Shown here in pieces: positions 1-64,000 of a stretch of DNA of 64,000 bases; positions within the stretch are counted from its first letter, which is position 1; every line of letters begins with the position of its first letter. Made by a program: the position numbers and the translations under genes. The notes under the pieces were generated by a model. The model did no database searches and was not told the origin of the DNA. It saw only the letters and a program-made list of their open reading frames with translations. The stretch comes from an uncultured Paracoccaceae bacterium (GTDB taxonomy: Bacteria; Pseudomonadota; Alphaproteobacteria; Rhodobacterales; Rhodobacteraceae), in NCBI GenBank assembly GCA_947501555.1, contig CANMWG010000002.1, positions 382,224 to 446,223 of the forward strand, written 5' to 3'.

Positions 1-166
1 AAATCCAACTGGGATCATCAGGGGAATAACTGCCCATCATGATGGCTACCAAAAGGCCTGCGACGGCAAGCCCGATACCGAACAATTCACGCCCGCGTTT
101 TTCAATCGCAGCTTGGGTATTGCTGTCCAAAAGCGGGTCACGCTGCCGGGTTTGATATGCTGCCAT
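1..166 (-). CDS. ftsK: DNA translocase FtsK, N-terminal fragment
   Basis: This is the first 55 codons of a gene that runs off the left edge. The translation starts MAAYQTRQRDPLLDSN and continues through a segment with many basic residues into a hydrophobic stretch (about residues 30-45) followed by GSYSPDDPSW. That is the start of the four-helix membrane domain of FtsK, which anchors this hexameric DNA pump at the septum, where it clears and resolves chromosome termini. The start at 166 follows AAGGAATAAGAGT, a usable ribosome site. It lies 12 bases after the aminotransferase gene on the same strand, so the two are probably co-transcribed. The motor and gamma domains are outside the window. 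The family call rests on the N-terminal motif only. Confidence 0.85.
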   Translation of the reverse strand, partial: MAAYQTRQRDPLLDSNTQAAIEKRGRELFGIGLAVAGLLVAIMMGSYSPDDPSWI

Positions 167-177
167 ACTCTTATTCC

Positions 178-1356
178 TTAACCGTACAAACAATCGCGGA
201 TCAAAGTCAGACCGCGTTGCATTTCTTGTGTTGGGGCCACCATGGCGACCCGTATGTATTTCGTGCCGGGGTTTTCACCGTTGACGTCTTGGCTCAGATA
301 GGCGCCCGGCAAGGTACGTACGCCTGTTTCCTGCCACAGCTTCAAGGTTGCGGCTTCGCCATCCTCAACAGGTAACCAAAGAAAGAACCCGGCTTCGGGG
401 GATTGGTAGCCGTCAATATGCCCAAAAATATCGTCCGCGATCTCATACTTGCGGCGATAGAGCGCGCGGTTTTCCTCCACATGGGCCTCATCGTTCCACA
501 CGTTCGTGGCAACAACCTGCAAAGGACCAGCCAAAGGTGCGCCCGCAAATGCACGAAGCTGACGTAAACGCGTGATGGATTTCAGCCCACCTGCAGCAAA
601 GCCACAACGCAAACCAGGCAGGTTCGACCGCTTTGACAGGGATTGAAAGATCATCACCCGGTCAGGGTCTGCACCCATTTGCGTGGCGATCTGCAAACCA
701 CTGGGCGGCGGGACTTCGCGATAAATCTCGGAATAGCATTCATCCGCGAAAATCTTGAAATCATGTTTCTCGGCCAGGGCAATGATCTTGCGCCAGTAAG
801 GCTCATCCGCAACGGCGCCCTGCGGGTTGGCTGGAGAACAGACATAGGCAATGGCGGTGCGGTCAAGAATCTCATCCGAAAGCCCGTCAAAATCCGGCAA
901 ATGGCCCGAGCGATCAGTTGCGGGCACATAGACCGGTTCCGCACCAACCGAGAGAGCCGCTACGCCATAAACAGGATAAAACGGATTGGGGGTCAAAATA
1001 ACAGGCGTCTTGCCATTCTTCGCCTCAGGACAAAGGGCCATGGCCGCATTATACAGGCCCTCGCGGGTACCATTCAGCGCCAGGATCTGCGCGTTTGGCA
1101 CATCCAACCCATAGCGACGCTTCAGGAAGCCGCCCATCGCAGACAGCAAGTCATCCTGACCTTCATTGCTGGGATAGTCGTTAAAGCCCGCCAAATTGGC
1201 CGCAAGAATATCACCCACAAAGGCGGGAAACGCATGGCAAGGATCGCCAATCGTCATATTGATCACGTCCGACGCCTTGCTTGGCACGTCCAATAACGCA
1301 CGCAAACGCGGCCACGTCGCAACCGGGAGGTTCGAAAACCGCTCGGGAAAGTCCAT
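178..1356 (-). CDS. Class I/II aminotransferase, DapC-like (succinyldiaminopimelate transaminase)
   Basis: A 392-residue fold-type I PLP aminotransferase. Visible landmarks are YPSNEGQDDL near residue 61, the SPANPQG loop near 174, the cofactor-binding FADECYSE (Asp205, Tyr208) and the Schiff-base lysine in SLSKRSNLPGLR (Lys242). Family members of this length in Alphaproteobacteria are usually annotated as N-succinyldiaminopimelate aminotransferase of lysine and peptidoglycan precursor synthesis, which would fit the presence of dapB in this window. Substrate specificity cannot be read from the sequence, and another amino donor or acceptor is possible. It sits directly upstream of ftsK on the same strand, 12 bases apart. 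The start at 1356 begins MDFPERFSNLP, a typical amino-terminal arm. Confidence 0.85.
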   Translation of the reverse strand: MDFPERFSNLPVATWPRLRALLDVPSKASDVINMTIGDPCHAFPAFVGDILAANLAGFNDYPSNEGQDDLLSAMGGFLKRRYGLDVPNAQILALNGTREGLYNAAMALCPEAKNGKTPVILTPNPFYPVYGVAALSVGAEPVYVPATDRSGHLPDFDGLSDEILDRTAIAYVCSPANPQGAVADEPYWRKIIALAEKHDFKIFADECYSEIYREVPPPSGLQIATQMGADPDRVMIFQSLSKRSNLPGLRCGFAAGGLKSITRLRQLRAFAGAPLAGPLQVVATNVWNDEAHVEENRALYRRKYEIADDIFGHIDGYQSPEAGFFLWLPVEDGEAATLKLWQETGVRTLPGAYLSQDVNGENPGTKYIRVAMVAPTQEMQRGLTLIRDCLYG

Positions 1357-1725
1357 AACTGCCTCAACTTACGGGATCATTTCGCCCCGCTTTTTTTCAA
1401 ACTAGCCTGATGCGGGGTGGTCTGTCCAGAATAAGGCGCAATGGCCGGTCATATTGTGGCTTTTGGGTCAGTTGGTACAAAGCCAAGCCACTCTGACCGG
1501 CGCCCCGTGAGTTAGCGAGCCGGCATGGCGACCAAAGTGCTTTATGGCAGCCAAGTCCATCATCCATCACAGACGCACGGTACAGTGACCAATCATCAAA
1601 CAGATTTCAGCAGATGGCCGGTCTGAGCCCAAACCTACCAACACGAAACCCAAACTTTGGCAACAGTTGCCAAAGGATATCAGTGACAATATCGTCTATG
1701 GATACATTCTTGGAGGAGTGGGTTT
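1357..1725. other. Intergenic stretch with no clear gene
   Basis: About 370 bases between the divergent aminotransferase and the gene starting near 1726. I see no tRNA, no terminator-like stem with a T-run and no convincing ORF. A 63-residue reading frame from 1614 has no coding look and overlaps the next gene out of frame. One frame is open from about 1619 into the next gene and reads sensibly only near 1718-1755; that point is discussed under the next gene. Confidence 0.5.
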
Positions 1726-2295
1726 TTGGGATTTCGGATTTGTTATCTTGCCAGCAAAGCACCGCCACAAAAATTTGCAGAAGCATTGAATTTAACCCTT
1801 GGTGAGCCCGCAGCTGATATGCCAGATGGCGAATGGTGGATCGCCAAATTCAAAAAAAGCGATTGGACGATACTGTGGTCGGAAAATGAAGACTTCGGCC
1901 AACACTCGATAGAGCAAGTGGCACAGCTTTCGAAGCAGTATGAGACTTACGTTTGCGAAGTTAATGAAACGGTTATGTGGAGTTCAGCCGAGTTCTGGGG
2001 AGAGGGCCAGCAGGTATGGAAAGTAGCACATTCCGGTGATGGTAGCGATATTCTTGATTTGTCGGAAACTGGAACACTTCCGGACGGCTTTTCGAAGCTT
2101 AAACTAGAGCACACGTCCGCCCAACACAGAGATGGCGACGGCGTCGATCATATTTTTGAAGTTCCGCTTGACCTAGCTGCATTAGATATTGGCTTCAGGC
2201 ACGAAAATTACTTGGAACAAAGCGAAGTTGAAGGTTTTCTTACCATCGTCATACCTCAGAAGAAGAGCCTGCTTTCGCGTATCTTAGGGCGCTAA
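1726..2295 (+). CDS. Uncharacterised acidic cytosolic protein, possible N-terminal frameshift
   Basis: I do not recognise the family. The protein has 189 residues, no signal peptide and no membrane segment, and is rich in Trp, Glu and Asp (for example DGEWWIAKFKKSDWTILW). The only in-frame start is TTG at 1726, preceded by GGAGG at 1712. The N-terminus in this frame, MGFRICYLASKAPP, looks unnatural. The neighbouring frame just upstream reads GFWDFGFVILPAK before meeting the same APPQKF segment. A single base lost in the AAAG run near 1758-1761 would explain this, so the gene may be frameshifted or the base miscalled. G+C looks lower than in neighbours. It ends 47 bases before the convergent amidase gene. 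Confidence 0.6.
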   Translation: MGFRICYLASKAPPQKFAEALNLTLGEPAADMPDGEWWIAKFKKSDWTILWSENEDFGQHSIEQVAQLSKQYETYVCEVNETVMWSSAEFWGEGQQVWKVAHSGDGSDILDLSETGTLPDGFSKLKLEHTSAQHRDGDGVDHIFEVPLDLAALDIGFRHENYLEQSEVEGFLTIVIPQKKSLLSRILGR

Positions 2296-2342
2296 TTCGA
2301 ATGGCAGCAAAGTCCCGCACAGCAGAACTTCAACTCAACCTT

Positions 2343-3674
2343 CTAACGCAAAGCACGTTCTGCCGCCGCGCTCAGCCGCAACAGCGCCGCCTCGGCCCCC
2401 GCCTGCCCATTCAGCATGATCCCGCAAGACGGCACCCCCGTCGGCAACGTCATCGAACACAGCCCCAGCAAATTCGCCACGCGGGTATTGCGCAGGGCCA
2501 ACAGGTTCTCGGTCTTGTAATAGTCATCTTCATCCAACAACCGCTGCGCATGGGGCGGCAGGATCGGGGCCGTCGGCATGATCACCGCGTCAAATTGGGC
2601 TGTCTCGGCTTCATATTGCTTGCGAATGTCATGCAACCTGTTCCAGCCCGCACAATAATCCGGGCCACTGACGGTTTTGCCGCCCCGCACCCGCTCCAAA
2701 ATTTGCGGAAACATCTTCTCGGGATGCGCCTCTACCAGATCACGCCACCAGCCATAACTGTCGGCCGCATAGAGGTGACCTGCCACGTCAAATGCATCAA
2801 CAAGCGGGGAAAAATCGCGGTGCGCGATGATGGCGCCCGCAGCCTGCAAGCGTTCAACCGCACTTTGAAACGCTGCGCGTGGGGCGTCACGGACACCGTC
2901 CGACACGATGGTATCCAGAACCATAAGTCTGGCACCTTCCAGCGAAGTCCCGGTCAAATCCACAGGCTTTGCGCTTTCCAACACGGACAATAGTAACGTC
3001 GCATCCTCGACCGACCTGCATAGCGGCCCCACGGTATCAAACGTTAGACACAAGGGTACGACGCCTTCCAAAGACAACCGGCCATGGGTCGTTTTCAACC
3101 CGACCAAATCATTCCATGCGGATGGAATACGCACCGATCCGCCGGTGTCAGACCCAATACCTGCGGCAGCCAATCCAAAAGCGACCGAGGCCCCGGCCCC
3201 CGAAGATGACCCCCCCGGCACCGCGTCTGGATCGTTCACGCAAGGCGGGGTGGCCGTAATGGGGTTCAAGCCAAGGCCGGAAAAGGCGATCTCGGACATA
3301 TGGGTTTTGCCCAAACACACCAGACCGGCGGCCGTTGCGGTTTCCAATACGTAAGCATCCTGTTCCGGCACGCGGCCTGCCATCAGGGCGGTCCCGGCCT
3401 CGGTTGCAACGCCTGCGGTATCAAACAAATCCTTCCAGGACACAGGCACACCGTCCAATGGGCCCCGACGCATCCCCGATTTCGCGCGCTCCGATGCCGC
3501 CGCAGCCTCGGCCTTGGCACGGCCGTGCGTCACCCGCGCATAAATCCGGTCGCGGTGTTCGTGGGCGTCGATGGCGTCCAGATACACATCCGTCAAAGCC
3601 ACCGGATCAATATCCCTTGCCCCAATCGCACGGCCCAAATCCGCAGCCGTCATCCAACGCCAGTCTTGCATCAT
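2343..3674 (-). CDS. Amidase signature family hydrolase
   Basis: A 443-residue amidase signature enzyme that hydrolyses carboxamides, in the cytosol judging by the absence of a signal peptide. The catalytic Ser-cisSer-Lys triad is intact: Lys81 in VSWKDLFDTAG, the bridging serine in GGSSSGAGA (154-159) and the nucleophile Ser180 in GSDTGGSVRIP. The sequence is shorter than GatA (about 490) and there is no gatB or gatC nearby, so it is probably a stand-alone amidase and not the tRNA amidotransferase subunit. The true substrate is unknown. AGGAGTGA lies just before two tandem ATG codons at 3674 and 3671; either could be used. The gene is divergent from ubiH, with about 76 bases between them for both promoters. 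Confidence 0.9.
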   Translation of the reverse strand: MMQDWRWMTAADLGRAIGARDIDPVALTDVYLDAIDAHEHRDRIYARVTHGRAKAEAAAASERAKSGMRRGPLDGVPVSWKDLFDTAGVATEAGTALMAGRVPEQDAYVLETATAAGLVCLGKTHMSEIAFSGLGLNPITATPPCVNDPDAVPGGSSSGAGASVAFGLAAAGIGSDTGGSVRIPSAWNDLVGLKTTHGRLSLEGVVPLCLTFDTVGPLCRSVEDATLLLSVLESAKPVDLTGTSLEGARLMVLDTIVSDGVRDAPRAAFQSAVERLQAAGAIIAHRDFSPLVDAFDVAGHLYAADSYGWWRDLVEAHPEKMFPQILERVRGGKTVSGPDYCAGWNRLHDIRKQYEAETAQFDAVIMPTAPILPPHAQRLLDEDDYYKTENLLALRNTRVANLLGLCSMTLPTGVPSCGIMLNGQAGAEAALLRLSAAAERALR

Positions 3675-3750
3675 TCACTCCTGTTTGACCGGCACGGTAG
3701 CGGCCATCCGGCACATGGACAATCCCGCACAGACGCGCATATTGCAGCGC

Positions 3751-4962
3751 ATGGATACGGATATCATCATTGTAGGCGGCGGGCTGAATGGCCCCGCCTT
3801 GGCATTGGCCGCATCACAAGCGGGATTCAACGTCACAATTATCGACAGCCTTGCAGTAGACCGGCGCAAAAAACCCGGGTTCGACGGGCGCTCCTACGCG
3901 CTGGCGCTGACATCAACCCGGCTGTTGCAAGGGATAGGGCTGTGGGATGCCATCACGAAAAACGCCCAACCGATGCTAGAGATCAAAGTCACCGATGGAC
4001 GCGCGGGTGAAGGCCCCAGCCCCTGGATGATGCATTTTGATCATGCGGAAATCGAAGAAGGGCCCATGGGGTATATGGTCGAAGACCGGCACCTGCGGCG
4101 GACCTTTCTGGACGCAATGGCAGCAGAAAAGCGGATCACCCATCTGGCCAAAGAAACCGTTGTCGCGCAGGAAGTCGATGGGCCCCACGCGACCGTCACA
4201 CTGGGATCCGGCAAACAGGTGACAGGCCGGGTGCTGATCGGCTCTGACGGACGGCAAAGCGGAACCGCCAGCCGCGCAGGGATCAAACGGACCGGCTGGG
4301 GCTATGGGCAAACGGCAGTGGTCTGTGCGGTGGAACACGCCAATCCACATGGCGGGATCGCACATCAGTTCTTTATGCCAAACGGCCCACTGGCGATCTT
4401 GCCACTGACCGGCAATCGCAGTTCCATCGTCTGGAGCGAAACCGACACACGCGCGACCGCTTTGGCAGCCATGAACGACGCCGACTTTCTAAGCGCCCTA
4501 CGCCCCGCTTTCGGCAGCTTTCTGGGCGAGATTGACCTGACCGGCGCGCGTTTCACCTACCCGCTGGGGCTGACGCTGGCCAATAGCTTTGTCGCAGACC
4601 GGCTTGCCCTGATCGGCGATGCCGCTCACGGGGTCCACCCGATTGCGGGACAAGGGCTGAATGCCGGACTGCGGGACGTGGCGGCGTTGGCCGAGGTCCT
4701 CTGCGAAGCCCGTGCAAGGGGCGAAGACATCGGCAGCGCACAGACGCTCGCGCGGTATCAGCAGTGGCGACGTTTCGATACGACAACATTGGCCATGGCC
4801 ACAGACACGTTCAACAGGCTGTTTTCAAACGATAACCCATTGCTGCGTGCCGCCCGCGACATCGGTATGGGGATCGTCAACGCAGCGCCCAGCCTCAGAC
4901 GGGGATTTATCCGAGAGGCCGCGGGGCTCACAGGCGATTTGCCCAAGCTGATGCAGCCGTAA
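3751..4962 (+). CDS. UbiH/UbiF/COQ6-family FAD-dependent ubiquinone hydroxylase
   Basis: A 403-residue class A flavoprotein monooxygenase that hydroxylates the ubiquinone ring. It has the dinucleotide-binding IIIVGGGLNGPAL at residues 5-17, the second FAD and NADPH contact GSDGRQS, and the GD motif LIGDAAHGVHPIAGQGLNAG near residue 286, which is the UbiH/F/COQ6 signature. The reading frame is open back to 3571, but those 60 codons overlap the divergent amidase gene and look non-coding, so ATG 3751 directly before DTDIIIVGGG is chosen. Which ring position is hydroxylated (C5, C6 or C1) cannot be told from sequence. A CTAG-centred palindrome follows the stop. Confidence 0.9.
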   Translation: MDTDIIIVGGGLNGPALALAASQAGFNVTIIDSLAVDRRKKPGFDGRSYALALTSTRLLQGIGLWDAITKNAQPMLEIKVTDGRAGEGPSPWMMHFDHAEIEEGPMGYMVEDRHLRRTFLDAMAAEKRITHLAKETVVAQEVDGPHATVTLGSGKQVTGRVLIGSDGRQSGTASRAGIKRTGWGYGQTAVVCAVEHANPHGGIAHQFFMPNGPLAILPLTGNRSSIVWSETDTRATALAAMNDADFLSALRPAFGSFLGEIDLTGARFTYPLGLTLANSFVADRLALIGDAAHGVHPIAGQGLNAGLRDVAALAEVLCEARARGEDIGSAQTLARYQQWRRFDTTTLAMATDTFNRLFSNDNPLLRAARDIGMGIVNAAPSLRRGFIREAAGLTGDLPKLMQP

Positions 4963-4970
4963 GGAGGAGC

Positions 4971-4994
4971 GAAGGAATTTCTAGAAATTCCTTC
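4971..4994. repeat. Perfect 24-bp CTAG-centred palindrome between convergent genes
   Basis: The left arm GAAGGAATTTCT is followed without a loop by its exact reverse complement. It lies 8 bases after the ubiH stop and 9 bases before the end of the convergent gene at 5004. Close relatives with the same CTAG centre sit at 45361 and 45392, also between convergent genes. The flanks match too: GCGAA opens the element and CTG(T)CCCAC follows it in both 24-bp copies. A role as a bidirectional transcription terminator or a protein-binding site is inferred from position. Confidence 0.85.
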
Positions 4995-5003
4995 TGCCCA
5001 CCG

Positions 5004-5522
5004 TCAGTCGTTATCCGTGAGACCAGCACCCGCCCCCGAAATCCGAGAGGCTTCGCTGACTGGCACATAAGTCTTGGCCGCAAAGCTCTCAAACACCGAC
5101 CATAACGCGTCAGGCACGTCCACCGGCCCCTGCGGCACAGACACATCCACATCTCCGTCCCGTTCAATTGTCGCCCCCGCCAGCCTTATGCCGAACCCTG
5201 CCTGCGTCAGCATCGCCACAACCAGCGGCACCTGCTCAACATCCGTAAGCACCGCCGTTTGCACACCCATCGCAAAGGCATCCCGCACAACAAGCGCTAT
5301 TAAAGCAACCGATCCGGCTGCAACCGTGATCTTGTCGCGATCCCAGCGGATATCAATCGGGTCTTGCGGAGCGGACAACGCAGCGCCAACCGGCGCCAAG
5401 TCATCCCCTGTGCCTGCCAAATAGGCTGCGACCCGACCCAAATTCTCGGCCTGCGCCAAAGGGATCCCTGCGCCGAGCGCCGCCTTTTGCACAATCGCGC
5501 GAATTTCGGCCAGCGCGCGCAT
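5004..5522 (-). CDS. Uncharacterised protein, probably DUF3726 family
   Basis: A 172-residue soluble protein beginning MRALAEIRAIVQKAALGAG and containing a patch of alternating hydrophobic residues (VALIALVVRDAFAMGV). From memory it resembles DUF3726 proteins of Rhodobacteraceae; no function is known to me. The ATG at 5522 shares its A with the TAA stop of the upstream gene (TAATG), so the pair is translationally coupled and the two products probably act together. The frame is open a further eight codons upstream, but the overlap start is preferred. The gene ends at the CTAG palindrome. Confidence 0.65.
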   Translation of the reverse strand: MRALAEIRAIVQKAALGAGIPLAQAENLGRVAAYLAGTGDDLAPVGAALSAPQDPIDIRWDRDKITVAAGSVALIALVVRDAFAMGVQTAVLTDVEQVPLVVAMLTQAGFGIRLAGATIERDGDVDVSVPQGPVDVPDALWSVFESFAAKTYVPVSEASRISGAGAGLTDND

Positions 5523-7195
5523 TACAAGGCCGCAACCGGCAGCCACCAGTCGTCTGCCTCTGCAAGCTCATCAAACAACGGTGCCCCCTGCGCCAGCGTG
5601 ATCCGGGTCCAGCGATCTGACTTGGGGTCAAATTTTGCGGCCCCAAAGAAGGCCAATTTGCAGCGCAGAATATCAATCGGCAAACAGGCCGCATCAATCA
5701 GATTATCGCGAATTTCTGCATAGGGATGCGCCGCTAGGGTCTGCACCCTGCGGACAGCGGCACGATGCTGGGGACAGACGGCCAAAAACCGGGCCACCGG
5801 ACCTTCCATCGCCAAATCAGCAGCCATGGTTTTGACCTGACGCCCGATATCCAAGGGGGTTTCCTGATCCGCGCCCGGTTCGTTATGGCGCGACCCAAGG
5901 CGCGGCTCTAACTTTTCCGCAGAGACATACCAAAACTGGGCGCATGCGTTTGGATTGTCATAGTCGATCGCAAGGGCCCACTGCCAATCACGGGTGATCA
6001 AGGCGTGCAGTTCAGCGCAATCCATCACCGGGTCCAATGCGGGCAAAACCGCAGGGGCCATACCCTCTGCCAGGTCATCGACCAGGTCGCCAAACGGTTC
6101 CAACACCAAGGCCACAATCAATTCCTGCGTATCCACAGCCCACCGCGCGATTTGCGTAAGTATCTGATCAATCGGATATTCCGAAGCCAGCAATTCCGGG
6201 GTCAACATGGCGGCAAAGGCAGGCCATTCGGTCTGGATCGTCTTGATACGGGCCATGGCAATGTCATCGGCCACATCCCACTGCGCCAAATGCGCGGCCG
6301 CGCGCGCCACTAGATCATGGATCCGGCTGATCTGAGCCCCGTTCAATGCAGGCACTGCGCGGACCCTAGCAATCGCCGTCTCACGCGCCTGCATCCAAGC
6401 ATCTAAGAGCAACGGATGGTTCACAAGAAACGGCGCCATCCCCAATCCGGTGGCATTGCCCACGCCTAAATGACGCTTGGCGGCACGCGACAGCAGTGCA
6501 CCGCCCACATGTTCAGCAAGATCATGGGTAAATCCGCGGATCAGCCACACGGTAAGCATTTCCGCCATAAACGGACCGCCAAGACCTGGGCGATCTGCAA
6601 TATGCCCGCGATCAGCAATACCAAACTTGCCGTTACCGTAGACGGCAGTGGTGCGCATCAGATAACCGGTGGCGCGCAGCGCATCTGGATCAGGCTGCTG
6701 ACCCGCACGCAGGGCCTGCGTGACATGATCAAACAAGCGCACCGACTTATTGGCACGGCTCAAAACCAGATCGCGGGCCGTAAAGCGGGCGGCCTCTTGC
6801 AAGGGGGCATTGGCCACAATCCGGGCGATTTCATCTGCGTCAGGAATGCCGTCATACAGCACAAACGCACAGTCCCATGCGTCGGCAATGACACGGTCAC
6901 TACGCATATCAGGGGGCAGATCGGTAGACACGACCACCAGCGAATAATCAAACCCGCCAAAGCGCAGCGTATAGACAGCGTGGCCGAATCCGGTGGCATC
7001 AATCGCCCAAATTGGGCGGGACACCGCCACCCTATCTGCGGCCAATGCACGCAATAAAACCCGCAAAAACGACAAACGCGTCGGAAACGCGGCCCCCATT
7101 CTACTTAGCCGCATCACCTGTTCAGGTGGGCGCAAAGAGACTTTTGCAGGGGCTGCGACGTCTTTCATGGGGGCTAGGTTAGACGGAAGTCTCAT
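5522..7195 (-). CDS. Conserved-looking 557-residue protein of unknown function
   Basis: A long soluble protein with no signal peptide or clear membrane helix. I do not recognise a known fold or catalytic motif. Visible features are SRPIWAIDATGFGHAVYTLRFGG near residue 60, a possible mixed-sheet segment FDYSLVVVSTDLPPD, and AVYGNGKFGIADRGHI near residue 185. The start at 7195 follows AGGTCGAA; an inner ATG lies at 7168. It is coupled by TAATG to the probable DUF3726 gene downstream, and this two-gene unit is divergent from tamA. The protein looks fully coding and intact, so it is likely a real, poorly described family. Confidence 0.7.
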   Translation of the reverse strand: MRLPSNLAPMKDVAAPAKVSLRPPEQVMRLSRMGAAFPTRLSFLRVLLRALAADRVAVSRPIWAIDATGFGHAVYTLRFGGFDYSLVVVSTDLPPDMRSDRVIADAWDCAFVLYDGIPDADEIARIVANAPLQEAARFTARDLVLSRANKSVRLFDHVTQALRAGQQPDPDALRATGYLMRTTAVYGNGKFGIADRGHIADRPGLGGPFMAEMLTVWLIRGFTHDLAEHVGGALLSRAAKRHLGVGNATGLGMAPFLVNHPLLLDAWMQARETAIARVRAVPALNGAQISRIHDLVARAAAHLAQWDVADDIAMARIKTIQTEWPAFAAMLTPELLASEYPIDQILTQIARWAVDTQELIVALVLEPFGDLVDDLAEGMAPAVLPALDPVMDCAELHALITRDWQWALAIDYDNPNACAQFWYVSAEKLEPRLGSRHNEPGADQETPLDIGRQVKTMAADLAMEGPVARFLAVCPQHRAAVRRVQTLAAHPYAEIRDNLIDAACLPIDILRCKLAFFGAAKFDPKSDRWTRITLAQGAPLFDELAEADDWWLPVAAL

Positions 7196-7317
7196 TTCGA
7201 CCTAGCTCAAAAACGACGTCGGGGCAGGATAGAAGAGATTGGCCAATTTCGTGGGGCTCGGGTACACAAGGCGCAACGCGAGAAAAGGTGCGACGAAAAA
7301 TGCCATTGGGGGCACAA

Positions 7318-9084
7318 ATGATGAAATGGGCACCGCCAGTGGTGGCCCTATTGCTCTGCGCGGGCAGCGTGCAGGCGCAGGATGTGCGCTTGGTGGCAAG
7401 CGCTGCCCGCGACGCGCTCAATTCCGCATCAGCCTTGCGGGCGCTCGAAGACGAGGCAGATCCTCAAGACTATGTTGCGGCTGCGCGTGCTGACTATCGG
7501 CGCTTGCTGACAGCGCTGTATGCCGAAGGATATTACGCCGGCACGATCTCCATTACCGTGGACGGGGTTGAAGCTGCCAATATCGCTCCCCTTGACGCAC
7601 CCACGTCAATCGACGCCGTCGTCATCACCGTCAATCCGGGCCCGCAATTCACCTTTGGCAATGTCGCAATCGCGCCACTGCCCCCCGGCACGACGATTTC
7701 TGACAACCTCGGCCCACGCGAAACCGCCGAATCTGATGTTGTCCAAAGTGCGGTCAGTGCAAGCGTCCGCAGTTGGCGCAATCTCGGATACGCCAAGGCA
7801 CGGGTAAGCGGCCAACAGATCACCGCGCGGCATGATGCGTCAAAGCTTGACCTCTCGGTCACGCTGGCACCGGGACCGCAACTGACCTTTGGCGCGCTCA
7901 ACATCAGCGGCAATGAAGATGTGCGCACCAACCGGATTTTGGAAATCGCTGGCCTGCCGACCGGCGAGACTTATTCACCAGCCGAAATCAGCGCCGCCGA
8001 AAGCAGGCTGCGCCGGACGGGCACCTTTTCCAGTGTCTCAATGACAGAAGCGGATGAAATTGGAGCGGGCAACACATTGGCCGTGAATGCTCAGATCGCC
8101 GAGGCGAAGCCACGCCGGATCGGCTTTGGCATTGAGCTTTCCACAATCGAAGGGCTGACGCTCTCGACCTTCTGGTTACATCGAAATTGGCTGGGCGGGG
8201 CCGAACGGTTCCGGGTTGATGGCGAAATCGCAGGCATCGACGGTGAAACCGGCGGGATCGACTATTCCATCGGGACCACCTTCACCCGGCCCGCAACCTT
8301 TGGGGCGGACACGGATTTCTACGTCACAACCGAATTATCCCATGAGGACGAACCGGACTACCTGCTTGATAAATTCGAAGTCGAGACCGGCTTTTCCCGC
8401 ATCCTGAATGAATATCTGACCGTCAGCGCGGGTGTTGGCCTGCTTACGGCCTATGAGGAATCTGATCTGGGCACACGGGAATACACGCTGCTGACCCTGC
8501 CGCTGGATGCGACTTATGACCGCCGGGATTCGGCCACGGACGCCAAGACGGGCTATTACATCGACAGCGAACTCACCCCTTTCGTCAGCCTTCTGGGCGA
8601 CGACATTCAGGGCGTGCGGTCGTTTACGGATGTGCGCGGCTACTACAGCTTTGGTGAAGAACAATGGCTGACGTTGGCCGCACGTGGACAATTAGGAAGC
8701 GTGCTCGGGGCCGGGATTGACGAAGCACCTGCGGACTTTCTGTTCTATTCTGGGGGCGGAGGCACCGTCCGTGGGCAGTCCTATAACTCGCTTGGGATCG
8801 AGTCCGGTGATGATACCACAGGCGGCACGTCCTTTGGGGGGCTGCAACTCGAGGCCCGCGTGCAAGTCCGGGATAAAATCTCGGTTGTGGGCTTTTACGA
8901 TATCGGGGTCGTCACCGACACGGAACTGCCGTTTGATACAGACAATTGGCACGCTGGCGCGGGCCTTGGACTGCGCTATGAGACAGGGATCGGGCCAATC
9001 CGGTTAGACCTTGGCACGCAGGCCAGCAGCGATGACGCCGGCGAAGACCTGCAGGTCTATATCGGGATTGGGCAAGCGTTTTGA
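7318..9084 (+). CDS. tamA: TamA, outer-membrane translocation and assembly protein
   Basis: An Omp85-family protein. A signal peptide (MMKWAPPVVALLLCAGSVQAQ) is followed by three POTRA-like repeats (about residues 20-260, with the GPQFTFGNV and GPQLTFGALNISGNEDV strands typical of POTRA) and a C-terminal 16-strand barrel. The barrel contains the conserved TVRGQSYNSLG loop (VRGY/F motif) and ends in a phenylalanine (IGQAF), the usual outer-membrane signature. It works with TamB in inserting outer-membrane proteins or moving lipids. The frame is open from GTG 7288; ATG 7318 is chosen because GGGGGC precedes it and a signal peptide starts there (ATG 7321 is also possible). It overlaps tamB by four bases. 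Confidence 0.92.
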   Translation: MMKWAPPVVALLLCAGSVQAQDVRLVASAARDALNSASALRALEDEADPQDYVAAARADYRRLLTALYAEGYYAGTISITVDGVEAANIAPLDAPTSIDAVVITVNPGPQFTFGNVAIAPLPPGTTISDNLGPRETAESDVVQSAVSASVRSWRNLGYAKARVSGQQITARHDASKLDLSVTLAPGPQLTFGALNISGNEDVRTNRILEIAGLPTGETYSPAEISAAESRLRRTGTFSSVSMTEADEIGAGNTLAVNAQIAEAKPRRIGFGIELSTIEGLTLSTFWLHRNWLGGAERFRVDGEIAGIDGETGGIDYSIGTTFTRPATFGADTDFYVTTELSHEDEPDYLLDKFEVETGFSRILNEYLTVSAGVGLLTAYEESDLGTREYTLLTLPLDATYDRRDSATDAKTGYYIDSELTPFVSLLGDDIQGVRSFTDVRGYYSFGEEQWLTLAARGQLGSVLGAGIDEAPADFLFYSGGGGTVRGQSYNSLGIESGDDTTGGTSFGGLQLEARVQVRDKISVVGFYDIGVVTDTELPFDTDNWHAGAGLGLRYETGIGPIRLDLGTQASSDDAGEDLQVYIGIGQAF

Positions 9085-12000
9085 ACCGGCTGATCCTCAT
9101 AAGTGCTCTGGCGCTCTTGCCGCTGTCCAGCTTGGCGCAAACCCAGGAAGAAGACGACAAGGGCTATCTGACCAATTTGATTGAGGAAAACCTGACCGGC
9201 GCAGGCCGCGAGGTGAATATTCTTGGGTTTGAAGGGGCGCTCAGCTCGCAAGCCACGATAGATGCACTCACAGTTGCAGACAGCGAAGGGATCTGGCTGA
9301 CGCTGGAAGACGTCGTACTTAGCTGGAACCGGACGGCCCTGCTGCGCGGGGCAATCGATGTGGAAGAACTTAGCGCGGCCCGGATCATCGTCGCGCGTCC
9401 GCCCGTGTCCGAAGACAGCGGACCCTCACCCGAGGCTGAACCATTTTCACTGCCCGAGCTGCCGGTAAGCATTTCGCTAGGTCTGTTGAACATCGACAGC
9501 ATTGAATTGGGCGAGGCCTTCTTGGGCGACGAACTCAGCTTCAGCCTGTCGGGTGCGGCTGAACTCAGCGGTGGCGAAGGATCGGCCAATGTGGTTGCAG
9601 AGCGGTTGGGTGACCAGCAGGGCCGGTTTGAGATCGACGGATCATATGTCAATGAAACCAAAGTGTTGGGTATTCTGCTGGATATTGCCGAAGGGCCTGA
9701 CGGGATCGCCGCCAATCTGATCGGCCTGCCCGGCAACCCGGCCATCGGCATGACCATCGAAGGGAACGCGCCGCTTGACGATTTTGCCGCAACCCTGTCC
9801 ATCGCCACAGACAGGCAGGACCGGCTCAATGGCAACTTCGGGCTAACCAATACAGATGGGGTGACTGTCATCACATTGGATGTGGGCGGGGATATCTCGC
9901 CCTTGTTCGAACCCGAATATCAGGGGTTTTTTGGAAACGACGCGCAACTGGCCGCCCGTATGGTGCAAACGACAGATGGCAGTATCGACATCCCCACGCT
10001 TGAACTGGACGCAGGTCGCGTGACCCTGTCAGGCGCGGTCCAGATCGGGGCGCAGGGCTGGCCAGAACTGATTGAACTGACTGGCGGGATTACCGCAGAA
10101 GGCGGCGAACCGGTGCTTTTGCCATTGTCTGGCCCGCAAACCTTCGTCGATGGCATGGACCTTGCAATCAACTATGACGCAAACCTTTCCGACGATTGGC
10201 GTGCCGATATTACAATCGACGGCTTCGACCGGCCCGGCCTTGGGATCAATCAGCTCAGCTTGCAAGGCGGCGGTGTGCTGCGGCCCGGCGAAGGGGCCGA
10301 TATCGGACAATTCACCACCAACCTACGCTATGGGGCCGAAGGGTTGGCACTGGATGACGCAGGTGCGGCGCAGGCTTTCGGCGACACAATAGGCGGCGTG
10401 TTCGAGGCAAACCGGACCGAAGGCGAGCCCACCGAAATTTCGCGGTTCACGTTGACAGGGGCCGGCCTGGACAGCACGCTTGAGGCGACCATTGCAGGCT
10501 CCGGCAGTGGGTTCCAAACCAGTGCGACCGTGAACATGCAGGTCGCGGGACTGGATCGGTTTTCAACACTGATCGGGCAGGAAATTGGCGGTGGGGCCGA
10601 ACTGGGGATCCTTGCCCAAATGACCCCGCTTGATGGGCTATTCAGCGTCGTTGTGACCGGGCAAACGAACGATCTGTCCATTGGAATTGAACAGGCCGAT
10701 GCGGTCTTAGCTGGGACCGGCACTATAGCGGCATCAGCCGTGCGCGACACCGAAGGCGCACGGCTCGAAACCCTGCGGATCGAAACTGACACCGCAGAAG
10801 TAACCGCCAATGGCGCGCTGACAAGCAATGGCAGCGAAGCGACGCTCAGCGCGCGGCTGAATGACCTGAACCTCGTGCTGCCGGGCTTGCGGGGCCCGGC
10901 AGCAATTGATGGGGACGTGACACAAACAGGTGAAGGGGTCATCGGCTTCCAACTTGAAGGCACAGGCCCGGCAACACGTTTTGAAACAAGCGGCTCGGTC
11001 AATCCGACGACATCAGGACAGACCGTCAACGCACAAGTGCTGGCCAACATCAGCGACCTCAGCCGCTACGCCACAATCGCAAACCGGCCGCTCAGCGGGG
11101 CGGCGCGATTGGACATCGGTGGCGTGTTGCTCAGCGACGGGCTGCGATTTGATCTCGATATCACCGGGCAAACGCAGGATATCACGACGGGCATCGACCG
11201 GGCCGATCAATTCCTAACCGGCACAGGCACGCTGAATGCCGCCATCGCGCGGCCCAGCGCAAGCGCACTGCGCATCAGCGACCTGACGCTCCAGACCCCG
11301 GCAATTAGTGTCACAGGAAACGCTGGCTTGGACATCAGCGGAGGAAACAGCGCCGACCTTGACGTCCGGATCAACGACGCAAGCCTGCTCGACCCCAGCC
11401 TGACGGGGCCAATCACACTGACGCTTGATGGGACGCCCGGTGAAGATAACGCCACGCTCACCACACTACGGCTCAACGGCCCAGACACGACCGTCAGCTT
11501 CGATGGTACGGTCGGCGGACCGGATGCGAACTACCTGATCAGCGGTGATCTGGCCGCAGAGATCGGTGATCTGGGGACCTACGCCAGCCTCATCGGGCAG
11601 CCCGTGGATGGCAGTATCAACCTGACGGCATCAGGCGAAACACTGCCCGACACCAGCATATTTGACACCAAGATAAGCCTCCAAAGCCAGAACCTCTCGA
11701 CAGGGCTTGCAACAGTGGACGCGCTTTTGGTCGGTACCGGACGGGTAAACGCCGACATCGGGCAAACGGACGCCGGGTTGGCGGTGCGCACGCTGGAAAT
11801 CTCAACGCCCGAAATCTCGATCGTTGGGGCGCTGAATGGGGCGGCGGGATACGGGCAAGGGCGGTTCAACGCCAGTTTGCGGGACGTTGGCGTGCTGACC
11901 GACCAGATCAGCGGACCAATCCGGGCCACTGGCGGGGCTTCTTTGGACGAAAACGGAAACTGGGGGATCGACGCAACCGGCACCGGCCCGGGCGGGCTTG

Positions 12001-13343
12001 GGGCGCAGGTCGCAGGACAAGTCGGGGCAGATGGGACGCTGAACATCGACATCGACGGCAGCGCACCGCTGGCGCTGGCAAACACGGCGATTGACCCGCG
12101 ACGGCTCAGCGGTCAGGCGAATTTCGATGTCAGCATCAACGGGCCAGCGGCGCTGACGTCACTGGGCGGGCAAGTCACCTTCAGCGAAGGGCGGTTGGCC
12201 GCACCCAACTTGGGCGAAGCGCTGACCGATATCACAGGACAAATCGGGCTGAACGGCGGTACCGCGCAAATCAACCTGAACACGCAGGTCGAAAGCGGGG
12301 GCCGTATCAGCATCATCGGGCCGGTTGCACTGACAGGGGACAACAACGCCGATATCACCGTGCAGGTCAGGAATGTGGTGCTGCAAGACCCCGAGCTTTA
12401 CACCAGTTCAATCGCCGGAAACATCACTGTGAACGGGGCGCTACAAGGGGGGGCACGGATCGCAGGTGAACTGACCCTCGGAGAGACAGATATCCGCGTG
12501 CCCTCCTCCAGCATCAGTTCGCTTGGGGACTTGCCTGATGTCGTGCACGTGGGCGCAAATGGACCCGTGCGGCAAACGCTCGGACGGGCGGGCGTCTTAG
12601 AGCAAGGCACATCCAGCAGCGGCCAATCCTCTGGCGGGGGGGCGCTCCCCTACCCGCTTGATATCGAAATCAATGCACCCTCGCGGATCTTTATTCGGGG
12701 TCGGGGACTAGATGCGGAATTGGGCGGACAACTGACTATCGGCGGGACGTCCGACAACGTCATCCCTGTGGGCGAGTTTTCTTTGGTCCGTGGGCGGCTG
12801 GACATCCTGCAACAAAGGTTCGACCTGACCGAAGGCACCGCCACGATGGAGGGGGATTTTGAACCCTACCTGCGACTTGTGGCAACGACTGAAACCGACA
12901 GCGGCACCGTGATCAGCATCACCATCGAAGGACCCGCCAGCGAGCCAGAGGTCACTTTCACATCTGTCCCCGAACTGCCGCAGGATGAGGTCCTGTCACA
13001 ACTGATCTTCGGACGGGATCTCGAAAGCATCAGCCCATTGCAGGCGGTGCAACTTGCCTCGGCGATCAGTACGCTGGCGGGGCGGGGCGGTGGTGCGCTC
13101 AACCGGCTGCGCGAAAGTGTTGGTCTGGATGACTTCGACGTGACGACCGACGACGAAGGCGAAACAGCCGTCCGGGCGGGCAAATATCTATCCGACAACG
13201 TCTATACGGACGTGACCATCACGTCCGAAGGCGGAACCGAGATCAATCTGAACCTCGATATCACCGATGAAATCACCGCCAAGGGCAGTGTCGATCAAGA
13301 CGGCGAAACCGGCGTTGGGATTTTCTTTGAACGGGATTACTAG
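9081..13343 (+). CDS. tamB: TamB, inner-membrane-anchored translocation and assembly module
   Basis: A 1420-residue AsmA-like protein with an N-terminal hydrophobic signal anchor (LILISALALLPLSSLAQ), a very long run of beta-rich sequence that forms the periplasm-spanning groove, and the C-terminal TamB domain (DUF490). The C-terminus ends in FFERDY, as expected for docking on TamA. The start is TTG at 9081, overlapping the tamA TGA. The middle contains three tandem units of about 170 residues, beginning near residues 494 (FSTLIGQEIGGG), 663 (YATIANRPLSGA) and 834 (YASLIGQPVDGS). Each continues with a GQTxDLxxGI...TGTG segment, so the groove was lengthened by internal duplication. A weak terminator-like repeat follows. 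Confidence 0.9.
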   Translation: MNRLILISALALLPLSSLAQTQEEDDKGYLTNLIEENLTGAGREVNILGFEGALSSQATIDALTVADSEGIWLTLEDVVLSWNRTALLRGAIDVEELSAARIIVARPPVSEDSGPSPEAEPFSLPELPVSISLGLLNIDSIELGEAFLGDELSFSLSGAAELSGGEGSANVVAERLGDQQGRFEIDGSYVNETKVLGILLDIAEGPDGIAANLIGLPGNPAIGMTIEGNAPLDDFAATLSIATDRQDRLNGNFGLTNTDGVTVITLDVGGDISPLFEPEYQGFFGNDAQLAARMVQTTDGSIDIPTLELDAGRVTLSGAVQIGAQGWPELIELTGGITAEGGEPVLLPLSGPQTFVDGMDLAINYDANLSDDWRADITIDGFDRPGLGINQLSLQGGGVLRPGEGADIGQFTTNLRYGAEGLALDDAGAAQAFGDTIGGVFEANRTEGEPTEISRFTLTGAGLDSTLEATIAGSGSGFQTSATVNMQVAGLDRFSTLIGQEIGGGAELGILAQMTPLDGLFSVVVTGQTNDLSIGIEQADAVLAGTGTIAASAVRDTEGARLETLRIETDTAEVTANGALTSNGSEATLSARLNDLNLVLPGLRGPAAIDGDVTQTGEGVIGFQLEGTGPATRFETSGSVNPTTSGQTVNAQVLANISDLSRYATIANRPLSGAARLDIGGVLLSDGLRFDLDITGQTQDITTGIDRADQFLTGTGTLNAAIARPSASALRISDLTLQTPAISVTGNAGLDISGGNSADLDVRINDASLLDPSLTGPITLTLDGTPGEDNATLTTLRLNGPDTTVSFDGTVGGPDANYLISGDLAAEIGDLGTYASLIGQPVDGSINLTASGETLPDTSIFDTKISLQSQNLSTGLATVDALLVGTGRVNADIGQTDAGLAVRTLEISTPEISIVGALNGAAGYGQGRFNASLRDVGVLTDQISGPIRATGGASLDENGNWGIDATGTGPGGLGAQVAGQVGADGTLNIDIDGSAPLALANTAIDPRRLSGQANFDVSINGPAALTSLGGQVTFSEGRLAAPNLGEALTDITGQIGLNGGTAQINLNTQVESGGRISIIGPVALTGDNNADITVQVRNVVLQDPELYTSSIAGNITVNGALQGGARIAGELTLGETDIRVPSSSISSLGDLPDVVHVGANGPVRQTLGRAGVLEQGTSSSGQSSGGGALPYPLDIEINAPSRIFIRGRGLDAELGGQLTIGGTSDNVIPVGEFSLVRGRLDILQQRFDLTEGTATMEGDFEPYLRLVATTETDSGTVISITIEGPASEPEVTFTSVPELPQDEVLSQLIFGRDLESISPLQAVQLASAISTLAGRGGGALNRLRESVGLDDFDVTTDDEGETAVRAGKYLSDNVYTDVTITSEGGTEINLNLDITDEITAKGSVDQDGETGVGIFFERDY

Positions 13344-13379
13344 TGCGGTGACCGACCCGCAGGCCAGGATTACCCCACG

Positions 13380-13419
13380 CAAGCCCTTTTAAAACAATCG
13401 AAACATAGGCTTGGGTTTT
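13380..13419 (+). terminator. Possible weak terminator after tamB
   Basis: CAAGCC at 13380 pairs with GGCTTG at 13408, with a 22-base loop, and is followed by GGTTTTTT. The long loop makes it a weak candidate, but its place 37 bases after the tamB stop fits a terminator. Confidence 0.35.
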
Positions 13420-13486
13420 TTGGGCGCAGCTTCACACATTGTTAGATGATCGGTGAAATAACCCGAAGGATGACAAGGGTGACGCT

Positions 13487-15415
13487 ATGAAATTCTGGCT
13501 CAGTGCGACGTTCTGCAGCGTCCTCGCGTTTGCCTCAATCTGGGGGGTGATCGGCCTAAAGGTTGATGAGGCGGTCGAGCGTGTCGTTGTTCGTAGCGCC
13601 ATCGCGAAGGCCGTGGATTGGAGCAATTATGCCATCAAGCGGTTGCCAGATTTGCCGGAACTTGTAGAAACCGGAATCCCCAATGCCGAACAACAAGAGG
13701 TTATTCGGCAGCTTCGTGAACTTGGGGATGTCTTTCGGTTCAACCTCTTTGATGCCCAAGGGCGGAAGTCACTGACCTCGGACGAGCGCAATATTCTTGA
13801 ACCTGAAGGGCTTGCCGCGATCGCAGACCCTGAACCAAAACAAGTGATTGCGACACACGAACCCATAATCGGGGTGTATGATGGCACCAACAAACCTAAC
13901 CGGCCAGACCGCTATGCCGAGGCTTACGTACCATTACTCGACCCCGACGGAACAGTGTTTGGCGTGGTCGAGGTTTACGTCGATCAAACGGCCACGCAAG
14001 AGTATTTTCGCGATAGTTTTCGGTCATTTGCTTTAGTTTTGATGGCGTTCACATCCTTGGTATTTACAGTGCCAGGGGTCGCCTATTGCTTGCAATGGTT
14101 CCTGACGAAAAAGTCCGAAAAAAATGCCGAATTTCTATCGCGATTCGATCCATTGACTGGCGTGCTGAACCGTCGGGAATTCATGCGTCAGGCCACGTCG
14201 CTGGTTAATGACGGGACGCGGTCTGTGGTCTGTTATCTTGACCTAGATCGTTTCAAAGCCATCAATGACACATACGGGCACGCCGCGGGCGATGCATTCT
14301 TGACCCATGTGTCAGAAGTGCTTCGCAAAAATTGTTGCCCCGACGATTTGTTGGCACGTTTTGGCGGCGACGAATTTGTTATTGTATTTCAAAATATTGG
14401 GATCAACCTAGCAATCCAAAGGGTGCGTGCAATCTTGTTAGAATGTGCGACGGAAGTCGACATTCAGGACACCAAACTGGCTGGTACAATCAGCATTGGA
14501 CTTGCAAAGCGAATAGAGGGGGAAAGCCTCGATCAAGCGCTGAGCAATGCAGATGCGGCACTCTATCATGTCAAAGCTGCCGGCCGGAATGATTTTGCGG
14601 TCTACGGTAGCGAAATGGGCGAAGAACTTCGCAGACGAAACCAGCTTGAGGCACGTTTGCGCGAGGCAACGAAATATAGCGATTTCGAAGTACATTATCA
14701 GCCCCTTGTCGGAGGCAGGGACTGCAATGTCGTCGGACATGAAGCTTTGCTACGGCTCAATGATGAAAAAGGGGAAGCCATTTCACCGGCCGTTTTCATC
14801 CCGTTGGCTGAAGAACTGGGTTTGATCGAAGCCATCGGACGATGGACCATCAAAACCGCGACCCGGACAATGGCGGCACTCGCCCCAGACAAAACCTTGG
14901 CGATTAACTTATCGACAGTCCAGTTTCAAAGCGGCGACCTTGTCAAATTCGTCAAGGAAGCTTTGCAGGAATCAGGTTTTGCGCCGCACCATCTGGAACT
15001 TGAAATCACCGAATCGCTCTTGCTGGAAGACAGCCCAAGTGTTGCCATGCAGATTGACACACTCAAAGAAATGGGCGTGGCCATCGCAATGGATGACTTT
15101 GGCACCGGTTTCTCAAGCCTCAGCTATCTTTGGAAATACGGGTTTGACCGGCTGAAAATTGATCAGTCCTTCGTCGCCGCGCTTGAACATCATCCGGTGC
15201 GTTCGCGTGAGATCATCGAAACTATTGTGCTGCTCGGTGAAAAACTTGGAATTAAGATCACCGCTGAAGGCGTCGAAACGGCCGAACAAGCCGAAATGCT
15301 CTCGGCAATGGGATGCGATGTGCTGCAAGGCTACCACTTCGGGCGGGCATCGCGCATGGAACTGGCCCCATCGACGGCAACCGATACTGCGACAATTGCC
15401 GCAAAAGCGGGGTAA
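13487..15415 (+). CDS. Membrane-bound GGDEF-EAL cyclic-di-GMP signalling protein
   Basis: A 642-residue protein with a membrane segment at residues 7-24, an extracytoplasmic sensor region to about 178, a second membrane segment at about 180-206, then GGDEF and EAL domains. The GGDEF active site is intact (RFGGDEF, residues 291-297, with LDLDRFKAINDTYGH before it). The EAL domain keeps the metal-binding glutamate in GHEALLRL and also DDFGTGFSSLSYL and TAEGVET. Both synthesis and hydrolysis of c-di-GMP therefore look chemically possible, and direction would depend on the sensor. RxxD, which would mark a product-inhibition site, is not obvious before GGDEF. The gene stands alone on this strand. 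Confidence 0.93.
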   Translation: MKFWLSATFCSVLAFASIWGVIGLKVDEAVERVVVRSAIAKAVDWSNYAIKRLPDLPELVETGIPNAEQQEVIRQLRELGDVFRFNLFDAQGRKSLTSDERNILEPEGLAAIADPEPKQVIATHEPIIGVYDGTNKPNRPDRYAEAYVPLLDPDGTVFGVVEVYVDQTATQEYFRDSFRSFALVLMAFTSLVFTVPGVAYCLQWFLTKKSEKNAEFLSRFDPLTGVLNRREFMRQATSLVNDGTRSVVCYLDLDRFKAINDTYGHAAGDAFLTHVSEVLRKNCCPDDLLARFGGDEFVIVFQNIGINLAIQRVRAILLECATEVDIQDTKLAGTISIGLAKRIEGESLDQALSNADAALYHVKAAGRNDFAVYGSEMGEELRRRNQLEARLREATKYSDFEVHYQPLVGGRDCNVVGHEALLRLNDEKGEAISPAVFIPLAEELGLIEAIGRWTIKTATRTMAALAPDKTLAINLSTVQFQSGDLVKFVKEALQESGFAPHHLELEITESLLLEDSPSVAMQIDTLKEMGVAIAMDDFGTGFSSLSYLWKYGFDRLKIDQSFVAALEHHPVRSREIIETIVLLGEKLGIKITAEGVETAEQAEMLSAMGCDVLQGYHFGRASRMELAPSTATDTATIAAKAG

Positions 15416-15655
15416 CATCTGCCCATAGCTGCGCAGAACCAATCAAGCTCTGTATCCCACGCCCTGCTCCAATTTCGCGTTCTACGACAAGCGGATTGAC
15501 TCAAGCGCAGACCCAGGCAGGCTTGAACCAGGCAGGCAAATACTGACCAGCATCAGTCGTCACCTGAATAGAACACAAAACGCCGCGCATCATTGTCGTC
15601 TTGGTCCCTTGAGATCAGCCCACCGGTTCACCCATCAAATTAGATTTTTTTCCCG

Positions 15656-15690
15656 CCTGTACATACAGGTTCTGTACGCGATATGTACGC
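15656..15690. repeat. GTAC-rich element, copy A
   Basis: Three GTAC-containing modules follow one another: CCTGTACATAC, AGGTTCTGTACGC and GATATGTACGC. The same three modules occur at 47571 in another order. The copy lies 18 bases beyond the end of oppF, in a 290-base stretch (15416-15707) between convergent genes that holds no gene I can support; the only other feature there is an isolated T7 run near 15645. Confidence 0.6.
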
Positions 15691-15707
15691 CCGGAATATT
15701 GCCAAAC

Positions 15708-16715
15708 CTACCCGTTAGCTGCCAGTATCTGTGTAGCCTCGTGATAGGGGCATGCCACAAAATGCTGTCCGCCCACATCCTCCAAAACCGGGCGCGCGTC
15801 GGCGCAAGACGGCTGCACCTTGGGGCAACGGGTCCGGAACACGCAACCAGATGGCGGGGCCAATGGCGATGGCAGCTCGCCCTCCAAAATCGGACGCGGC
15901 CGCGCACGTTCCAGCACTGGATCAGGAATTGGGACCGAGGCAATCAGCGCCTGACTATAGGGATGTTCAGGCACCGTGGTCAGTTTCCTGCTCTCTGCAG
16001 TCTCCATCACCCGCCCCAGATAAAGCACCAAAACCCGGTCGCTGATATGTTTCACAACGCTCAGATCATGGGCGATGAAAATCATCGAAAGCCCCATATC
16101 CCGTTGTAATTCCATCAATAAATTGATCACTTGCGCCTGCACGGATACATCCAATGCCGAAACAGGTTCATCACAAATCAGCAGTTTCGGCTTCAGGATC
16201 AACGCCCGCGCGATCCCAATCCGTTGGCATTGACCGCCAGAAAACTCATGGGGGTAGCGATTGATCAGATTGGGCAACAGGCCAACCCGTTCCATCAGTT
16301 CACCCACGCGGGTTTTTACCTCTTTGCGGGGGGTGCCGGGTTCATGGGTGATCAATGGTTCTGCGATGATTTCACCGACGGTCATGCGTGGGTTCAGCGC
16401 GGCCAATGGATCCTGGAAAATCATCTGGACATCGCGGCGATGCACCCGGCGCTGGCGCGGATCCATATTGGCAAGGTCCGCACCTTCAAACATGATGTTC
16501 CCACCAGACGATGGGATCGTGCCTACAATTGCGCGGGCCAAAGTGGATTTTCCGGACCCGGATTCCCCAACGATTCCAAGGCATTCGCCCGGCTGCAAAT
16601 CGAATGACACTTCAGACACTGCATGCAACTTACGCGACGGCGTCCATGGCCATGAGCCTGGGAGGCGAACATCAAATGTGACGGATAGGTTTCGGACAGA
16701 CAGCAAACCAGACAT
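15708..16715 (-). CDS. oppF: Oligopeptide ABC transporter ATPase OppF
   Basis: A 335-residue ABC ATPase of the peptide/nickel family. Walker A is GESGSGKSTLAR, the signature is EFSGGQCQRIGIARAL, Walker B is LLICDEPVSALDV and the switch histidine is in FIAHDLSVVKH. The C-terminal region has the oligopeptide-type cysteine cluster (GCVFRTRCPKVQPSCADARP) that binds an iron-sulphur cluster in some OppD/F proteins. It pairs with OppD to power peptide uptake through OppBC. The ATG overlaps the oppD stop as TAATG. It is last in the oppABCDF operon. Confidence 0.93.
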   Translation of the reverse strand: MSGLLSVRNLSVTFDVRLPGSWPWTPSRKLHAVSEVSFDLQPGECLGIVGESGSGKSTLARAIVGTIPSSGGNIMFEGADLANMDPRQRRVHRRDVQMIFQDPLAALNPRMTVGEIIAEPLITHEPGTPRKEVKTRVGELMERVGLLPNLINRYPHEFSGGQCQRIGIARALILKPKLLICDEPVSALDVSVQAQVINLLMELQRDMGLSMIFIAHDLSVVKHISDRVLVLYLGRVMETAESRKLTTVPEHPYSQALIASVPIPDPVLERARPRPILEGELPSPLAPPSGCVFRTRCPKVQPSCADARPVLEDVGGQHFVACPYHEATQILAANG

Positions 16716-17680
16716 TACGCGACCTCTTGCACAGATAGGTGACAGGCACGGCGGCGGTCACCGGCCGCTTGCAACGCAGGACGCTCTGCCTCGCAGTTGT
16801 CCAGCAATTGCCCGCAGCGCGGCGAAAACGGACAGCCCGGCGGCAGACTGGACATATCGGGCGGCTCGCCCGCGATCGTTGCCAGCGTCGCATCTTCCCG
16901 GTCAAGACGCGGCACGGCTTTCAAAAGCCCGCTGGTATAAGGATGCTCCGGGCTTGCAAAAATATCATGCGTCGGCCCTTCTTCCATGATCTGACCACCG
17001 TACATCACGAGGGTCCGGTCACAAAAACCTGCAACGATTCCAAGATCATGGGTGATCAGGATAATTGCGGTCCCAAAGTCGTTCCGAATATCCGACAGCA
17101 CCTGCATGATCTGCGCCTGCACAGTGACATCCAGCGCAGTCGTCGGCTCATCCGCGATCAGCAAGCGGGGCTGACATAGCAGCGACATCGCTATCATGAT
17201 CCGCTGGCGCATGCCGCCGGAAAACTCGTGTGGATACATCGTCACGCGCGCCCGCGCATCCGGGATACGGACAGCATCCAGCATGCGTACGGCTTCGGTC
17301 ACTGCTGCGGACTTGCTGATCCCTTGGTGCAGCATCAAGACCTCTGCCATCTGTTCGCTGACCCGCAAATAAGGGTTCAGCGAGGTCATCGGATCTTGAA
17401 AAATCATCGCCATATCTTTGCTGCGAATCTTGTTCAGTTGACCCTGGCTGAGGCTAAGCAGGTCTTGCCCGTCAAAGCGCGCAACCCCTGCGGCACGGCC
17501 ATTCTTGGCCAACAGGCCCATCGCCGCAAAGGCCGTTTGGCTTTTGCCAGAACCAGATTCCCCCACGATGGCAAGGGTTTCACCCTTGTCGATGCTAAAG
17601 CTTACCCCATTGACGGCGTTCACGTCGCCATCTGCTGTGGCGAAGGTGACCCGGAGGTCCTCAATATCCAACAAGCTCAT
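16715..17680 (-). CDS. oppD: Oligopeptide ABC transporter ATPase OppD
   Basis: A 321-residue ABC ATPase starting MSLLDIEDLRVTFATADG. Walker A is VGESGSGKSQTAFA, the signature is EFSGGMRQRIMIAMSL, Walker B is LLIADEPTTALDV and the switch region is LITHDLGIVAGF. The C-terminal GCPFSPRCGQLLDNCEAERP motif marks the Opp/Dpp subfamily. The frame is open another 39 codons upstream, but that stretch overlaps the end of oppC out of frame, so the ATG at 17680 is used, 4 bases after the oppC stop. It forms the ATPase heterodimer with OppF. Confidence 0.93.
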   Translation of the reverse strand: MSLLDIEDLRVTFATADGDVNAVNGVSFSIDKGETLAIVGESGSGKSQTAFAAMGLLAKNGRAAGVARFDGQDLLSLSQGQLNKIRSKDMAMIFQDPMTSLNPYLRVSEQMAEVLMLHQGISKSAAVTEAVRMLDAVRIPDARARVTMYPHEFSGGMRQRIMIAMSLLCQPRLLIADEPTTALDVTVQAQIMQVLSDIRNDFGTAIILITHDLGIVAGFCDRTLVMYGGQIMEEGPTHDIFASPEHPYTSGLLKAVPRLDREDATLATIAGEPPDMSSLPPGCPFSPRCGQLLDNCEAERPALQAAGDRRRACHLSVQEVA

Positions 17681-17684
17681 GTGT

Positions 17685-18611
17685 CTATCGGTCCTTAGGG
17701 TCAAGCGCGTCACGCAAACCGTCGCCGACAAAGAAGAAGGCGAAGATGGTGACAACGAAGAAGAAAAGAGGAAAGGCGATCTGCCAGTGATAACCAAATT
17801 GCATGGTGCGCGACCCTTCGTTAATCAAGGCACCCAGTGAGGTGGCCGGTTCCTGCACGCCGAGCCCAAGAAAGCTGATGAAGCTTTCAAAGATGATCAT
17901 ATTTGGGACCAGCAGCGTGGCGTAAACGATCACGATCCCCAGCAAGTTTGGTACGATATGGCGCAGGATAATCTTGATCGGATGCACACCGGTCGCGACG
18001 GCCACTTCAACAAATTCCTTGTTTTTGATCGTCAGCGTCTGCCCCCGCGCAATCCGGGCCATGTCCAACCAAGAGATCAGCCCGATCCCGAGAAACAGCA
18101 TGAAGATCGAGCGTCCGAAAATCACCAACATCAGGATCAACACGAACATGAATGGAATCGACATCAACACATCGACGGTCCGCATCATGATCCCATCAAT
18201 GCGCCCGCCATAATAGCCAGCCGCAGCACCATAGAGCGTGCCAACGATCACAGCGACCAACGCACCCACAACGCCCACCATCAGTGAAATGCCGGTGCCT
18301 TGGACCGTCCGTGCAAACAGGTCTCTACCATTGCTGTCGGTGCCAAAGTAGTGCCCGGTGTCAACGGATGGCACACCCAGATAGGCGTTGCTGCCGATCA
18401 GTGAGAAATCAACAAAGTCGTTTTCATATTGGGCGATTGTGCCGCCAAACAAGGCAAAGCCAGCGACAAGAGCCAGCATGACCAGTGACGCCACTGCCGC
18501 CTTGTTCCGGAAAAACCGTGTGCGGGCGTCGGCCCAAAGCGATCTGCCTTTGACCTCGGCCAATTGCATGGCGTCGCCTACACCTTCCACGGCTGCTTTA
18601 TTGGGTAACAT
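17685..18611 (-). CDS. oppC: Oligopeptide ABC transporter permease OppC
   Basis: A 308-residue inner-membrane permease. It has an N-terminal cytoplasmic arm with KGRSLWADARTRFFRNKAA, a first membrane helix (ASLVMLALVAGFALFGG), a periplasmic loop containing GTDSNGRDLFARTVQGTGISL, and the EAA-type ATPase-coupling loop VAVATGVHPIKIILRHIVPN. It ends in LRDALDPKDR, the conserved OppC/DppC tail. The open frame runs much farther upstream, but that part overlaps oppB and is not protein-like, so ATG 18611 is chosen, 11 bases after the oppB stop. Confidence 0.93.
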   Translation of the reverse strand: MLPNKAAVEGVGDAMQLAEVKGRSLWADARTRFFRNKAAVASLVMLALVAGFALFGGTIAQYENDFVDFSLIGSNAYLGVPSVDTGHYFGTDSNGRDLFARTVQGTGISLMVGVVGALVAVIVGTLYGAAAGYYGGRIDGIMMRTVDVLMSIPFMFVLILMLVIFGRSIFMLFLGIGLISWLDMARIARGQTLTIKNKEFVEVAVATGVHPIKIILRHIVPNLLGIVIVYATLLVPNMIIFESFISFLGLGVQEPATSLGALINEGSRTMQFGYHWQIAFPLFFFVVTIFAFFFVGDGLRDALDPKDR

Positions 18612-18622
18612 CTGTCGGCCCC

Positions 18623-19546
18623 CTAATAGCGGATTTTGGGGTCGATCCACGCGTAGAGGATATCGACCAAAAGGTTGAACAGGATCGTCAAGGCGCCCAC
18701 CAGAATGGTGATCCCCATGATCACGGAGTAATCCCGGTTGAAGGCCGAGTTCACAAAGAACTGCCCAATTCCGCCTGTGGAAAAGAACACATCTATGATG
18801 ACCGAACCGGTGATCATCCCCACAAATGCGGGTCCCAGATAGGACAAGACCGGCAAGATCGCAGGTTTCATCGCATGCCGCCAGATCACCCGGCGCATGG
18901 GCAAACCCTTGGCGCGGGCGGTGCGAATGAAATTGGTGTTCAGCACTTCTAGCATGGATGACCGGGTGATCCGCGCGATGGACGCCATATAGGATGTGGA
19001 AAGCGCGATGACCGGCATAATTAGATAGTTCCACTGCCCGCCTTCCCAGCCGCCGCCCGGCAGCCAGCCAAGCCAGAGCGTAAAGACCAGCAACAGGATC
19101 GGTGCCATCACAAAATTAGGCAACACTTGCGCCCCAATTGAAACGCCAACCGCCAGATAATCCAGCCATGTGTTTTGCTTGATGGCTGCTGCGACCCCAA
19201 GCGACACGCCAACCGACACAGCGACCACGAACGACCAGAAGCCATAGGTCAGCGTGACCGGAAAACCTTGTGCGATCACGTCATTGACGCTGCGGTCCTT
19301 GTATTGAAAGGACGGGCCGAAATCGAATTGGGTGACAACGCCAATGACGTAATTCACAATCTGCTTCCAAAACGGCTGGTCCAACCCGTATTTCGCTTCG
19401 ATATTCGCCAACACCTCGGGCGGTAGGGGCCGTTCTGAATTGAACGGACCACCGGGGGCAGAATACATCAGCACGAAGGATAAAATGACCAATATCAATA
19501 GGGTCGGGATGGCCACGGCGAGGCGGCGAAAGACAAAGCTAAGCAT
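18623..19546 (-). CDS. oppB: Oligopeptide ABC transporter permease OppB
   Basis: A 307-residue permease that forms the transmembrane pore with OppC. The N-terminus MLSFVFRRLAVAIPTLLILV is the typical first helix of OppB/DppB, followed by the periplasmic LGLDQP-type segment (KYGLDQPFWKQIV) and the coupling loop FIRTARAKGLPMRRVIWRHAMKPA. It ends DILYAWIDPKIRY, again standard for the family. The gene lies 72 bases after oppA, and a stable hairpin sits in that gap. Confidence 0.93.
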   Translation of the reverse strand: MLSFVFRRLAVAIPTLLILVILSFVLMYSAPGGPFNSERPLPPEVLANIEAKYGLDQPFWKQIVNYVIGVVTQFDFGPSFQYKDRSVNDVIAQGFPVTLTYGFWSFVVAVSVGVSLGVAAAIKQNTWLDYLAVGVSIGAQVLPNFVMAPILLLVFTLWLGWLPGGGWEGGQWNYLIMPVIALSTSYMASIARITRSSMLEVLNTNFIRTARAKGLPMRRVIWRHAMKPAILPVLSYLGPAFVGMITGSVIIDVFFSTGGIGQFFVNSAFNRDYSVIMGITILVGALTILFNLLVDILYAWIDPKIRY

Positions 19547-19575
19547 ATGTCAGGGATCCATACAGAAAGGGAAAA

Positions 19576-19601
19576 CCGCGCCCCCAGAAAAGGGGACGCG
19601 G
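19576..19601 (-). terminator. Hairpin between oppA and oppB (partial terminator or mRNA 3' stabiliser)
   Basis: On the minus strand CCGCGTCCCC and GGGGGCGCGG form a 10-bp stem with one T-G pair, a TTTTCT loop and a short TTTT tail followed by C residues. The weak U-tract suggests partial termination or protection of the oppA message, a common way to make more binding protein than permease. Confidence 0.75.
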
Positions 19602-19618
19602 TCTATCACAGGGTGTGA

Positions 19619-21253
19619 TTACTCAGCGATCCTGTACAGGTCTTTTGAATACCAATTCTGTTCAAAGTTCTCGTAGGGCCAGCCTTCGAGCGTCTCAGCA
19701 TACATATACACCGAGGCATAGTGGTAGATCGGAATGATCGGCGTATCTTGCGCAATGAACTCTTCGACCCGATCATAGTTTGCCTGAGGATTGTCCGATG
19801 TCTTGGCTTCGGCCAATAGCCCATCAACCTCTGCGTTGACGTATTTGCTGTCGTTATAGCCAGATTCTGACTGCATCAGGTCAAGGAATGTTGATGCTTC
19901 GTTGTAGTCAGCACACCAGCCTCCGCGAGCCACATCAAAGTCACCATTACCGCGCGCTTCAAGGAACGTCTGCCATTCCTGGTTGGCCAGTGTGGTTTCG
20001 ACACCCAACGTCTGTTTCCACATTTGGCTGATCGCAATCGCAACCGCCTTGTGAGATTCATTAGTATTGTAGACCAGATCGATGCTCAGAGGGTTATCAG
20101 GGCCATAACCTGCACCGGCAAGAAGCTCCTGTGCCATCGCATTGCGGTCTGCCTGGGTCATTGACGCCATTGGGATGTCTGGTGTTTCAAACCCGGCCGT
20201 CGCCCAATGGGTGAAAGTGTAGGCAGGTTCCTGACCACCCGCCAGCACGTTTTCAACAATGATATCGCGATCAACAGCGAGGCTCAGCGCCTTGCGCACA
20301 TCAGCGTTCTGAAGTTCCTCAGGGGCGGCATCACGCAGGTTGAACATGTAGTAGTATGAACATGCGCGCGGGACGGAAACGGCCTGATCAGGAAACTCTT
20401 CCGACAGACGCGGGAATTGACCGGCAGGTACGATCGTCCGATCCATTTCACCCGCGAGATAACGGGTCAGTGCCACGTTTTCATCCAGAACAACCAGCTT
20501 TGTCACTGTGTCTAGAATTGTGTTTTCATTGTCCCAATACATCGGGTTACGTTCGCGGACGAGTTTTTCCTGAGGCACAAATTCTGTCAGCACATAGGCG
20601 CCATTCGACACCATGTTCTCTGGCAACACCCAATCGCTGCCATACTCCTCAACCGTAGCCTGATGCACCGGGAACGTTGTCCCATGTGTGACCATCTGCG
20701 CAAAGTAGGGAAGCGGCTGTGACAACCGCACCTCTAGGGTTGTATCGTCAACAGCCGTCACGCCCAGTTCTGATGGGTCTATGTCACCAGCGATGACCGC
20801 AGCGCCGTTCTCGATTGACATCAGTTCGACGTACCAGCTGTAGGGTGACGCCAGTTCCGGAGACGCAGCGCGCTGCCACGCATAGACAAAATCGCCCGCA
20901 GTAACCGGATCACCGTTCGACCACTTCGCATTGTCACGCAAGGTAAACGTGTAGACGAGACCATCATCGCTGGCCTCATGGCTCAGTGCGACACCGGGAA
21001 CAAGATTGCCTTCTGCGTCCTGATTATAGAGACCCTCAAACAAATCCCGCACAACATCTGCGCCATCCGTATCTTCAACAAGGCCGGGATCAATTGACGG
21101 GCTTTCATCGCCGACGCGATAGGTGAACGTCTGATCCGACGCCAGCGTTTCGCCGGTCTCTGGGTGCGTTGCGTGGCCATCGGCATAAAGCGCGCCGGTT
21201 GAAGCGATCAAAAATGCCGAGGTTGTTGCGAGAAGTTTGGTTTTCAATGTCAT
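19619..21253 (-). CDS. oppA: Periplasmic oligopeptide-binding protein OppA
   Basis: A 544-residue family 5 extracellular solute-binding protein. It has a signal peptide (KLLATTSAFLIASTGALYADG) without a lipobox cysteine, so it is a soluble periplasmic protein. Family features include FTYRVGDESPSIDPGLVEDT, VRDLFEGLYNQDAEGNLVPG and KWSNGDPVTAGDFVYAWQRAASPE, the latter being the OppA peptide-binding-site signature region. It delivers peptides to OppBCDF. The ATG at 21253 follows AGGGAGAAATCA. It is the first gene of the operon and is set off from the rest by the hairpin at 19576. Confidence 0.94.
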   Translation of the reverse strand: MTLKTKLLATTSAFLIASTGALYADGHATHPETGETLASDQTFTYRVGDESPSIDPGLVEDTDGADVVRDLFEGLYNQDAEGNLVPGVALSHEASDDGLVYTFTLRDNAKWSNGDPVTAGDFVYAWQRAASPELASPYSWYVELMSIENGAAVIAGDIDPSELGVTAVDDTTLEVRLSQPLPYFAQMVTHGTTFPVHQATVEEYGSDWVLPENMVSNGAYVLTEFVPQEKLVRERNPMYWDNENTILDTVTKLVVLDENVALTRYLAGEMDRTIVPAGQFPRLSEEFPDQAVSVPRACSYYYMFNLRDAAPEELQNADVRKALSLAVDRDIIVENVLAGGQEPAYTFTHWATAGFETPDIPMASMTQADRNAMAQELLAGAGYGPDNPLSIDLVYNTNESHKAVAIAISQMWKQTLGVETTLANQEWQTFLEARGNGDFDVARGGWCADYNEASTFLDLMQSESGYNDSKYVNAEVDGLLAEAKTSDNPQANYDRVEEFIAQDTPIIPIYHYASVYMYAETLEGWPYENFEQNWYSKDLYRIAE

Positions 21254-21561
21254 TGATTTCTCCCTGTTGTTGCACCTATTGGCGATGCAATCGTTTGGTT
21301 GTCGTGCGCGTTTCTTACGCAGATGCCTATATCTTTGGATGCGTTTGCAAAATTGGCAAGATTAATCGAAGGTTAACGCTACGGCATTTAACATCCATGT
21401 AGTTTTGCCCTGTTTACACGCAATATCTGGATCATTTGGGCGACATTCGCGAAACAACCTAAGGATGCTCATCTTTTCGGCACACACGCGATTCTCCAGG
21501 CACTGGTCGGCGGGCGCAAATTCGGATAGTTGTTTGAACCCGTCTCCGATGTTGAAATATC
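21254..21561. other. Divergent promoter region of oppA and the hemerythrin gene
   Basis: These 308 bases carry no gene I can support. TTGCA at 21270 and TGCAA at 21286 form an inverted repeat 17 bases upstream of the oppA start, which could be an operator. No convincing -35/-10 pair was found for either direction. Confidence 0.4.
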
Positions 21562-22131
21562 ATGGAAAACCTCTCACTTGCACAGCGCGACCAACTACCC
21601 GATGCGCTGCGGGTTCTGCTGGCAGAGTACCCGCGCCTGCACTGGGAAAATGATCCCGGTTTTGACGGGCTGATCCGGTTTTGGTTGGATAGACATCTGA
21701 TGTTTCGTCGGATTTTGGGTGAGTTGCAAAGCGGGACCAAGGCCTTGCTGAACCGCAACACCAGCCCCGACCGCTATGCGGCAATGGTCGCACGTTACGG
21801 CGGCATGTTTGTAAAAGGGCTGCACGAGCACCACACCATCGAAGACACATACTACTTTCCGAGACTCGCCGCCAAGGATGCCCGGATCGAAAAAGGGTTC
21901 ACACTCCTTGATCAGGACCACCACGACATCGATGCATTTCTCGCATCATTTGTGTCGGCGGCGGACACCGTGATACAAACCAGCCGCGATCGGGATACCC
22001 TACAGACCGCGGCTGGTTCTTTTCAGACCGAACTGGTCACACTCAAAAAACTGTTGAACCGGCATCTGACTGACGAGGAAGACCTTATCGTACCGGTTAT
22101 CTTGAAATACGGATCGGCTGATCTGGGCTGA
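21562..22131 (+). CDS. Hemerythrin-like HHE-domain protein
   Basis: A 189-residue helical protein with the metal-ligand pattern of hemerythrin HHE domains: histidines in DRHLMF (near residue 44), HEHHTIED (near 90), LDQDHHDID (near 115) and a final LNRHLTDEEDLIVP (near 165). Such proteins bind a di-iron centre and O2, or act in iron and nitrosative stress, in the cytosol. The exact ligands and role here cannot be fixed from sequence. It ends 4 bases before the convergent gene at 22136. Confidence 0.88.
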   Translation: MENLSLAQRDQLPDALRVLLAEYPRLHWENDPGFDGLIRFWLDRHLMFRRILGELQSGTKALLNRNTSPDRYAAMVARYGGMFVKGLHEHHTIEDTYYFPRLAAKDARIEKGFTLLDQDHHDIDAFLASFVSAADTVIQTSRDRDTLQTAAGSFQTELVTLKKLLNRHLTDEEDLIVPVILKYGSADLG

Positions 22132-22135
22132 TGAC

Positions 22136-22498
22136 TTATCGCAGCCGGAAGGACGCAGAATCCCCCGCGCCCTGATCAACAGTAAAGCGAAGCAACTGGT
22201 CGCCATTGGCCTCAACCAACTGACAATTATAGGGGATCTGGTCACCGCCCCAGCTCATCTCGCGGCAAAAGTAACCATCCTGCCAGGTCCAGGACCCGAC
22301 GATGTCCCACCCCAACGCAGCGCCGGCAATCTGGCCATTGTCGAGCACGTTCAAGCGCACACCATAAAGTCGGTTCCGCAGCTCTTTCCCTTGCACCAGT
22401 GACACAAAAGTCGCTTGATCTTTGACCGTCACATAGCTGTCAGATGCCGCTGGCGCAGCAGTTATGGCAAGGGTGGCAGCAAGAAAAGCGTACTTCAT
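22136..22498 (-). CDS. Small exported protein of unknown function
   Basis: A 120-residue protein with a signal peptide (MKYAFLAATLAITAAPAASD) and a mature domain containing two cysteines (YFCREM and YNCQLV) that could form a disulphide in the periplasm. The pattern DNGQIAGAALGWDIVGSWTWQDGYFCRE suggests a small beta-barrel. I do not recognise a named family. ATG 22498 is preferred over the in-frame codon at 22510 because AGGTG lies at the right distance and the signal peptide begins there. It is downstream of dapB, with a small hairpin between. Confidence 0.7.
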   Translation of the reverse strand: MKYAFLAATLAITAAPAASDSYVTVKDQATFVSLVQGKELRNRLYGVRLNVLDNGQIAGAALGWDIVGSWTWQDGYFCREMSWGGDQIPYNCQLVEANGDQLLRFTVDQGAGDSASFRLR

Positions 22499-22525
22499 CA
22501 GGCACCTCATTTATTCCGAGAATAC

Positions 22526-22543
22526 CCTTGTTACGCAACAAGG
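22526..22543 (-). other. Short hairpin between dapB and the exported-protein gene
   Basis: CCTTGTT and AACAAGG pair across a 4-base loop. No T-run follows, so it is not a standard terminator; it lies 28 bases before the start at 22498 and may mark the 5' leader of that gene. Confidence 0.45.
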
Positions 22544-22581
22544 CTGCTGTTGGATTAATCAGCGGTCACCTTTTTCGGCAG

Positions 22582-23391
22582 TTATATGCCAAGCACGTCC
22601 ATCATATCGTATTCGCCCGGGCTCTTGTCTTGCCCCCAAAGCGCCGCCTTCACTGCGCCGCGCGCAAATAACGCCCTGTCTGTCGCCATATGGCGCAAAA
22701 TAATACGTTCGCCTGCTCCGGAAAACAGCACGTCATGTTCACCCACAATATCGCCGCCCCGAATGGCGCTGAACCCGATGTCGCCCTTCTTGCGCGCGCC
22801 CGTGATCCCGTCCCGTCCGCTGTCCGAGACGTCCTTTAAGGCCACGCCCCGGCCTGCGGCGGCGGCCTCGCCCAGCATCAATGCGGTACCAGAAGGCGCA
22901 TCGACCTTTTGGTTGTGATGCGTCTCGATCACTTCGATGTCAAAATCTTCGTCCAAGGCGGCGGCCACCTGCTGGGTCAGTTTGACCAGCAAGTTCACGC
23001 CCAACGACATGTTTCCCGCACGCACGACCACCGCATGGCGGGAGGCGGCATTGATCGCCTTGAGGTCCGCATCCGTCAGCCCGGTGGTGCCAATCACATG
23101 CACGGCGCGGGCCTGTGCGGCCAACCCCGCATAGCCCACGGTCGCTGCCGGGGTCGTGAAATCGATGACGGCCTGCGCCTTGGCAAACGCGTCCAGCGTA
23201 TCGCTTGTCACCGTCACCCCAACCGGTTGCCCGCCCATGGCGGCCCCGACATCCTGCCCGACCCAGGCATGATCTTCGCGCACCAGTGCCGCCACCAGCC
23301 GGCATTTATCCGAAGCCAATACCGATTTGACCAACATCTGGCCCATCCGTCCTGATGCGCCAGTGATCACGATGCCGGGTGTGTCAGTCAT
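22582..23391 (-). CDS. dapB: 4-hydroxy-tetrahydrodipicolinate reductase DapB
   Basis: A 269-residue cytosolic enzyme of the diaminopimelate/lysine pathway that reduces hydroxytetrahydrodipicolinate with NAD(P)H. It has the N-terminal nucleotide motif [14 protein letters not shown], the DFTTPAAT loop, GTTGL, the catalytic [19 protein letters not shown] signature (near residue 155), and the [12 protein letters not shown] segment. The open frame continues 141 codons upstream, but that part is antisense to rbfA, so the ATG at 23391 ([11 protein letters not shown]) is the start. It is divergent from rbfA, about 90 bases apart. Confidence 0.95.
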
Positions 23392-23479
23392 GGGTCTGCT
23401 CCTTGTTGCCGCACCGTCTTTAGCGGCGCTTTGCCCGGGACGCAAAGGCTTGCTTGGCATCAGCGCATTCAGGGCGTAA

Positions 23480-23884
23480 ATGATGTTCATGGCTAAGAAT
23501 GCAAATCGTAACGGGAAAGCCCCAACGCAGCGGATGCTGCGGGTGGGCGAGATGATCCGCAGAACCCTGTCCGAAATCCTGCAACGTGGTGACGTGCATG
23601 ATGAGGAGCTCGCACGGATGTCCATTACCGTGGGCGAGGTGCGCATGTCGCCAGACCTGAGCATCGCCACGGCGTTTATTCTGCCGCTAGGCGGTAAGGG
23701 TAAGGAAGAGGCGCTGGCTGCACTGCGCCGCAACCGCCATGAAGTGCGCCATCTCGTCGTCAAAGGCGGGACAATGAAATTTGCCCCTGAACTGCGGTTT
23801 GAGATCGACGGCACCTTTGATCAGATCGATGCGACCCGTGCATTGCTGGCCGAAGACCATGTGCGCCAGGATCTAGACGACTAA
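23480..23884 (+). CDS. rbfA: 30S ribosome-binding factor RbfA
   Basis: A 134-residue single-KH-domain protein that helps mature the 16S rRNA 5' end during small-subunit assembly. Conserved pieces are [22 protein letters not shown], the strand [24 protein letters not shown] and [16 protein letters not shown]. Three in-frame ATGs lie at 23480, 23483 and 23489; AGGG at 23471 fits the first, while homologous proteins often start MAKN (23489). The stop overlaps the next gene as TAATG. Confidence 0.93.
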
Positions 23885-24600
23885 TGCGCTGGCTTGTGGT
23901 CGTGTTCGGACTTTGGTCCGCCCCGGCACTGGCAGTGACCTGCGAAAACGTCACCTATGAGGGGCGCCGTTTTACGGCCTGCACGGTTGATACAACCACC
24001 GAAGACTTGCATCTGTTTCATAAGGGTGCGGACGGCAACGTGCTGGGCAGCTTCCGGGCGATTGACGCCGATTTGGGCGACAAAGAGCTACTTTTCGCGA
24101 TGAACGCGGGCATGTACCACGACGACCGATCACCGGTTGGCCATTATGTCGAAGATGGCGTGGAGACGATGCGTGTGATCCCCAACGCAGGGCCCGGCAA
24201 TTTTGGGTTGCTCCCAAACGGTGTGCTTTGCATCAATGATGACAGCGCGCAGGTCTATGAAACGCTGCGATATATTGAGGATGCGCCGGCGTGCCGGGAT
24301 GCAACACAATCTGGGCCAATGCTGGTGATTGCGGGCGCATTGCACCCGCGGTTTTTACCCAACAGTACCTCGCGGTTCATTCGGAACGGTGTGGGTACCA
24401 CCACAGATGGCCAGCGCGCGGTTTTTGTGATCTCGGACGATAAGGTCAGTTTTCACGAATTTGGCCGATTCTTCCGGGATTATCTGGATCTACCCAATGC
24501 GCTTTATTTTGATGGAAAAGTTTCCCGGTTGCATGCCCCCATGCTGGATCGCTCCGATATCGGCTTTCAACTGGGCCCGATGGTGGGTGTGATCCAATAG
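23884..24600 (+). CDS. Exported phosphodiester glycosidase family protein (DUF2233/NAGPA)
   Basis: A 238-residue protein with a signal peptide ([17 protein letters not shown]) and the phosphodiester glycosidase (NAGPA, formerly DUF2233) fold. Typical segments are LLFAMNAGMYHDDRSPVGHYVEDG and NFGLLPNGVLCIND, a SGPMLVIAGALHPRF stretch and the final ALYFDGKVSRLH. Related domains remove GlcNAc from phosphodiesters; the bacterial substrate here is unknown. It is coupled by TAATG to rbfA. In many relatives truB follows rbfA directly, or this gene; here a convergent Nudix gene follows instead. Confidence 0.85.
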   Translation: MRWLVVVFGLWSAPALAVTCENVTYEGRRFTACTVDTTTEDLHLFHKGADGNVLGSFRAIDADLGDKELLFAMNAGMYHDDRSPVGHYVEDGVETMRVIPNAGPGNFGLLPNGVLCINDDSAQVYETLRYIEDAPACRDATQSGPMLVIAGALHPRFLPNSTSRFIRNGVGTTTDGQRAVFVISDDKVSFHEFGRFFRDYLDLPNALYFDGKVSRLHAPMLDRSDIGFQLGPMVGVIQ

Positions 24601-24621
24601 GGCGATGGGTTAAAACCCATC

Positions 24622-25032
24622 TTACGCCAATACCAAATCAATCACCTCTTGCACGCTTGGGCTTTGATACAACTCTGCCGCTTGCGCAGGCGTGAACCAT
24701 TGCGCATCGGCTGCATCATCAGCGGCCACGGGGACCCCACTTTCATACTGGCAAAGCACAACGGCCAAGAGATAGTGAGAGGTGATAAGCCCCGCCTCAT
24801 CCCGGACAATCGCATCCACATTGGTCAGATAATGCAAGGTTGCGGCAATCACCCCTGTTTCCTCATGCAATTCCCGCGCGGCCGCCTGTAATCCGGTTTC
24901 CCCCAGCTCCACATGCCCCCCCGGAAATCCCCAGGTCCCTGCATTGGGTTCTTTGCTGCGTTGTACCAGCAAGAATTTCTCATCGTGGTAGACGACGGCA
25001 ATGGCGCCGAGTTTGGGGCTAGGTTTGCGCAT
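24622..25032 (-). CDS. Nudix hydrolase
   Basis: A 136-residue pyrophosphohydrolase. The full Nudix box is present at residues 39-61 (GHVELGE, then RELHEETGV), giving the Mg-binding REUxEExGU helix. The flanking [22 protein letters not shown] is typical of ADP-ribose or nucleotide-sugar type members, but the substrate is not predictable. It is convergent with the DUF2233 gene (21 bases between stops) and divergent from the thioredoxin gene. Confidence 0.9.
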
Positions 25033-25139
25033 GCTTGCACGCTATGCGCAGCACTCGGCAGGGTAAAGCACCTTTGCCCCTTGGCCTTGCCGCACATTGC
25101 GCACATATAGGGGCCAACAGATAAACAAGGAGACAGACC

Positions 25140-26051
25140 ATGCTGGAACTGGATGCGACCCAAAACGCCCCCGCTGATCTGATCAAGGACAGCACAGACG
25201 CGCAATTCCCCAAGGACGTCATTGAGGCGTCCCAGACCGTGCCGGTCATTGTTGATTTCTGGGCCCAGTGGTGTGGCCCGTGCAAAACGCTTGGCCCCGC
25301 AATCGAAGCCGCCGTCACCAAAGCCGGTGGTCGCGTGAAACTGGTCAAGATCGATGTTGACGCCAACCCCGGCTATGCGGCGCAGTTGCAAGTTCAATCG
25401 CTCCCAACAGTCTATGCATTTTTTCAAGGACGCCCCATCGACGGTTTCCAAGGGATGCTGCCCCCCTCCGAAATTGACGCCTTTATTGAAAAAATCGCGG
25501 CCCTCGCAGGCGCCCCAGAGGATGAAGGCCTGACCGCTGCAATTGAAGCCGCCGACCAGATGCTGGACGAAGGAGCCGCTGCAGATGCAGCTGAAACCTT
25601 TGCCGCCGTCCTGCAAGAGGACCCGGCCAATGCCGCGGCCTATGCGGGCCTTGTCCGGTCCTATTTGGCGCTGGATGATGTGGATCAGGCCGAGGCCATC
25701 CTGAACGGTGCGCCCGCCGAAATTTCCACTGACCCGCTGCTGGAAGCCGCGCATGCGCAAATCACCCTGGCCCGCGAAGCTGCGAACGCAGGCCCGGTCA
25801 CCGATTTGCAGGCGGCGGTCGAGACAAACCCGGATGATCACCAAGCCCGCTTTGATCTGGCGATCGCCCTGCATGCCAATGGGCAAGCAGAAGAAGCAGT
25901 GGCAGAACTGCTGGAACTTTTCCGCAGGGATCGCGAGTGGAATGATGGTGCCGCCAAAGCCCAGTTGTTCACAATTTTTGACGCACGCGAGGCGAAAGAC
26001 CCCATCGTGCTGAACGGGCGGCGGAAGCTCTCATCTTTGATATTTGCCTGA
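25140..26051 (+). CDS. Thioredoxin-TPR co-chaperone, CnoX/YbbN type
   Basis: A 303-residue protein with a thioredoxin domain (residues 20-125) followed by a helical tetratricopeptide-like region to the C-terminus (ADQMLDEGAAADAAETFAAVLQ and similar helices). The active site is WAQWCGPCKT (Cys45, Cys48), so redox activity is plausible, unlike E. coli CnoX, which has a non-redox SQHC site. Such proteins protect unfolding substrates and hand them to chaperones. AGGAGACAGACC precedes the start. It heads a likely operon with the next two genes. Confidence 0.9.
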   Translation: MLELDATQNAPADLIKDSTDAQFPKDVIEASQTVPVIVDFWAQWCGPCKTLGPAIEAAVTKAGGRVKLVKIDVDANPGYAAQLQVQSLPTVYAFFQGRPIDGFQGMLPPSEIDAFIEKIAALAGAPEDEGLTAAIEAADQMLDEGAAADAAETFAAVLQEDPANAAAYAGLVRSYLALDDVDQAEAILNGAPAEISTDPLLEAAHAQITLAREAANAGPVTDLQAAVETNPDDHQARFDLAIALHANGQAEEAVAELLELFRRDREWNDGAAKAQLFTIFDAREAKDPIVLNGRRKLSSLIFA

Positions 26052-26078
26052 AGCGCTGAACGGTCTACGTTCCCCGCT

Positions 26079-26720
26079 ATGATATCATCAACTGATCTTC
26101 CGGATGTCATTCCGGTGTTTCCTCTGCCCGGCGCGCTGCTTTTGCCGCGCTCTCGGCTGCCGCTGCATCTGTTTGAGCCGCGTTATCTGGCGATGCTGGA
26201 TGATGTGCTCAAGACATCGTCACGATTGATCGGGATGATCCAGCCCTATGATGCGCCGGGGGCCGAAGGCAAACTGCATAGCATCGGTTGTGCGGGGAAA
26301 CTGACCGCATTTTCCGAAACCGAAGACGGGCGCTATATGATCACGCTCTCGGGGGCCTCTCGGTTTCGGATCATTGAAGAGGTCGAAGGTTTCACCCCCT
26401 ACCGTCGCTGCAAGGTCAACTGGCAGGGGTTTGACCGTGATCTTGGGCCGACTGAAAAGGACACAGACTTTGACCGCGACGCTTTCATGGAAGCATTGAG
26501 GCGTTTTTTGACGGATCAAGGGCTGTCGACCGATTGGGACAGCCTCAGCGAAGCCGAGGATGAATTGCTGATCAATTCCCTGTCCATGCTTTGCCCGTTT
26601 GAGCCTGAAGATAAACAAGCCTTGCTTGAGGCCCCATCCCTGACGACGCGTCGCGAGACATTGATGACACTGATCGAATACTCCCTGCGCGGCGGCAATG
26701 GCGAAGAGGTAATGCAATGA
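26079..26720 (+). CDS. Lon-substrate-binding-domain protein (LON domain only)
   Basis: A 213-residue protein made of the N-terminal substrate-binding domain of Lon protease without the AAA or protease parts. It starts with [27 protein letters not shown], the family hallmark, then [16 protein letters not shown] and [11 protein letters not shown]. Stand-alone LON proteins of this length are common in Alphaproteobacteria; their role is not settled. It ends with an ATGA overlap to the Trm112-like gene and lies 27 bases after the thioredoxin gene. Confidence 0.9.
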
Positions 26721-26896
26721 GTGAAGCCGGATTTGACCCTAAAATGCTTGAGGCTTTGGTTTGCCCCATGACCCAAGCCACCCTTGAATATGACGCCGAA
26801 ACCCAAGAGCTGATCTCAAAGGCCGGCAACTACGCCTTTCCGATCCGCAATGGAATCCCGGTCATGCTGATCGACGAGGCGCGCAAGCTGGACTGA
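26717..26896 (+). CDS. Trm112 family small protein
   Basis: A 59-residue protein of the Trm112/YcaR family. It reads [20 protein letters not shown] and ends [15 protein letters not shown], the standard IPVMLxxEAR motif. Only one zinc-ligand cysteine (Cys16) of the usual CPxCKG-type knuckle remains, so zinc binding is probably lost. Trm112 proteins act as small partners for methyltransferases or enzymes of lipid A synthesis. It is coupled to the LON-domain gene by ATGA and closes that operon. Confidence 0.88.
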
Positions 26897-27135
26897 GCGG
26901 GTCTTGCTCTTTCGTGAGCCGGACATTGGCGGAGGAAAAGCGCTAAGGTCCGTTCTGCGGACAAAGCACTCTTTCGCTGCGGTTGCATCAAGGTCTGCTT
27001 TCGTTATTGCCGCGGCATCGCGGTTTTTTCAGGCGATCACAGATCTCAAATTATCTAGGATACATCGGCGTTATTTCAAAGCTGGGGGGATCGCATTATA
27101 GTAAACTCGGCATAATTAAATGAAGCAGGTGAAAT

Positions 27136-28305
27136 ATGAACAGTTTTCGATCCTTTTGTATCTTGCTCGCGCTTGACCTGTGTTGCGTAGGATCGGTTTC
27201 GACAGCAGATCAAATGATGTTGCCAGACTGTGATAAAGCGGTGTTTGAGTCCGGACCAAAGTTTTTGCGGGGGCCGGATTGTACTATTGCGTGGGTCGAC
27301 AACAATGACCGTCAAACCATCGTTTGGGCCCAAGTGACCGACGAGCTTGAAGAAGCTTCACTGCACCAAATCGGTGGAGAGTATCCTGTGCTGACGTCTA
27401 GTCATTTGCCTGATCTAATCGATGTCGATCAAGATGGATGGCTTGATTTGATGACCTTCACCCCTGTCGCGCAGGTGAATGGTACTTTTGACATCTTTTT
27501 CTATGACCCCTTTGCCAACCAGTTCAAACACGCCGAACCTGTTTGGGGCCACACACTTGAACGGGACGAGTTAGGATTTATTGTGGCCACAGGTCGAAGC
27601 GGTCCCGGTTGGGTCAGCCGCTTTTACGACGCTACGAACGCCGCGATGACGGCTATGTTTGAGATAAGACCTTATGGCCTTGTTGAAGCGGGCGGTCAGT
27701 TTGGAACACGTTGCGATCTATCTTTAGGGTATCAAAAACCTTTGCGTGTTGAAGATCTCAGTGCTTTGCATCAAATCCCTGATGCTGACGCGTTAGTTGC
27801 CTATTATTGCGATGACGAGCCAGAGGCCGTTGGTTCTGGCCGCACCGTCTTTTTGCAAGAAGACCCAACAATCACGGACCGCGTTCCGAGCAATACAGTT
27901 TTCTATTGTGTCCTTGAGGGTGGCGCCCATGCAGTGACGATCACGAACGGACCGCATAGCATGTTCTACGCTTATGGACCATTGGGCGGAACACCCGAAT
28001 TGGAATTGAGCCGTCCGCATAACTTGGTGGATATCCGCTTTAAGGATAGTGTAGGTCAGTCCGGTTCTGGTGATATTACCTTCACAAATGGGACCTATAA
28101 ATATGTAGCATATTTCAGCTACGAGGCATCAGACGCTGGCCATTCAGCAATCACGAATGCGCCGAGTAGCCCGTTTCCAAATATCGCCGATGCGGGGGGC
28201 CTTGTCGTCTACAATGGCGGAGATACCACCGCGCCTATATTCCAAAAATCTTGCATCTTAGAACGTTCCTATGACGGTATTTTCGTACCATCTGGCGGAC
28301 AATGA
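27136..28305 (+). CDS. Exported protein of unknown function, low G+C
   Basis: A 389-residue protein with a signal peptide (FRSFCILLALDLCCVGSVSTAD). One segment, LPDLIDVDQDGWLDLMTF (near residue 92), is like FG-GAP or dockerin-type calcium loops (DxDxDG), and there are many aromatic and Asp/Gly-rich turns. Several cysteines (CDKA, PDCTIAW, TRCDLS, YYCDD, FYCV, SCIL) suggest disulphides in the periplasm or outside. Codon use and G+C differ from the neighbours, hinting at acquisition. The 240 bases before it (26897-27135) carry degenerate sequence with no gene. Function unknown. Confidence 0.7.
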   Translation: MNSFRSFCILLALDLCCVGSVSTADQMMLPDCDKAVFESGPKFLRGPDCTIAWVDNNDRQTIVWAQVTDELEEASLHQIGGEYPVLTSSHLPDLIDVDQDGWLDLMTFTPVAQVNGTFDIFFYDPFANQFKHAEPVWGHTLERDELGFIVATGRSGPGWVSRFYDATNAAMTAMFEIRPYGLVEAGGQFGTRCDLSLGYQKPLRVEDLSALHQIPDADALVAYYCDDEPEAVGSGRTVFLQEDPTITDRVPSNTVFYCVLEGGAHAVTITNGPHSMFYAYGPLGGTPELELSRPHNLVDIRFKDSVGQSGSGDITFTNGTYKYVAYFSYEASDAGHSAITNAPSSPFPNIADAGGLVVYNGGDTTAPIFQKSCILERSYDGIFVPSGGQ

Positions 28306-28535
28306 GCACTAGCCCTGTGGTATTCGATAAAACGGCGCGTATGGTCATTGGAACTCACGAGCAGACGTTCGCTGCGGCGCAAAAGAAACGCAAACAGGGC
28401 TCACTACCGCCATTCGCCGCGCCCCGCACCAATGGTTGCTTCTCGGGATCGGATAGATCGCGTACCCAAGATACAAAGCCGTTAGGTCTGTTCTAAACCA
28501 CCTGCCAAGAGAGTGAGCAACGTCCTAGACCCACA

Positions 28536-29309
28536 CTACAACGCTCCAAACGGATCCGCCGGATACCCCACTGCCGCCAGATACAACCCCTCCGGCGGGC
28601 ACACAGGCCCGCAGGCGGCCCGATCCTGTGCTGCCAAAGCAGCACCCACGTCATCGGGGGTCCAGGCCCCGGCCCCGACCCGCTCTAACGTGCCGACAAA
28701 GCTGCGCACCTGATTGTGCAGGAAGGACCGGGCGCGTACATGGAATCGATACTCCACCCCATAGGGGTGCACAATTTCCTCCACACTCAACGCATCCAAC
28801 GTCTTCACCGGGCTTTGCGCCTGACAGATCGACGACCGGAATGTCGTGAAATCATGGTATCCGATCAACTGATCTGCCCCGGCCTGCATCGCTGCGGCAT
28901 CCAGCGGGTGCTTGACCTGCCACATCTGTCCGGCCTCTGACGTCAGCGGGGCGCGGCGCGACATCAGCCGAAACAGATAGCGCCGCTCAACCGCGTCAAA
29001 CCGGGCGTGCCAGTCATCTGCCACCTGCGCGCAGTCCAAAATTGCCACAGGGGCAGGCTTGACATGGTAGTTCAGCGCCTCTGACAGCCGAAACGGGTCC
29101 CATTCCCGATCCATATCACAATGGGCCACCTGCCCCTTGGCATGCACCCCCGCATCGGTCCGGCCCGCCGCTGCGATGGTATGTTCGCGCGGCTCTAGCT
29201 TGGCCAAAGCGGCCTCAATCGCGCCCTGGACCGATGGCTGGTCATTCTGGCGCTGCCACCCAGCAAAGGGCGCACCATGATATTCGACAAGAAGGGCATA
29301 ACGGGGCAT
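28536..29309 (-). CDS. truA: tRNA pseudouridine synthase A
   Basis: A 257-residue TruA, which isomerises uridines 38-40 in the tRNA anticodon arm. The catalytic aspartate is Asp52 in [18 protein letters not shown]. Other landmarks are [14 protein letters not shown] at the start, FTTFRSS and the C-terminal [19 protein letters not shown]. The start is placed at 29309 ([10 protein letters not shown]); an in-frame ATG two codons earlier (29315) is possible. About 95 bases separate it from the divergent ycjX gene. Confidence 0.94.
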
Positions 29310-29404
29310 CCGCACCGATTAGGGGGAGCATCGCGCAAAATCAATCCCTACACATCCCGCGCAGGCGGCCCTATCTTCTTGCAGAAGCAAGGAAAGGGCC
29401 TGTT

Positions 29405-30817
29405 TTGGTCATCACAGCAATCGCCGACCAAATTGTTCGTACGGTCGAAGGCGTCGCCGACACCGTCACGGCCCCATTCAGCGAACCCGTGATCAGGCTA
29501 GGCGTGACCGGCCTGTCGCGCGCTGGCAAAACGGTCTTTATCACCTCGCTCGTGGCCAACCTGATGGACCGAGGCCGCATGCCGCAACTCACCGCTGCAG
29601 CCAATGGCGCTATCCAAACCGCCTATCTGCAACCGCAGCCCGACGACACGATCCCACGTTTCAAATACGAGGCACATATCGCCAAACTGACAGCCCCCGA
29701 ACCCAGCTGGCCCGACGGCACCCGGCAAATCAGCCAGCTGCGCCTGTCCTTGCGGGTGCAACCCAGCGGGTTGTTGGGCGGGCTATCCGGGCCACGCACG
29801 GTGCATATCGACATCGTCGACTACCCCGGCGAATGGTTGCTGGACCTTGGCCTGCTGGATCAATCCTATGCGGAATGGTCGGCGGCGGCACTGGACCGGG
29901 CCAAGGGGCGCCCGGGGGGTGATGACTACATCACGCAAACCGCCAAGGTTGACCCAACCGCCCAGCTGGACGAACCCACAGCACAGGCGCTCGCTGAACA
30001 GTTCACCACGCACCTGCGGGACACGCGTGAGGCTGGGTTCTCAGATTGCTCGCCCGGGCGCTTTTTGTTGCCGGGTGATCTAGCGGGGTCGCCCGTGCTG
30101 ACATTTGCGCCATTGCCGGCCACAAAAACCCCCCGCGGATCACTCGGCCGCGAATTCGAACGGCGTTTTGAAAGCTACAAACGCAACATCATCCGCCCTT
30201 TCTTTCGGGATCATTTCGCCAAGATCGACCGGCAAATCGTACTTGTCGATGTGCTGGGGGCCATTCATGCCGGCCCCGCCGCCTTGGACGATCTGCGCAG
30301 CGCCATGGCGCGCATTCTCGGCGCCTTCCGCCCTGGCAAAAACGCCTTTCTGACCCGGATTTTCCAAGGACGGCGGATCGACAAAATCCTCTTTGCCGCC
30401 ACCAAAGCCGACCACCTGCACCATAGCCAACACCCAGAACTCACTGCCATCGCCGAGGCCTTGTTGCGCGACGCCAAAGACCGGGCAGATTTCGCTGGCG
30501 CCAAGACCGCCGCTATGTCGATCGCCGCGCTACGCACCACGGTCGAAGAAACTGTCGATCACCGCGACGGACCCTTGGACGTGGTACGTGGGCGACTGTT
30601 AGAGAGCGGCAAACAAGCCGCCTTCTACCCCGGCAAACTGCCCAGTGACCCGGCCCATCTGCTGGCCCCGGCCCGGGAAGGATCGGAAACTTGGCTGGAC
30701 GCGGACTACAGCGTGATGAATTTCGCCCCCGCCCCGCTAACCCTGCGTCCCGGCGATGGGCCACCGCATATCCGGCTGGATAAAGCCGCGCAATTTTTGC
30801 TGGGGGACAGGCTATGA
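29405..30817 (+). CDS. YcjX family P-loop protein (DUF463)
   Basis: A 470-residue cytosolic GTPase-like protein of the YcjX/DUF463 family. The P-loop is GLSRAGKT (residues 36-43 from this start), followed by FITSLVANLM. Downstream are the DYPGEWLLDL motif (switch II-like) and LVDVLGAIHAGP and KADHLH (a TKAD-like base-recognition motif). The frame is open from 29234, but TTG 29405 is chosen because AAGGAAAGG precedes it and the upstream part overlaps truA. It overlaps the next gene by ATGA and forms a three-gene unit with a GNAT enzyme and YcjF. Family function is tied to envelope stress in enterobacteria; mechanism unknown. Confidence 0.88.
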   Translation: MVITAIADQIVRTVEGVADTVTAPFSEPVIRLGVTGLSRAGKTVFITSLVANLMDRGRMPQLTAAANGAIQTAYLQPQPDDTIPRFKYEAHIAKLTAPEPSWPDGTRQISQLRLSLRVQPSGLLGGLSGPRTVHIDIVDYPGEWLLDLGLLDQSYAEWSAAALDRAKGRPGGDDYITQTAKVDPTAQLDEPTAQALAEQFTTHLRDTREAGFSDCSPGRFLLPGDLAGSPVLTFAPLPATKTPRGSLGREFERRFESYKRNIIRPFFRDHFAKIDRQIVLVDVLGAIHAGPAALDDLRSAMARILGAFRPGKNAFLTRIFQGRRIDKILFAATKADHLHHSQHPELTAIAEALLRDAKDRADFAGAKTAAMSIAALRTTVEETVDHRDGPLDVVRGRLLESGKQAAFYPGKLPSDPAHLLAPAREGSETWLDADYSVMNFAPAPLTLRPGDGPPHIRLDKAAQFLLGDRL

Positions 30818-31248
30818 TCCTGCGGCAGGCGACCGAGCAAGACATCAACATCATCGCGAAAATATTGGGCGATTGGTGCGAAACAACATCCTACATCCCC
30901 GCCCTTCATACGCGGGCCGAAGATCAGGGGTTCATCACACGTGTCGTCGCAACCCAAGACGTTCTGGTGGCCGACAGCGACGGCGTTCAAGGGTTCATTG
31001 CCCGCCAGAATGACGAAATCAAACACCTTTACCTTTCACCCCCGGCACGTGGGCGGGGCACAGGCACAGCGCTGCTGGAGGAAATGAAGACCCGCAGCGA
31101 CACACTTTCGTTGTGGTGTTTTCAAGCCAATACCGGCGCGCGCCGGTTTTATGAACGCCATGGCTTTACGGTCGAAAAATTCACCGATGGCGCGGACAAC
31201 GAAGAACGGCTCCCCGATATCCATTATTGCTGGGAAGGCACATCATGA
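30814..31248 (+). CDS. GNAT family N-acetyltransferase
   Basis: A 144-residue acetyltransferase. The acetyl-CoA binding motif A is IKHLYLSPPARGRGTGTALLEEM (the RGxGxG/A loop is RGRGTGTA), and the C-terminal ANTGARRFYERHGFTVEK is motif B. The substrate is unknown. It lies between ycjX and ycjF, overlapping both neighbours by ATGA, so its expression is tied to theirs. This insertion into the ycjX-ycjF pair is unusual in the enterobacterial layout I know. Confidence 0.88.
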   Translation: MILRQATEQDINIIAKILGDWCETTSYIPALHTRAEDQGFITRVVATQDVLVADSDGVQGFIARQNDEIKHLYLSPPARGRGTGTALLEEMKTRSDTLSLWCFQANTGARRFYERHGFTVEKFTDGADNEERLPDIHYCWEGTS

Positions 31249-32234
31249 CGAACGGACCCGTTCTGATCGACCTCGAAGATGCCGAGGCGGCCAAGCCTGA
31301 ACTGGCCCCGGCGGTGCCCGACGTGATCGGCACCCCACAAGGGGCCGCGATGCAACAGGTCGCAGCCCTTGCGGCGCGGCGGCCGTCCCGGCTAGCCCGA
31401 TGGTTCTGGTCATTGGCGGTCGCGCTGACAGGCTTTGTGGTCTCACTCGCTGCATGGGATTATATCACCGGTTTGCTGGCACGCTCGCCGATCTTGGGCG
31501 GGATCGCCACGGTGCTGATTGGGCTGATGATCGGTGTTCTGGTGATCCTCGCCATAAGAGAATTGGCGGCCTTTGGGCGGCTCAAACGCCTCGACCAAAT
31601 CCAAAACGATGCCAGCGAAGCCCTGACCAATAGCGACCTGAAAGCCGCACGCAGCGTGATCAGCGCATTGAACCAACTCTACAAGAGCCGCGAAGACACG
31701 GCATGGGGACGATCTGAACTGGCATCACGCCAACCTGAGGTGCTGGATGCAGACGGGCTGATCGGATTAGCCGAAACGACTCTGCTCGCCCCGCTCGATG
31801 ACCGCGCCCAACGCGAGGTTGAAGCTGCTGCACGCCAAGTGGCCACTGTCACAGCCATCGTGCCTCTGGCCTTGGCAGACCTGTTCACCGCACTCACATC
31901 GAATCTACGGATGATCCGGCGCGTCGCCGAAATCTATGGCGGGCGCGCAGGGACATTGGGCAGTTGGCGGCTGACACGGTCCGTCCTGACGCATCTCGTG
32001 GCCACAGGGGCTGTCGCGGTTGGGGACGACCTGATCGGCTCAGTCGCAGGCGGCGGTGTGCTGTCGAAAGTCTCGCGGCGCTTTGGCGAAGGTGTGGTGA
32101 ACGGTGCACTCACCGCGCGCGTCGGTGTTGCGGCCATTGAGGTGTGTCGACCATTGCCATTTCATGCAGCCAGACGGCCCTCGGTCACCTCGCTTGTACG
32201 GCGGGCGCTCACCGGGCTGTTTGGTGGGAATTAA
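31245..32234 (+). CDS. YcjF family membrane protein (DUF697, TIGR01620-like)
   Basis: A 329-residue inner-membrane protein starting MTNGPVLIDLEDAEAAKP. Two membrane helices are visible near residues 52-72 (FWSLAVALTGFVVSLAAW) and 80-103 (ILGGIATVLIGLMIGVLVILAI), followed by a helical cytosolic part and a C-terminal DUF697 domain (ATVTAIVPLALADLFTALTSNLRMIRRVAEIYGGR). YcjF accompanies YcjX in many Proteobacteria. It begins with an ATGA overlap on the GNAT gene and its stop overlaps the convergent DUF2125 gene by 4 bases. Confidence 0.88.
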   Translation: MTNGPVLIDLEDAEAAKPELAPAVPDVIGTPQGAAMQQVAALAARRPSRLARWFWSLAVALTGFVVSLAAWDYITGLLARSPILGGIATVLIGLMIGVLVILAIRELAAFGRLKRLDQIQNDASEALTNSDLKAARSVISALNQLYKSREDTAWGRSELASRQPEVLDADGLIGLAETTLLAPLDDRAQREVEAAARQVATVTAIVPLALADLFTALTSNLRMIRRVAEIYGGRAGTLGSWRLTRSVLTHLVATGAVAVGDDLIGSVAGGGVLSKVSRRFGEGVVNGALTARVGVAAIEVCRPLPFHAARRPSVTSLVRRALTGLFGGN

Positions 32235-33217
32235 CGGAAAATCGGCGCAGGGCCCAAAGGCAAAAACCCCATCGACATGGCCCCGTCGCTGAAGGTAATC
32301 GGCAAGGCCAACACACCATCAGCCCCTGCCATGGTACTGGCCATAGTAGTCAATGTGGGCACAATCCCAGTATCAAGCACACCTGCGGCCACCATGATAT
32401 CAATCATCGCCTGCCACTGCGCGGTTTCCACCGTGATCTCACCGGTTGGCACGCCCGCGTCATCAATATCAACTGCGCCCGAGACTTTCGCAGACAGGTC
32501 ACCCCAAATCAAATCAAGCGCTGTGAGATCAACACGGGAAACAGCGGGTATTGCACCGCCGAGCGCCATGCGTTCCAGACCCTGATCAAATGCCACAACG
32601 GCGTCGATCCCAAGCCTGGACACGACCGGATCCAATGTGCCCGCCGGGATGATCTGATCCATAAGGCCTTCAGGCAGGGCCACATCGGTGACGGTCACAT
32701 CCAGATCATATGCGGTATTGCTGTCTTCAACGAGCCCCATAAGGGCATTGATCGCGGATATCTGCGCCCGCCAACCCGCATCAGACACAATATTGGCCGC
32801 CGTCAACGACGCAAAACCATCATCGAAATGCAATGCAGCGTTCAGCTTGGCAGCAGCACCAGCACGCATGTCCTCGGCGTCGATCTGCAGGGTTTGTTCA
32901 CCAATCTGTAGGGTCTGACTGGACGGCATGAGTACGGTCGGCTTGGTGGGGTTAATGCTGGGGGTCGAAATCTGCATTCCAGTGCCAGTCCAGGTCCATT
33001 GACCGGTCGGCGGGGCGACGGAAGGTGCGGACAATTGCAGGGCGAAGGTGCCGGGAAAGCCGGTCATACTTTGTGCGGCAGTATCAACCTGCCAACCCTC
33101 ACCTCGGGCATCCGCTATCGCGTCCTGAAATTTCGTTTGCATGACATGCGTTGCGACAAACCAATATCCGGTAAAAACCGCCGCCAGTAATACAGTCCAG
33201 ACGATCAATCGGCCCAT
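32231..33217 (-). CDS. DUF2125 domain membrane-anchored protein
   Basis: A 328-residue protein with an N-terminal signal anchor (LIVWTVLLAAVFTGYWFVA) and a periplasmic beta-rich region with the DUF2125 look: GWQVDTAAQSMTGFPGTFALQLSAPSV near residue 42 and repeated strand-turn-strand units after it. DUF2125 proteins of Alphaproteobacteria are uncharacterised; the beta-groove look recalls AsmA/TamB-like envelope proteins, but that is my inference. Stop overlaps ycjF; no operon partner on this strand upstream within 65 bases. Confidence 0.85.
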   Translation of the reverse strand: MGRLIVWTVLLAAVFTGYWFVATHVMQTKFQDAIADARGEGWQVDTAAQSMTGFPGTFALQLSAPSVAPPTGQWTWTGTGMQISTPSINPTKPTVLMPSSQTLQIGEQTLQIDAEDMRAGAAAKLNAALHFDDGFASLTAANIVSDAGWRAQISAINALMGLVEDSNTAYDLDVTVTDVALPEGLMDQIIPAGTLDPVVSRLGIDAVVAFDQGLERMALGGAIPAVSRVDLTALDLIWGDLSAKVSGAVDIDDAGVPTGEITVETAQWQAMIDIMVAAGVLDTGIVPTLTTMASTMAGADGVLALPITFSDGAMSMGFLPLGPAPIFR

Positions 33218-33282
33218 GTTTACGCTCCATGCTTATCCTTAGGCAAAGATGTAACGGTTGGGGCCCAAAAGGACCAGCGCGG

Positions 33283-34629
33283 TCAGCTACGTGGGCGAAG
33301 TGATGCCTTTAGGGTGACCGTGGCGGACAAACCCCCTTTCGTCTCAGAGCGATCCAGGGTCAGCGCGCCGCCATAGGCATGGATCAAATCCTTCACAATC
33401 GCCAAACCCAGCCCGGTGCCGGGCTTTGCAGTATCGAGCCTGCGACCGCTTTCAGTGACACGGGCCATGTCCGCATCAGCGATACCATTGCCATCATCAG
33501 CGACTTCGATGACAACCAGATCATCCTGCGCCTTTGCGGTGACGCAGACGCGGGACTTCGACCACTTCATGGCGTTGTCCAAAAGATTGCCGACGATCTC
33601 ATCAAAATCACTTTGCTCAATGCGCGCACGCAAATCCGGGGCAACATCCGACGTAAAATCGCGTTCGGCATTGCTGGCCAAAGCACCAAATGCACGGACC
33701 ATCCGGTCCAGCGCCGCCGACACATCCAACACAACCGGTCTCTCAGCATGGCCACCACCGGCGCGGATTCGGGCGAAGGACCGGTTCAATTGGGCATCCA
33801 ATCGATCCAATGCGTCGATGGAAATTTGCACATCTTGCCCATCTTGCAAAAGCCGCTCCAATTCATTGCGCACAATTGCAGAAGGGGTCTTGATAGCATG
33901 GGCCAGATCAGCCGCCTGCCTGCGGGCGCGGCTGGATATCTCGCGATTTCGCTCAAGCAACGTGTTGATATCCGTGACCAACGGGACAACTTCGGTCGGA
34001 TAATCGTCAATGTCCAAACCGTCTTCACCTTGCCACCGGCGGGCGACATCACGGCGCAGAGCGTTCAGGGGGCGCAGAACAAGCGTCACCTGCAACAATG
34101 CACCAATGATGCCAATCAAAGTCACAACACCAAAAGCCACAAACAGGTTGCGACGGAACAAAGTTTGGCTGTCTTGTAGACCTTGCAGTGACGAGGCGAC
34201 CTGCACGTGCCAGCTTTGCCCATCGTCAAATTGACGCCATAGCCCAACACTGCGCACGGTCTGCCCATCAGGCATGCGCAATGAACGGACCGTCTGATCC
34301 TCTTCAACATCGGCCGGTGCGGGCAATCGCATCTCCTGTAGCGAAGGGGATGTAAGAATCGCACCATCGGGGGTTAGAATTTGCCAGTACTGGCCCGAAT
34401 ACGGGCGCTCAAAAACGGGGTCAGCCATGCGCCTGACCAGAACATCAGGGGTCGCGCGGTAGGTTTCGACGACCGATACGACCCTCTCATGACGACGTTG
34501 CTGTAAATCGTTGAAACCTTGCTCAGGCTGTCTGATCCCCAAGGACGACAGCCCCGTGAAACCCAGAAAAATGATCGCGACCGCCGAAAGCATACCGCCC
34601 ACGACAGCGCGGGCGCGCAAAGATTTCAT
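33283..34629 (-). CDS. Sensor histidine kinase, PhoQ/QseC-like
   Basis: A 448-residue membrane histidine kinase. Membrane helices at about residues 8-30 and 162-185 flank a periplasmic sensor, then a HAMP-like segment (VLRPLNALRRDVARR), a phospho-acceptor His244 in DLAHAIKTPSAIVRNELE and a HATPase domain with N box (EIVGNLLDNAMKWSKS), G1 (VADDGNGIAD) and G2 (GTGLGLAIVKDL). The H box with AHAIKTP is like PhoQ. It is encoded directly after its partner regulator with an ATGA overlap. The signal is not predictable from sequence. Confidence 0.92.
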   Translation of the reverse strand: MKSLRARAVVGGMLSAVAIIFLGFTGLSSLGIRQPEQGFNDLQQRRHERVVSVVETYRATPDVLVRRMADPVFERPYSGQYWQILTPDGAILTSPSLQEMRLPAPADVEEDQTVRSLRMPDGQTVRSVGLWRQFDDGQSWHVQVASSLQGLQDSQTLFRRNLFVAFGVVTLIGIIGALLQVTLVLRPLNALRRDVARRWQGEDGLDIDDYPTEVVPLVTDINTLLERNREISSRARRQAADLAHAIKTPSAIVRNELERLLQDGQDVQISIDALDRLDAQLNRSFARIRAGGGHAERPVVLDVSAALDRMVRAFGALASNAERDFTSDVAPDLRARIEQSDFDEIVGNLLDNAMKWSKSRVCVTAKAQDDLVVIEVADDGNGIADADMARVTESGRRLDTAKPGTGLGLAIVKDLIHAYGGALTLDRSETKGGLSATVTLKASLRPRS

Positions 34630-35288
34630 GCAGCGGCTTTGATCACATATCCGCGGCCGCGAACGGTCTCGATCAGATCATTACCCAGCTTTTTGCGCAG
34701 TCTGTTGACGAAAACGGCAATCGTGTTTGAATCGCGGTCGCCATCATATTGATAGATATGTTCTGACAGCTCCATCCGGGACACAAGACGACCCGCGTTG
34801 TGGAACAGATAAGACAGTACCGCGATCTCTTGTGATGTCAGGTTGGTCGGAACGCCCGATACCATGACCTGATTACTGCGGGTATCGAACGAGATTTCGT
34901 CTTTCGAAAAGATCGGGCTGGCGCGTCCGGCCTGCCTACGGATCATGGCGCGGACACGGGCAGACAATTCAGGCATATGAAACGGCTTGGTCAGATAATC
35001 ATCAGCCCCTGCATCCAGCCCATCGACACGCTCGGACCATCCGTCACGCGCTGTCAGCAACATCACCGGTGTTTGCACCCCCATGCCCCGCCAATGCTTG
35101 AGCACCGTAATCCCGTCGCGTTGCGGCAGGCCGATATCAAGTATGATCATGTCATAGGGTTCGGTTTCGCCCAGAAATTGGGCCTCTGTCCCGTCACGGG
35201 CAATGTCGACAACGCGACCTTCCGAGGAAAGGACACTTTTGATTTGTTGAGCAATAACCTGCTCGTCTTCGGCAACTAGAATACGCAT
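34626..35288 (-). CDS. OmpR/PhoP-family response regulator
   Basis: A 220-residue regulator: receiver domain (1-115) with phospho-acceptor Asp51 in MIILDIGLPQRDG and acidic pocket AEDE (7-10), then a winged-helix DNA-binding domain (LTSQEIAVLSYLFHNAGRLVSRMELSEHIY and DSNTIAVFVNRLRKKLG). The tail ETVRGRGYVIKA is the standard OmpR ending. It forms a two-gene operon with the kinase at 33283 (ATGA overlap). The combination resembles PhoP/PhoQ. Target genes cannot be inferred here. Confidence 0.93.
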   Translation of the reverse strand: MRILVAEDEQVIAQQIKSVLSSEGRVVDIARDGTEAQFLGETEPYDMIILDIGLPQRDGITVLKHWRGMGVQTPVMLLTARDGWSERVDGLDAGADDYLTKPFHMPELSARVRAMIRRQAGRASPIFSKDEISFDTRSNQVMVSGVPTNLTSQEIAVLSYLFHNAGRLVSRMELSEHIYQYDGDRDSNTIAVFVNRLRKKLGNDLIETVRGRGYVIKAAA

Positions 35289-35432
35289 GACTTAGGGTTA
35301 ACGAGCTGTGATGGCGTAAGTTTGACAGCTTTGGGTCTTAAGGCAACAGAGTTGGGGCAATCGCGTGTTCAAGAAACGGCCTGTTCTCTCCAATTGCGGC
35401 AACACTGCCTAATTCCTTAACGGCACTTGGGG

Positions 35433-35615
35433 TCAGCCGTTCCTGCCATCCGTGACAGGTGTCTTGTTGGTCAGGCGGTCGACAATATCATCCACTTTGG
35501 GGAAACGCTCTCGGCCCAGATGACGGTCGTTGTCATTGGCAGGCGTCTGAGGCGCATTGTCGCTTTTCTTGCCGGTGGCAAAAGTACCGTCCAAGGATAT
35601 TGGTTGTATCGACAT
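35433..35615 (-). CDS. Possible small protein, 60 residues
   Basis: A hydrophilic reading frame (MSIQPISLDGTFATGKKSDN..., later TPANDNDRHLGRERFPKVDD) with CGGAG nine bases before its ATG. Composition is protein-like and has no membrane segment. I know no family for it and it has no partner gene, so it could be spurious. If real it would be a single-gene unit downstream of nothing and upstream of the double palindrome region. Confidence 0.4.
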   Translation of the reverse strand: MSIQPISLDGTFATGKKSDNAPQTPANDNDRHLGRERFPKVDDIVDRLTNKTPVTDGRNG

Positions 35616-35784
35616 GACACAGAACTCCGAAATCTACTCAGGCCATTGTGGCCAATTTGCGCGTTCTTAATGCAAACTTAACTCTTGTATGCAGAGCCGC
35701 AGATGAACCGAACACAAACAATTTGTTCATATTGCGTTCAACACGGGGCAAGAGTCGCGCAAATAATCGATATTCCGGTGCATT

Positions 35785-35809
35785 TACTTAAGTAGCATAT
35801 ACTTAAGTA
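35785..35809. promoter_or_regulatory. Double palindromic operator TACTTAAGTA
   Basis: Two identical perfect 10-bp palindromes TACTTAAGTA stand 15 bases apart, centre to centre (35785-35794 and 35800-35809). They lie about 180 bases upstream of the acyl-CoA synthetase. Further down (35858-35931) a looser direct repeat GGTGCAAT occurs twice. A dimeric repressor such as a TetR or MarR type could bind here; no regulator gene of that kind lies next to it. The rest of 35616-35985 holds no gene. Confidence 0.65.
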
Positions 35810-35985
35810 CAGGGCAGAACTTGCATGGACCGGTAGTCGATATCCGTTATGGTGCAATCTGCACGAAATTTTGACAGCAAAAACACACTCAATGGGTGCA
35901 ATTTTCGCGTCAAAGAGCCAGAACCGAATCGCAATACTGCACGGCATTGACAGGTATCGCACACCCATCCACCTTCCCCGACACC

Positions 35986-37629
35986 ATGTTAACCAACCGC
36001 ACCACCATCGGCGCAACACGTGACAGCTTTGCCTGGGACCTCCCGGCACGCTACAATATTGGCGTCGATATCTGCGACAAACACGCAGCCATTCAACCCG
36101 ACGCGACGGCGATCATTGATGTGGCACCGGATGGGCAGGCCACACACCATAGTTTCGGCGATCTACGTGATTTTTCCAATCAATTGGCCAACCTCCTCGC
36201 CTCGCGCAGTACAATCAGCGACCGGATCGCGGTCTTGCTACCGCAATGTGTCCAAAACGCCGCCGCTCATATCGCGATCAGCAAGATGGGCGGCATCGCG
36301 CTGCCGCTCTTCACTCTTTTTGGGCCCGAGGCATTGCAGCATCGTCTGGCAGACTCCGGCGCTCGCGTCGTGATCACCAACGCTAAGGGAGCAGCTGATC
36401 TCGCAAAACTACGTGACAGCCTGCCCGCGCTTGAAAGCATCCTCAGCATCGATGGTGCTTCCGAAGGCGCCGAATGCCTTCACGGGCTCAGCGCCGCCCA
36501 GTCAAGCGCTTTCACCCCCGTCGATACATGCATCGATGACCCCGCCATTCTGATCTATACCTCCGGCACCACCGGACCACCCAAAGGTGCACTCCACGCG
36601 CACCGGGTCCTGTTGGGACATTTGCCCGGCGTGGAAATGAGCCACGACTTCTTCCCCCAACCAGGCGACCGGATCTGGACGCCTGCCGACTGGGCTTGGA
36701 TCGGTGGGCTGCTTGATGTGCTGATGCCCGCCTTGCATCACGGGGTGCCTGTGGTCGCCTGCCGGTTCCCAAAGTTCACAGCAAAAGCCGCCTTTGACCT
36801 GATCCGCACATATGAAATCCAGAACGTATTCCTGCCGCCCACAGCGCTTAAGATGATGCGACTGGACACACCTGCCGACCCGGTGCCATTGCGATCCGTC
36901 GCCAGCGGGGGCGAAACCTTAGGCAAAGAACTGATCACTTGGGGACAACAGGTCTTTGGCACGACAATTAACGAATTCTACGGCCAGACCGAATGCAACA
37001 TGATCGTGTCGTCCTGCGCAGCACTCGCACCCGCCGAGCCCGGTGTCATGGGCTTCGCGGTTCCCGGCCATAAGGTGGATGTCGTGAATGAAGACAAAGG
37101 CAGCATCTGCGACACAGGCGAAGAAGGCAGCATCGCCGTGCGCGCGCCAGATCCGGTGATGTTCCTGCGGTATTGGAACAGGCCAGAGGCCACGGCAGCC
37201 AAGTTCATCCAGATCGGCAACGACCAATGGCTGCTGACCGGCGACAAAGGGGCGAAAACCCCATCCGGGCGCATTCAGTTCATCGGGCGGGATGACGATA
37301 TTATCAGCTCAGGCGGCTACCGGATTGGGCCCGCCGAGATTGAGGATTGCCTGCTGACCCACCCCGCCGTGCAATTGGCCGGGGTTGTGGGCAAACCCGA
37401 TCCGATCCGGGGGTCCATCGTCGCGGCCTATATCCAACTGGCCCAAGACCACACAGCATCCAAAGATCTCGCCCATGACATCGCCACCCATGTCAAAACC
37501 CGGCTGGCGGCCTACGAATTCCCCCGCGTTGTGCGGTTCATCGACGATATGCCGATGACCACGACCGGGAAAATCATCCGCGCAGACCTGCGCCAACGCG
37601 CCGAAAAGGAAGCCCAAGATGAGCAATGA
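35986..37629 (+). CDS. AMP-forming acyl-CoA synthetase
   Basis: A 547-residue ANL-superfamily ligase that activates a carboxylic acid to its CoA thioester with ATP. Core motifs are IYTSGTTGPPKGALHAH (A3, phosphate loop), NEFYGQTECN (A5), LTGDKGAKTPSGRIQFIGRDDDIISSGGYRIGPAEIE (A7-A8 hinge) and the catalytic lysine in TTTGKIIRADLR (A10). Similarity to medium-chain or aromatic acyl-CoA ligases is suggested by layout; the acid is unknown. The frame is open from 35896; ATG 35986 gives the usual length, though no strong Shine-Dalgarno is seen. It overlaps the next gene by 11 bases. Confidence 0.9.
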   Translation: MLTNRTTIGATRDSFAWDLPARYNIGVDICDKHAAIQPDATAIIDVAPDGQATHHSFGDLRDFSNQLANLLASRSTISDRIAVLLPQCVQNAAAHIAISKMGGIALPLFTLFGPEALQHRLADSGARVVITNAKGAADLAKLRDSLPALESILSIDGASEGAECLHGLSAAQSSAFTPVDTCIDDPAILIYTSGTTGPPKGALHAHRVLLGHLPGVEMSHDFFPQPGDRIWTPADWAWIGGLLDVLMPALHHGVPVVACRFPKFTAKAAFDLIRTYEIQNVFLPPTALKMMRLDTPADPVPLRSVASGGETLGKELITWGQQVFGTTINEFYGQTECNMIVSSCAALAPAEPGVMGFAVPGHKVDVVNEDKGSICDTGEEGSIAVRAPDPVMFLRYWNRPEATAAKFIQIGNDQWLLTGDKGAKTPSGRIQFIGRDDDIISSGGYRIGPAEIEDCLLTHPAVQLAGVVGKPDPIRGSIVAAYIQLAQDHTASKDLAHDIATHVKTRLAAYEFPRVVRFIDDMPMTTTGKIIRADLRQRAEKEAQDEQ

Positions 37630-38392
37630 CGTTGTCCTCTATCACGCCGAAAACGGGGTCGCGACGGTCACGCTAAACCGGCCAGACCAACGCAACGCAA
37701 TCAACCCCGAGGTTTGTGCGGCCATCCGCGCGGCCTTCGATCAGGTCGAGACCGATCCGGACGTGCGGGTCGCCGTCCTGACCGGCGCAGGTTCGCTGTT
37801 TTGCGCGGGCATGGACCTCAAGGCCTTTGCGGGCGGCGCAGGCGACACCATTCTGTTTGGTGAACATGGCTTTGGCGGCTTTGTAAAACGCAAGCGAACC
37901 AAACCCGTGATTGCCGCTGTGGAAGGCGCCGCACTTGCGGGCGGGTTTGAGATGATGTTGGCCTGCGATCTGGCCATCGCTGGAACCTCCGCACAATTTG
38001 CTTTGCCCGAAGTGCGCATTGGCCTGATCCCCGGCGCGGGCGGCGCGGTGCGCCTGCCCGTCTCAATCCCCCGCGTGCGCGCCAATGAAATCCTGCTGAC
38101 CGGCAAGCCATTCAGCGCACAAGACGCCGCCGATTGGGGGGTCATCAACCGGATCACACCCGATGGCGCGGCGTTGCAAGCGGCACAAGACATGGCCGCC
38201 GATATCGCCTCAAACGCGCCACTTGCGGTCCGCCACACGATGACCATCGCCAGCGCGGCCCACGCTGCAAATGACGCCACCCAATGGCCTGCCAATGATC
38301 AACTGATCCGCGACATCGGCCAAACCGCTGACGCCGCCGAAGGCGCACGCGCTTTCATTGAAAAACGGGCACCGGTCTGGCAAGGCAAGTAG
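37619..38392 (+). CDS. Enoyl-CoA hydratase/isomerase
   Basis: A 257-residue crotonase-fold protein. Oxyanion-hole segments are LFCAGMDLKAFAGG (near residue 60) and AGGFEMMLACDLAIAG (near 105), and the catalytic region ALPEVRIGLIPGAGGAVRL follows (near 130). In the second glutamate position the helix reads LPEVRIGLIPGAGGAVRLP, with Glu only once, so it may be a hydratase variant or an isomerase. It starts inside the 3' end of the acyl-CoA synthetase gene, so the two form one unit, probably degrading a specific acid through its CoA ester. Confidence 0.9.
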   Translation: MSNDVVLYHAENGVATVTLNRPDQRNAINPEVCAAIRAAFDQVETDPDVRVAVLTGAGSLFCAGMDLKAFAGGAGDTILFGEHGFGGFVKRKRTKPVIAAVEGAALAGGFEMMLACDLAIAGTSAQFALPEVRIGLIPGAGGAVRLPVSIPRVRANEILLTGKPFSAQDAADWGVINRITPDGAALQAAQDMAADIASNAPLAVRHTMTIASAAHAANDATQWPANDQLIRDIGQTADAAEGARAFIEKRAPVWQGK

Positions 38393-38609
38393 TGAAGCGA
38401 CCTGACCTACGACCCATTTCTAAAAGAGAACGGACATCCGACTGGCAATCAATCGCGGCTAGAAATGTGGGACTTTGCCGACCTTTAATGCTCCAACCCG
38501 AATGTCTTCTATCTACCCCTAGGGGGGGAAATTTATGTGACAAAGCACTTTCAGGTTGTTAAGATTGAGGCGGAAGAGCATCTGAATGTCGATCCGATAA
38601 GGAAAGCCC

Positions 38610-39686
38610 ATGCCAACTCTCTATCTTTATGAACTCTCAAGCTTTTCGGTAGGTCCACCTAATGAAGGTGGGGGCGGTGGTGGTGCAGTAGGCACACCAG
38701 ATTTCACGATTACAACTGGTCCTACGCTTAGTTTGATCGCAATCGAAGTGACAGACAACGATAACATCATCAGTGAGAATGGTGGCAACAATCAAGTCCT
38801 TACTAATGCAACCACAATAAATGGGGTCTCATATCCCGCCGGCACTCAAATTCGCGCAGACTATTATCTGACAGCAGCGGATGGTGAAAGAGTGGTTTCA
38901 ATTTCGGTCGGAGGTGCCAACACCGGTTCAGACACGACTGAAGGAATTGTCTCAACGGTACCGCTTGATCCAAATCAAAGCTACGTTTTTACAGAGGAAT
39001 CAAACGCGAACCCTGACTTCACCGCTTCTGCCGAACCACAATTCTATACCGATTTTATCGTTTGTTTTGCGGAAGGTACACAGATATTGACAGAAGATGG
39101 TCCGGTTCTTGTAGATAGCTTACAAGTTGGCGACCAAGTGCTGACCATAGACAATGGGCTGCAATCGATCCGTTGGATTGGGTCGCATGCATTGACTGAC
39201 ATTGATCTAGCCTTGCGCCCCAATCTGAGACCGATCAGAATCCGAGCTGGCGCACTCGGCCGCGGCATGCCCGATAGTGATTTACGTGTTTCACCGCAGC
39301 ACAGGATTTTGGTGCGCTCAATAGTAGCAAAACGAATGTTCGGCGTGTCGGAAGTTCTAATTCCCGCAAAGAAACTATTGGACATGGATGGTATCGATAT
39401 CGACACCGGTGCATCTGCCGTGACCTACTTCCACTTTTTGTTTGACCGTCACGAAATCGTATTTTCAAACGCTACCCCGACGGAAAGTCTATTCACAGGG
39501 AAAGAAGCTTTGAAATCAGTTGGCGCTTCTGCCCGCAAAGAGATTACAGAACTATTTCCAGATATAGTGATGGATGATTTTGCGCCCACGCCAGTTCGTC
39601 TGGTGCCAAAGAAGGGTAAGATGATGTTGCAAATGGCAAAACGGCTCCAGAAGAACAACAAACCTGCTGTCGATCATCACGTCTAG
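38610..39686 (+). CDS. Hint-domain (Hedgehog/intein-like) protein
   Basis: A 358-residue protein. The N-terminal part (residues 1-148) has a Gly-rich linker (EGGGGGGAVG, 20-29) and a beta-rich region with NDNIISENGGNN. A Hint domain starts at Cys152 (FIVCFAEGTQILTEDGPV), with DSLQVGDQVLTIDNG and the VSPQHRILV block around His231. The nucleophilic Cys and the His are present, so autoprocessing by N-S acyl shift is possible, but no intein C-terminal Asn-Cys is seen. Roseobacter-group genomes carry several such Hint proteins, thought to be exported. G+C and codon use look lower than in neighbours. The 217 bases upstream hold no gene. Confidence 0.85.
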   Translation: MPTLYLYELSSFSVGPPNEGGGGGGAVGTPDFTITTGPTLSLIAIEVTDNDNIISENGGNNQVLTNATTINGVSYPAGTQIRADYYLTAADGERVVSISVGGANTGSDTTEGIVSTVPLDPNQSYVFTEESNANPDFTASAEPQFYTDFIVCFAEGTQILTEDGPVLVDSLQVGDQVLTIDNGLQSIRWIGSHALTDIDLALRPNLRPIRIRAGALGRGMPDSDLRVSPQHRILVRSIVAKRMFGVSEVLIPAKKLLDMDGIDIDTGASAVTYFHFLFDRHEIVFSNATPTESLFTGKEALKSVGASARKEITELFPDIVMDDFAPTPVRLVPKKGKMMLQMAKRLQKNNKPAVDHHV

Positions 39687-39929
39687 GGTCCGTACCCTTT
39701 GGGTCGGGATCGTGATTTCGGACATTCATTCACTACGCAGCATCCGTGATTTTGGGCTCGAACCAGACCTTCGCCGCTATCCCCACGAACGGCAGCATCG
39801 CCGATATCTCGATTTTGCATCAATCTCATGATGTGCAAGCCATCTGATCCTAAAGAACGCAACGGAACCCACGCAGAGGTTTGACAACCCCGCCCCTTCC
39901 GCAAAAACTAGCCGCAAGGGGAGCAGATC

Positions 39930-41570
39930 ATGCAAAGTGACGTTATCATCATCGGGGCCGGGCTTGCCGGGTTGGTTGCGGCCAACGAACTGATCACACG
40001 CGGTAAAACCGTCACGATCCTTGACCAAGAAGGGCGGCAAAACCTAGGCGGTCAGGCGTTTTGGTCCCTGGGCGGGCTTTGTATGATCGACACGCCCGAA
40101 CAGCGGCGGATGCGGGTGCGCGACAGCCATGCGCTTGCCACAAACGACTGGATGGGATCGGCGCAGTTCGACCGGCCCGAGGATCACTGGCCGCGCGAAT
40201 GGGCCAACGCCTATTTGGATTTCGCGGCGGGCGAGATGCGGCCTTGGCTGCATGGGTTGGGCATGCGCTGGTTTCCGGTTGTGGGCTGGGCCGAACGTGG
40301 CGGCAGTTTCGCCAATGGGCACGGGAACTCCGTCCCGCGGTTTCACATCACATGGGGGACCGGACCGGGCGTGCTAAAGCCTTTTGAGGACCGCGTGCTT
40401 GAGGGCGAGAAAGCAGGCAAAGTCACATTCGGATTCCGGCACCGGGTGACAGGGTTCGATATCACAAACGGCCAAATCAACGGTGTGTCAGGCGAAATCC
40501 TCGCTCCCGACGACGCCATCCGTGGGGCCGCAACGAACCGAGACGTGGTGGACAGCTTCGACATCAAAGCCGACCAAGTGATCATCACGTCAGGTGGGAT
40601 CGGGGGAAATTTTGATCTGGTCCGGCGAAACTGGGACGCCTCCAAATCCGGGCCTTTGCCCGGCAAGATGGTCTCTGGGGTGCCAGAACACGTCGACGGG
40701 CTGCTGCTGGATATTGTCAAAGACGCAGGGGCCGAGCTGATCAACACCGACCGGATGTGGCATTATACCGAAGGGGTGCAAAACTGGGATCCGATCTGGC
40801 CCAAACACGGAATACGCATCCTACCCGGGCCCTCCTCGATGTGGTTCGATGCGACAGGCGACAGGCTGCCCGCGCCCTGCATGCCGGGGTTCGATACGAT
40901 GTCGACCCTGCATGAAATATGCAGACGCGGGCACGACCACACATGGTTCGTGCTGACACAAAAGATCATCGAAAAAGAATTCGCGCTTTCAGGATCTGAA
41001 CAAAACGAAGACCTGACCGAAGGCGGTTGGAAAGAGGTACTGAAAGCACGACTTGGCAAAGGGGCGGCACCCGCGGTTGAGGCTTTCAAAGAAAAAGGCG
41101 CTGACTTTGTGGTCGCCAATGATTTTGACACGTTGGTGAATGGGATGAACCAACTGGGTGGCAACCTGATCGACGCGGCAAAACTGCGCGCCCAGATCGA
41201 AGCGCGCGATGCACAAATCGATAACCCATTCACCAAAGACGCGCAGGTCACGGCAATCCACACAGCACGAAACTATCTGGGTGACAAACTGATCCGAACT
41301 GCCAAACCGCATAAAATATTGGACCACTCAAAGGGACCACTGATCGCAGTCAAGCTGCACGTGGTCACGCGCAAAACCTTAGGCGGCATCCACACAGACC
41401 TGAACGGCCAAGTCTTCGCACCGGGCGGCACGATGATCGGCGGGCTTTATGCAGCCGGCGAAGCAGCGGGGTTCGGCGGGGGCGGGTATCACGGAAACAA
41501 TGCGCTCGAAGGGACCTTCCTTGGGGGCTGCATCCACTCTGGCCGGCGGGCCGGACGGGCGGTTGGCTGA
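39930..41570 (+). CDS. FAD-binding dehydrogenase, KstD/fumarate-reductase family
   Basis: A 546-residue flavoprotein. The dinucleotide fold is VIIIGAGLAGLVAANELITRGKTVTILDQ at residues 4-31. Then come the NLGGQAFWSLGGL segment, VIITSGGIGGNFDLVRRNW (second FAD contact), GPSSMWFDATGDRLPAP and the C-terminal GGIHTDLNGQVFAPGGTMIGGLYAAGEAAGFGGGGYHGNNALEGTF. These are typical of KstD-like ketosteroid dehydrogenase relatives that are widely annotated as FAD-binding dehydrogenase; the real substrate is unknown. The 243 bases upstream hold no gene I can support. The next gene starts 93 bases on. Confidence 0.9.
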   Translation: MQSDVIIIGAGLAGLVAANELITRGKTVTILDQEGRQNLGGQAFWSLGGLCMIDTPEQRRMRVRDSHALATNDWMGSAQFDRPEDHWPREWANAYLDFAAGEMRPWLHGLGMRWFPVVGWAERGGSFANGHGNSVPRFHITWGTGPGVLKPFEDRVLEGEKAGKVTFGFRHRVTGFDITNGQINGVSGEILAPDDAIRGAATNRDVVDSFDIKADQVIITSGGIGGNFDLVRRNWDASKSGPLPGKMVSGVPEHVDGLLLDIVKDAGAELINTDRMWHYTEGVQNWDPIWPKHGIRILPGPSSMWFDATGDRLPAPCMPGFDTMSTLHEICRRGHDHTWFVLTQKIIEKEFALSGSEQNEDLTEGGWKEVLKARLGKGAAPAVEAFKEKGADFVVANDFDTLVNGMNQLGGNLIDAAKLRAQIEARDAQIDNPFTKDAQVTAIHTARNYLGDKLIRTAKPHKILDHSKGPLIAVKLHVVTRKTLGGIHTDLNGQVFAPGGTMIGGLYAAGEAAGFGGGGYHGNNALEGTFLGGCIHSGRRAGRAVG

Positions 41571-41663
41571 CAAAATTTCGGGCAATGTGTCCAAACGCAC
41601 ATTCGAACGCGACAACAGACATCTAGACTGAGGGCAGCTCAATTCCCGTCAGGAGACCGTCCC

Positions 41664-42644
41664 ATGTTCGCCTTTGCCCCCGCATACCCATCACGCAGCG
41701 ATTTAGATTGGTGCTGGTATCTGCGTAAGCAAGGGGCGATGGGCGAAGCGGTCGAACGTATTTTGCACGACATCGGGGTGATGAACCCAAGCGGATGGGC
41801 GGATTGGCAACCCAGCACGCTGACAAACACTGGCGCACCGGTCACCATGAACTTCACGCAAGACCAAGACGCGCTTGAACTGACGATGGATGTTGCGGAC
41901 CCTGCAAGCGACCCAACAAACCGGGTCAATGAGGTCAGCAAAATCATGACGCGCCTTGGTGGCAAAGCCCCTCCGGCGGCACTGCGGGATGTGATCAGCG
42001 CAGGACAATGCGACACTCCATTGCGCTACGGGGCACGGCTCAGCATCAGAAAGAGCAAGACTGATCTTGAAACAACACTCTACGCAGAATTGCCAGCAGC
42101 TGCGGCGGATTTGTCCGGATTGATGTCAGCGGCAAACTTCGGTCCCGTTCTGGAGGAACTGGGCGACGACGTGCAAACAACAATGCTGGGATACAACGGC
42201 ACGACAGGCCAGGTCACGCTTTATTGGCTGGTCGTCGGGGCGGACAGATCGGTCCTGCCCAAATTAGCCGGCCCGGCGAACGTAGACAGCGCCACCTTGT
42301 CAGCAACAATTGACAAACTGACCGGCCAAGACCCCAGAACGGAACTTCCCAACCGCAAGCTTGGGTTCAGCTACGCCACGACACCCAATGGAACCGAGCC
42401 TGAACTGGCACTCTATTTTTCCGCACAAGGCCTGTTTTGCAACGATGCGGCGGTTGAGCGGCAGGTACGGGCATGCGGGGTCGACCGGATGACAGGCTAT
42501 GCGCAGCTGATGGAAATCCTCAGCCCGGCGCCTATTGGTGAAACACATCACGGGCTGATTACGATGACAGCCCGGCAAAACGCCAACCCGAAACTCGCGG
42601 TCAGTGTTGCGGCAGCATATCACTGTCCTTACGGGACAATGTAA
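41664..42644 (+). CDS. Unknown protein, possible prenyltransferase-barrel (ABBA) fold
   Basis: A 326-residue soluble protein of no family I can name with certainty. It shows five strand-turn-strand units separated by helical segments, at residues 59-77 (VTMNFTQDQDALELTMDV), 121-143 (RLSIRKSKTDLETTLYAEL), 172-191 (TMLGYNGTTGQVTLYWLV), 231-254 (LGFSYATTPNGTEPELALYF) and 296-320 (HGLITMTARQNANPKLAVSV). Five alpha-beta-beta-alpha repeats are the plan of ABBA (DMATS/NphB-type) prenyltransferases, whose length is similar. This is inference from pattern only. AGGAGACCG precedes the start. Partner genes could be the flavoprotein upstream; no prenyl-donor enzyme is near. Confidence 0.55.
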   Translation: MFAFAPAYPSRSDLDWCWYLRKQGAMGEAVERILHDIGVMNPSGWADWQPSTLTNTGAPVTMNFTQDQDALELTMDVADPASDPTNRVNEVSKIMTRLGGKAPPAALRDVISAGQCDTPLRYGARLSIRKSKTDLETTLYAELPAAAADLSGLMSAANFGPVLEELGDDVQTTMLGYNGTTGQVTLYWLVVGADRSVLPKLAGPANVDSATLSATIDKLTGQDPRTELPNRKLGFSYATTPNGTEPELALYFSAQGLFCNDAAVERQVRACGVDRMTGYAQLMEILSPAPIGETHHGLITMTARQNANPKLAVSVAAAYHCPYGTM

Positions 42645-42720
42645 CGCCGAGGGCAGTGCAAAACAGGTAGGCAAATCCCACCGTTTTGCAAAATGACATG
42701 GACGGCAACTCTGTCCATGC

Positions 42721-42748
42721 TTGGAACTTGGCCAAACTGGCCTATAGT
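42721..42748 (+). promoter_or_regulatory. Candidate promoter with overlapping inverted repeat, upstream of the Crp/Fnr gene
   Basis: TTGGAA (42721) and TATAGT (42743) are 16 bases apart. The perfect inverted repeat GGCCA-AAC-TGGCC (42730-42742) fills the spacer right up to the -10 box, a good position for a repressor or autoregulator. Assigned by pattern only. Confidence 0.5.
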
Positions 42749-42772
42749 GCCTCCTAAGTCATAGGAGCGCAC
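42747..42772 (+). promoter_or_regulatory. Inverted repeat that can sequester the leader-ORF ribosome site
   Basis: GTGC-CTCCTA pairs with TAGGAG-C-GCAC (10 bp, one bulge, AGTCA loop). The right arm contains TAGGAG, the Shine-Dalgarno sequence of the leader ORF that starts at 42774. If transcribed, the hairpin would mask ribosome entry. If the promoter at 42721 is right, transcription would begin near 42755 inside the repeat and it would act as DNA instead. Confidence 0.55.
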
Positions 42773-42773
42773 A

Positions 42774-42875
42774 ATGGATGGTATTGAGCCAGCAGTCTTT
42801 GCACATTTGGGCAAAGATGGGTTTACAAGTAAACTGGTTTTCCTCCTCACGCCGAACAAAAGAGCCCAGCCATGA
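42774..42875 (+). CDS. 33-residue leader ORF coupled to the Crp/Fnr gene
   Basis: ATG 42774 follows TAGGAG by seven bases and gives MDGIEPAVFAHLGKDGFTSK... (33 residues), ending in a TGA that overlaps the ATG of the regulator as ATGA. Translation of this leader would feed ribosomes straight into the regulator. The peptide has no known family. A real leader peptide or a mis-set start of a longer regulator are the alternatives; the frames differ, so it cannot be a simple N-terminal extension. Confidence 0.6.
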   Translation: MDGIEPAVFAHLGKDGFTSKLVFLLTPNKRAQP

Positions 42876-43552
42876 AGGCCGAAGAGCTTCTAGGCTACGG
42901 GTTGCCCTTGTTCGAAGGGCTCAAGCCTGGTGATCTCAAGGGCATTCCGCTCCGGGTGACCGAACAGAAATTGGAAGCTTGGCAAACGATCTTTGGTCAA
43001 GAAGACAATTCTTACGATCTGTACTTCTTGCTGCAAGGGTCACTACTAGCAGTCTTCTGGACAACGCAAGGGCGGGAAATCGTCTTTTCTCGTTTCCCTG
43101 TCGGGGCCTATTTTGGTGAACTCGCGGCTTTTGACGGCACGCCAAGGTCTCTCGCGGTGATTGCGAAAACAAATGCCAAGGTGCTGTCAGTTAAGCGCGA
43201 AACCTTCTTACAGCTCTTCAATGAAGTCCCGATCTTGCGGGAAAGAATCACAAAGGAATTGGTCCACCGCATCCGAACGCTGACAGATCGAAACATGGAA
43301 ATGACGACACTCACCGTTGAACAACGTGTCGGTACATATTTGCTTCGATTGGCTGCCGAGAATGGGCAGCTCCGGACTGGGGCTATCATCGAGAATGCAC
43401 CAACACACGCCGAAATCGCAGGATCAATCGGAGCAAACCGAGAGATGGTCAGCCGGTCAATCAGCAAATTGACCAAGCGGGGCGTGATCAAAGCAGCACG
43501 ACAACGGATCGAAATTACAGATCCCGAAGCACTGTCCAACGAACTGGTCTAA
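42872..43552 (+). CDS. Crp/Fnr family transcriptional regulator
   Basis: A 226-residue regulator with a cyclic-nucleotide-binding-like beta-roll (residues 10-130, including PVGAYFGELAAFDGTPRSLAVIA, which resembles the phosphate-binding cassette of CRP) and a winged HTH near the C-terminus (THAEIAGSIGANREMVSRSISKLTKRGVI). There is no cluster of N-terminal cysteines as in FNR, so an iron-sulphur sensor is unlikely; the cassette suggests a cNMP or a related ligand. The start overlaps the stop of the short leader ORF. Confidence 0.9.
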   Translation: MKAEELLGYGLPLFEGLKPGDLKGIPLRVTEQKLEAWQTIFGQEDNSYDLYFLLQGSLLAVFWTTQGREIVFSRFPVGAYFGELAAFDGTPRSLAVIAKTNAKVLSVKRETFLQLFNEVPILRERITKELVHRIRTLTDRNMEMTTLTVEQRVGTYLLRLAAENGQLRTGAIIENAPTHAEIAGSIGANREMVSRSISKLTKRGVIKAARQRIEITDPEALSNELV

Positions 43553-43640
43553 AATTTTTGCCTCTGCGTCGAAATTGCCCAAACTCAGCCACAATTGCTC
43601 GGTAATTTTTTGCTGTTAGATAAGATTATCAGGCGAAGCG

Positions 43641-43727
43641 ATGAAAGTTGTTAGTATATTAGGTGCAGAGGCCACGCTTATGTTGCTTGGTGGTATTGTG
43701 GGAATTATCTCGCTCACATTGGGCTGA
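43641..43727 (+). CDS. Candidate 28-residue membrane microprotein
   Basis: ATG 43641 after AGGCGAAGCG opens a 28-residue frame (MKVVSILGAEATLMLLGGIV..., ending GLTLG-like residues) that is one hydrophobic helix, long enough to cross the membrane once. It is 88 bases downstream of the Crp/Fnr gene. Such single-helix microproteins are real in many bacteria but also arise by chance; no homologue is known to me. Confidence 0.4.
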   Translation: MKVVSILGAEATLMLLGGIVGIISLTLG

Positions 43728-43808
43728 CAACGGCGTACCGCCTAGGTTGCAGCACGTGTTACCCAACACGGATGCCGCATATTCACAGAAAATCCAAAAA
43801 ACGCTTTG

Positions 43809-43840
43809 GCGCTTGGCTGGGCTTGGGCTAAACCAAGCGC
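43809..43840 (+). other. Hairpin GCGCTTGG / CCAAGCGC
   Basis: A perfect 8-bp stem with a 16-base loop lies 27 bases before the 11-codon mini-ORF at 43868. No T-run follows it. It may belong to the 5' leader of the downstream small ORFs. Confidence 0.5.
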
Positions 43841-43867
43841 AGACGATCACGAATCAAGGAGACTGCA

Positions 43868-43903
43868 ATGCAAAGAAAGGTTCTTAATCTCACGTGGCGA
43901 TAA
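43868..43903 (+). CDS. 11-residue mini-ORF with strong ribosome site, overlapping a hairpin
   Basis: AAGGAG lies seven bases before ATG 43868, which gives MQRKVLNLTWR and a TAA. The last codons lie in the left arm of a hairpin (ACGTGG at 43892, CCACGT at 43908, 10-base loop), so ribosomes on the mini-ORF would open the stem. This is the layout of a leader peptide or attenuator, though no T-run follows the hairpin. Confidence 0.4.
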   Translation: MQRKVLNLTWR

Positions 43904-43983
43904 GCTACCACGTTGCAGTGTGACTGTGCCTATCTTGGCCCAGCACAAATTTCTCCCAAAAAGACTCATGATCGGATACTTCC

Positions 43984-44301
43984 ATGCATCCCCCGTTTTT
44001 TACGGTCGATCACAAGATCGGCGCAGATATTCACCACCACGATGGCGGAAAGCCCGTCAAACGACGCAGCTTACCTGCACGACTGCATCTGACACCCGCA
44101 ACGACAGGATGGCCGCCCGTGTCATTGGCACCGCTCGCCTTGGAAGACGGGCGGGTTATTCCCTTGCCAACCGGGCATGCGGCAACGGTCCGGCCGAAAC
44201 TGCAGATCGTCCCGGCACCGCGTCGCACTTTGCGTGAAGCCATTGGCAGGTTGCTGATCCGGACTGGGCAGCGCATGATCCTATCAAACCGCGCCGGGTA
44301 A
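43984..44301 (+). CDS. Hypothetical 105-residue protein
   Basis: The frame is clean and protein-like: MHPPFFTVDHKIGADIHHHDGGKPVKRR, then a Pro-rich middle (PLALEDGRVIPLPTG) and a helical basic C-terminus (TLREAIGRLLIRTGQRMILSNRAG) that could be amphipathic. The Shine-Dalgarno is poor. No family is recognised. It may be expressed from the leader region at 43809-43913. Its stop is 59 bases before the TraB/GumN gene on the same strand. Confidence 0.5.
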   Translation: MHPPFFTVDHKIGADIHHHDGGKPVKRRSLPARLHLTPATTGWPPVSLAPLALEDGRVIPLPTGHAATVRPKLQIVPAPRRTLREAIGRLLIRTGQRMILSNRAG

Positions 44302-44360
44302 TTGATCCGCGGCGGTCAATGCCTACATACCGGCAGTAATTTGTTGTAAAAGGATGATCG

Positions 44361-45353
44361 ATGTTCCTGCGGACCACCACTCTTGCCCTGCTGACATTTC
44401 TCGGGTTGCCCGCGGCCGCACAATGCGTGGGGACCAGCTATCTTGACCAAATGTCGCCCGCACAACGGGCTGATCTCGCTGAAGCGACCCAGGCTTTGCC
44501 CTACGCCCAAGGGACCCTTTGGACTGCTATGCGGGATGACCGAACCATCACGATCATTGGCACAATGCACATCTACGATCCGCGGCTCGAGCCGATCTAC
44601 GCGCAAATGAAGGATGAGATCGAAGGCGCCGACTTGATCCTGCTGGAAGCCACACCCGAAGAAGAGGCTGAGCTGCAAGAACTGGTCATTAGCGATCCGG
44701 ATCTGCTGTTCATCACTGACGGGCCGACGCTACCCACATTGCTCGACGAAGAAACCTGGGGGTTGATCGCGGCAGCGGCAACAGACCGGGGTATTCCGGG
44801 GTTTATGGCGGCTAAAATGCAGCCTTGGTATCTGTCATTGGTACTCTCTATTCCGCCGTGCGCGACCCAGGACATGCTTAGCGGTGATCTGGGGCTCGAT
44901 CATATGATCAGCGCGGGTGCAATTGAGGCGGGCGTGCCCATGCAAGCGCTCGAATCGGTGACAACCTTGTTTGAGTTGTTCACCAGTAGTCCGATCGATG
45001 AGCAGATTGATATGCTGATGATCAATCTGGCAAACCCGGAGGTGCAACAACAGTTGTTCGTCTCCATGCTAGACAGCTACTTTGCACAGGACGTGGGAAC
45101 CCTGTGGGAAATGTCGCGGATTGCGATGACCGAAGTGCCCGGAATGAATGCGGAGACTGCAGCGGATGTTTTTAATGAAATGGAACAATCGCTGTTGATC
45201 ACCCGAAACCTGAACTGGATGCCGGTGATTGCTGACGCCGTAGCGCAGCACGATGAACTCGTGGTGGCGGTCGGTGCGGCACATCTGATCGGTGATTTTG
45301 GGATTCTACGTTTGTTAGAAAACGACGGCTGGACGTTGACCCAAATCCCCTAA
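44361..45353 (+). CDS. TraB/GumN (Tiki-like) family protein
   Basis: A 330-residue exported protein with a signal peptide (TTLALLTFLGLPAAAQ). The two catalytic-type glutamate and histidine motifs of the TraB/GumN/Tiki superfamily are visible: IIGTMHIYDPR (GxxH, near residue 67) and LLEATPEEE (near 95), and, at the C-terminus, RNLNWMP followed by LVVAVGAAHLIGDFGILRLL (GxxH again). The family is proposed to be metalloproteases. The role in bacteria is unclear. Two CTAG palindromes follow the gene. Confidence 0.88.
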   Translation: MFLRTTTLALLTFLGLPAAAQCVGTSYLDQMSPAQRADLAEATQALPYAQGTLWTAMRDDRTITIIGTMHIYDPRLEPIYAQMKDEIEGADLILLEATPEEEAELQELVISDPDLLFITDGPTLPTLLDEETWGLIAAAATDRGIPGFMAAKMQPWYLSLVLSIPPCATQDMLSGDLGLDHMISAGAIEAGVPMQALESVTTLFELFTSSPIDEQIDMLMINLANPEVQQQLFVSMLDSYFAQDVGTLWEMSRIAMTEVPGMNAETAADVFNEMEQSLLITRNLNWMPVIADAVAQHDELVVAVGAAHLIGDFGILRLLENDGWTLTQIP

Positions 45354-45360
45354 GACCCGC

Positions 45361-45384
45361 GAAAGAAATTCTAGAATTTCTTTC
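45361..45384. repeat. Perfect 24-bp CTAG-centred palindrome, copy 2
   Basis: The left arm GAAAGAAATTCT is followed by its exact reverse complement. Compared with the element at 4971, both positions that differ in the left arm are matched by the paired change in the right arm. It lies 7 bases after the TraB stop, before the convergent DUF2161 gene. Confidence 0.85.
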
Positions 45385-45391
45385 TGTCCCA

Positions 45392-45413
45392 CGCAATTTT
45401 CTAGAAAATTGCG
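45392..45413. repeat. Perfect 22-bp CTAG-centred palindrome, copy 3
   Basis: The left arm is CGCAATTTTCT with its exact reverse complement, seven bases after the previous palindrome. The centre TTTTCTAGAAAA is like the 4971 and 45361 elements, but the arms differ. It ends 3 bases before the DUF2161 gene. Confidence 0.85.
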
Positions 45414-45416
45414 CGC

Positions 45417-46067
45417 CTAATCATCCCCAAAATCCACCAATCCCTGACGGCCTGCCTCTGTCAGATCATAAACCCCCCGCGACACACGGCGGAACCAGCC
45501 GTAGTGATCATCGGCCATGATCCGTGTGGCATCAGGCACTTCAGCCCACTCTTTGACTTTCGCCCCGCGCGACGGGCCATGCACAACCAAAAACCGTGCA
45601 CAGCGCAACGCATCTTGCCGGTATCCTGTCACAAGCCCATGCCGGGTCGCGCCGCCTGCGTTAGGATCCCCTTGCAACCGATCAAATGCGCGCAACAATC
45701 GGGTGGCTTTCTTTTTGGATTTGCGCGGCGCATAGGGGCCGGGATCAGCCAGAACCTCCACATGCCCGTCGCGCAAACGGACGGTCATCACACCCAAACC
45801 AACGCGGCGCGCCAATTTCACGTTTGCCTTCAACGCCTTGGTCTTCCCACCCGCAGGCACGGCCACATAAACCAGGTCGGTCACCGCCAAACGCTCAATC
45901 CCCTGATGAAACAAGGCCAATGAAAATCCCAGCTTCAGTTCGACCACCAGCACATCATCCTCGCGGCGGGCCACCACATCGGCCGCACCCACCTCGCCCT
46001 TCACGTCATAGCCTTGGCGCTGCAGATAGGCTTTGACGGGGGGATAAAGATCAGCCTCACGGGCCAT
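45417..46067 (-). CDS. DUF2161 protein, PD-(D/E)xK-like
   Basis: A 216-residue protein starting MAREADLYPPVKAYLQRQGYDVKGEVGAADVVARREDDVLVVELKLGF. The GxxDVV...VELK pattern near residues 28-46 is a PD-(D/E)xK nuclease-like core, as expected for DUF2161 proteins, which are annotated as putative phosphodiesterases. The second half has a basic segment (PRKSKKKATRLLRAFDRLQGD) and winged-helix-like WFRRVSRGVYDLTEAG. ATG 46067 is chosen over the open frame from 46100 for this reason. Convergent with the TraB gene across the palindromes. Confidence 0.85.
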   Translation of the reverse strand: MAREADLYPPVKAYLQRQGYDVKGEVGAADVVARREDDVLVVELKLGFSLALFHQGIERLAVTDLVYVAVPAGGKTKALKANVKLARRVGLGVMTVRLRDGHVEVLADPGPYAPRKSKKKATRLLRAFDRLQGDPNAGGATRHGLVTGYRQDALRCARFLVVHGPSRGAKVKEWAEVPDATRIMADDHYGWFRRVSRGVYDLTEAGRQGLVDFGDD

Positions 46068-46150
46068 GTGGACACTCCTTGCGGGGCCACCCAAATGCAA
46101 ATCTCGGGGCTGTGCAAGCCCTGACGCGTGACGCGACAGGGCCCTTTTTG

Positions 46151-46336
46151 TCAGCGCCCGCCCTGACGACCAGGAAAGCGGGGCGGACGTTTGCCGCCAC
46201 GGTGTTGACGGTTCAGCCCGGTCGGCAGTTCGCGCGGACGACCGCCCACTGGGTCAGGCCGTCCAGCGCGGCGGTTTTTCGGTTCAGACGGCGATTTTGG
46301 CCCCGCCTTGCGGGGTTTTGGTGTTCTATGGGGCAT
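46151..46336 (-). CDS. Small basic Pro/Arg/Gly-rich protein, 61 residues
   Basis: ATG 46336 follows AAAGGTG by six bases and gives MPHRTPKPRKAGPKSPSEPK, ending RGGKRPPRFPGRQGGR. It has almost no hydrophobic core and resembles nucleic-acid-binding tails. On the same strand about 66-143 bases upstream lie two tandem mini-ORFs and then a good promoter, so this gene may be the main product of that transcript. A chance frame in G+C-rich DNA remains possible. Confidence 0.5.
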   Translation of the reverse strand: MPHRTPKPRKAGPKSPSEPKNRRAGRPDPVGGRPRELPTGLNRQHRGGKRPPRFPGRQGGR

Positions 46337-46401
46337 AAGTTGCACCTTTACTTGAAATGATCAGGTGGCCGGATGGCCAGAATTATCGCCCAAAGGCGGG
46401 A

Positions 46402-46416
46402 TCAGAACTGGTCCAT
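46402..46416 (-). CDS. Mini-ORF MDQF, second tandem copy
   Basis: ATG GAC CAG TTC TGA with AAGGAG ten bases before it. The stretch from the Shine-Dalgarno through ATGGACCAG repeats that of the copy 63 bases upstream. Real translation is not shown by sequence alone. Confidence 0.4.
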   Translation of the reverse strand: MDQF

Positions 46417-46461
46417 TTTCAGGGTGCTCCTTCAAAAAGGGATCGGGTGAGGGTGAGCAGG

Positions 46462-46479
46462 TTACGCGTGCTGGTCCAT
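46462..46479 (-). CDS. Mini-ORF MDQHA, first tandem copy
   Basis: ATG GAC CAG CAC GCG TAA with AAAAGGAGGA ten bases before it, about 30 bases after the -10 box of the candidate promoter at 46508-46537. It is the copy closest to the promoter. See the finding on the tandem pair. Confidence 0.4.
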   Translation of the reverse strand: MDQHA

Positions 46480-46507
46480 TGTCTGAGTCCTCCTTTTGAA
46501 TGGGCTC

Positions 46508-46537
46508 ATAATACCACATCCGCCTGAACCTCGTCAA
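46508..46537 (-). promoter_or_regulatory. Candidate sigma-70 promoter for the mini-ORF transcript
   Basis: On the minus strand TTGACG (46537-46532) and TATTAT (46513-46508) are 18 bases apart. Both boxes are near consensus, the best such pair I found in the window. The predicted transcript would carry both MDQ mini-ORFs and then the 61-residue basic protein. It is divergent from the pyrophosphatase gene at 46616. Confidence 0.65.
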
Positions 46538-46615
46538 ACCCACGGGGTGGGGTGACAGCCCCGGCGGACACTCATATATACGGGGCAAATCCTGCATCCA
46601 GTGAAAGTGACACGC

Positions 46616-47533
46616 ATGACAACCCTCGTTTTTGGCCATAAGTCCCCCGACACAGACAGCACCGGATCACCATTGATCTGGGAATGGTTCCTGAACCACA
46701 CCGGCCACAATGCAAAAGCCGCTTTGCTTGGCACACCCAACACCGAAGCCGCCTTTGTGGCCAAGCGTTGGGGGTTTGAGCTACCGCAGATCATCGCGGA
46801 CGTCGACAACGACCAAGCTTGCGTGATCGTCGACACCAACAACCCGGCCGAGTTGCCTGGCAACATCAACAACGCCAATGTGCTGGCGGTCATCGATCAC
46901 CACAAACTGACTGGCGGCTTGGAAACCAAAAACCCGATCAACATCACCATCCGGCCTTTGGCCTGCACCGCGACGATCATGCACCAGATGATGGGGGGGC
47001 AAGCTGACGAGATGCCAGAGGGGATCAAAGGGTTGATGCTGTCCTGCATCCTGTCCGACACGCTAGCTTTCCGGTCACCCACGACAACGCAAATGGACAA
47101 GGATCTGGCCGAGACGCTGGCCAAGGAACTCAAAATCGATATCGAAGCCTATGCGACCGAAATGTTCGATGCAAAGTCCGACATCTCTGCCTTCTCAGAC
47201 GCAGAACTTCTGCGGATGGACAGCAAAGAATACGCCGTCGACGGCAAAAAATTCCGCGTCTCGGTACTGGAAACCACATCGCCCAAGATCGTGCTGGATC
47301 GCAAGGCATCGCTGATGGAGACCATGCCGAAGGTCGCCAAGGAAGACAAAGTCGATCAGGTCCTGCTTTTCGTCATCGATATCCTTAAGGAAGAGGCGAC
47401 GATGCTGATCCCCAACGATCTGACCAAAACCGTGGCGGAAAAATCATTCGACGCGACCGTCGAAGGCGACAGTGTGGTGCTGCCCGGCGTCATGAGCCGC
47501 AAAAAACAGATCATCCCCGCATTAAAGGTCTGA
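46616..47533 (+). CDS. ppaC: Manganese-dependent inorganic pyrophosphatase (family II)
   Basis: A 305-residue DHH-family pyrophosphatase, which hydrolyses PPi in the cytosol. Metal-binding motifs are FGHKSPDTDSTGSP at the start, VDTNNPAEL (DTN) and the DHH motif in VIDHHKLTGGL. The second domain contains SDTLAFRSPTTTQMD and ends VMSRKKQIIPAL, the family's SRKKQ substrate motif. ATG 46616 (MTTLVFGHKSPD) is chosen over the frame open from 46601. A hairpin follows 4 bases after the stop. Confidence 0.94.
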   Translation: MTTLVFGHKSPDTDSTGSPLIWEWFLNHTGHNAKAALLGTPNTEAAFVAKRWGFELPQIIADVDNDQACVIVDTNNPAELPGNINNANVLAVIDHHKLTGGLETKNPINITIRPLACTATIMHQMMGGQADEMPEGIKGLMLSCILSDTLAFRSPTTTQMDKDLAETLAKELKIDIEAYATEMFDAKSDISAFSDAELLRMDSKEYAVDGKKFRVSVLETTSPKIVLDRKASLMETMPKVAKEDKVDQVLLFVIDILKEEATMLIPNDLTKTVAEKSFDATVEGDSVVLPGVMSRKKQIIPALKV

Positions 47534-47537
47534 CGCC

Positions 47538-47558
47538 GTCCCGGACCTGATCCGGGAC
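47538..47558 (+). terminator. Hairpin after ppaC without a T-run
   Basis: GTCCCGGA and TCCGGGAC form a perfect 8-bp stem with a CCTGA loop. GTCCCGGA-type elements are common between genes in related bacteria (from memory). It may end ppaC transcription, perhaps with Rho, or be a repeat. Confidence 0.5.
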
Positions 47559-47570
47559 CTCAAACACCAC

Positions 47571-47605
47571 CCTGTACATACGGCATATGTACCGGTTCTG
47601 TACGC
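47571..47605. repeat. GTAC-rich element, copy B
   Basis: CCTGTACATAC, GGCATATGTAC and CGGTTCTGTACGC follow each other. Modules 2 and 3 are in the reverse order compared with copy A at 15656. It lies 28 bases before the HAD gene and could be an operator or a dispersed repeat. Confidence 0.6.
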
Positions 47606-47632
47606 ATTCTTGCTCTGCACAAAGGCTAACAT

Positions 47633-48508
47633 ATGACCCAGATCATCGAACAATTCGCCGACATCTCGGGGCAGTATGACGCGGCCTTTGTGGACCTGTG
47701 GGGGTGCATGCACAACGGTGTGCATGCCTTGCCAGGGGCCGTCGCAGCCATGCAGAAATACCGTGCTGCGGGCGGGGTCGTGGTGCTGGTCACCAACTCG
47801 CCCCGGCCATGGGATAGCGTGGCCCGGCAGATCAATGGCTTTGGCGTACCAGATGATGCATGGGACGCGATTGCCACCTCCGGCGATAGCGCGCGGTCCG
47901 CAATGTTTCGCGGTATTGTGGGGGAAAAAATTTGGTTCATGGGCGAAAGCCCCCGTGATGATGACTTCTTCAAGCCGTTGAAAATCATCGAAAATCCGGT
48001 TGATATCCAACGGGTTTCACTGGAAGAGGCCGAAGGCATCGTCTGCTGCGGCCCGTTTGACACAATGGCCGATGTGGATGTGAACCGACCGGAATTTCTC
48101 TATGCGAAGCAGAAGGGGCTTAAGCTGCTCTGCGCCAATCCCGATATCGTTGTGGACCGGGGTGACGTGCGCGAATGGTGTGCCGGGGCCTTGGCGCAGC
48201 TCTACACCGACATGGGCGGCGAAAGTCTCTATTTCGGCAAGCCGCACCCGCCAATCTACGATCTCGCCCGCCGACGGCTCGCTGCGTTAAACAAAGTGCC
48301 ATCTGATCCGCGTATTATCGGAATCGGAGACGGGATTGGCACAGATGTCTTGGGGGCGATGCAGGAAGATATTGATGCGCTGTTCATTTCGGGCGGTTTG
48401 GCAGCCGCTGAAACAAAGACCAAAGAGCAACCTGACCCGGACGCGCTAAAGGCATTTCTAGACGAGCAACAAACCAGCGCCACCTATACGATCGGGCACC
48501 TGCGGTAA
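47633..48508 (+). CDS. TIGR01459-type HAD superfamily hydrolase
   Basis: A 291-residue haloacid-dehalogenase-like hydrolase. Motif I is FVDLWGCMHNG (nucleophile Asp21; the usual DxDG is DLWG), motif II is VLVTNSPRP, the cap domain follows, and motif III/IV are YFGKPHPPIYDLA and GIGDGIGTDVLGAM. It matches the family whose members carry WGxxHDG-type motifs and are often called HAD IIA. Substrate is unknown. It starts with MTQIIEQFADISGQYDAAF. The next gene on the strand starts about 90 bases on. Confidence 0.88.
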   Translation: MTQIIEQFADISGQYDAAFVDLWGCMHNGVHALPGAVAAMQKYRAAGGVVVLVTNSPRPWDSVARQINGFGVPDDAWDAIATSGDSARSAMFRGIVGEKIWFMGESPRDDDFFKPLKIIENPVDIQRVSLEEAEGIVCCGPFDTMADVDVNRPEFLYAKQKGLKLLCANPDIVVDRGDVREWCAGALAQLYTDMGGESLYFGKPHPPIYDLARRRLAALNKVPSDPRIIGIGDGIGTDVLGAMQEDIDALFISGGLAAAETKTKEQPDPDALKAFLDEQQTSATYTIGHLR

Positions 48509-48598
48509 GAAGAACCCTTGATCAAACCGCATCGGCGTAGTAATAAAATTTCAATATAAATTCAACAATTGACCTTTTATTACCAAACGAGGCGCGCC

Positions 48599-49042
48599 AT
48601 GCTCGATAACGCCCCCCGCGGCACCATCTGTATCGAAGATGTCGAAATCGGCATGATCCGATCCCTGCGCAAGGTGATCACTGATCAGGATATTGAGATG
48701 TTCGCTGAGGTCTCTACCGACCGGAATCCCGTGCATCTTGATGAAGACTACGCCAGAGACACAATATTTGGTGGCCGTATCGCCCACGGGATGCTGACCG
48801 CAGGCTTGATCAGCGCCGTGATTGGCGAACAATTACCCGGCCACGGCACGGTTTATCTCGGGCAAAACCTAAAATTTCTCGCCCCTGTCCGCCCCGGCGA
48901 CATGGTGCAGGCCGAAGTCGAGGTGACCGACATCGACCATCCCAAACGGCGTGTCACGTTGAACACCCGCTGCATTGTGAACGATAAAAAAGTGCTCGTC
49001 GGCGATGCCACCGTTCTGGCTCCGTCCCGCAAGTTTGACTGA
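48599..49042 (+). CDS. MaoC-like (R)-hydratase
   Basis: A 147-residue hot-dog fold dehydratase. The catalytic segment is STDRNPVHLDEDYARDTIFGGRIAHGMLTAGLIS, containing the Asp and His of the MaoC/(R)-hydratase signature. It probably hydrates an enoyl-CoA. The open frame runs from 48569; ATG 48599 after GAGGCGCGCC is chosen. The stop abuts the stop of the convergent esterase with no gap. Confidence 0.9.
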   Translation: MLDNAPRGTICIEDVEIGMIRSLRKVITDQDIEMFAEVSTDRNPVHLDEDYARDTIFGGRIAHGMLTAGLISAVIGEQLPGHGTVYLGQNLKFLAPVRPGDMVQAEVEVTDIDHPKRRVTLNTRCIVNDKKVLVGDATVLAPSRKFD

Positions 49043-49990
49043 TCACTGGCCCGGCTGAGGGGCAGTGTAATTCTCAATCGCATCAGCATAGGCCTGCAGG
49101 GAATACGCCCAAATCTGCTGCGCGATATCCGCATGCGGCGCGATGACCTCAACCCCATGGTAGGCGCCTTGAAACACCTTGAATGTCGTGGAAACGCCGG
49201 CGGCGGTAAGCCTTTCAAAATAAGCAATATTCTCGTCCAAAAACAGGTCCTGATCCCCGACAAAACCCACAGCTGGCGGTTGCCCCGCCAAATCGATCCG
49301 CCGGGCGGGCACGGCGTAGTCAGCCACCTCTTGCCCTTTCAAATACATGTCCCAGGCCAACAGGTTTTTACCCCGATTCCACAGTAAATTCGCCGGATCG
49401 CAATCGGTGAAATTCTCGGGGCGGTCATCAAACATGCCGTAGATCGGGAACTGGCAGGCGATGTTCACCTCACCCCTATCCTGCGCCATCTGGGCCACCG
49501 CCGCGACCAGCCCGCCACCGCCGCTTTCACCCATAACAATCAACTGGTCCGACCGGCCCCCGATATCATCAGCGACATCCCGCGCCCAAAGCAGCGCCTC
49601 GTAACAGTCATGCAACCCAGCTGGAAACGGGTGTTTGATGGACAACCGATAGTCAGGCATCACAAAGATCGCAGGCTTGGCAGAGATGTAGCGTGCTACC
49701 CGACCATAGTTTTGTTCCGGCGTCCCCACCGCAAATCCGCCACCATGAAAATGCACAATGACGGGCAGTGGCCCTGTCGCATGCTTTGGCTTGATCACAA
49801 GCGTCCGAATATCGCCCCGACCAGCCACAGGCGGACGGGGGATATAGGCCGTCTCAACCGTCAGGCCCTCTGGCGGCTTTCCCCATTTTGCAACCAAGTT
49901 GTTCAGATGCATGATCCCCAACCCCAAACGATTATCGGGCAAACGTCTGGCCAAACGGAACAATTTTGTATCAGCGGTTGGATCAATCAT
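49043..49990 (-). CDS. Alpha/beta-hydrolase esterase, HSL (family IV) type
   Basis: A 315-residue cytosolic hydrolase. The oxyanion-hole motif is VHFHGGGFAVGTP and the nucleophile motif is VMGESGGGGL (GxSxG, Ser in the elbow). The acid is likely in GDQDLFLDE and the catalytic His in FQGAYHGVEV. This is the hormone-sensitive-lipase-like family; the substrate is probably a short acyl ester but is not known. It is convergent with the MaoC gene, and divergent from ribF. Confidence 0.9.
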   Translation of the reverse strand: MIDPTADTKLFRLARRLPDNRLGLGIMHLNNLVAKWGKPPEGLTVETAYIPRPPVAGRGDIRTLVIKPKHATGPLPVIVHFHGGGFAVGTPEQNYGRVARYISAKPAIFVMPDYRLSIKHPFPAGLHDCYEALLWARDVADDIGGRSDQLIVMGESGGGGLVAAVAQMAQDRGEVNIACQFPIYGMFDDRPENFTDCDPANLLWNRGKNLLAWDMYLKGQEVADYAVPARRIDLAGQPPAVGFVGDQDLFLDENIAYFERLTAAGVSTTFKVFQGAYHGVEVIAPHADIAQQIWAYSLQAYADAIENYTAPQPGQ

Positions 49991-50065
49991 GCGAAAACCC
50001 TAGGCGTTCCGCGCCCTTGCCACAAGCAACCTTGCGCCCCTTTGCAGGCCACGCTACGCAAAGCC

Positions 50066-51004
50066 ATGCGCATTATCCGAGACACAGAATTCATTGACCC
50101 CACAGACCGAGGTGCTGCCGCTGCCATCGGCAATTTTGACGGTGTGCATATCGGGCACCAAGCGGTCATCGACCTGACCAGACAGGCGGCCGAAACCGCT
50201 GACGCGCCGCTTGGTATCATGACGTTTGAACCGCATCCGCGCAGCTATTTCTCGAACGATCCCAACCCATTCCGGCTGATGAATGCCGAGGCCAAGGCGA
50301 ATAGGCTGGCCAAACTGGGGGTCGAAAAGCTCTATGAACTGCCCTTCAACGCGGGCCTCGCCGCACTCAGCCCGCGTGACTTTGCACAGACGATCATCGC
50401 AGACCAGTTGGGCCTGAAACACGTCGTTGTTGGTGCCGATTTCTGCTTTGGTCAGGGCCGGGCGGGTACCGTCGCGGACCTGCAAAATTTCGGTCACGAA
50501 ATGGGTTTCGGCGTGACCATCGCACCCATCGTCAGCACCGACACCGGCAACGTCTCATCCACCGCGATCCGTACCGCATTGACGGACGGCAACCCGCGCG
50601 ATGCCGCCGCAATGCTAGGCCATTGGCACCGGATTGAGGGCGAAGTTATTCGCGGTGATCAACGCGGGCGCGATCTGGGGTATCCCACGGCAAACATGTC
50701 CATTGCTGGGCTGCACCCGCCGAAATTCGGGGTCTATGCGGTGAAAGTTGACGTGCTGGATGGGCCACATAAAGGTGCTTATGATGGGGCGGCCTCCATC
50801 GGCGTGCGCCCGATGTTCGGGGAAAACATCCCCAACTGCGAAACTTTCCTGTTTGATTTCAAAGGTGACCTTTATGGGGCCACGCTTTCCGTCGCCCTTG
50901 TCGACTATCTGCGGCCCGAGCTGAAATTCGACGGGTTGGATGGGCTCATCGCGCAAATGGATGCTGATTGCGACAAAGCGCGCGGAATTCTGGCCGATGT
51001 CTGA
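50066..51004 (+). CDS. ribF: Bifunctional riboflavin kinase/FAD synthetase RibF
   Basis: A 312-residue enzyme that makes FMN and then FAD from riboflavin and ATP. The N-terminal adenylyltransferase domain has AIGNFDGVHIGHQAVIDLT and TFEPHPRSYF; the C-terminal kinase has EGEVIRGDQRGRDLGYPTANM and GVYAVKVDVLDG, plus RPMFGENIPNCETFLFDFKGDLYG. The frame is open from 49610 because of the antisense esterase; ATG 50066 (MRIIRDTEFID) is the family start. The stop overlaps the next gene by 8 bases. Confidence 0.95.
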   Translation: MRIIRDTEFIDPTDRGAAAAIGNFDGVHIGHQAVIDLTRQAAETADAPLGIMTFEPHPRSYFSNDPNPFRLMNAEAKANRLAKLGVEKLYELPFNAGLAALSPRDFAQTIIADQLGLKHVVVGADFCFGQGRAGTVADLQNFGHEMGFGVTIAPIVSTDTGNVSSTAIRTALTDGNPRDAAAMLGHWHRIEGEVIRGDQRGRDLGYPTANMSIAGLHPPKFGVYAVKVDVLDGPHKGAYDGAASIGVRPMFGENIPNCETFLFDFKGDLYGATLSVALVDYLRPELKFDGLDGLIAQMDADCDKARGILADV

Positions 51005-51461
51005 GATCGCCCGCACAGGCCTGCAGGACCGGTTCTGGGAAACCAAGCCGATGGCCAAACTGAACCAACAAGAATGGGAAGCGCTCTGCGACGGTTGCGG
51101 CAAATGCTGCCTGAACAAGCTGGAAGACGAAGACGGCACCGTCGCCATGACCCGCGTGGCGTGCCGGTTGCTCGATAACGAAAGTTGCCTGTGCAGCAAC
51201 TACACAATCCGGCACCAATTCGTACCTGAATGCATCGTGCTGACCCCGAAAACCATCGTTGATAACCTCTACTGGCTTCCCATGACCTGCGGGTATCGGC
51301 TGATCCACGAAGGTCGTCCGCTTTACGATTGGCACCCGCTGATCTCGGGCGACCCAAGTTCCGTTCACCGCGCGGGCGTGTCCGTCCAAGGCATGACAAT
51401 CCCGGAATTTGAAGTCGACGAAGACGACTGGGAAGACCACATCATTGAGGAGCCGCTCTAA
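50997..51461 (+). CDS. YcgN-like cysteine-cluster protein (UPF0260)
   Basis: A 154-residue protein of the YcgN/UPF0260 family. The CxxCxxCC cluster is ALCDGCGKCCLNK (near residue 38) and a second conserved part is RVACRLLDNESCLCSNYTIRHQFVPECIVLT. These cysteines suggest metal or cluster binding, function unknown. ATG 50997 overlaps ribF by 8 bases, and its stop abuts the next gene, so ribF, this gene and ltaE form one unit. Confidence 0.9.
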   Translation: MSEIARTGLQDRFWETKPMAKLNQQEWEALCDGCGKCCLNKLEDEDGTVAMTRVACRLLDNESCLCSNYTIRHQFVPECIVLTPKTIVDNLYWLPMTCGYRLIHEGRPLYDWHPLISGDPSSVHRAGVSVQGMTIPEFEVDEDDWEDHIIEEPL

Positions 51462-52508
51462 ATGTTTTTCGCCTCTGACAACGCAGGCCCGGCCCATCCA
51501 AAAGTGATGGAGGCGCTGGTTGCCGCCAACAATGGTTACGCGATGGGCTATGGTGCTGATCCGATCATGGACGAAGTACGGACGCAGATCCGCGAGATAT
51601 TCGAGGCCCCCGAGGCCACCGTCTACCTGATCATCAACGGCACTGCCGCCAATTCCGTACTGCTCGCGTCGATGACCCAGCCGTGGCAGACGATCTTTTG
51701 CAGCGACGTTGCCCATATCCACGAAGACGAATGCAACGCGCCGGAATTCTATAGCCAAGCGAAGTTGACCCTTGTGCCGACGACCAATGGGAAGATGCAG
51801 GCGGACGATCTGCGCCAGAAGATCCTCGGCGAAGGCAATCGCGGCGTGCACGGCCCCCAGCGCGGGCCGCTATCGATCACACAAGTGACTGAGAAGGGGA
51901 CGATTTATACGCTTGATGAGCTTGCGGCGCTGACAACCGTGGCACAGGAATTCGGGCTGAAAACCCATCTTGACGGCGCGCGTTTTGCCAACGCATTGGT
52001 GACCCTAGGGTGCACTCCGGCCGAGATGACGTGGAAAGCCGGTGTTGATACCGTCAGTTTTGGCGGTACCAAGAATGGCGCCCTAGGGGTTGAGGCCTGC
52101 GTGATTTTCGACCCTGATTTGGCTTGGGAATTCGAGTTGCGGCGCAAACGCGGCGGGCACCTGCTGTCCAAGCACCGCTTTTTGTCGGCCCAGATGCAGG
52201 CCTATCTGACAGATGGGCTCTGGCTTGATATGGCGCGGTCGGCCAACGCCCGGTGCATGCAACTGGCCGAAGGGCTGCGCGGGCACAACGCGGTCGAAAT
52301 GCTGTTTGAACCGCAGGCCAACATCATCTTTTTCCAAATGCCACGGGCCGAGCACAAACGGATGCTGGACGGCGGCGCGGTTTATTATGTGATGGATGGC
52401 GACCCCGAAACGGGTGATCCGGACGCGCTTCTGACAGGGCGGCTTGTGACCGATTGGTCGATGACCGCCGAAGGGGTCAACCAGTTCCTTGATCTGCTGC
52501 GCGGGTAG
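51462..52508 (+). CDS. Threonine aldolase / beta-eliminating lyase
   Basis: A 348-residue PLP enzyme that cleaves threonine or a related beta-hydroxy amino acid to glycine and an aldehyde. It starts FFASDNAGPAHPKVMEALV, typical of low-specificity L-threonine aldolases, with VYLIINGTAANSVLLASM, the DLxxA-like segment, THLDGARFANALV (cofactor-binding Asp) and the Schiff-base lysine in VSFGGTKNGALGVEA. The first codon follows the ycgN-like stop immediately. Cytosolic. D- or L-specificity cannot be told. Confidence 0.92.
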   Translation: MFFASDNAGPAHPKVMEALVAANNGYAMGYGADPIMDEVRTQIREIFEAPEATVYLIINGTAANSVLLASMTQPWQTIFCSDVAHIHEDECNAPEFYSQAKLTLVPTTNGKMQADDLRQKILGEGNRGVHGPQRGPLSITQVTEKGTIYTLDELAALTTVAQEFGLKTHLDGARFANALVTLGCTPAEMTWKAGVDTVSFGGTKNGALGVEACVIFDPDLAWEFELRRKRGGHLLSKHRFLSAQMQAYLTDGLWLDMARSANARCMQLAEGLRGHNAVEMLFEPQANIIFFQMPRAEHKRMLDGGAVYYVMDGDPETGDPDALLTGRLVTDWSMTAEGVNQFLDLLRG

Positions 52509-52605
52509 ACGGAAATAGCTTAAACGCGGCGGGGCTTTCGCATCTCACCAAAAGTCAGAAGTGTGGACAACGGCGACAATTGAATTTCTCATTTCATTTT
52601 CCGCA

Positions 52606-53094
52606 TTAGGAGTTCAGCCACCAATTTAGTGGTTCATTGCCATCATCATCTGCATAGACGTTTCCATATTGCCAGCCATCTGCTGAAACATGCTCAACAG
52701 CATTTTCCGTAACCATTTCAATTTTCGAGAAGGTGACCGAAACGGGAAATGTCAGGACTATCAATCGATCTGTAGCGCCGTCGATTTGACCCAAACTGTG
52801 GCTGTTCAGGAAGTTTTCCATTGTATTTAACTTGGTAAGGCCGTCTCGGCAGAAAATCTGTACAGCTACATTTCCGGCACGTGAAACAACCTCAAAACGA
52901 TGATCGTCGTCCATAATTCGCACAACATCACCGCGCGCGATACCTTGTACCAATCCGGGAGAAGTCAAAACTCGCATGGTGTCCCCAGAAAGGATGTCTA
53001 CGGGTAATTCCTCATGCACGATCCGGCCAGAGCTCGCGGCATCCGCATATAACAAGAAGGTCCGCGGTTCATCATCGTTGGTCAAATTTTGCAT
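52606..53094 (-). CDS. Hypothetical protein, possibly DUF4265
   Basis: A 162-residue soluble protein beginning MQNLTNDDEPRTFLLYADAASSG. The middle VQGIARGDVVRIMDDDHRFEVVSRAGNVAVQIF resembles DUF4265 proteins, in which a similar GxxxGD segment occurs; this is from memory and uncertain. GGAGAAAG precedes the ATG at 53094 and supports this start over 53118. Low G+C compared with the neighbours. Unknown function. Confidence 0.6.
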   Translation of the reverse strand: MQNLTNDDEPRTFLLYADAASSGRIVHEELPVDILSGDTMRVLTSPGLVQGIARGDVVRIMDDDHRFEVVSRAGNVAVQIFCRDGLTKLNTMENFLNSHSLGQIDGATDRLIVLTFPVSVTFSKIEMVTENAVEHVSADGWQYGNVYADDDGNEPLNWWLNS

Positions 53095-53241
53095 CTTTCT
53101 CCTCGCGCAAGCGTTCATATTCTATGATGCACGATCATACTGGCAATAGCTCCATCTCCGAGCAACAGTCGACATTCGGGCCATCTTTAAAAATAGGCAC
53201 TTTGGCCTCACTCCGGTCACTTATTGCTGATGCCCGAAGCC

Positions 53242-54018
53242 TCACCCTCGGGCTTCGCGTATGATCGCCGCCACATCCTCCATATCCGTGATCGGCACCA
53301 TATGCGTGGCACCTGCTAAGATATGATCCTGTGCGCCTGCAATGCGGTCCTGCAAAGCCGCATGAATAACCTCGATCACCGGTTGGGTCTTGTCCCCTCG
53401 GATCAGGGTGACGGGAATGTCCAATGCTTTCAGTCGTTCGGGCGATGTGATCCCATCCGCGTCCTCTTCAATCGCGGCACCGCCTGCCACGATCAGGTGA
53501 ATGCGCTCGATCAGATAGGTCCGCAGCCGACCCGGGATGTCGGCCCATGCCGTATCGCCCCATATGTCATTGAAAACCTGCGCCGCACGCGCTTCATCCC
53601 CCGTCAGCATGGCGCCAACAAAAGGGCGGAACGCTTTGATATGGGCCGTATGCACATCCGTCCCCTTGGCGGCCGCGAAATAGACCGGTTCGATTAGGGT
53701 CAGCCGGTTCACCAGATCGGGCCGCTCAACCGCCAGCCGCAACGCCGCCGTGGCCCCAAATGAATGTCCGATCACGTGGGTCGGACCACCACTGCAGGCG
53801 GCCGCCGCCTTGGCCACCAAGCTTTGATATTCGTGCTGCCCGTCCCAATCCGCACTTTGGCCATGACCGGGCATATCCATCAACGTCACCTGCCCGCCAA
53901 TCGCTTGCGCCAAAGGCAGCAAGGATTCGTGACGGGCAAGCGCGCAATGGATCATGACCGCAGGCGCACCGGTCCCCACGGTGACCGTGTGGATATGGTG
54001 GCCTGCGACCTCAACCAT
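53242..54018 (-). CDS. Alpha/beta-fold hydrolase
   Basis: A 258-residue hydrolase with nucleophile motif VIGHSFGATAALRL (GxSxG near residue 95), an HCALA-type oxyanion region (PAVMIHCALARHES) and a C-terminal catalytic histidine in LAGATHMVPIT. The enzyme class (esterase, dienelactone hydrolase, other) cannot be told. It overlaps the upstream isomerase gene through a shared A (TGATG), so both are translated together. Confidence 0.88.
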   Translation of the reverse strand: MVEVAGHHIHTVTVGTGAPAVMIHCALARHESLLPLAQAIGGQVTLMDMPGHGQSADWDGQHEYQSLVAKAAAACSGGPTHVIGHSFGATAALRLAVERPDLVNRLTLIEPVYFAAAKGTDVHTAHIKAFRPFVGAMLTGDEARAAQVFNDIWGDTAWADIPGRLRTYLIERIHLIVAGGAAIEEDADGITSPERLKALDIPVTLIRGDKTQPVIEVIHAALQDRIAGAQDHILAGATHMVPITDMEDVAAIIREARG

Positions 54019-54614
54019 CAGATTTTGCCTGCCAGATAGGCGTCCAGATCATCGATCCGGTCTTCGCCCCAGAAACATTCGCCCGAATCCGTGATAAAGA
54101 ACGGCGCACCAAAGGCACCGGCGCTGATCGCGTCTTCGAGGTTTTTGGCGAATGTATCAGCGCTGGTCACCATGTCTTTGTCAGCCAAATCAGGATCAAA
54201 GCCCGCTTTTTCCAGACAATCACGGACTACATCATCCTGGCTGATATCGCGCTCATCCGCCCAGCATGCCGCGCCAAAGGCTTTGACCAAAGCAGCAACA
54301 TCCCCACCTGTATTCTGCGCCGCGATAATCGCATAGGAGGACGGCGCACCGTTCGTCGGCCAGAACGCAGGCTTCAGGTTCAAAGGGGCATCCAACAGCT
54401 TTGAGCGGCGGGCCATGTCCTGCAAACGATAGGCTTGGCGATTGGGGTGGCGATCCTTGGGGGGCGTGCCGCCCGTGCGCGCAAACAGGGCCATAATATC
54501 AAGCGGCTTATAGGCGATCGTCGCGCCATGTTTTTTGGCAATTTCTGCGGGGCGGGTGCCGCTGAGATAGGTGAAGGGCGACAGTGTTGCAAAGTAGTAG
54601 TCGATATGTGCCAT
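54018..54614 (-). CDS. 2-hydroxychromene-2-carboxylate isomerase family (DsbA-like/kappa GST) protein
   Basis: A 198-residue thioredoxin-fold protein of the HCCA isomerase/kappa GST family, starting MAHIDYYFATLSPFTYLSG, the family motif with the conserved Ser (SPFTYL) in the glutathione-contacting loop. Other family pieces are HPNRQAYRLQDMARR, KAFGAACWADERDISQ and GAFGAPFFITDSGECFWGEDRIDDLD. The natural substrate may be an aromatic intermediate or unknown. ATG 54614 is chosen over the frame open to 55007. It is coupled to the hydrolase gene. Confidence 0.88.
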   Translation of the reverse strand: MAHIDYYFATLSPFTYLSGTRPAEIAKKHGATIAYKPLDIMALFARTGGTPPKDRHPNRQAYRLQDMARRSKLLDAPLNLKPAFWPTNGAPSSYAIIAAQNTGGDVAALVKAFGAACWADERDISQDDVVRDCLEKAGFDPDLADKDMVTSADTFAKNLEDAISAGAFGAPFFITDSGECFWGEDRIDDLDAYLAGKI

Positions 54615-54726
54615 TTTGGACCTCTTGGGGCTGCTGAATTCTTTGCGGGACGGTAAGCTTGTGCTACGCGGTGTCAACGCTACGAATCTGTTACAATGAC
54701 AGGCCCTCTGCCAAAGGACCCCTACG

Positions 54727-55746
54727 ATGCCCACAATGATCGAGCCGAAGCTGATTTCCGGAAACGCAAACCAGCCGCTGGCCCAAGGGATCGCCCGCCG
54801 GATGTCGATGCACCGAGGCATGGAAGTAGGTCTTTGCGATGCACGTGTCGAACGGTTCAACGATGGCGAGATTTTCGTCGAAGTGTTCGAAAACGTACGC
54901 GGTGAGGACATGTATGTGGTCCAGCCCACCTCAAACCCGGCCAATGACAACCTGATGGAACTGCTGATCATCGCGGACGCACTGCGCCGGTCGTCAGCGG
55001 CACGCATTACGGCTGTGATCCCTTATTTCGGCTATGCGCGGCAAGACCGCAGGTCCAAGGCCCGCACGCCTATTACAGCGAAGCTGGTGTCGAATATGAT
55101 CGTAGAATCCGGCATCGAACGCGTTTTGACCCTGGATTTGCACGCCACGCAAATTCAGGGTTTTTTCGATATCCCGGTGGATAACCTCTATGCCTCGCCG
55201 ATCTATGCGCTGGACGCGATGCATAACTTCCGGGGTCGGATGGATGAGGTGATGGTTGTGTCCCCTGACGTCGGCGGCGTGGCCCGGGCCCGCGATCTGG
55301 CGCAGCGGATCAATGCGCCGCTGTCGATCGTCGACAAACGGCGCGGCAAACCCGGCGAAGTGGCCGAAATGACCGTGATTGGTGATGTGACCGACAAGGT
55401 CTGTGTGATCGTGGATGACATCGTGGACACGGCAGGCACGCTATGCAAAGCGGCTGAAGTGCTGATGGAAAATGGCGCAAAAGAGGTCCATGCCTATATC
55501 ACGCATGGTGTATTGTCGGGACCTGCAGTGGATCGGGTGTCCAAATCCGTGATGAAAAGCCTTGTGATCACCGACACGATCAAGGCCTCCGACGCGGTAA
55601 AAGCCTGCGAAAACATCCGGATCGTGCCCACAGCGCCTATGTTTGCGCAAGCAATCCTGAACACATGGAATGGAACATCTGTGTCGTCGCTATTCGATCA
55701 CAAAACGCTGGGTCCGATTTACGAAGGGCTATACGCAGCGGAGTAG
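54727..55746 (+). CDS. prs: Ribose-phosphate pyrophosphokinase
   Basis: A 339-residue enzyme that makes PRPP from ribose 5-phosphate and ATP, feeding nucleotide, histidine and tryptophan synthesis. Visible motifs are [35 protein letters not shown], the flag-loop [35 protein letters not shown] and the PRPP loop [14 protein letters not shown]. Slightly longer than the usual 310-315 residues owing to the N- and C-terminal tails. It stands alone; its stop lies 6 bases before the convergent lectin gene. Confidence 0.95.
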
Positions 55747-55752
55747 TAGAGG

Positions 55753-56103
55753 CTAGTACAGCTCCCACCCGTCATCATTCGGTAGTTCCCCAAGTGACGT
55801 CCAAGCGACTCGCACCCGCGCGACTTGCGTGTCCGCCCATGTGCGGAAAACGATCTCAAACCCGTTTGTCGTAACGTTCTCGGCCTGCACATCGGCGCGG
55901 ATATTGGTGTTGTTCGAAATGTCCCACATCGATATCGACACCTGTACCACAGGAGGATGCAGATAACTCTGGGCAAACTGAACCGGCGCACGTGACATCC
56001 GAGGTCCCTCGCCGCGCCACATCTGCCCGTCATCTTCAAAATCCGAAAACAGGACCACGTCGCCATGGTCGACCCCAATTGTTCCGCTATTTAGTCTACG
56101 CAT
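55753..56103 (-). CDS. H-type lectin domain protein
   Basis: A 116-residue protein that is almost entirely one H-type lectin domain: LHPPVVQVSISMWDISNNTNIRADVQAENVTTNGFEIVFRTWADTQVARVRVAWTSLGE. That domain binds N-acetylgalactosamine in snail agglutinin. There is no signal peptide in the chosen frame. Its start at 56103 (MRRLNSGTIGVDHG) has no strong Shine-Dalgarno. Bacterial members occur in scattered marine lineages. It may bind a glycan in or on the cell; function unknown. Confidence 0.85.
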   Translation of the reverse strand: MRRLNSGTIGVDHGDVVLFSDFEDDGQMWRGEGPRMSRAPVQFAQSYLHPPVVQVSISMWDISNNTNIRADVQAENVTTNGFEIVFRTWADTQVARVRVAWTSLGELPNDDGWELY

Positions 56104-56245
56104 GGGCGTCTTACTCGTCCTTGGGCCATCAATTTCTATTTTCGTTCATCCAAGCCGGGCGTGCGTTAAGAAACGGCCGGACGAAAATAAGTTTTGGTTA
56201 ACAAATCCCTGATAATTCATTTCTGAGTTATAGAAAATAGTCAGC

Positions 56246-57010
56246 GTGCGTTTGATGCCCTCCTTCACACCCTATGCGGGATTCTTGATAATCGGCCTTC
56301 TGGGGCTTTCGGGGTGCGGCAGCGGGCCCGCATCAACAAATGACGACAGTGGTGGGGACGACGGCGGCGGCGGGGACGACGGCGGGGCTGGGGACGACGG
56401 CGGGGGTGGGGTCACCGACCCCATTGATCCGCTAAGTGAGCTGAACATTGCGACAGCCAGCGAAAGCGCGTTCTACTACAACAGCTTGCTTCCGGAGTTT
56501 TCATCTGTGCGAGACGCAGCTGTTGCAGACGATGCAACAGTCTTTGCGACCATGCCCACGATGGGCGTTGTGACATATGACGGCTATATGAATCTGATCA
56601 TAGGCAATACGAGTGTTTCAGCCAATGTCATCGGCGAAACGACGATTCAAGCCAGCTTTGCAACCAACGCGGTCAGCGGGTCGGCGACTAATTTTCAAGG
56701 AGTCGCAACAGACGAGTACGACACCAACCATGTGACCAACTACGAAGGGACCATTGCCATCACCGATGGAGATATCTTTGCAGGTGCCGATGGGACAACC
56801 GATCTCGACATTGATATCTCGGGCCAAATAGATAATGGCCTGAACGTCTTTGCCGTCGATGGCAATCTGGTGGGTGGTTTCCACGGTCCAAACGCCGAAG
56901 GTTTGTCTGCTTTAGGAAGCAACTCAGGCATTCACGGCAACATTACCACCACGATTGATGGGGCCACGGGCACGATAGCGATCGCAACTGTTTCTGCGGT
57001 TAGCCCCTAA
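56246..57010 (+). CDS. Surface lipoprotein with transferrin-binding-protein-like C-terminal domain
   Basis: A 254-residue lipoprotein: signal sequence with lipobox LSGC (Cys24), then an acidic-glycine linker of DDGG repeats (about residues 33-55) and a beta-barrel domain of the TbpB/Slam-substrate type. Typical strand pieces are ASFATNAVSGSATNFQGVAT, YEGTIAITDG and AVDGNLVGGFHGPNAEGLSALG; the GPNAEG loop is the hallmark. In pathogens such barrels bind host proteins or haem; in a marine bacterium the ligand is unknown. The repeated linker is highly G+C-rich and prone to slippage. Confidence 0.85.
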   Translation: MRLMPSFTPYAGFLIIGLLGLSGCGSGPASTNDDSGGDDGGGGDDGGAGDDGGGGVTDPIDPLSELNIATASESAFYYNSLLPEFSSVRDAAVADDATVFATMPTMGVVTYDGYMNLIIGNTSVSANVIGETTIQASFATNAVSGSATNFQGVATDEYDTNHVTNYEGTIAITDGDIFAGADGTTDLDIDISGQIDNGLNVFAVDGNLVGGFHGPNAEGLSALGSNSGIHGNITTTIDGATGTIAIATVSAVSP

Positions 57011-57015
57011 ATGCC

Positions 57016-57043
57016 AAAAGGCCCCGGTCAGAGCCAGGGCCTT
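57016..57043 (-). terminator. Terminator of the atp operon
   Basis: On the minus strand AAGGCCC (57043) pairs with GGGCCTT (57024), a 7-bp stem with a 12-base loop, and T residues follow. It lies 22 bases after the atpC stop and between atpC and the convergent lipoprotein gene, and could serve both. Confidence 0.7.
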
Positions 57044-57065
57044 GGATAAAACGCCGAAAACGTGC

Positions 57066-57491
57066 TTAATTCTTGGCTGACAAACCAATCGTGCCGCCAA
57101 TAGCAACCATGTCCGACAACAGCTTGGCAGCCTCATCAACGGGCCCAGGCTCGTTCTTGAAGTTGTCTTGTGCCGCAGCATGGGCTGCCTTTGCGTCTGC
57201 AACCATCTGGTCGTAGACCTCTTGCGTGACTTCCGCCTTTGGCAGCGCCTGTTCGGCCAGAACCGAAACGCCGGCGGCCGTGATTTCGGCGAACCCACCG
57301 GACACGATGTATTGGTCAGACCCAGAGCCATGCACCACAGTCAGAACGCCGGGGCGCAATGTTGTGATCGTCGGTGCGTGATTGGCCATTGCCGTCATAT
57401 CACCGTCAGCAGCCGGAATCTGAACTTCCGTCGCCTCGACCGACGCCAAGCGGCGTTCGGGCGAGACCAGATCGAATTGTAGATTTGCCAT
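57066..57491 (-). CDS. atpC: F1 ATP synthase epsilon subunit AtpC
   Basis: A 141-residue subunit of the central stalk. The N-terminal beta-sandwich shows [45 protein letters not shown], with the [13 protein letters not shown] motif. The C-terminal helical part ([17 protein letters not shown]) is shortened compared with E. coli and lacks the long inhibitory helix, as often seen in Alphaproteobacteria. Last gene of the atpHAG-orf-DC operon; 12 bases after atpD, before the terminator at 57016. Confidence 0.94.
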
Positions 57492-57503
57492 ATTGGCGTC
57501 TCC

Positions 57504-59327
<1,824 letters not shown>

Positions 59328-59331
<4 letters not shown>

Positions 59332-60200
59332 AGTGCTTCTGCCCCCGAGATGATTTCAATAAGTTCGTTGGTGATCACAGCCTGACGCGAACGGTTAAAC
59401 TCAATCGTCAGTTTGTCGATCATTTCACCAGCGTTGCGTGTCGCGTTGTCCATGGCGGACATCCGTGCGCCCTGTTCAGAGGCCGCATTTTCCAGCAGAG
59501 CGCTGAAGATGGCCGTGGCGACGCCGCGCGGCAGAAGGTCCGCTAGAATTTCTTCTTCACCGGGTTCATAGTCGTACAAAGTCGCTTCTGCGTCTTCGGC
59601 TACTTCAAACTTAGCTGGGATGACCTGCTGGGCTGTTGGGTGCTGGACCACAACGTTTTCGAACCGCGCGAAAAAGATTGTCGCGACGTCGAATTCTGCT
59701 GCATCAAAGCGGGCCAATACGTCTTTGGCAATGGCTTGTGCATTGGCATAACCGACACGCTTCACTTCTGTCAGATCAACGTGATCGACGAAATATTCGC
59801 CGAGATCACGTTTGATCGCATCGCGACCCTTCTTACCGACGGTCACGATTTTAACCGTCTTGCCGTCTGCAATCAGCTTTTGCGCATGTGACTTGGCCAG
59901 CTTTGCGATGTTGCCGTTAAAGCCACCGCAGAGCCCGCGTTCAGCGGTCATAACGATCAACAACTGCACCTGATCGCTGCCCGTCCCGGACAGCAATTTT
60001 GGTGCAGAATCTGATCCGCCAACCGATGCGGCCAACCCACCCATCACGGCGTTAAACCGTTCTGTGTAGGGGCGTGACGCCTCGGCTGCATCCTGGGCGC
60101 GGCGCAATTTTGCAGCCGCGACCATCTGCATGGCCTTCGTGATCTTGCGGGTCGATTTGACCGACGCGATCCGATTTTTAAGGTCCTTGAGATTAGGCAA
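59328..60200 (-). CDS. atpG: F1 ATP synthase gamma subunit AtpG
   Basis: The 290-residue rotor shaft. The N-terminal helix reads [36 protein letters not shown] and the C-terminal helix ends [43 protein letters not shown], both strongly conserved. The stop overlaps the next ORF (ATAG). It lies 26 bases after atpA. Confidence 0.96.
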
Positions 60201-60226
60201 ACCTAGTTCTCCCTATCCTAAGACGA

Positions 60227-61762
60227 TTAAGCGAAGTCTTTGGCGAATGCGTCCAGCGCAGCTTTAACCTTGTCGGCCAACTCACCTTTAACCTTACGGT
60301 CATTTTCGGTGATGTCTTTCAACAAATCGGCGTTGTTTGTCCGCAGGTGCTTGAGCATCGCTGCCTCAAAACGACCCACTTCTTTGACATCAACATTATC
60401 AAGATAGCCGTTTGTGCCAGCAAAGATGACGCAAACAATCTCTGCGTTGGTCAGCGGCGCATACTGCGGCTGCTTCATCAATTCCGTCAAACGAGCACCA
60501 CGGGCCAGCAATTGCTGGGTAGCAGCATCAAGATCGGAACCAAACTGCGCAAAGGCGGCCATTTCACGGTATTGTGCCAGTGACAGCTTCACAGGGCCCG
60601 CAACAGATGACATCGCTTTGGTCTGGGCCGCAGACCCAACCCGTGAAACGGACAGACCTGTGTTCACCGCAGGACGAATCCCTTGATAGAACAGTTCTGT
60701 TTCAAGGAAGATCTGACCATCGGTGATCGAAATCACGTTTGTCGGAATAAACGCAGACACGTCACCACCTTGGGTCTCAATGATCGGCAGCGCCGTCAAC
60801 GACCCGGATTTGTTGTCTTCGTTCAGTTTACAAGACCGCTCCAACAGGCGCGAGTGAAGGTAGAAAACGTCACCAGGATAAGCTTCACGCCCTGGTGGGC
60901 GGCGCAGAAGCAACGACATCTGGCGATAAGACACAGCCTGCTTGGACAGATCATCATAGATGATCAGCGCATGACGGCCGTTGTCGCGGAAATGCTCGGC
61001 CATCGCGGTGGCCGCATAAGGGGCAAGGAACTGCATTGGCGCTGGGTCAGATGCGGTGGCCGCAACGACAATAGAATATTCAATCGCGCCTGATTCTTCG
61101 AGCTTTTTCACCAGCTGAGCAACGGTCGAACGTTTCTGACCAATCGCAACATATACGCAATACAGTTTGCCAGATTCGTCCGCAGCTGCGTCGTTGTATG
61201 ATTTCTGGTTCAGGATCGTATCCAGCGCGATGGCTGTCTTACCTGTCTGACGGTCACCAATGATCAATTCGCGCTGGCCACGGCCAACGGGGATCATCGA
61301 ATCAACTGATTTCAGACCGGTCGCCATTGGCTCATGCACCGACTTACGTGGAATGATGCCGGGTGCCTTACTGTCTGCAACAGCGCGCGCCTTTGTCTTG
61401 ATCGGGCCCTTGCCGTCGAGCGGGTTGCCAAGGCCGTCAACAACGCGGCCCAGCAGTTCGTCACCGACAGGCACGTCCACGATGGACTTGGTGCGCTTAA
61501 CGGTGTCGCCTTCTTTAATGTCGCGGTCGGAACCGAAGATAACAACACCCACGTTGTCAGATTCAAGGTTCAAAGCCATCCCGCGAATTCCGCCGGGGAA
61601 TTCAACCATTTCACCGGCCTGTACATTATCCAGGCCATACACACGGGCGATACCATCGCCCACGCTGAGTACCCGGCCAACTTCGGCCACTTCGGCTTCT
61701 TGACCGAAGTTCTTGATCTGGTCCTTTAGGATCGCAGAGATTTCAGACGCTTGGATCGCCAT
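60227..61762 (-). CDS. atpA: F1 ATP synthase alpha subunit AtpA
   Basis: The 511-residue non-catalytic nucleotide-binding subunit. Walker A is [17 protein letters not shown], the arginine-finger region is [18 protein letters not shown], and [30 protein letters not shown] is intact. It begins [20 protein letters not shown], directly after the atpH stop (TAA then ATG). The 35 C-terminal residues are helical as usual. Confidence 0.97.
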
Positions 61763-62323
61763 TTATCCGACCTCTTTCATAGTGTTCTGGAGTGCGTTGA
61801 GCTTTGAGGCGATCGAAGTATCGATCATCTTTGAGCCCACTTTAACAATAAGACCGCCGATGATGCTTTCATCGACGGTTTCTTTGATGGTGATAGATTT
61901 ACCCACTTGGGCTTTGAGCGTTTTGGCTAGCTTGTCAGCTTGCGCTTTCGTCAGCTTTTTCGCGGTCGTCACTTCTGCGGTCACTTCACCGCGCGCTTCC
62001 GCAAGCATGTCTTCAAGCACGCTCAGCAATTGCGGCAGCACAAACAAACGGCGCTTGCCTGCCAGCAGCGCCAATACATTGCTTGTGGTGTCCGAAAGTT
62101 CCATTTTTTTCGCAATCGCGCTGATCGCGGCTGACTGTTCTTCCCGGCTATACAAGGGGGATGTCAGCAAAGTGCGCAAATCCGCACTGTCGGTCAGTGC
62201 TGCACCCAGCGCAGCAACGTCTGATTCGAGAGCTTTGATCGCCTTGCCTTCTATAGCAAGATCGAAAACGGCAGTCGCATAACGCGTAGCGATGCCTGTA
62301 GAAATACCAGCTGTTTCGGACAC
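61763..62323 (-). CDS. atpH: F1 ATP synthase delta subunit AtpH
   Basis: The 186-residue subunit that links F1 to the peripheral stalk. The N-terminus GISTGIATRYATAVFDLAIEGKAIKALESDVAAL is the helical domain; the C-terminus VDESIIGGLIVKVGSKMIDTSIASKLNALQNTM is the typical delta/OSCP ending. It is first in the operon. No F0 genes (atpIBEF) lie nearby, as is usual for Rhodobacterales. Confidence 0.95.
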   Translation of the reverse strand: MSETAGISTGIATRYATAVFDLAIEGKAIKALESDVAALGAALTDSADLRTLLTSPLYSREEQSAAISAIAKKMELSDTTSNVLALLAGKRRLFVLPQLLSVLEDMLAEARGEVTAEVTTAKKLTKAQADKLAKTLKAQVGKSITIKETVDESIIGGLIVKVGSKMIDTSIASKLNALQNTMKEVG

Positions 62324-62434
62324 GTGTCGCCTTCCGATGTCTTAGGTCCAGACCCGAAACACCCTTCGTCCTCGGGGCAGCGACTGGACAAGTTGTTTTG
62401 CCCCCGTGTTAACGAGAGCGGCAAAATCTCGGCG

Positions 62435-62463
62435 GATGTAGCAGAGGCAGTATGTTGCCGCAA
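62435..62463 (-). promoter_or_regulatory. Candidate promoter of the atp operon
   Basis: On the minus strand TTGCGG (62463-62458) and TACATC (62440-62435) are 17 bases apart. The boxes are only moderately like consensus but typical of alphaproteobacterial housekeeping promoters, and this would give a leader of about 100 bases before atpH. Confidence 0.45.
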
Positions 62464-62572
62464 GCACTCTACGACAAGAATCCGCGCCATGTGCCCGCAT
62501 TAGATGCAGGTCGCCGCAGTCGGCAGTGTTTTTGCCCAGAAAACATCGGTATTGATCAGCATGTGATCGTCA

Positions 62573-62610
62573 CGAAAAAACGCGCGGGCCAATGTTCGCC
62601 CCCGCGCGTT
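62573..62610 (-). terminator. Strong intrinsic terminator of the 55-residue gene
   Basis: On the minus strand a 10-bp stem AACGCGCGGG/CCCGCGCGTT encloses a 12-base loop and is followed by six T residues. It lies 30 bases after the stop at 62640 and insulates the atp operon region. Confidence 0.9.
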
Positions 62611-62639
62611 AATTTTTGGTTAATTTTTCGCGCGAGTGG

Positions 62640-62807
62640 CTACCACATCCCCGCATTGCGCTGCAGCCGCCGGCGCCAGTACTCTGCCTCGCGGTCGTGA
62701 CGGCTCTGGCCTTGGGCAGGACGACCTTCTCTTTTCCAGTGATCGGGGGCCGACCAGTCTTTCTGTTGCGTTGCAGTCAACATGGCATCTGCGATAATTG
62801 TTAGCAT
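62640..62807 (-). CDS. Small protein, 55 residues, with own terminator
   Basis: ATG 62807 after AGAAAGGAAAA gives MLTIIADAMLTATQQKDWSA, then PDHWKREGRPAQGQSRHDRE and AEYWRRRLQRNAGMW. The C-terminal half is basic with an AEYWRRRLQRN helix, with no signal peptide. Codon choice looks coding, and a strong terminator follows. It is divergent from the LysR gene (96 bases between starts), so a LysR-controlled target is plausible. I know no function; it is likely a conserved small protein. Confidence 0.75.
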   Translation of the reverse strand: MLTIIADAMLTATQQKDWSAPDHWKREGRPAQGQSRHDREAEYWRRRLQRNAGMW

Positions 62808-62849
62808 GGTTTTTCCTTTCTCTAAGCTGATATAAGGAATTTAACTGCC

Positions 62850-62877
62850 TTGAAGCTTTCATGCGAGTTTGTATAAT
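62850..62877 (+). promoter_or_regulatory. Candidate promoter of the LysR gene
   Basis: TTGAAG (62850) and TATAAT (62872) are 16 bases apart on the plus strand, about 26 bases before ATG 62904. AAGCTTTCATGCG and GAACTTTCATATG in this interval repeat CTTTCAT and could be LysR contact sites between the divergent genes. Confidence 0.55.
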
Positions 62878-62903
62878 TTCGTATATGTTAGCTGAACTTT
62901 CAT

Positions 62904-63785
62904 ATGAATTGGCGTGATATTCCCTCGCTCGCCGCATTGCGTGCCTTTGAAGTCGCCGCGCGAACGGGCTCCTATACCGCTGCGGCGCAGGAACTGAACG
63001 TCACACATGCAGCCATCGCCCAGCATGTGCGCGCGGTCGAAGCACATCTGGATACCGCCTTGATGGTTCGGGATGGGCGCGGGATGGCTGCAACGGAAAT
63101 CGGCGCAACGCTCGCGGCCGAGCTATCCGCAGGCTTTCGCCAGATCGTGGATGGCGTCAAAGCAGTCAATGAAGATAATGATGCGCGCCCGCTGACAATA
63201 TCTGTGACGCCAAGTTTCGCAGAAAACTGGCTGATGCCCCGGCTGACCCGATTCTGGGCAGAACATCCGGGATTTTCGCTTTCGGTCAGCCCCAGCGTCG
63301 ATCTGATCGATCTGCGCCGGGACGGATTCGATATGGCTATTCGCTTTGGGCGCGGCGATTGGCCCGGCCTTACGGCCACGCATCTGGTTGCGGCAAACTA
63401 CACGGTTGTCGCCGCTCCGGCGCTGATCAAAGACCGCAAGGTCGATGCTCTGACCGATCTTTATGATCTGCCATGGCTGTTCCAGACGCTTGATAGTGAG
63501 GGGCGGAAATGGGTTGAGGAATCAGGGTTCGACATGGCCTGCTGTCAGGCCAATGTGGTTGCAACGGGCAGTATGCTGCTGTCAGGGGTACGTGCCGGGG
63601 GTGGTGTCGCCGTGGTGGCAGGGGCACTTGTCGAAGATGACCTTGCCACCGGCAGGCTCGTCGCGTTGATGCAACATCAACGCGAAAGCTTTGGGTACTA
63701 CATCATTCATCCGCCGGGGGTCGTGTCAGATCGGGTCAAAACGTTGAAGTCTTGGCTGCTCAAATGTGCAAAGCCATTAGAATAG
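62904..63785 (+). CDS. LysR-family transcriptional regulator, GcvA-like
   Basis: A 293-residue regulator with the N-terminal winged helix (SLAALRAFEVAARTGSYTAAAQELNVTHAAIAQHVRAVEAHL, the HTH at about residues 20-45) and a periplasmic-binding-like effector domain (PLTISVTPSFAENWLMPRLTRFWAEHPGF). The GcvA/AmpR-like subgroup is suggested by VTHAAIAQHVRAVE and SFAENWLMPRL. It is divergent from the 55-residue gene and probably controls it. Its stop overlaps the convergent DUF2793 gene by 9 bases. Confidence 0.9.
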   Translation: MNWRDIPSLAALRAFEVAARTGSYTAAAQELNVTHAAIAQHVRAVEAHLDTALMVRDGRGMAATEIGATLAAELSAGFRQIVDGVKAVNEDNDARPLTISVTPSFAENWLMPRLTRFWAEHPGFSLSVSPSVDLIDLRRDGFDMAIRFGRGDWPGLTATHLVAANYTVVAAPALIKDRKVDALTDLYDLPWLFQTLDSEGRKWVEESGFDMACCQANVVATGSMLLSGVRAGGGVAVVAGALVEDDLATGRLVALMQHQRESFGYYIIHPPGVVSDRVKTLKSWLLKCAKPLE

Positions 63786-64000
63786 GTCTTGCCAGACGGT
63801 CCCGTCATAACAGCGCAGCTTTGACGCGGCCGCATCAAAATAGACATCCCCCGCAGCAGGGCTTGCCGGGGCTGCGGTTGGGTTCAAATGCAAAACCTGA
63901 TCAATCTGCACATGCCCTGATGCTGCGGCAACGGTGACCCCGGTAAACCAAGCCGATCCATCCGCAGAAACCTTGATGCTGAAATCGTCATTTCCCGCCA
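63777..64000 (-). CDS. DUF2793 domain protein, C-terminal part
   Basis: The frame runs off the right edge; 73 codons and a TAA are visible. The translation ends AGNDDFSIKVSADGSAWFTG...PAAGDVYFDAAASKLRCYDGTVWQDLF, the typical C-terminus of DUF2793 proteins in Rhodobacterales (the NDDFxIKVSxDGxxW and LRCYDGTxWxxLF pattern). Such proteins are phage-tail- or gene-transfer-agent-like surface or spike proteins, from memory. Overlaps the LysR stop by 9 bases. The N-terminal part and neighbours lie beyond the window. Confidence 0.75.
   Translation of the reverse strand, partial: AGNDDFSIKVSADGSAWFTGVTVAAASGHVQIDQVLHLNPTAAPASPAAGDVYFDAAASKLRCYDGTVWQDLF

Follow-up and report, generated by a model that had tools for sequence, protein, structure and literature searches.

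Two tandem mini-ORFs in the leader of a small basic protein gene of Rhodobacteraceae: a candidate translational attenuator

Many of the described uORF switches in bacteria depend on a particular stalling codon or peptide. In the Salmonella mgtC-mgtB intergenic region, mgtQ is an 8-codon uORF with a strong SD signal and Asp as its second codon, and in the consulted sections of its description translation of mgtQ releases a sequestered ribosome-binding site (RBS) (PMC8092293). For the toiL uORF of E. coli topAI, the sections consulted propose that it pairs over its whole length to the main RBS and that this helix is opened when ribosomes stall at one of several positions in the uORF; tetracycline halts ribosomes at the toiL start codon, and the same source also mentions tetracycline resistance with a uORF of four codons (PMC12121999). 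In Sinorhizobium, S. meliloti duf1127-1 has a 29-codon uORF which, according to the consulted part of PMC12218461, is a proposed sensor of ribosome availability; it works by transcription attenuation with C-rich codons, and the target is a small arginine-rich protein. Could a uORF also be read when its codons are not? We describe a locus in Rhodobacteraceae at which two very short mini-ORFs precede a gene for a small basic protein. No earlier description of such a tandem mini-ORF leader was found in the open-licence literature searched, including the portion of PMC2864571 that was seen. It is very likely that this is a real, lineage-restricted, cis-acting leader that has not been described before in that literature. 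Our main reading, to which we give a probability of roughly 0.55, is that the interval is the 5' leader of the basic ORF and acts as a uORF-dependent translational attenuator that senses ribosome loading or dwell, not codons.

The window, i.e. the whole stretch of 64,000 nucleotides that was analysed, carries this locus on its minus strand. A first-pass annotation had reported a promoter, two SD/MDQ blocks spaced by 63 bases and a basic ORF there; the sequence check found all of them exact and far from chance, and the exact pattern unique to this locus in the window. The -35 element GTTTGAC lies at 46533-46539 (in the variant reading TTGACG, 46537-46532), and the -10 element TATTAT at 46508-46513, 18 nt from TTGACG. 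TTTGAC is unchanged in 16/16 aligned loci, and the -10 element differs among relatives, with TAnnnT in most of these 16. By sequence the promoter is sigma-70-like. SD1 (AAGGAG, 46495-46490; AGGAGG, 46489-46494) is followed by mini-ORF1 at 46462-46479, which encodes MDQHA (ATG 46479-46477, TAA 46464-46462). SD2, AAGGAG at 46427-46432, is followed by mini-ORF2 at 46402-46416, whose four codons read MDQF (ATG 46416-46414, TGA 46404-46402). Both SD signals are placed by sequence and conservation. Each block consists of AAGGAG, 10 nt and then ATGGACCAG, and the distance from ATG to ATG is 63 bases. A search of the window for the block pattern, which specifies 15 of 25 bases, gave two exact matches, and both are at this locus; with up to 3 mismatches there are 5 matches in the window vs 1.44 expected, a number reached by 2/100 shuffles. 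Next on the same strand come SD3, AAGGTGCA at 46341-46348, placed by sequence and alignment, and the basic ORF at 46151-46336, which encodes 61 aa (MPHRTPKPRKAG...RFPGRQGGR) and has homologues in 43 loci. Just 3' of it is a terminator-like GCCCTG...CAGGGC (46118-46142) with only TT after it; by eye, relatives also have GC-rich hairpins after the stop of the basic ORF. The downstream neighbour is a DUF2161 protein (45417-46067, minus strand; PF09929, E 1.5e-38), and the divergent neighbour is ppaC, a manganese-dependent inorganic pyrophosphatase (46601-47533, plus strand; NF003877, PF01368, PF02833). A conserved stretch GTATAT...TGTCACCCC ahead of ppaC (46541-46600) is probably part of the ppaC promoter, because it is also present in three loci (L017-L019) without the mini-ORF unit. 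Elsewhere in the window, an ORF at 42872-43552 on the plus strand resembles a CRP/FNR-type regulator by eye. Rfam 15 gave no match in the window at gathering score, and its best matches in 46040-46620 had only E 4.2 and 7, both on the opposite strand.

How widely is the unit distributed? We collected 43 related loci, all in Rhodobacteraceae, from the genus of the window and 17 other sampled genera (in this tally, L042 and L045 are records without genus placement). Similarity of DNA or protein gave 28 loci, patterns or synteny 6, and the covariance model R1 another 9. L084, L119, L125, L126, L184 and L185 were collected by searching for mini-ORFs, so that they do not count as independent support of these. 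When the DNA of the interval was compared with 60 genomes, 21 matched, all 21 of its own genus. The unit is carried by L001-L016, the window's own locus included, and L020-L023 are short matches elsewhere. In L017-L019 the starts of both flanking genes are kept, and both mini-ORFs and the basic ORF are absent; since the unit is missing here between the same two neighbours, it is dispensable. A promoter remnant is visible in two of these loci (GTTTGAC in L017, GTTTGAA in L018), though the unit is absent. A profile of the basic protein, made without the leader, reached 22 loci in a one-genome-per-species collection, from Yoonia, Loktanella, Roseobacter sp. CCS2, Rhodobacteraceae bacterium HLUCCA08 and uncultured records; 12 of the 22 were already among the DNA matches and ten were new. 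An SD-led mini-ORF pair lies upstream in 22/22 of these loci, reached via the basic protein alone. The arrangement of a uORF attenuator, an SD-led short ORF upstream of the gene to be controlled, is found in the rest of the 43 loci too.

Other searches differed in reach. The mini-ORF pattern matched 28/56 genomes of the own genus; in 24 the match is the unit (L001-L016, L028, L030, L034, L036, L039, L040, L043 and L084), and the other genomes, G462, G471, G016 and G029, match only once each, at two mismatches; on reading, the matches in G462 and G016 fall within other genes and were rejected as the unit. A census cannot be based on the exact tandem pattern, which is too strict (2/388 family genomes). 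Protein profiles, which reach closer members only, matched 29/394 and 22/388 genomes. With E below 1e-10 there were 5/388, and these were accepted (G000, G015, G308, G391, G139); a mini-ORF pair scan of the remaining profile matches in the 394-genome set found none. DUF2161 is present in 97/159 family genomes. Reading the DNA upstream of it in 90 of these 97 genomes, at 60 loci and another 30 that include the own one, added L125, L126 and L184, and also L185 with a broken mini-ORF2. An automatic pair scan gave 3 matches vs 0 in reversed and complemented copies. In L122, between the ppaC side and DUF2161, there is an apparent decayed mini-ORF1 with ACGGAC for ATGGAC, without SD and with TTTGAC kept, by its sequence a possible fossil of the unit. 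R1 covers SD2 to +36 of the basic ORF, mini-ORF1 being outside the model. At E <= 0.05 it matched 21/382 family genomes, of which 18 have the unit (9 known, 9 new); L229 and L230 were false on reading, and the match in G178 was counted neither as unit nor as false. All nine new loci carry a short ORF1 behind an SD; its length is eleven codons in L224 and five in the remaining eight, and seven have Asp2. Single SD-led short ORFs arise at the R1 loci by chance too, four others being visible there, and the weight therefore lies on the constant place, the length and Asp2. Even a threshold of E 1 did not let R1 recover L125, and across the class the model matched 1/106 genomes, the own genome only. 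By a motif test ppaC adjoins the unit in 41/43 loci. L003 and L084 fail the test, though in L003 the ppaC start is visible in the alignment. The divergent unit of L084 (genome G020) stands at a different place in its genome, and as no ppaC occurs within the fetched flank, the unit may move or survive alone. No locus with a mini-ORF pair and without the basic ORF was found, which is weak evidence because the basic ORF or its leader was the starting point of most searches.

What do the mini-ORFs keep, and what drifts? Exactly five codons are found in 79 of the 86 mini-ORFs of the 43 loci (ORF1 40/43, ORF2 39/43). The exceptions are 6, 11 and 12 codons for ORF1 and 4, 4 and 9 codons for ORF2, plus L185 where the stop is lost; the four-codon MDQF is limited to the window and L002. 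Codon 2 is Asp (GAC or GAT) in 78/86 (ORF1 38/43, ORF2 40/43). The start codon is ATG in 82 and GTG in 4, and TAA, TGA and TAG are all in use as stops. The nine bases past codon 2 make 64 distinct words in 86 mini-ORFs, so the view of the first-pass annotation that a peptide does not explain these ORFs has stood. The exact word ATGGACCAG is not itself conserved and gives way in the relatives to a more general scheme: an SD, about 10 nt, ATG-GAY, three variable codons and a stop. Neither free variation of the blocks nor conservation of a longer ORF only was seen among the relatives. The distance between the two mini-ORF start codons is 60-97 nt in the 43 loci. Exchange of starts and stops at fixed length, together with drifting codons, is expected from selection for translation and not for a peptide; this suggests, from sequence comparison, that the mini-ORFs are under selection for being translated. 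An attenuator of the amino-acid operon type (trpL) was rejected on account of the 64 distinct words. Asp2 alone is common to the 86 ORFs, and no run of codons for one amino acid was seen in them. In L185, mini-ORF2 is open for 118 codons and hairpin A (see below) is kept; the lost stop may be an error or decay because the source assembly is fragmented.

The RNA between the two mini-ORFs and the basic gene is also constrained. A hairpin scan covered 41 loci (near-duplicates L010 and L048 excluded) with stems of at least 4 pairs. The stem of hairpin A starts at +15 to +23 of the mini-ORF2 ATG in 39/41 loci, most often at +19, against a mean of 19.2 and a maximum of 26 in 200 shuffles, the misses being L221 and L223; in the window it is CGCC-TTTG-GGCG at 46387-46398 and begins at +19. 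Hairpin C lies within the basic ORF (CCCCG-CAAGG-CGGGG, 46301-46315, beginning at +22 from its ATG). Its stem starts at +19 to +26 in 40/41 loci, commonest at +23, and is missed only in L226; 200 shuffles gave a mean of 11.0 and a maximum of 19. The stems change from locus to locus: CGCC/GGCG, CCCCG/CGGGG, GACCC/GGGTC and ACGC/GCGT for hairpin A; CCCCG/CGGGG, CCACC/GGTGG and TTCCGC/GCGGAA for hairpin C, the last in coding sequence with differing amino acids. Hairpin B (TGGCC-ATCC-GGCCA, 46366-46379) shows both-side changes at 4/4 pairs in A6, an alignment of 36 sequences of the 43 loci fitted to the structure model, and is absent in L004, L005, L007 and L028. Over the whole of A6, both-side changes occur in 18/30 pairs; the 72 cells counted compare with 22.3 in shuffles (0/500 reach 72), and slid controls give at most 27.

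The remaining helix, P1, would connect mini-ORF2 with the start of the basic gene. By swap test and covariation, its 5' strand is GCACC (the SD2 tail) plus the mini-ORF2 start region (46408-46427), and its 3' strand (46342-46364) lies ahead of the SD of the basic ORF and includes it. Own pairing of mini-ORF2 with the region before SD3 beats swapped pairing with z -3.2 in 41 loci (12/20000 permutations) and z -2.9 in 26 diverged representatives (44/20000). For the SD2 tail and SD3 the values are z -4.1 (0/20000) and -2.9 (38/20000) in the same two sets, and six other region pairs per set, used as controls, gave z -0.3 to +2.2. Mini-ORF1 has no pairing partner in the swap tests, so a role of mini-ORF1 as a structural switch is not supported. 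Within the close set alone the pairing of the main RBS with the uORF region is weak: P1 and the hairpins have 4 double-changed pairs, and as many are seen in 182/500 shuffles. RNAalifold did not choose P1 for 23 close sequences (covariation term 0.27), and consequently the claim for P1 is founded on the swap test and on diverged loci. The program's choice for SD3 was the start region of the basic ORF (AGGTGCA with ATGCCCC), so that SD3 may stay closed even if P1 opens; this local pairing had no support in the swap test (z -0.05 and -0.3). The comparisons over the diverged loci support an RNA domain in which the start region of mini-ORF2 pairs with the region at and before SD3. A leader of the basic protein, one of the roles that the first-pass annotation had offered, agrees with this pairing and with the mini-ORF pair at every protein-found locus. 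In a folding model of 34 loci, a ribosome on mini-ORF2 cuts the opening cost of SD3 by 0.51 kcal/mol on average; the relief exceeds 1 kcal/mol in 11/34 loci, and in some the cost is raised. Control blocks gave 0.20 for the linker, 0.31 for the stretch from mini-ORF2 to the main SD and -0.19 for mini-ORF1. The modelled energies thus back a ribosome-driven opening of SD3 only weakly.

How might such a leader work? Judging from promoter and spacing, the leader and the basic ORF would form one short mRNA. In it the initiation region of mini-ORF2 would pair with the stretch before, and usually including, SD3, with hairpins A and B in between. With normal loading and a quick exit from mini-ORF2, helix P1 would re-form and the basic gene would be mostly shut. 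A longer stay of the ribosome on mini-ORF2 would hold P1 open and leave SD3 free, and possible causes of a long stay are a slow first peptide bond, slow termination or recycling, or inhibited initiation complexes. Since the frame has only five codons, a ribosome would cover the helix strand from start to stop; therefore the leader would read initiation, dwell and recycling, and not the supply of one amino acid. Mini-ORF1, at the far 5' end, might set ribosome loading or transcript stability. That there are two minimal frames without a conserved peptide suggests that loading and dwell are read and not a codon. Going further, it is conceivable, although we would bet against it, that the two five-codon uORFs are parking places of a codon-blind gauge which measures loading and dwell and passes the result to a lineage-specific basic protein, for which RNA or ribosomes may in turn be a target. 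Part of the gauge would be the constant distance of the hairpins from two start codons, about +19 and +21 to +23; these positions are next to the leading edge of the footprint of an initiating ribosome.

Is the control exerted on translation or on transcription? Under transcription attenuation, whether Rho-dependent or coupled, the entry of RNA polymerase into the basic ORF would depend on translation of the mini-ORFs. The S. meliloti duf1127 leader, the nearest alphaproteobacterial precedent found, is proposed to work so in the consulted part of its description, and its target is small and arginine-rich (PMC12218461). The linker between the mini-ORFs is variable in sequence and length, as a Rho loading stretch might be. 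However, the covarying pairs tie mini-ORF2 to the main SD region, a better fit to control of translation initiation than to transcription attenuation, and no uridine-rich intrinsic terminator was seen by eye from mini-ORF2 to the basic ORF. We consider this explanation unlikely.

The basic protein itself invites another explanation. Its ORF is a real coding sequence under purifying selection, with dN/dS of 0.09-0.23 in 10/10 pairs examined. The products share an MP start, richness in Lys, Arg and Pro (Lys+Arg 19-34% in the 43 loci) and, in most loci, a PG[RK]xxGR-like C-terminus; in L050 the ORF continues past its GGR end and reaches 77 codons. No family in Pfam or NCBIfam matches the window protein, and the basic-protein profile found nothing in PDB up to E 10. 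Among relatives only isolated, weak family matches turned up: in PHROGs at E 0.037 and 0.84, and in Pfam, which gave no family for seven divergent homologues, one at E 0.029 to another family among 16 close homologues. Membership in the DUF1127 or CcaF1 type of small basic RNA-binding proteins was rejected, as neither the window protein nor these 16 close and seven divergent homologues had a DUF1127 match. AlphaFold2 modelled the protein without secondary structure (mean pLDDT 67.6, pTM 0.16), and it is probably disordered. A strongly basic product predicted to lack secondary structure, together with GC hairpins of changing stems around both start sites, would suit autogenous feedback, in which the protein would bind one of the three hairpins and thereby stop its own synthesis while the mini-ORFs tune the freedom of folding. 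Yet both the protein and the hairpin loops differ between genera, and the RNA binding is putative; to us this scheme looks improbable.

Still more doubtful is a stabiliser or loading platform, where ribosomes on mini-ORF1 shield a short mRNA from RNases and mini-ORF2 feeds the basic ORF by reinitiation. SD1 would lie only about 6-8 nt past the start point expected from the -10 element by the usual promoter spacing, every base of its AGGAGG is retained in 28-31/32 loci, and the missing pairing partner of mini-ORF1 is also in keeping with a platform. But P1 is left unexplained, as is the five-codon end of mini-ORF1 in 40/43 loci, and the distance from the mini-ORF2 ATG to the main ATG, 67-97 nt in the 43 loci, is long for simple reinitiation. 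The predicted 5' end has two near-perfect SDs within a short distance, which might also point to a trans-acting sRNA or a 30S/anti-SD decoy, a sponge role that the first-pass annotation had proposed. It now seems very improbable, because an SD decoy needs no start, stop or five-codon length, all kept in 79/86 mini-ORFs, and because a basic ORF follows in the 43 loci, with the low dN/dS given above in the 10 pairs examined.

We return to the attenuator of translation. Natural variation over many genera amounts to a peptide-scrambling experiment, in which the start, Asp2, the length, the stop and the RNA structure stay constant and the remaining codons change. It suggests that the act of translating the mini-ORFs, not their peptide, switches the basic gene. 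If this is true, ribosome loading or dwell is sensed in nature by this leader, which acts on a small-protein family absent from the libraries searched. The case also illustrates how architecture can serve to find a tiny leader.

By anatomy the locus is like mgtQ as described in the consulted sections of PMC8092293, with a short SD-led uORF, Asp2 and a sequestered RBS. Unlike mgtQ, which is one uORF with alternative stem-loops inside an operon for a Mg2+ transporter, it has a pair of five-codon uORFs, placed in a 5' leader, and its target is a small basic protein. With toiL it shares a helix joining the uORF and the main RBS, again as far as the consulted text of PMC12121999 goes; toiL, however, is a single uORF with sequence-specific stalls, while the frames here are minimal and their peptide is conserved only as Met-Asp. 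S. meliloti duf1127-1, in what was seen of its description, is likewise in an alphaproteobacterium, with a uORF near the 5' end and a small arginine-rich target, but its one long uORF stands against two minimal frames here, and the product here has no DUF1127 match. Antibiotic-resistance leaders, to the extent that PMC12121999 covers them, also have a minimal uORF, which presumably is read when a ribosome halts at its start, and differ in that their target is a resistance gene. What sets the locus apart from these uORF attenuators is the two minimal frames without a conserved peptide.
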